This document shows, in pieces, positions 1-16,291 of a stretch of DNA of 16,291 bases. The stretch is from an uncultured Lysobacteraceae bacterium (GTDB lineage Bacteria; Pseudomonadota; Gammaproteobacteria; Xanthomonadales; Rhodanobacteraceae): contig CAMLLF010000015.1 in the NCBI GenBank assembly GCA_946480705.1, positions 1-16,291 of the forward strand, read 5' to 3'. The notes under the pieces were generated by a model. That model did no database searches and was not told where the DNA came from. It saw nothing but the letters and a program-made list of their open reading frames with translations. Position numbers and translations under genes: made by a program. How positions within the stretch are numbered: the first letter of the stretch is position 1; each line of letters opens with the position of its first letter.

Positions 1-1
1 C

Positions 2-439
2 GCCTCGCGCATCGTCGCGCGGCACGCGCAGCGCATCGAAGGCGCGGCCGACGACGAGCCGTGCCACAGCCTGTTCCCCGACGCGCGCGTGTTCGTCGAC
101 GCCGATTTCGACGGCCTGGGACTCACCGGCGCGCGCATCGCGACGCTGCGCGCGCTCGCGCAGGCGGTCGTCGCGGGCGAAGTCGATTTCGATCCGGCGC
201 AGGGCACCGCGCGTTTCGTCGCGCGCTGCACCGCGGTGCGCGGCATCGGCGACTGGACCGCGCACTACATGGCGATGCGCGCGCTGCGCGACCCGGATGC
301 GTTCCCGGCCGGCGACATCGTGCTGCGCAAGGTGCTGCAGCCGGGCACGACGCTGAGCGCGAAGGAGCTGGAACGGGCGAGCCAGCCCTGGCGTCCGTTC
401 CGTGCGTATGCGGTACTGCTGCTGTGGCGCGCGGCCTGA
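2..439 (+). CDS. alkA: DNA-3-methyladenine glycosylase II (AlkA family), C-terminal part
   Basis: This is the 3' end of a gene that starts before the window; 145 codons are visible and the frame is open from base 2. The family removes alkylated bases such as 3-methyladenine, the first step of base-excision repair in the cytoplasm. The visible part holds the helix-hairpin-helix and catalytic loop of the HhH-GPD fold: a GIGDWTA hairpin at about 241-263, then FPAGD, whose Asp (codon 314-316) aligns with the catalytic Asp238 of E. coli AlkA. The tail WRPFRAYAVLLLW matches the conserved end of the family. A GTG at 89 is an internal Val codon, not the start. The ogt gene follows 24 bases downstream on the same strand, so the two probably form an alkylation-repair operon. 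In related bacteria such proteins are often fused to an Ada N-terminal regulatory domain; whether that holds here cannot be seen. Confidence 0.88.
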   Translation, partial: ASRIVARHAQRIEGAADDEPCHSLFPDARVFVDADFDGLGLTGARIATLRALAQAVVAGEVDFDPAQGTARFVARCTAVRGIGDWTAHYMAMRALRDPDAFPAGDIVLRKVLQPGTTLSAKELERASQPWRPFRAYAVLLLWRAA

Positions 440-463
440 GCGTCCGACAGAGAGAGAGAGGCG

Positions 464-979
464 ATGCGCGACGACGAACTGGTCTACGACATTGCGCAGA
501 CGCCGATCGGCCCGCTGCTGCTCGTCGCGAGCACGCGCGGCGTGCGGCGCATCGAGTTTCCGCGCAACGGCCGCGTGGTCATGCCCGACGTCGGCCTGTG
601 CCGCGACGAAGCGCGTCTCGCCGACGCGGTTGCGCAACTGCACGCGTATTTCGCCGGCGAACGTCTCGACTTCGATTTCGCGCGCGACGCGGTCGGCACG
701 CCGTTCCAGCACGACGTCTGGAACGCGCTCCGCGAGATTCCGCTCGGCGAGACCGTCAGCTACGGCGAACTCGCGCGACGCCTCGGCCGGCCGAACGCAA
801 GCCGCGCGGTCGGTGCGGCCAACGGCGCGAACCCGCTGCCGATCGTCGTGCCCTGCCATCGCGTGATCGGCAGCAACGGCAACCTGACCGGCTTCGGCGG
901 CGGCCTGCCGACGAAACGCTGGCTGCTCGACCACGAACGCCGCCACGCACCAAGGCCAGCGTTCGCGTTGGTTCCGTAG
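464..979 (+). CDS. ogt: Methylated-DNA--protein-cysteine methyltransferase
   Basis: A suicide enzyme that transfers the alkyl group from O6-alkylguanine (and O4-alkylthymine) in DNA to its own cysteine. The 171-residue protein has the family's usual length. The C-terminal domain carries the helix-turn-helix segment (about residues 85-115, with the characteristic SYGELARRLGRP) and the active site PCHRVI with Cys131, followed by GNLTGFGGG. The ATG at 464 sits behind a purine-rich AGAGAGAG tract that can serve as ribosome-binding site. The spacing to alkA (24 bases) and shared purpose suggest one transcript. Oddity: the last codons and the TAG stop lie in the GTAG head of a REP palindrome (see the repeat at 976-1165), so the final residues after the usual LLDHE may be an extension set by that repeat. 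Confidence 0.93.
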   Translation: MRDDELVYDIAQTPIGPLLLVASTRGVRRIEFPRNGRVVMPDVGLCRDEARLADAVAQLHAYFAGERLDFDFARDAVGTPFQHDVWNALREIPLGETVSYGELARRLGRPNASRAVGAANGANPLPIVVPCHRVIGSNGNLTGFGGGLPTKRWLLDHERRHAPRPAFALVP

Positions 980-1165
980 GGCGCAATAACCGAAGGGCAT
1001 TGCGCCATTCGCGCGAAGCCGTCCGGTTTTCGCGCAGCCGTTTGCGCCTTTGCATCGCAGTGAGGCGACGAGGCCAGACCGGACACGGCGCAATGCGCTG
1101 TGCGAATGCCGGCGCAATGCGCTGCGCGAGTGCCGGCGCAATGCGCTGCGCTTATTGCGCCCTAC
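976..1165. repeat. Inverted pair of GTAG-type REP palindromes (REPIN/BIME-like)
   Basis: Two REP-like units face each other. The left one is GTAG at 976-979 followed by a hairpin with arms GGCGCAAT (980-987) and ATTGCGCC (999-1006). The right one, read on the minus strand, is GTAG (1162-1165) followed by the same arms at 1154-1161 and 1135-1142. The outermost 15 bases (975-989 and 1152-1166) are perfect inverted repeats. A shorter inverted repeat, GTCCGGT (1021-1027) with ACCGGAC (1078-1084), lies inside. A 5' GTAG followed by a palindrome is the known hallmark of REPs mobilised by RAYT transposases; no such transposase gene is present here. These elements can end transcripts, stabilise mRNA 3' ends or bind nucleoid proteins; the role here is not known. 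Confidence 0.75.
1087..1158. repeat. Three tandem 24-base copies inside the REP pair
   Basis: Three head-to-tail 24-base units begin at 1087, 1111 and 1135, each starting GGCGCAATGCGCTG. Units one and two differ at two positions; the third changes at its end and becomes the right-hand REP hairpin. This looks like local tandem duplication of one REP arm, so the copy number may differ between strains. Confidence 0.8.
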
Positions 1166-1366
1166 GTTCGCTGCGTGATCTGCCGCCTCGCTCGGACCCG
1201 ATCGATGACATCGCGTGCACAAGTCTGTGGATGAAACGCTGCAGGCGTTGCAGCGCCTCGCTCGCGCCCGGTGTGCGCCGGTCCTCGCCAGAGGCCGGTT
1301 TTGCGCGTCGGAGCGGCCGGCTGTGGATAAGGATCGCGTCGCAGCCGCTGCGATCGCGTTCGCGTA

Positions 1367-1383
1367 TCCACAGCGGCTGTGGA
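1367..1383. repeat. Dyad TCCACAG / CTGTGGA with 3-base centre (copy 1)
   Basis: TCCACAG at 1367-1373 is separated by CGG from CTGTGGA at 1377-1383. It is the first of three dyads of identical design in this gap. The left half also forms a near-perfect DnaA box (GTATCCACA, 1364-1372). Confidence 0.75.
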
Positions 1384-1481
1384 AACCCCCCGTAACAAGC
1401 CTGTGGATGGATTGCTGCAGGCCTTGATACGCCTCGCTCTCGCACGCTTTGCGCAAGAATTCGCCAGCAGTCTCGGCGCTA

Positions 1482-1498
1482 TCCACAGGGCCTGTGGA
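1482..1498. repeat. Dyad TCCACAG / CTGTGGA with 3-base centre (copy 2)
   Basis: TCCACAG at 1482-1488 is separated by GGC from CTGTGGA at 1492-1498. It carries head-to-head DnaA-like boxes CTATCCACA (1479-1487) and TGTGGACAA (1493-1501). Confidence 0.75.
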
Positions 1499-1600
1499 CA
1501 AGCGTGGGAACAAGTCTGTGTACAAGCGCCGCAGCGCGAGTGTCTGCGCGGGCTGTGCCCGCTTTGCGCAGAATTTGCTCAATCCGCCGCGCGGCGTGCT

Positions 1601-1630
1601 GAAAATTATATATAGAAACTAATGTACATG
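1601..1630. other. A+T-rich segment (possible unwinding element)
   Basis: Twenty-four of these 30 bases are A or T, including AAAATTATATATAG, in a window that is about two thirds G+C. It lies between the second and third dyads of the DnaA-box-like array, where an origin's DNA unwinding element could be. It could instead simply be a promoter-like or unselected stretch. Confidence 0.4.
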
Positions 1631-1640
1631 TGCGGTCCGA

Positions 1641-1665
1641 GTTGTCCACAGCCGCTGTGGACAAC
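1641..1665. repeat. Perfect dyad of two DnaA-like boxes (copy 3)
   Basis: The arms GTTGTCCACAG (1641-1651) and CTGTGGACAAC (1655-1665) are perfect reverse complements around a CCG centre. It is the longest and most regular of the three dyads. A second perfect 12-base palindrome, CACAAGCTTGTG, follows at 1672-1683. Confidence 0.85.
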
Positions 1666-1741
1666 TGTGCGCACAAGCTTGTGGATGAAACGCTGCGAGC
1701 CGCATGGCGGCTCGTCTTCGCCCGGATTGCGCGAATCCGCG

Positions 1742-2422
1742 TCAGCAGCCGGCGAGCTTGTCGGCGAGCGCGCGCGCCTCGTTGGCGAGACCGGGGCGTT
1801 CGTCGCGCGATGCGCCGCGCTGGCGCGACAGGTTCTCGTCGAGCTGGCTGCGCAGCGCGCGGCAGGCCTCGGCCGGCACGAGCTGTTCGCAGCGGTCGCG
1901 CACTTCGACATAGGCTGCGGCGATCGCATTCGCGCCGCTGCCGTCGGCAACCGGCGGCCGGTTGAGTTCCGGTGCGGAAACCGTGGCGTTGTCGCCGAGC
2001 GGACTGCCGGGCAGGCCGACGACGCCGGCCGGTACGCGATAGGGCCGCGTCTCCCCGGTTTCGCTGAAATAGACCTTGTCGTTGTCGGCGCGCACGCAGC
2101 GGAACAGCACGGGCGGCGGCGGTCGCGGCGGCGGCGGTGCCGGCATCGCCGGCGGCTCGGGCCGCGCCGGCGCAGCGGCGACGGGTTCATCGGCGGGAAC
2201 GGTGGTGCCGTCCTCGGCGACGATCTCCTCCGGCGGTGGCGGCGGCGCGCGGTCGTACTCGAACGAGCGGCTCTGCTGGTCGCTGCGGCAGGGTTTGTCC
2301 TGGAACGACACCGTCCCGTTGGCGTCGGTGCAGCGATAGCCGGTGTTCGTCGCGGCGGCGGCAGGACCCGCGCTGGCGGCACCGGCGGCGGCGATCAGGA
2401 GCAGGCGGAGGAGGGTAGTCAT
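1742..2422 (-). CDS. Exported proline-rich DUF4124-like protein
   Basis: A 226-residue protein of unknown function. A signal peptide is visible (hydrophobic residues about 4-22, alanine-rich cleavage region near residue 24), so the product should be periplasmic or envelope-attached. Residues about 29-46 (YRCTDANGTVSFQDKPC) match the pattern of the DUF4124 domain, a small domain common in Proteobacteria whose role is unknown. A proline-rich linker follows (about 59-105), then a second cysteine-containing segment beginning LFRCVRADNDKVYFSETG that resembles a repeat of the first. The C-terminus is polar and helical, with four further cysteines, one being the last residue. The gene is divergent from the threonine aldolase. 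Its stop codon touches the end of the DnaA-box-like repeat array. The start ATG at 2422 has no clear ribosome-binding site but has a TAGAAT box just upstream. Confidence 0.8.
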   Translation of the reverse strand: MTTLLRLLLIAAAGAASAGPAAAATNTGYRCTDANGTVSFQDKPCRSDQQSRSFEYDRAPPPPPEEIVAEDGTTVPADEPVAAAPARPEPPAMPAPPPPRPPPPVLFRCVRADNDKVYFSETGETRPYRVPAGVVGLPGSPLGDNATVSAPELNRPPVADGSGANAIAAAYVEVRDRCEQLVPAEACRALRSQLDENLSRQRGASRDERPGLANEARALADKLAGC

Positions 2423-2431
2423 GGACTGCCG

Positions 2432-2437
2432 ATTCTA
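2432..2437 (-). promoter_or_regulatory. Possible -10 box (TAGAAT) for the DUF4124-like gene
   Basis: On the minus strand TAGAAT ends nine bases before the ATG. Transcription would begin within a few bases of the start codon. No convincing -35 box is seen. It resembles the arrangement in front of rsgA. Confidence 0.35.
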
Positions 2438-2508
2438 CGCCGCCGCCTCGCTTGCGGGACGAGGCGCATGCCGCAATGCTTCGCGCTTTGCCGCCGCGGA
2501 TCCTGTTC

Positions 2509-3543
2509 ATGCCCGACTTCGTCGATTTCTTCAGCGATACCAAGACGCGGCCGACCGCCGCGATGCGTGCAGTCATGGCCGGGGCGGAAGTCGGCGACGA
2601 GCGCGCCGACGAGGATCCGAGCGTGAACCGCCTCGTCGCGCGCTGCGCCGAACTGCTCGGCAAGCCCGCGGCGCTGTACCTGCCTTCGGGCACGATGTGC
2701 AACGAGATCGCGCTGGCCGTGCATTGCCGGCCCGGCGATGAAGTCATCTGCGATCGCACCTCGCACCTGATCGGCTTCGAGGGCGGTGGGCCGGCCGCGC
2801 TGGCCGGCGTCATGCTGACGCCGCTGGCCGGCGACCGCGGCCGTTTCGATGCGACGAAGCTCGCCACCGCGCTGCGGCCCGACCGGCCCTATGCGCCGCG
2901 CCAGCGGCTCGTCGAAGTCGAGCAGACCGCGAACCTCGGCGGCGGCGCGATCTGGCCACTCGCGCAGCTGGCCGGCATCGCCGCAGCTGCGCACGCGCAC
3001 GGCCTCGCCACGCACATGGACGGCGCGCGCCTGCTGAACGCCGTCGTCGCGACGGGAATCTCCGCGGCCGACTACGCGCGCGACTACGACTCGGTCTGGA
3101 TCGATTTTTCCAAAGGCCTCGGCGCGCCGGGCGGCGCGGTGCTTGCCGGCAGCGCCGAGTTCATCCGCGAAGCGACCCGGCTGAAGCTGCGCTGGGGCGG
3201 TGCGATGCGCCAGAGCGGCATCATCGCGGCGGCCTGCGACTACGCGCTCGATCATCACGTCGCGCGGCTCGCCGACGACCATGCCAATGCCGCGACGCTG
3301 GCGCGCGGCATCGCGACGATCGAAGGACTCGCCATCGATCCGGCGAGCGTGGAAACCAACCTCGTCTACTTCGACGTGACGCGCGAGGGACTGAGTGCGC
3401 AGCAGCTCTGCGCGCAACTGCTGGCACGCGGCGTGCGCATGGGCGAAATGGGCGCACGCACGGTGCGCGCGGTGACGCATCTCGACGTGGACGCGGCTGC
3501 CGTCGACAGGGCGCTCGCGGCGCTGCGCGAACTGCTGGCCTGA
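2509..3543 (+). CDS. ltaE: Low-specificity L-threonine aldolase-like PLP enzyme
   Basis: A fold-type I PLP enzyme of the beta-eliminating-lyase/threonine-aldolase family, which splits L-threonine or L-allo-threonine into glycine and acetaldehyde in the cytoplasm. The N-terminus FFSDTKTRPTAAMRAVM with VGDE..DEDPSVN matches the family opening. PSGTMCNEIAL binds the cofactor phosphate. HMDGARLLNA contains the conserved Asp171, and DFSKGLGAPGG holds the Schiff-base Lys202. I place the start at the ATG at 2509 (344 residues, typical length), because the conserved sequence begins there. An in-frame ATG at 2476 and a TTG at 2452 would only add unconserved residues, and none of the three has a strong ribosome-binding site. 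The gene ends three bases from the convergent isomerase-like gene. The exact substrate is inferred from the family. Confidence 0.88.
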   Translation: MPDFVDFFSDTKTRPTAAMRAVMAGAEVGDERADEDPSVNRLVARCAELLGKPAALYLPSGTMCNEIALAVHCRPGDEVICDRTSHLIGFEGGGPAALAGVMLTPLAGDRGRFDATKLATALRPDRPYAPRQRLVEVEQTANLGGGAIWPLAQLAGIAAAAHAHGLATHMDGARLLNAVVATGISAADYARDYDSVWIDFSKGLGAPGGAVLAGSAEFIREATRLKLRWGGAMRQSGIIAAACDYALDHHVARLADDHANAATLARGIATIEGLAIDPASVETNLVYFDVTREGLSAQQLCAQLLARGVRMGEMGARTVRAVTHLDVDAAAVDRALAALRELLA

Positions 3544-3546
3544 GTC

Positions 3547-4176
3547 TCAGCGGCGCCGCTGCACGGCCTGCGGCAGCGTCGCGATGCGCGCGTATTCGCC
3601 GCGTTCGAAACGCTGCGGATCGTCGAGGTGCTCGAGCGCCATCGCGGTTGCGTCTTCACCCCAGAACAGCGCCTCGCCGATGCGCAGCGTCGGCACGCCG
3701 AACACGCCGTCGGCGAGCGCCTGCTCGGTGTTCGCACGCAGCTGTTGCTTCACGTGATCGGCGGCGAGCGCGGTCTCGACGTCGCCGATGCCCAGTGCGG
3801 CAGCGGTATCGCGCAGTGCGTCGATCGAATCGGCCGCGCGGCCGTGCTCCCAGATGTGCGCAAAGACGCGTTCGACCGCATCCCAGCGGGTCCCGGCGGC
3901 GATCGACAGCCGCAGCGCCGTCAGCGGGTTGAACGGGTGCGCTGGCGGAAAGCGCAGCGGTATCCGCTGCCGTTCGGCGCGCCACTGCACGAAGCGATAC
4001 GTGAAATCGCGCTTGCCCGGAATCTCGGCCGGCCCGAGCTGGCCGAGCGTGTCGAGCACCGCCGCGAACAGGATCGGCACGGGTTCCACGGTCGCGCGTT
4101 CGCGCAGCGCGGACAGCCGGTGCAACTGCAGCCACGCGAACGGCGAGATGAAATCGAAATACCACTGCACGTGCAT
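3547..4176 (-). CDS. DsbA-fold protein, 2-hydroxychromene-2-carboxylate isomerase family
   Basis: A 209-residue member of the kappa-class GST/DsbA-like group named after NahD, the glutathione-dependent isomerase of naphthalene breakdown. It starts with MHVQWYFDFISPFAW, where Ser11 stands in the position that contacts glutathione sulfur in the family. It ends with FGVPTLRIGEALFWGED, containing the cis-Pro162 loop and the conserved WG-E/Q-D signature. There is no signal peptide, so it is cytoplasmic. The ATG at 4176 has a good GAGGAG ribosome-binding site five bases upstream. No aromatic-degradation genes are near, so the real reaction is probably some other glutathione-dependent isomerisation or transfer. 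It follows the SRPBCC gene by 98 bases that hold a strong hairpin, so it may be transcribed separately from that group. Confidence 0.88.
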   Translation of the reverse strand: MHVQWYFDFISPFAWLQLHRLSALRERATVEPVPILFAAVLDTLGQLGPAEIPGKRDFTYRFVQWRAERQRIPLRFPPAHPFNPLTALRLSIAAGTRWDAVERVFAHIWEHGRAADSIDALRDTAAALGIGDVETALAADHVKQQLRANTEQALADGVFGVPTLRIGEALFWGEDATAMALEHLDDPQRFERGEYARIATLPQAVQRRR

Positions 4177-4197
4177 GCGGACTCCTCGGCAACGAAG

Positions 4198-4221
4198 GAC
4201 GGCGCGCACGAGCGCGCCGTC
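4198..4221. terminator. Strong GC hairpin between the SRPBCC and isomerase-like genes
   Basis: The perfect 10-base arms GACGGCGCGC and GCGCGCCGTC surround the loop ACGA. On the minus strand, the direction of both flanking genes, the stem is followed by CTTCGTTG, not a run of T. It may therefore act as a weak terminator, a pause site or an mRNA-end stabiliser, not a classical terminator. Confidence 0.4.
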
Positions 4222-4274
4222 GAAAACGCAGAGCCGGATCGTAGCGGCGGCGCGACTGCCGCGGCAGTGCGGAA

Positions 4275-4889
4275 TCAGCCGCCCTCGATCGTCTGCTTGA
4301 GCCGGTCGAGCGCCTCGCCCCAGGCGCGGCGCAAGCCGTCCGCGTCGTCGCGGTTCTGCAGGCGTTCGTGCGTGATCATCACCGTCGTCTTCGCGCCGGC
4401 CGGCGCGAACTTGATCTCGACCGGCGTCTCCGGCGCGGCATCGGGTTGCTGCCAGATCAGCTTGATCGTCCTGCCGGGACTCAGCTTCTTGATCTGCGCG
4501 CGGTTGCCGTCGGCATTGCGCAGGCTGCCGCCGTCGGCGAAGTCGAGCGCGTGGCCGCCGCCGAGCCAGCGGTCGAGCGCGGGCGCGCTCGTGAACGCGT
4601 CGTAGCAGGCATCGGGTGCAGCCTTGATGCTCTTGGTCGCGCAGATCGTGTAGCCCTTCGCGCGGCCGTCCTTCTCGACGAGTCCCTTGGCGGCTTCGTA
4701 TTCGATGTTGATCGTCGCGATCCACCAGGGATCGAGCTTGTGGCCGTCGAGCAGGCGCTGGCCGATCTCGCGGCGTCCGAGCGCGGCGCCGCCCCAGCCG
4801 TCGATCTGCTCGAACCATTGCGCGAGCGTCCTGCCGGTCGCGGCGGCGGCCGTGCCGACGATATGGTCGGCCTTCAAGTCGATGCGCAT
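4275..4889 (-). CDS. DUF4287/SRPBCC (AHSA1-like) domain protein
   Basis: A 204-residue cytoplasmic protein with two parts. Residues about 1-70 resemble the DUF4287 domain: TGRTLAQWFEQID, then REIGQRLLDGHKLDPWWIATINIEYEAAKG. Residues about 75-200 look like an SRPBCC/AHSA1 hydrophobic-pocket domain: YTICATKSIKAAPDACYDAFTSAPALDRWL, an acidic strand, then TTVMITHERL and the final amphipathic helix WGEALDRLKQTIEGG. SRPBCC folds bind small hydrophobic molecules or, in the AHSA1 group, client proteins; no ligand can be named here. The ATG at 4889 has a GGAG ribosome-binding site. It lies 17 bases after the DUF1761 gene on the same strand, so the two are almost certainly cotranscribed. The pairing of these two domains is seen in other proteobacteria. 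Confidence 0.8.
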   Translation of the reverse strand: MRIDLKADHIVGTAAAATGRTLAQWFEQIDGWGGAALGRREIGQRLLDGHKLDPWWIATINIEYEAAKGLVEKDGRAKGYTICATKSIKAAPDACYDAFTSAPALDRWLGGGHALDFADGGSLRNADGNRAQIKKLSPGRTIKLIWQQPDAAPETPVEIKFAPAGAKTTVMITHERLQNRDDADGLRRAWGEALDRLKQTIEGG

Positions 4890-4906
4890 GAGCGTGCTCC
4901 GGGCGA

Positions 4907-5305
4907 TCAGTGCCAGAGGGCGAGGATCAGGCCGATCGCGGTGAACTGCAGCGTGTGATAGCCGCCGTCGATCAGGAACAGCTTCAGGCTCCGGCGCGCG
5001 AACAGGTAGTTCGTGCCGAAGCTCGTCGCGACCCAGAACAGGCCTGCGGCGAAACCGGCGCCGAGGCCGAGGTTCATCGGCGGGCGCGGACCGAGGAAGA
5101 TCGCGAACATCCAGGCGGCGAGCAGACTCAGGACGAACGAGCCGCCGAAGATGCGCGCCATGTTGCCGCGCGCGAGCTCTTCGTCGCTGAGTCCGACCTC
5201 GCGCTGCCAGGCCTTGCCGAACAGCATCGGCGAATACCACAGACCGCCGAGCACGAAGCAGGCGGCGGTGGCGGCGAGTACGGCCCAATAGTTGATTTCC
5301 GGCAT
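4907..5305 (-). CDS. DUF1761 family inner-membrane protein
   Basis: A 132-residue integral membrane protein with four probable transmembrane helices, at about 6-24, 52-71, 78-98 and 110-131. The motif GGLWYSPMLFGKAW near residues 20-33 and the order of the helices are typical of DUF1761, a family of unknown function. The ATG at 5305 follows an AGGAG ribosome-binding site. The AraC-type regulator gene lies 69 bases upstream on the same strand and the SRPBCC gene 17 bases downstream. This suggests a small regulated unit, possibly sensing or handling a lipophilic compound, but that is only a guess from the partner's fold. Confidence 0.85.
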   Translation of the reverse strand: MPEINYWAVLAATAACFVLGGLWYSPMLFGKAWQREVGLSDEELARGNMARIFGGSFVLSLLAAWMFAIFLGPRPPMNLGLGAGFAAGLFWVATSFGTNYLFARRSLKLFLIDGGYHTLQFTAIGLILALWH

Positions 5306-5374
5306 GGCACGACTCCTGTGTGGGTTGAGTGCGGCTACGGTAGATCGCCGGCATCGCCGGGTATTGGAAAAAAG

Positions 5375-6232
5375 TCACCTGACCACGACGCTGCCCGGGT
5401 CCGGCTGCGCGCTGCGCGCGAACGCGGCCGGCGGCATGCCGGAGAACTGCTGGAAATCGCGGATCAGGTGGGACTGGTCGTAGTAGCCGCAGTCGGCCGC
5501 GAGCAGCGCCCAGTCGCGCGCGACGCCGATCTGCGCGAGCGCGTGCTGGAAGCGGTAGATGCGCGCGAGCGATTTCGGCGGCAGGCCGACCGCGCGGCCG
5601 ACGAGATTGCCGAGGTACTTGCGGCTGCAGCCGGCTTCGCGCGCGAGCTCCTCGGCGCGTACGCGGCCGCCGCTCTGATTGAGGCGCGCGAGCGTCCAGT
5701 GCACGAGCGGATGCACGCTGCGGCCGGTGATGCAGGTGTCGAGCAGCCAGTCCTCGACGAGGTCGAGTCGCTGCGCGACCGACGCGGTATTCAGCAGCCG
5801 CTCGCGCAGGGACAGCGCGCCCGGGCCGACGAGATCGAGCAGCGGTCCGGTGCGGTTCGCGAGTTCGGCCTGCGACCAGGGCAGCAGCGCCGCGGCGCCG
5901 CTCGCGCTGAACGCTACCCCGAGCAGCACGCTGCCATGCGGCGCCGAGGTTTCGATCGGACCTTCGTGCAGGCCCGAGAACCAGATGTCGTCGAAGACGA
6001 TGCGCAGTTCGGGTGGTCCGGGCAGGAACAGGTACTGCGGCGGCCCGAGATTGATCAGCAGATAGCTGCGCGCCTGCGGCAGGATGCGGTCGCGTTCGTA
6101 GGAAACCTGGCCGGCGCCGTGCCAGAGCTGCGCGACATGCTGGCGCAGCGCCGGATGCGGCCGGCGCATCGCGACGTCCCAGGCGCCCAGCGCCGAATCG
6201 TGATGGTGGATCTCGATTGCGCCTGCTGCCAT
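5375..6232 (-). CDS. AraC-family transcriptional regulator
   Basis: A 285-residue DNA-binding regulator. The C-terminal third carries the two helix-turn-helix units of the AraC/XylS family: RAEELAREAGCSRKYLGNLVGRAVGLPPKSL (first, about 192-222) and LAADCGYYDQSHLIRDFQQFSGMPPAAF (second, about 244-271). The N-terminal part (HPALRQHVAQLWHG..., then SYLLINLGPPQYLFLPG and FSGLHEGPIETSAPHGSVLLGVAFSASGAAALL) resembles the DUF6597-type sensor region found in many AraC regulators of unknown ligand. The start at 6232 has a G-rich GGGGCGGGG stretch as possible ribosome-binding site. It lies just upstream of the DUF1761 and SRPBCC genes, facing the same way, and is divergent from amn across 170 bases. 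It is likely to control the former unit and perhaps itself. Confidence 0.9.
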   Translation of the reverse strand: MAAGAIEIHHHDSALGAWDVAMRRPHPALRQHVAQLWHGAGQVSYERDRILPQARSYLLINLGPPQYLFLPGPPELRIVFDDIWFSGLHEGPIETSAPHGSVLLGVAFSASGAAALLPWSQAELANRTGPLLDLVGPGALSLRERLLNTASVAQRLDLVEDWLLDTCITGRSVHPLVHWTLARLNQSGGRVRAEELAREAGCSRKYLGNLVGRAVGLPPKSLARIYRFQHALAQIGVARDWALLAADCGYYDQSHLIRDFQQFSGMPPAAFARSAQPDPGSVVVR

Positions 6233-6315
6233 GGCACCCCGCCCCCAAGGTTCGCGCGCGCCGATTATGGCGCGGATCGCGCGCGCTGAGCACCGGGCGT
6301 TCGGAGGCCGCGTGG

Positions 6316-6321
6316 TATCAT
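6316..6321 (+). promoter_or_regulatory. Possible -10 box (TATCAT) for the AMP nucleosidase gene
   Basis: TATCAT followed by CG lies about 80 bases before the amn start; a second candidate, TATAAC, is at 6331-6336. The -35 region is not convincing. The leader between contains a small hairpin with arms CCGGCG (6347-6352) and CGCCGG (6359-6364). Confidence 0.3.
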
Positions 6322-6402
6322 CGCCGGGCTTATAACGAGAACATCGCCGGCGTGGCGTCGCCGGTAACCCTGACCTGCCACGCGGGTAATCACGGGGAAA
6401 GC

Positions 6403-7173
6403 ATGAAAGACAAGAACGAGATCGTCAGCAACTGGCTGCCGCGGTACACCGGCGTGCCGCTGGAGGAGTTCGGCAAGTACGTACTGCTGACCAACTTCAG
6501 CAACTATGTGGAATTGTTTGCAAGGTGGCACAATGTCGAAGTCCGCGGACGCGACAAGGCCATGCCCTCCGCCCACGCCGATGGGCTCAGCATCATCAAC
6601 TTCGGCATGGGCAGCCCGACGGCCGCCACGATCATGGACCTGCTGTCGGCCATCATGCCGCGCGCCGTGCTGTTCCTCGGCAAGTGCGGCGGACTCAAGA
6701 AGAAGAACCAGCTCGGCGACCTGATCCTGCCGATCGCCGCGCTGCGCGGCGAAGGTACGTCGAACGACTATTTCCCGCCCGAAGTGCCGGCGCTGCCGGC
6801 GTTCACGCTGCAGCGCGCGGTGTCCTCGACGGTGCGCGATCACGGCCGCGACTACTGGACCGGCACGGTCTACACGACGAACCGGCGCGTCTGGGAGCAC
6901 GACGACGCGTTCAAGGCCTATCTGCGCCGCACGCGCTGCATGGCGATCGACATGGAAACCGCAACGGTGTTCAGCGTCGGCTTCGCAAACAAGATTCCGA
7001 CCGGCGCGCTGCTGCTGGTCTCGGATCAGCCGATGATTCCCGAAGGCGTGAAGACCGAGGAAAGCGATCGCAAGGTCACCGGCGAATTCGTCGAGGCGCA
7101 GATCCGCATCGGCATCGATGCGCTCAAGGAAATCCGGGACGAAGGGCAGTCGGTCAAGCACCTGCGCTTCTGA
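6403..7173 (+). CDS. amn: AMP nucleosidase, short form
   Basis: Hydrolyses AMP to adenine and ribose 5-phosphate in the cytoplasm, adjusting the adenylate pool. The 256-residue protein is a single nucleoside-phosphorylase-like (PNP/UDP) domain. The visible motifs are FGKCGGLKKKNQLGD, the AMP-nucleosidase-type ALRGEGTSNDYFPPEVPALP, the ribose-binding MAIDMETAT (Glu185) and LLLVSDQPMIPEGVKT with the likely catalytic Asp208. E. coli Amn has about 484 residues with an extra N-terminal regulatory domain; that domain is missing here, as in the short Amn-like proteins of other bacteria. The ATG at 6403 follows GGGGAAAGC, a good ribosome-binding site, and the conserved protein starts there, although the frame stays open upstream. 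It is divergent from the AraC-type regulator and convergent with the small lipoprotein gene. Confidence 0.87.
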   Translation: MKDKNEIVSNWLPRYTGVPLEEFGKYVLLTNFSNYVELFARWHNVEVRGRDKAMPSAHADGLSIINFGMGSPTAATIMDLLSAIMPRAVLFLGKCGGLKKKNQLGDLILPIAALRGEGTSNDYFPPEVPALPAFTLQRAVSSTVRDHGRDYWTGTVYTTNRRVWEHDDAFKAYLRRTRCMAIDMETATVFSVGFANKIPTGALLLVSDQPMIPEGVKTEESDRKVTGEFVEAQIRIGIDALKEIRDEGQSVKHLRF

Positions 7174-7180
7174 AACGGCA

Positions 7181-7207
7181 CGGCGGCGGCGCCATGCGTC
7201 GCCGCCG
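7181..7207. terminator. GC hairpin between two convergent genes
   Basis: The arms CGGCGGCG (7181-7188) and CGCCGCCG (7200-7207) lie between the amn stop and the convergent lipoprotein stop. There is no T run on either side, so termination would be inefficient or rely on Rho. Confidence 0.4.
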
Positions 7208-7227
7208 CGACCCGGCCCGAACGCGGA

Positions 7228-7560
7228 TCAGTTCTTCTTGACGTCGTCCATGCTCCAGTTGAACTGGAGCAGGATGACAGAGGGTTCCTTGTCGCCTTCG
7301 AAGCGGACCTTGCAGTCGAAGGTCTGCTTGTATTCGGACGTGAGTCCCTTGTCGAAGACGATGTTGGCGTTGAGCGAGAGGATATTGCCGCTTTCGGCTT
7401 TCGCCGCGGCGGCCATGGCCCTGGGATTGAGCTCGAACGTGCGGCCGGCCAGCTTGTTCTTCACTGCGGCCTCGCAGGCCTGGGCTGCCGTCTGTTCGCG
7501 CCCGCCGCCGCAGGCACTGAGCAATACCGCCATCGCGAGTGCGACTACCGCTGCGCGCAT
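7228..7560 (-). CDS. Small lipoprotein of unknown function
   Basis: A 110-residue predicted lipoprotein. The signal sequence MRAAVVALAMAVLLSAC ends in a lipobox (LSAC) with the lipid-modified Cys17, followed by GGG, so it is expected in the periplasm, anchored to the inner or outer membrane. The mature part has two further cysteines (near residues 27 and 81) that could form a disulfide, and alternating strands such as FDCKVRFEGDKEPSVILLQFNWSMDD. I do not recognise the family. The start is fixed by the lipobox and by GGGGAG seven bases before the ATG at 7560; a longer open frame reaching 7740 lacks support. On the minus strand a TATACT box at 7640-7645 could be its -10 element. Confidence 0.8.
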   Translation of the reverse strand: MRAAVVALAMAVLLSACGGGREQTAAQACEAAVKNKLAGRTFELNPRAMAAAAKAESGNILSLNANIVFDKGLTSEYKQTFDCKVRFEGDKEPSVILLQFNWSMDDVKKN

Positions 7561-7758
7561 CGACTGTCTCCCCTTCGTTGTCTCCGGGCCGGACGCGTCG
7601 GACTCGCGAAACGTCGCCCGGTGCGGCCGAACGCGGCCGAGTATATCAGCGGCATATGCATTCACCGTGCCGATGGCAATGTCGCTGACACTCAAATTCC
7701 GCGCCGATGCAACATGAACCGCCTGCGGGTTTTCCCGCATGCGGTCGCCGGCAAAACC

Positions 7759-8529
7759 TCAATAGCGCGGAATCGACGGGTCGATCTGACGCGACCACGC
7801 GTCGATGCCGCCTTCGACGTTGAACACCTGGCGGAAACCCAGGCCGCGGAAGTGCTCGGCCGCGCTGCGGCTCGAATTGCCGTGATGGCAGAGGAAGGCG
7901 AGCGGCTGGTCCTTCGGCAGCGCCGACAGGCGCGCGACGCTGTCTTCATCGAGTACCTGCGCACCGGCGAACGGCGCGGTTGCGCGGTCGTGCGCCGGAC
8001 GCACGTCGATGACGGTGATGTCGCGGCGTTCGAGGCGGGCCTTCAGCGCCTGCACGTCGAGCGGCTGCACCGCCGGCGGCGCGTTCGGGTTCGTGATCGA
8101 CAGGCCGCTGCCCTGTACCGTGTCGACCCAGTCGATCACGATGCCGCGGGCACGCTGTGCGGTCGTCGTATCCATGAGCACGTCGATGCCGTTCGCGTTC
8201 GCGCGGACCTCATGGCCCTCGGCCTCGCGCAGGAAGAACTGGGCCTGGAAGCGCGCGTCGATGCTCAGGTGCAGCGCGGCGTTGCCGGCGTCGGCGAGGC
8301 CCGCGCGCATGGCCTGAGCGGCGGCGTCGGTGATCGTGATGGTCGGGGGCGTGCGGTCGGGCTTGGGCAGGCCGAGCAGGTCGTGCAGCTCGCCGCCGTT
8401 GAGGATGCCGGCCGTGCCGGCGGAAAAGCCGCAGCGCGGCGCATGGCGCGTGCCTTTCATGAACAGCACGATGCGGTTTTGCTGCAGCAGGGAGTCGATA
8501 CGCGAACGGAGTGCGGGGTCGAGATTCAT
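7759..8529 (-). CDS. Grx4-like / IscA-like / rhodanese fusion with a truncated glutaredoxin domain
   Basis: A 256-residue cytoplasmic protein with three parts. Residues 3-43 are the start of a monothiol glutaredoxin, with the Fe-S-binding CGFS motif at Cys33. Residues 63-155 look like an A-type Fe-S carrier (ITITDAAAQAMR..., GIVIDWVD, ITNPNAPP) but lack all three ligand cysteines. Residues 157-256 are a rhodanese domain with TVIDVRP and the active-site loop CHHGNSSR (Cys214). This three-part fusion is known in Xanthomonadales as a Grx4-family monothiol glutaredoxin of about 290-310 residues. Here the sequence passes from GTAGIL directly to NGGELHDLLG, skipping about 45 residues that should include the cis-Pro (TIPQ) and GGSD glutathione-binding segments. 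The frame is intact. It is divergent from the OmpA-like gene. The glutaredoxin activity is probably lost; the rhodanese part looks complete. Confidence 0.85.
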   Translation of the reverse strand: MNLDPALRSRIDSLLQQNRIVLFMKGTRHAPRCGFSAGTAGILNGGELHDLLGLPKPDRTPPTITITDAAAQAMRAGLADAGNAALHLSIDARFQAQFFLREAEGHEVRANANGIDVLMDTTTAQRARGIVIDWVDTVQGSGLSITNPNAPPAVQPLDVQALKARLERRDITVIDVRPAHDRATAPFAGAQVLDEDSVARLSALPKDQPLAFLCHHGNSSRSAAEHFRGLGFRQVFNVEGGIDAWSRQIDPSIPRY

Positions 8530-8739
8530 GGGATTCCGGAAACGGGCAGGTCGCCGCCGATGATAGCGCCCGGGATATGCGGACGCCCGGCGCGACCGGC
8601 AAGGGCCGCCGCGGAGACTGAGGGAAAACCCGCGCTGCCGCGTCGGATTCCTCTGAAAACGGCGCCGTCTGCGTTCGCTTTGCGTGCCCCTTCACGTTTC
8701 CGGCGCACGTTACAGGCTATTTGCAGCGCGCCGCTGCGC

Positions 8740-8745
8740 GATAAT
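8740..8745 (+). promoter_or_regulatory. Possible -10 box (GATAAT) for the OmpA-like gene
   Basis: GATAAT followed by CG lies 45 bases before the ATG. TTGCAG at 8721-8726 is the best -35 candidate but is spaced only 13 bases away. The rest of the 261-base divergent gap shows no further clear site; a TATCAT box at 8560-8565 on the minus strand could serve the Grx-like gene. Confidence 0.35.
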
Positions 8746-8790
8746 CGCGCCCGCTTTTTTTGCCTCGTCCTATGGAGTTGGGAGACCCCT

Positions 8791-11103
8791 ATGCGCCGTT
8801 CGCTGCTCGCCCTGAGCATTTCCCTGGCCCTGTCCGCGGCTGCCGCCCAGGAATCCGCCCCCCCGAGGCCCGAGGCGAACGACCCGAGCATTCCGGTCAC
8901 CTACGTCGGCACGAACGCGCGGGTCAGCCTCGGCGTCAACGACGACGGCGACATCAACGGCGAGGCGCTCGGCATCTTCGGCTTCGACGGCGACTCGGCC
9001 TGGATCGCGCAGCTCTGGCTCGCCGAACACGGCGCCGGCGGCGTGCAGCTCGACTACCACTGGCTGCTCGGCGGCAAGACGCGCGAAGACACGCTCGAGA
9101 ATGCCGACGGCGTCGCCGTCGCGAAAGCCTTCGTCGCCGTCGACCAGAACATCTGGAACGACCGCAAGGCCACGCTCGGCGTCGGCTACGAGAAAAACGA
9201 TTTCTTCATCGACGGCTACGTCTCGGGCGCGCTGACCGGCAGCCGCTTCGTCGGCAGCCGCACGAACACGACGGCGACGACGCTGACCGGCACCGAGAAC
9301 GGCCACGCCTACACGCAGCTCCAGACGACGCGCGTCGTCACCGACGCATTCGAGCATCCCTACGAAAAAGGCATCGGCGTGCGCCTCGGTCGTCACTTCG
9401 ACGAATCGCTGTGGCGCCTGCGCGGGGGCCTCGACTACGAGCGCGGCAAGTACAGTTCCGACCAGACCACGCTGTCGCTCGGTGTGGACAAGTACATTCG
9501 CAACACCGGCTGGAGCGTATCGCTCGATGCCGAAGCGCTGCGCAAGTCCGGCGACTTCGAGACCGACCGGAACGACACGCGCGGCTGGCTCAGCCTGCGC
9601 TACGAATTCGGCCAGGCCTATCGGCCGCGCGCGCCGTTCAAGGTCGAAACCGTCGCCGGCACGCCGCCGGCCGTCGCCGACGTGCAGACGCCCAAGCCCA
9701 CCGTGATTCGCAATGACGTGCGCCTCGACGGCGATGCGTTCTTCGATTTCGACAAATCGGATCTGCGTCCCGACGCGGTCGCGGCACTCGACGAACTGCT
9801 CGCGAAAATCAACGGCACGACGCGCGTGAGCCGCATCACCGTCATCGGGCATACCGACAGCGTCGGCACCGTGGCCTACAACCAGTCGCTGTCGGAGCGT
9901 CGCGCCGCGAGCGCGAAGGCCTATCTCGTCGCGCACGGCGTGCCGGCCGACCAGATCGATACGCGCGGCGACGGCGAACTCAATCCGTCGCACGCGAACG
10001 ACACTGCGGCCAACCGGCAGAAGAATCGCCGCGTCGACGTCGAATTCCTGACGATCGAAGAATCCACCGTGCCGGCCGTCGCGACGAAGCCGGCGCAGCC
10101 GGTCGAGTGGCGGCGCGAACCGGTCGCCGCACCGGCGGCCTGGATCGAGCGCGCGCTGCGCAATCCGGCGCAGCACAAGCGCACGGTCGACGTGTACCGC
10201 TTCGCACGCAGCGCGACATCGACGACGCTGGGTCCGCGCGAGTTCGCGAACACCGGTCCGAACGCGGCCGACGACAGCATCGCGATAGCGCGCGACGCCG
10301 CGGCGACGAGCATTCCGGTGCTCGCCAACGACACCGATCCGGAGAACGATCCGCTGACGGTCGTCGGCACGTCCTCGCCGGCGCACGGCACGGTGACGTT
10401 TACCGCGGGTCAGGTCAGCTACACGCCGGCCGCGGGCTACGTCGGCACCGACAGCTTCACCTACACGATCAGCGACGGCTTCGGCGGCAGCGATACCGCG
10501 ACGGTGACCGTCACGATCGGCAGCGGCGGCAATCGTCCGCCGGTCGCGGCGAACGACACCGCGCAGACGCCGCCGGCGACGCCGGTGCGCATCGCCGTGC
10601 TGGCCAACGACAGCGATCCCGACGGCGACACGCTGTCGATCGCGTCGGTCGGCACGCCGGCTCACGGCATCGCCGTGCGCAACGTCGACGGCACGGTGAC
10701 CTATACGCCGGCCGCGGGTTTCGAAGGCAGCGACAGCTTCAGCTACGTGATCAACGACGGTCGCGGCGGCAACGCGACGGCACAGGTCGCGGTCACCGTG
10801 GCCGCCGGCGCGAATCGTCCGCCGGTCGCGCTCGACGATTCGATCGGCGTGCTCAAGGGCGGCGGGGTCGACATCCCGGTGCTGGCCAACGACAGCGATC
10901 CCGACGGCGACCTGCTGCGCGTGATCGCCGTGGAAAATCTCGGTCCGCACCAGGCGACGCTGACGATCAACGCGAACGGCACGATCCGCTTCGAGCACAT
11001 CCACGGCACGAACGGGCCGGGCCGCATCCGCTACACGGTCACCGACGACAACGGCCACGAGGTCTCGGCCGTCGTCACGGTCAACGTGACCGAGATTCCG
11101 TAA
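8791..11103 (+). CDS. Outer-membrane OmpA-family protein with three C-terminal cadherin/Ig-like repeats
   Basis: A 770-residue envelope protein. Residues 1-19 or 20 form a signal peptide (ends SAAAA before QE). Residues about 30-290 are rich in alternating strands and end with GWLSLRYEFG, as outer-membrane beta-barrels do. Residues about 307-420 are an OmpA/MotB peptidoglycan-binding domain: FFDFDKSDLRPDA, ITVIGHTDSVG, NQSLSERRA and the closing NRRVDVEFL. A charged linker leads to three repeats of about 90 residues starting at 491, 581 and 675. Each has PVLANDxDPxxDxL or its variant and a SFxYxIxDGxGG-like strand, typical of Ca-binding cadherin/VCBS/Big-type domains. The ATG at 8791 has GGGAG six bases upstream. 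The gene stands alone and ends at a strong terminator. The role is probably structural: anchoring the outer membrane to the wall. Confidence 0.87.
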   Translation: MRRSLLALSISLALSAAAAQESAPPRPEANDPSIPVTYVGTNARVSLGVNDDGDINGEALGIFGFDGDSAWIAQLWLAEHGAGGVQLDYHWLLGGKTREDTLENADGVAVAKAFVAVDQNIWNDRKATLGVGYEKNDFFIDGYVSGALTGSRFVGSRTNTTATTLTGTENGHAYTQLQTTRVVTDAFEHPYEKGIGVRLGRHFDESLWRLRGGLDYERGKYSSDQTTLSLGVDKYIRNTGWSVSLDAEALRKSGDFETDRNDTRGWLSLRYEFGQAYRPRAPFKVETVAGTPPAVADVQTPKPTVIRNDVRLDGDAFFDFDKSDLRPDAVAALDELLAKINGTTRVSRITVIGHTDSVGTVAYNQSLSERRAASAKAYLVAHGVPADQIDTRGDGELNPSHANDTAANRQKNRRVDVEFLTIEESTVPAVATKPAQPVEWRREPVAAPAAWIERALRNPAQHKRTVDVYRFARSATSTTLGPREFANTGPNAADDSIAIARDAAATSIPVLANDTDPENDPLTVVGTSSPAHGTVTFTAGQVSYTPAAGYVGTDSFTYTISDGFGGSDTATVTVTIGSGGNRPPVAANDTAQTPPATPVRIAVLANDSDPDGDTLSIASVGTPAHGIAVRNVDGTVTYTPAAGFEGSDSFSYVINDGRGGNATAQVAVTVAAGANRPPVALDDSIGVLKGGGVDIPVLANDSDPDGDLLRVIAVENLGPHQATLTINANGTIRFEHIHGTNGPGRIRYTVTDDNGHEVSAVVTVNVTEIP
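10531..10911. repeat. Intragenic direct repeats in the Ig-like region
   Basis: Repeats two and three of the Ig-like region share an identical 33-base stretch (10597-10629 and 10879-10911), and an identical 18-base stretch at their starts (10531-10548 and 10813-10830). This indicates recent duplication or gene conversion between the modules. Confidence 0.85.
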
Positions 11104-11122
11104 GCCCATCGTTTCAGGGCTG

Positions 11123-11156
11123 CGACGACGCCGGCTTCATGCCGGCGTCGTCGTTT
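11123..11156 (+). terminator. Intrinsic terminator of the OmpA-like gene
   Basis: Twenty bases after the stop codon, perfect 13-base arms CGACGACGCCGGC and GCCGGCGTCGTCG enclose the loop TTCAT and are followed by TTT. The last T is also the first base of the stop codon of the convergent phosphoesterase gene read on the other strand, so the two genes share this end. Confidence 0.85.
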
Positions 11157-11986
11157 CAGCCGCGCGCGCTGAGCGCCTGCGCCCAGGCCGGAACCGGTGC
11201 AAGCTGCGGTCGCGACTCGCCGGCAGCCGCGCGCATCAGCGCGGCGCGGCGTTCGCTCCAGTGCAGCAGTTCCAGCGTGCCGTCGAGGTGTTCGACGAGC
11301 GCCGTGCAGTGCTCGACCCAGTCGCCGTCGTTCAGATACAGCACGCCGTCGTGTTCGCTCAGATGGCCGAAGTGAATGTGTCCGCAGATCTGGCCGTCGA
11401 GGCCGAGTTCGCGCGCCCGCGCGGTGGCGAGCGATTCGTAGCGGCGGATGTAGGCGAGAGCCTTGCCGATACGCGATTTCGCAAGAATCGACAGCGCGTA
11501 GTAGGGCAGGCGCAGGCGCCGGCGCAGCGCATTGAGCTTGCGGTTGGCCAGACAGATCAGCCGGTACGCGTAGTCGCCGAACCAGGTCAGCCAGGTCTTG
11601 CCCTGGTGTTCCGGATCGAATTCGTCGCCGTGGCTGACGCGCAGGCGCTTGCCGTCGGCGGTGGTGTGGACGGTGTCGAGCAGGACCTCGATCGCGCCGA
11701 TGGACTGGCCGGCCATGCCGCGGAAACGGCAGTCGTGGTTGCCCGGGATGTAGACGACGCGCGTACCGTTTGCGGCAATGTCGAGAAATTCCGCGAGCAC
11801 TTCGCTGTGTCGCGCCGGCCAGTACGGCGCCAGTTCCATCGCCTCGAGATCGATGATGTCGCCGACGAGGTAGAGCTGGTCGCAGCGTGTCGAGCGCAGG
11901 AAATCGAGCAGAAAGTCCGCGCGGCAGTCGCGCGTGCCCAAATGAACGTCGGAAATGAAGATGCTGCGGAAGCGCAGGCGCTCCAT
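11156..11986 (-). CDS. LpxH-like calcineurin-type metallophosphoesterase
   Basis: A 276-residue metal-dependent phosphoesterase of the group annotated as UDP-2,3-diacylglucosamine diphosphatase-like, the step of lipid A synthesis that makes lipid X. All five metal-binding motifs are present: SDVHLG (Asp13, His15), GDIIDL (Asp43), GNHD (Asn83, His84), SHGDEFD (His119) and GHIHFGH (His203, His205). The helical insert between HGDEFD and GHIH (about residues 130-195) is longer than in E. coli LpxH, as in the second LpxH-like group. It may therefore be a paralogue, not the essential enzyme. It is cytoplasmic or membrane-associated. The ATG at 11986 has only a weak AGAG upstream, but the conserved sequence starts within ten residues. 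It lies 69 bases after the SGNH gene on the same strand and may belong to that transcript. Confidence 0.85.
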   Translation of the reverse strand: MERLRFRSIFISDVHLGTRDCRADFLLDFLRSTRCDQLYLVGDIIDLEAMELAPYWPARHSEVLAEFLDIAANGTRVVYIPGNHDCRFRGMAGQSIGAIEVLLDTVHTTADGKRLRVSHGDEFDPEHQGKTWLTWFGDYAYRLICLANRKLNALRRRLRLPYYALSILAKSRIGKALAYIRRYESLATARARELGLDGQICGHIHFGHLSEHDGVLYLNDGDWVEHCTALVEHLDGTLELLHWSERRAALMRAAAGESRPQLAPVPAWAQALSARG

Positions 11987-12055
11987 GGCACGCTCTGGTA
12001 GTCAAGCCGGCGCAAGACTAGAACCGTCGCGTCTCCGTTGCGTTGCCGAACCGGG

Positions 12056-12727
12056 TCAGGGCGATGACAGCGCCTGCCTGGCGAGCGGATGAATCGTCGC
12101 GAGCCAGCCGGCGTACTGGCGGCCCGACGGATGCAGACCGTCTTCGGCGAGCTGCGCGGCGTCGGCGCCGGCGTCGCGCGAAATCGCGCAGACGTCGGCC
12201 CAGGCCACGTGCTTCCGCTGCGCTTCCTCGCGATTGATCGCGTTGAACGCATCGAGTTCACGCGCGATGGTCGCGGACTCGCGGCCGGATTCGCGGCCGA
12301 AGCGCGTCACGCCCCAGTCGGGAATCGACACGACGACGACGCGTTCCGGACGCAGCCCCGCGAGTGCGATCGCACGCTGCAGCAGCGCGGCGAATTCGCG
12401 GCGGTAGTTGTCGAGATCGCGGCCGCGGTACTGATTGTTGACGCCGATCGACAGACTCACGAAGTCGTAGGGCGGCACGAGCGTGGCCGTGTCCATGCCG
12501 GCCGAGAGTTCGTCGGTGGTCCAGCCGGTCGTCGCGACGATCTGCGGATCGCCGATCGCGATGCCGTCGGCGCGCAGGCGCGCGACGAGCTGCTGCGGCC
12601 AGCGCTGCTCCGGTGCGACGCCTTCGCCGATCGTGTAGGAATCGCCGAGCGCGAGATAGCGCTGCGGTTCGGCGTCGTCACTCGAGAGGCCGGCCGCCAT
12701 GCCGGCGAGCAGCAGCTCAGGCCACAT
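12056..12727 (-). CDS. SGNH/GDSL-family esterase or lipase
   Basis: A 223-residue hydrolase of the SGNH fold. The nucleophile block is YLALGDSYTIGEG with Ser30. The Gly block appears as ATTGWTTDEL, and the Asn block as LSIGVNNQYRG. The catalytic Asp and His are in DGLHPSG (Asp196, His199). Such enzymes hydrolyse ester or acyl bonds in lipids, polysaccharides or small molecules; the substrate cannot be told from sequence. A short, slightly hydrophobic N-terminus (MWPELLLAGMAAG) is not a convincing signal peptide, so the location is uncertain. The ATG at 12727 lies inside the end of the aminotransferase gene (11-base overlap), which implies translational coupling and a shared transcript. Confidence 0.88.
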   Translation of the reverse strand: MWPELLLAGMAAGLSSDDAEPQRYLALGDSYTIGEGVAPEQRWPQQLVARLRADGIAIGDPQIVATTGWTTDELSAGMDTATLVPPYDFVSLSIGVNNQYRGRDLDNYRREFAALLQRAIALAGLRPERVVVVSIPDWGVTRFGRESGRESATIARELDAFNAINREEAQRKHVAWADVCAISRDAGADAAQLAEDGLHPSGRQYAGWLATIHPLARQALSSP

Positions 12728-13964
12728 GACGCGCCGGCGCGCCGCGTGCGGCGATGCGGCCGAGGCAGCGGTCGATGCGCGTGAACACCTCGTCGATCTC
12801 GCCCGGCTGCGGCAGCAGGGTCATGCGGAAGTGATTGCGTTCGCGGATGTTGAAGCCGCCGCCCGGCACGACCAGCACGCTTTCGGTCTCCAGCAATTCG
12901 AGCGCGAAGTCTTCGTCGTCGAAGTTGTCGAGACGCTGCGTGCGCACCGACGGGAACGCATACAGCGCGCCCTGCGGCGCGATCACATCGAGGAACTCGC
13001 TGCGCGCCACGCCGTCGATGACGGCACGTCGTGCCGCATGCAGCCGGCCACCGTCGCGGACGAGTTCGCTCATGGTGTCCGGGCCGTTCAGCGCGGGCTC
13101 GATCGCCCATTGCGTCGGCACGTTCGCGCAAAGGCGCAGCGCGGAAAGAAGATCCAGCGCGGCGCGGAATTCGCCGAACTTCGCCGGCGCGCCCGACAGG
13201 CTGATCCAGCCGACGCGGTAGCCGCAGGCGCGATGCATCTTCGACAGGCCGCTGTAAGTGATGCACGGCGTTTCGCCGGCCAGTGCGGCGAGCGGATGGA
13301 ACTCGGCGCCGTCGTAGAGGATGCCATCGTAGATTTCGTCGGACAGCAGCAGCAGGCGATGACGCTCGGCGACCTGCACCAGCGCCTGCAGCAGCCCGCG
13401 CGGATAGACCGCGCCGGTCGGATTGTTGGGATTGATCAGCACGAGTGCGCGCGTGCGCGGCGTGATCAGGGCTTCGATCTCGTCGGGATCGGGCAGATGG
13501 TCGCGCGACGCCGGACACGGGTAGTAGCGCGCGCGTCCGCCGTTGAGTACGGTCGCCGCGCTCCAGAGCGGATAGTCCGGGCTCGGCAGCAGTACTTCCT
13601 CGCCGCTGTTGAGCAACGCGCGCAGGGTCAGGTCGATCAGTTCCGACACGCCGTTGCCGATGAATACGTTGTCGGCGTGCGCACCGATCGCGCCGCGGGC
13701 CGCTTCGCGGGCGGCGATCGCTTCGCGCGCCCCCTGCAGACCCTGCTGATGACAGTAGGCCTCGCTGCGATGCAGGTTGGCATTGATGGTGTCGCGCAGA
13801 TGCGCGGGAACGCTGAAACCGAACAGACCCGGGTTGCCGATATTGAGGCGCACGATATGGCGGCCTTCGGCTTCGAGCTCGCGGGCGCGTCGCGACAGAG
13901 CCCCGCGGATCTCGTAACGAACATCACCGAGACGGGAACTGACGGGAACGGTGCGCTGCGGCAT
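12717..13964 (-). CDS. alaA: Alanine/glutamate-pyruvate aminotransferase (AlaA-like)
   Basis: A 415-residue class I/II PLP aminotransferase that closely follows E. coli AlaA (405 residues) along its length. AlaA makes alanine from pyruvate and glutamate. Recognised segments are the N-terminal VRYEIRG and LNIGNP (near 41-45), FIGNGVSELI (101-110), PSPDYPLW (127-134), INPNNPTGAVY (177-187), LLSDEIYDGILYDG with Asp209 and Tyr212, and the Schiff-base Lys242 in YSGLSKMHRACGYRVGW. RLCANVPTQWAI and the C-terminal VPGGGFN are also family-specific. It is cytoplasmic. The ATG at 13964 follows AAGGA at a nine-base distance, and a plausible sigma-70 promoter lies just upstream. The SGNH gene overlaps its 3' end. 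Confidence 0.9.
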   Translation of the reverse strand: MPQRTVPVSSRLGDVRYEIRGALSRRARELEAEGRHIVRLNIGNPGLFGFSVPAHLRDTINANLHRSEAYCHQQGLQGAREAIAAREAARGAIGAHADNVFIGNGVSELIDLTLRALLNSGEEVLLPSPDYPLWSAATVLNGGRARYYPCPASRDHLPDPDEIEALITPRTRALVLINPNNPTGAVYPRGLLQALVQVAERHRLLLLSDEIYDGILYDGAEFHPLAALAGETPCITYSGLSKMHRACGYRVGWISLSGAPAKFGEFRAALDLLSALRLCANVPTQWAIEPALNGPDTMSELVRDGGRLHAARRAVIDGVARSEFLDVIAPQGALYAFPSVRTQRLDNFDDEDFALELLETESVLVVPGGGFNIRERNHFRMTLLPQPGEIDEVFTRIDRCLGRIAARGAPARHVA

Positions 13965-13991
13965 TGCGGTGGGTCCTTTTCGAGTCGCCGC

Positions 13992-14019
13992 ATCCTAGCG
14001 GCTGATCGGCGAATGTCCA
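13992..14019 (-). promoter_or_regulatory. Sigma-70-like promoter of the aminotransferase gene
   Basis: On the minus strand TGGACA (-35, five of six matches) is followed after 16 bases by TAGGAT (-10, four of six). The expected start of transcription is about 20 bases before the ATG at 13964. Confidence 0.5.
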
Positions 14020-14141
14020 AACAACGGTCCGTCACATTTATGGCAAAAAACCGGCGCTTTGCTGCGTTGCGTCGGACGGTGCGCGACCGCGGCGTCGCCT
14101 AGCGCAACCTTTGCTGCCGCACGCGCATCAGAGGGACCTGC

Positions 14142-14297
14142 ATGTCTGGAAATACGGTCGGGAATGTTTTGCGGCTCGCGGGCTGGCCCGGTCATTTCTG
14201 CGTTCGGCGTCGGTGGCCTGATCGGTCCGGGCTGCCGCGAGCATTCCTGCCGAGGCAGCCGGAAGTCATTGTTTCTTCCGGCAGTCGTGGTCCGTAA
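14142..14297 (+). CDS. Possible small ORF of 51 codons, doubtful
   Basis: In the 413-base gap between alaA and the adaptor gene, an ATG preceded by GAGGGA at a five-base distance opens a 51-codon frame beginning MSGNTVGNVLRL. The first residues recall the start of chorismate synthase (MxGNTxG), but the similarity stops after about seven residues. The rest is arginine- and proline-rich, and its codons are less GC-biased at third positions than real genes here. It may be a decayed fragment or chance. The remainder of this gap holds the two promoters, a hairpin at 14258-14282 and an operator-like dyad. Confidence 0.15.
   Translation: MSGNTVGNVLRLAGWPGHFCVRRRWPDRSGLPRAFLPRQPEVIVSSGSRGP
14258..14282. 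terminator. Hairpin in the alaA-adaptor gap
   Basis: The arms GCCGGAAG (14258-14265) and CTTCCGGC (14275-14282) enclose TCATTGTTT. No T run follows. It could shield the adaptor promoter from upstream transcription, but its role is open. Confidence 0.35.
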
Positions 14298-14318
14298 CAC
14301 CGGCTCGCTACGATGGAC

Positions 14319-14360
14319 TTGACCGTTTCGAAACTAGTGTTGTAGTCTACTACAACACTA
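14319..14360 (+). promoter_or_regulatory. Promoter with operator-like dyad for the efflux adaptor
   Basis: TTGACC (14319-14324) is a good -35 box; TAGTCT (14343-14348), 18 bases later, is the likely -10. The -10 lies within a perfect dyad with 11-base arms, TAGTGTTGTAG (14335-14345) and CTACAACACTA (14350-14360), around the centre TCTA. A dyad of this size over the -10 box is what a dimeric repressor needs. TetR-like or BlaI-like repressors are common for such genes, but no regulator gene is adjacent. Confidence 0.6.
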
Positions 14361-14377
14361 TCTCAATAGAGATCGCC

Positions 14378-15484
14378 ATGAAGACGTCTGTTTTTGCCTC
14401 CCTGATCCTGCTGTCGGCCGCCGTAGCGGCGCCGCTGCTGACCGGCTGCGCCGGCGAGGCTCAGTCGACGACCGCCGCCGAGAAGCCCAAGGCCGAAAAG
14501 CCGAAGGCCGAGGTGATCCCGGTCGAAGTCGCTGCCGTCACCCAGGGCGATATCACCGCACGCTACGCCGGCACCGCGACGCTCGAAGCCGAGCGCGAAG
14601 CCAAGGTCGTCAGCGAGATCGGCGGCGTCGTGCTGTCGCTGGGCGCCGAAGAAGGGCAGTTCGTCCGCAAGGGCCAGGTGCTGGCCAAGCTCGACGCCGA
14701 GCGCCACGCCGTGCTGCTGCGCCAGGCCGAAACCGAACTCGAGCGCCTGAAGCATCAGGATGCGCGCAACGAAAGCCTGTTCCAGCGCCAGTTGATCGCG
14801 CGCAATACCTACGAGCAGAACAAGTCGGACCTGACCACGCGCAAGGCTGAAGTGGACCTCGCGCGTCTGAGTCTGTCCAAGTGCGCCGTCATCGCGCCGT
14901 TCGACGGAGTCGTCACGCGCCGCTGGGTCAAACAGGGCCAGCTGCTCAAGGTCAACGAGGTCGCGTTCGAGATGGCCGATTTCCGCGAACTCAAGGCGCG
15001 CCTGCGCGTGCCGGAGCGCGCGAGCGCCGCGCTGAAGCCTGGCCAGATCGTCGACTACCACGCCGACGCACTGCCGGAAGAGCGTTTCAGTGCCGAAGTC
15101 GAGCGTGTCAGCCCGGTCGTCGATGCCGCCAGCGGCACGGTGGACATCGTCGTGGCCGTCGACAACTCCAGCGGCAAGCTGCGCCCGGGCCTGTTCTCGC
15201 GACTGGACATCGCCTACGACAACGTGGCCGCGGCGATCCTGGTCCCGAAGACGGCACTGCTCACCGGCGACCGCGACAACAGCGTGTTCGTGATCCGCGA
15301 CAACAAGGCGCAGCGCGTCGCGATCAAGCTCGGCTACGAGTCGGGCAACAACGTGCAGGTGCTGCACGGTCTGAGCCCGGGTACCGACGTCGTCGTCGCC
15401 GGCCAGAGCGCGCTCAGCGACGGCAGCGAAGTCGAAGCCCTGCGTGCCGAAGCGAAGAAGGCCGACGTCGTCGCCAAGCGCTGA
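14378..15484 (+). CDS. RND-type efflux periplasmic adaptor lipoprotein (HlyD/MFP family)
   Basis: A 368-residue membrane-fusion protein that would link an inner-membrane pump to an outer-membrane channel. The signal peptide ends in the lipobox LTGC (Cys24), so it is a lipid-anchored periplasmic protein. A charged KAEKPKAE linker is followed by the domains in family order. The first lipoyl half is AKVVSEIGGVVLSLGAEEGQFVRKGQVLAKLD (about 74-106). An alpha-hairpin follows at about 107-168, then the second lipoyl half (APFDGVVTRRWVKQGQLLK). The beta-barrel contains PGQIVDYHADALPEERFSAEVERVSPVVDAASGTVDI and RPGLFSRLDI, and the membrane-proximal domain starts at ILVPKTALL. The ATG at 14378 is preceded by AGAG. 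No pump or channel gene follows; rsgA is next. The partner must be encoded elsewhere. Confidence 0.88.
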   Translation: MKTSVFASLILLSAAVAAPLLTGCAGEAQSTTAAEKPKAEKPKAEVIPVEVAAVTQGDITARYAGTATLEAEREAKVVSEIGGVVLSLGAEEGQFVRKGQVLAKLDAERHAVLLRQAETELERLKHQDARNESLFQRQLIARNTYEQNKSDLTTRKAEVDLARLSLSKCAVIAPFDGVVTRRWVKQGQLLKVNEVAFEMADFRELKARLRVPERASAALKPGQIVDYHADALPEERFSAEVERVSPVVDAASGTVDIVVAVDNSSGKLRPGLFSRLDIAYDNVAAAILVPKTALLTGDRDNSVFVIRDNKAQRVAIKLGYESGNNVQVLHGLSPGTDVVVAGQSALSDGSEVEALRAEAKKADVVAKR

Positions 15485-15505
15485 ACCGCGCGTCCAGCAA
15501 TTCCA

Positions 15506-15533
15506 CCGCAGCCCGGCCTCGGGCTGCGGTTAG
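15506..15533 (+). terminator. Hairpin terminator after the adaptor gene
   Basis: Perfect 10-base arms CCGCAGCCCG (15506-15515) and CGGGCTGCGG (15520-15529) enclose GCCT and are followed by only TT. It lies 22 bases after the stop codon. The T run is short, so termination strength is uncertain. Confidence 0.65.
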
Positions 15534-15536
15534 AAT
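15531..15536 (+). promoter_or_regulatory. -10 box (TAGAAT) directly before rsgA
   Basis: TTAGAAT ends seven bases before the rsgA ATG, so transcription would start at or next to the A of the start codon. No ribosome-binding site is present between. This fits a leaderless mRNA. The box directly follows the terminator hairpin of the preceding gene. Confidence 0.5.
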
Positions 15537-15543
15537 CCGCCCC

Positions 15544-16291
15544 ATGCTGACCCCGGAACTCCGTGCGCGCCTGGCCCGTATCGGCTGGAGCGACGCCATC
15601 GTGCTGCCCGAGGACGTGCCGTCCGGCCATCTGCCGGCGCGCGTCATCATTCAACATCGCAACGGCTATGTCGTTCATGACGGCGCCAGCGAGTTCACGG
15701 TGCAGCCGGCGCCGCGCTTCCTCAAGCGCAGCCTCGATCCGGTCGAGCGACCCGCGGTCGGCGACTTCGTGCTGCTCAAGCCCGGCAAGCCGGCGCAGAT
15801 CGAGACCGTGCTGCCGCGCCATGCGACGTTGTCGCGCGCCGCGGCCGGCGAGCGCTATCAGCGCCAGCTCATCGCGACGAACGTCGACAGCGTGCTCGTG
15901 CTCATGGGCCTCGACGGCGACTTCAACCCGCGCCGGCTCGAACGCTATCTCGCGCTGATCCAGGCATCGGGCGCGACCTGCGTCGTCGTGCTGACGAAGG
16001 CCGACCGTCACGACGACCTCGATGCGCTGCTCGTCGATGTCGGCGAAGTCCTGCCGCCGGACATCATTGTCCATGCGGTCAACGCGAAGGATCCCGACAG
16101 CGTCGCCGTGCTTCATCCCTATCTCGGCACCGGTCGCACCGCCGTGGTCGTCGGATCCTCGGGCGTCGGCAAGTCGACGTTGACCAACACATTGCTCGGC
16201 GAGGAACGTCAGGCGACCAAAGCCGTGCGCGAACACGACAGCCGCGGCCGGCACACGACGACGTTTCGCGCATTGATCCCGCTGCCGCAGG
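15544..16291 (+). CDS. rsgA: Ribosome small-subunit-dependent GTPase A, N-terminal part
   Basis: RsgA is a circularly permuted GTPase that binds the 30S subunit and assists its late maturation. The gene runs off the end of the window; 249 codons are visible of a usual length of about 300-350. Residues about 1-100 contain the OB-fold that contacts rRNA (ARVIIQHRNGYVVHDG, VGDFVLL). The GTPase motifs come in the permuted order that defines the family: the specificity motif LTKAD (150-154) first, then the P-loop GSSGVGKST (from 204, Lys210), then the switch segment DSRGRHTTT. The C-terminal zinc-binding domain lies beyond the window. The ATG at 15544 has no ribosome-binding site, but the next in-frame ATG is far inside the protein and the N-terminus is conserved, so this start is preferred. 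Confidence 0.92.
   Translation, partial: MLTPELRARLARIGWSDAIVLPEDVPSGHLPARVIIQHRNGYVVHDGASEFTVQPAPRFLKRSLDPVERPAVGDFVLLKPGKPAQIETVLPRHATLSRAAAGERYQRQLIATNVDSVLVLMGLDGDFNPRRLERYLALIQASGATCVVVLTKADRHDDLDALLVDVGEVLPPDIIVHAVNAKDPDSVAVLHPYLGTGRTAVVVGSSGVGKSTLTNTLLGEERQATKAVREHDSRGRHTTTFRALIPLPQ

Follow-up and report, generated by a model that had tools for sequence, protein, structure and literature searches.

Tandem DnaA-box modules resembling DARS cores in the Lysobacterales

In an uncultured Lysobacteraceae bacterium, ogt and a DUF4124 protein gene converge on a gap of 762 bp, which holds an array of predicted DnaA boxes with three complete units of fixed geometry. The array lies in a 16,291-nucleotide stretch of contig CAMLLF010000015.1, hereafter the window. 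The boxes had been remarked upon in an initial annotation made from the sequence; their internal order had not. The array is best explained as a row of tandem DARS-related modules that would bind DnaA and rejuvenate ADP-DnaA, a reading that we hold with slightly better than even confidence. It is based on the predicted boxes, their fixed geometry, the conservation of the array in place, the recurrence of the unit across the order, and an arrangement of boxes I and II identical to the one at E. coli DARS1 and DARS2. Such DARS-related tandem elements have been seen so far only in this order.

To our knowledge, hardly anything is known of how DnaA is recharged in lineages beyond E. coli. If the reading is true, DARS-like arrays at recurrent places across one order would amount to a naturally graded set differing in module number and position, and the link of DARS dosage, chromosomal position and initiation timing would become directly testable. 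In a literature search that had most subscription papers outside its scope, no title concerned DARS or DnaA-box arrays in the Lysobacterales, and nothing paired 'DnaA-reactivating sequence' with 'Xanthomonas'. The same search returned papers on DnaA boxes and replication origins in Xanthomonas, none of which, judged by title, dealt with such arrays.

The DnaA-box array

With up to one mismatch allowed, the DnaA-box pattern TTWTNCACA matches the window 13 times, against 3.69 ± 1.77 matches expected, and none of 200 shuffled sequences reached 13. Ten of these matches fall at 1226-1688, on both strands, and the remaining three lie elsewhere in the window. Likewise, ten TCCACA/TGTGGA cores are found within these 460 bp (1226-1688), while in 500 first-order Markov sequences of window length the maximum number of cores per 460 bp averaged 1.21, the largest being 3. 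The initial annotation had described about ten DnaA-box-like 9-mers in roughly 460 bases, in both orientations and with one of them perfect, and a segment of 80% A+T among them. Both descriptions hold: the perfect box is at 1322-1330, and in the stretch at 1602-1630 24 of 29 bases (83%) are A or T. The lowest-GC 40 bp start at 1597, with 30% GC, and box cluster and A+T-rich stretch are both present in the region. The flanking genes were also named correctly, as Pfam identified ogt (6-O-methylguanine-DNA methyltransferase; 464-979, plus strand; Pfam Ogt) and the DUF4124 protein gene (1742-2422, minus strand; Pfam DUF4124). Because the 3' ends of both genes face the array, it lies between convergent gene ends. 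At 975-1157 the window also carries GTAG-headed inverted repeats (GGGCGCAATAACCG..GGCATTGCGCC), which we take to be REP-like, and then three 24-bp tandem copies (100, 92 and 79% alike).

The array is composed of three complete units, one remnant and one lone perfect box. Unit 1 (1364-1410, plus strand) consists of box I, GTATCCACA, at 1364-1372 (+), a 5-bp spacer, box II at 1378-1386 (-), a degenerate mid segment at 1390-1398 and box III at 1402-1410 (-). Unit 2 (1479-1525, plus strand) has box I, CTATCCACA, at 1479-1487 (+) and, 5 bp on, box II at 1493-1501 (-), followed by the mid segment TGGGAACAA at 1505-1513 and box III at 1517-1525, which reads TTGTACACA on the minus strand. Unit 3 (1642-1688, plus strand) is built in the same way from box I, TTGTCCACA, at 1642-1650 (+), 5 bp, box II at 1656-1664 (-), the mid segment TGCGCACAA at 1668-1676 and box III at 1680-1688 (-), and its boxes I and II are held within a perfect 13+13 inverted repeat (1640-1666). 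The units are spaced 115 and 163 bp apart, and the A+T-rich stretch directly precedes the last of them. The remnant (1217-1298, plus strand) is a copy of an 82-nt repeat in which a site like box III is retained (TCATCCACA, minus strand, 1226-1234), with no box I/II core directly upstream of that site. The lone perfect box, TTATCCACA (1322-1330, minus strand), lies outside any complete unit. The 82-nt repeat has further copies at 1393 and 1671, and each shares 71% identity with the copy at 1217.

Geometry of the unit

In the units of the array, box I on the plus strand is followed after 5 bp by box II on the minus strand and, after a further 15 bp, by box III, also on the minus strand. Measured start to start, box II begins 11 bp after box I, and box III another 23-24 bp on; in the window, the cores of boxes I and II start at 1367/1378, 1482/1493 and 1645/1656, and the II-III distance is 24. 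In seven loci found without a spacing pattern (the window, L001-L003, L005, L006 and L008), each of the 26 convergent core pairs with a separation of up to 20 bp has its starts 11 bp apart, and 21 of the 22 direct pairs within 40 bp are at 23-24 bp. These direct pairs argue against chance as the source of the third box. Among 66 sequence-distinct clusters, all 172 convergent pairs within 20 bp lie at 11, and the direct pairs lie at 23 (136), 24 (25), 22 (6) and other distances (3), in agreement with the smaller set; most of these clusters were recruited by a pattern that fixed 11 and allowed 22-26.

The 174 distinct units from the loci analysed have 17 (145 units), 18 (22), 16 (6) or 20 bp (1) between the cores of boxes II and III. 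In the 145-unit class, the three bases preceding TCCACA of box I, positions outside the search pattern, are T in 93%, 98% and 83% of units. Flanking bases that the pattern left free are conserved as in DnaA boxes and mark box I as one. The consensus of box III, including bases outside the search pattern, is [C/T]T[A/G]TCCACA, and box II is weaker in this commoner class (GCATCCACA). The segment between boxes II and III keeps a conserved GG..AAGCC. Its best DnaA-box match, at 11 or 12 bp after box II, averages 5.40 and 5.01 of 9 positions in the 145-unit class and 5.27 of 9 at offset 12 in the 22-unit class, while shuffled II-III intervals give 3.04 and 2.80 at offset 12. Scores are also raised at offsets 10 and 13 (3.36-4.82), and part of the match may therefore be due to an A-rich tract.

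The cores of boxes I and II make up an inverted repeat, as would be expected of an RNA hairpin element with TCCACA-N5-TGTGGA as its stem. The flanks argue otherwise: the TTT conserved 5' of box I is not complementary to TGC, the commonest triplet 3' of box II, and box III has no partner. A search of window positions 900-2500 against Rfam found no family that reached its gathering score. We regard a hairpin as highly improbable.

Conservation and distribution

Relatives of the locus were found by scanning genomes with the neighbouring threonine-aldolase protein. The scan returned 80 loci, the best matches coming from Tahibacter and from Rhodanobacteraceae/Lysobacterales metagenome bins. Six of the loci (L001, L002, L003, L005, L006 and L008) carry 7-12 cores per 500 bp at the equivalent place, while the other 74 have at most 4. 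In these Tahibacter-type relatives the array again lies between ogt and DUF4124, so that a search for it at the same place in related genomes, as the initial annotation had advised, finds both the array and its neighbours. The 3-kb locus of Tahibacter caeni (L004) has no cores and is uninformative, as it begins only 337 bases before the aldolase. Mizugakiibacter (L012, L211) and L011 have a single unit at the place of the array, with one change in the box III core. The unit spacings of 114-115 and 163-164 bp recur in other Tahibacter-type loci, beside others of 136 to 306. A stretch of 40 A+T-rich bp also precedes the last unit in the six relatives, at 7089 (L001), 1721 (L002), 7107 (L003), 7117 (L005), 7108 (L006) and 7138 (L008); together with that of the window (1597-1636), these stretches have 15-37.5% GC, a similar place and differing sequence.

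When eight Tahibacter-type regions were aligned, the 89 box columns were 88% identical to the window, against 60% for the 447 other columns, a contrast matched in none of 5000 permutations. With the copies of the 82-nt repeat only 71% identical, this bears out the earlier suggestion that the repeats have drifted while the cores were kept. The further suggestion that the array is what remains of an integrated replicon is unsupported, since relatives preserve its location and, in many genomes of the order, units stand between other genes as well.

The family and order genome sets were grouped around Tahibacter soli (G005). The strict unit of the array occurs in 147 of 233 family genomes and is missing from 86, with 0-15 units per genome. 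Among genomes sampled from the order, 186 of 398 have it (by hand count, 102 of 125 family members and 84 of the 273 remaining genomes). A class sample showed it in 3 of 274 genomes, all three of which are also in the order sample. The largest clusters hold up to 20 cores per array.

Two places at which arrays recur could be identified. The first is beside DUF4124, as in the window, and DUF4124 homologues adjoin arrays in 12 further family loci. The second is between an accD-like gene and a PAP2-family gene (identified by Pfam in L138 and L163 and by eye in L143), where several genomes have a second array about 4 kb away. In L138, this second array adjoins trpF on the far side of trpA, trpB and a LysR-type gene; the twin arrays, at 8187-8987 and 13093-13752 (G056:C1:3654186-3659751), flank the block of accD, trpA, trpB and the LysR-type gene. 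Twin arrays about 4 kb apart are also present in L140, L144-L146, L150 and L153. The arrays at the second place in L138, L143 and L163 lie, like that of the window, between convergent gene ends, and since no promoter would be expected there, an operator role for the array is unlikely.

Some units are dispersed within a genome. G052 has nearly identical single units at four places (at most one difference in 40), and G057 has similar units at two (36 of 40 alike), which suggests recent duplication or movement. Such copies are what a dispersed mobile repeat of the REP/BIME kind, containing TGTGGA by chance, would leave behind. Against this explanation, the array has the same neighbours in the six Tahibacter-type loci, DUF4124 homologues recur in the 12 further family loci, and conservation is concentrated in the box columns. 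A mobile repeat therefore seems decidedly improbable.

A separate canonical core

A core closer to that of E. coli was sought with the strict pattern I-5-II-3..5-III. This canonical DARS core was found in 208 of 233 family genomes, 25 being without a strict core; it is present once in 207 genomes and twice in G152, with identical matched letters on two contigs. It also occurs in 116 of the 274 class genomes. Reversed-pattern controls for both the unit and the canonical core gave 0 matches. The canonical core is broadly distributed, and the tandem variant is seen only in the order.

In all five Tahibacter copies examined an IHF consensus lies 121 bp from canonical box I on the same strand (four exact, one with one mismatch), there being 13 such matches in the 22.4 kb of the five loci altogether; as these copies are close kin, their agreement is not independent. 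Of five other canonical copies from the family, three have an IHF consensus at 115-122 bp and two have none within 260 bp. The canonical core in 208 of 233 genomes and the IHF consensus at a fixed distance make it very likely, as judged from sequence, that bacteria of the family possess a DARS system.

In T. soli the canonical core stands 10.7 kb from the array, flanked by genes for a sigma factor and an M19 dipeptidase. The unit nearest to the canonical core is 6.5-15.5 kb away in 23 further genomes of the family (counted by hand among the matches listed). This nearness is not universal: among the matches listed, G078, G149 and G163 are examples of genomes in which a long distance separates the two, and in G001-G004, G060 and G062 unit and core fall on separate contigs.

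Chromosomal position

Dense boxes and an A+T-rich stretch are features of a replication origin, and the initial annotation had raised an unusual chromosomal origin as one possibility. However, the array is 800 kb from dnaA in T. soli and 895 kb in G230. With a search pattern that we take to represent dif, dif was located 46-51% of the circle from dnaA in eight family genomes (G056, G057, G064, G071, G075, G078, G194 and G215) and 55.6% of the contig from it in G149; the pattern was not found in G230, G163 or G005. For contig C18 of G005, GC skew from 20 samples of 20 kb proved too noisy, so G230 was sampled instead (40 samples of 20 kb). In G230 the switch is best placed at 500-550 kb by GC skew and at 600-650 kb by KOPS (114 sites); dnaA lies at position 455 kb, and the array, located at 1.350 Mb, is separated from it by 13.9% of the contig. 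The initial annotation had proposed to look for a skew minimum at the array; in this relative the sampled switch is nearer dnaA. A perfect divergent box pair stands beside dnaA in all six Tahibacter-type genomes examined (G001-G005 and G230). The pair, TGTGGATAA, 26 bp, TTATCCACA (L082-L086; G230:C1:455020-455063), has few other boxes around it and makes a sparse origin candidate.

As judged in relatives, the array has neither the skew switch, nor a dif opposite it, nor a place beside dnaA, and as an origin it was rejected on dnaA distance, dif and skew. Many family genomes, moreover, carry units at several places. An origin here, alternative or main, would be exceedingly improbable, and because units recur in many members of the order, a role in replication timing is likelier than a second origin.

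Canonical cores lie 10.6-23.2% from dnaA in G005, G056, G057, G064, G071, G075, G078, G149 and G163, and E. coli DARS2 is at 20.6%. Arrays away from the canonical core lie at 34-47% in G056, G057, G064, G071, G075, G078, G149, G163, G194 and G215, with one further array of G057 at 26.8%, and E. coli DARS1 is at 33%; the family figures were computed among the matches listed, with gene context checked in G056 only. Unit orientation follows the replication fork in 12 of the 13 genomes in which units and dnaA share a contig (G005, G056, G057, G064, G071, G075, G078, G156, G163, G194, G215 and G230, the arm being assigned without dif in G005, G163 and G230, and only the first of 11 listed units and four more in L146 being placed in G071). 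G149 is the exception. The neighbouring genes may explain this orientation.

Proposed function

If the functional reading is right, the array acts in a DARS-like manner. DnaA would bind the boxes of the array, and ADP-DnaA molecules on boxes I and II would come together head-to-head in the manner of E. coli DARS and shed their ADP. Several modules in a row would raise the capacity for reactivation, and their distance from the origin would set module dosage in time. Several observations count against this reading: boxes II and III are 23-24 bp apart and not 12, the mid box is weak, as is box II in the commoner class, no IHF consensus (up to one mismatch) was found in window 1150-1800, and the strict unit is missing from 86 of the 233 genomes.

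The main rival is a locus that titrates DnaA, in which the boxes would soak up the protein and delay initiation and the geometry would reflect cooperative binding of DnaA dimers only. The large number of boxes in an array (up to 20 cores) and the variation in unit number between genomes (0-15) would suit such a role. In the available part of the respective sources, DnaA of E. coli is argued to be titrated on the chromosome (PMC12371093), and datA-analogous clusters of B. subtilis and Streptomyces are described as repressing untimely initiation (PMC5742627). Yet an invariant 5-bp convergent spacing would not be needed for plain titration, the closest convergent pair of E. coli datA is spaced differently, and canonical DARS cores with the same I/II geometry are present in most family genomes. 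Titration in place of reactivation is in our view rather unlikely, if a good deal more plausible than an origin, a mobile repeat or a hairpin. Reactivation and titration may both be true together; some titration by the boxes likely accompanies reactivation, and it could be the main effect of the array.

More tentatively, and with less than even confidence, the reading of the array as DARS-related modules can be extended to the order. The Lysobacterales would then possess a canonical DARS core and, in addition, lineage-specific multi-module arrays that reactivate DnaA, each made up of roughly 1 to 6 strict units of the form I-5-II-[weak box]-III in tandem and sited at recurrent positions on the chromosome, and initiation would be tuned by the number of modules and their distance from oriC.

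Comparison with DARS1, DARS2 and datA

In E. coli two DARS sites are known, each with one core. The boxes of DARS1, DARS2 and datA were read from the MG1655 genome. In both DARS cores, box I is separated from box II by 5 bp and box II from box III by 3 bp, and box III is oriented as box II. The DARS2 box pair lies upstream of mutH, and none lies between mutH and ygdQ. The accessible text of PMC5742627 likewise gives DARS1 and DARS2 identical spacing with box I opposing boxes II and III, and the double boxes recorded for both sites in the part seen of PMC11317965 agree with the MG1655 reading. According to the available text of PMC8682772, ADP-DnaA can dimerise head-to-head on boxes I and II, which are opposed, and the dimers lose their ADP. 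The same text and the available portion of PMC4245941 describe the DARS2 core as conserved among gamma-proteobacteria related to E. coli, and the latter reports that moderate activity remains when the IHF sites of DARS2 are shifted 10 bp away.

The initial annotation had offered a DnaA-controlling locus similar in purpose to datA as one reading. The kind of locus stands, while the likeness to datA does not, the box geometry matching DARS instead. Like the array, datA is an intergenic DnaA-box cluster away from oriC. Its boxes are arranged differently, the closest convergent pair (up to one mismatch per box) having 3 bp between the 9-mers, and it acts with IHF bound between the boxes, as stated in the accessible part of PMC5742627. 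The array has neither this box order and spacing nor an IHF consensus, and likeness to datA was rejected on box arrangement. The 'double DnaA box' of E. coli, a direct pair 2-3 bp apart in the available text of PMC11317965, has a partial counterpart: the mid segment shares its register with boxes II and III, but is degenerate (about 5 of 9 matches).

DARS2 has the same I/II geometry as the array. Its IHF consensus lies 109 bp from box I (one mismatch), as compared with 121 bp at the canonical core of Tahibacter, while the array has neither an IHF site at a fixed distance nor the 12-bp II-III spacing. DARS1, in the bioD-uvrB intergenic region, is like the array far from oriC and has no IHF consensus (up to one mismatch) nearby. 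In both, boxes I and II are convergent with exactly 5 bp between the 9-mers, and box III is oriented as box II. In contrast, DARS1 has one core with boxes II and III 12 bp apart start to start, while the window has three complete units with 24 bp, most arrays 23-24 bp, and a degenerate box-like segment 12 bp after box II. Because this II-III spacing differs, we do not class the array as a DARS, despite its sharing with DARS1 and DARS2 the opposed boxes I and II and the orientation of box III.
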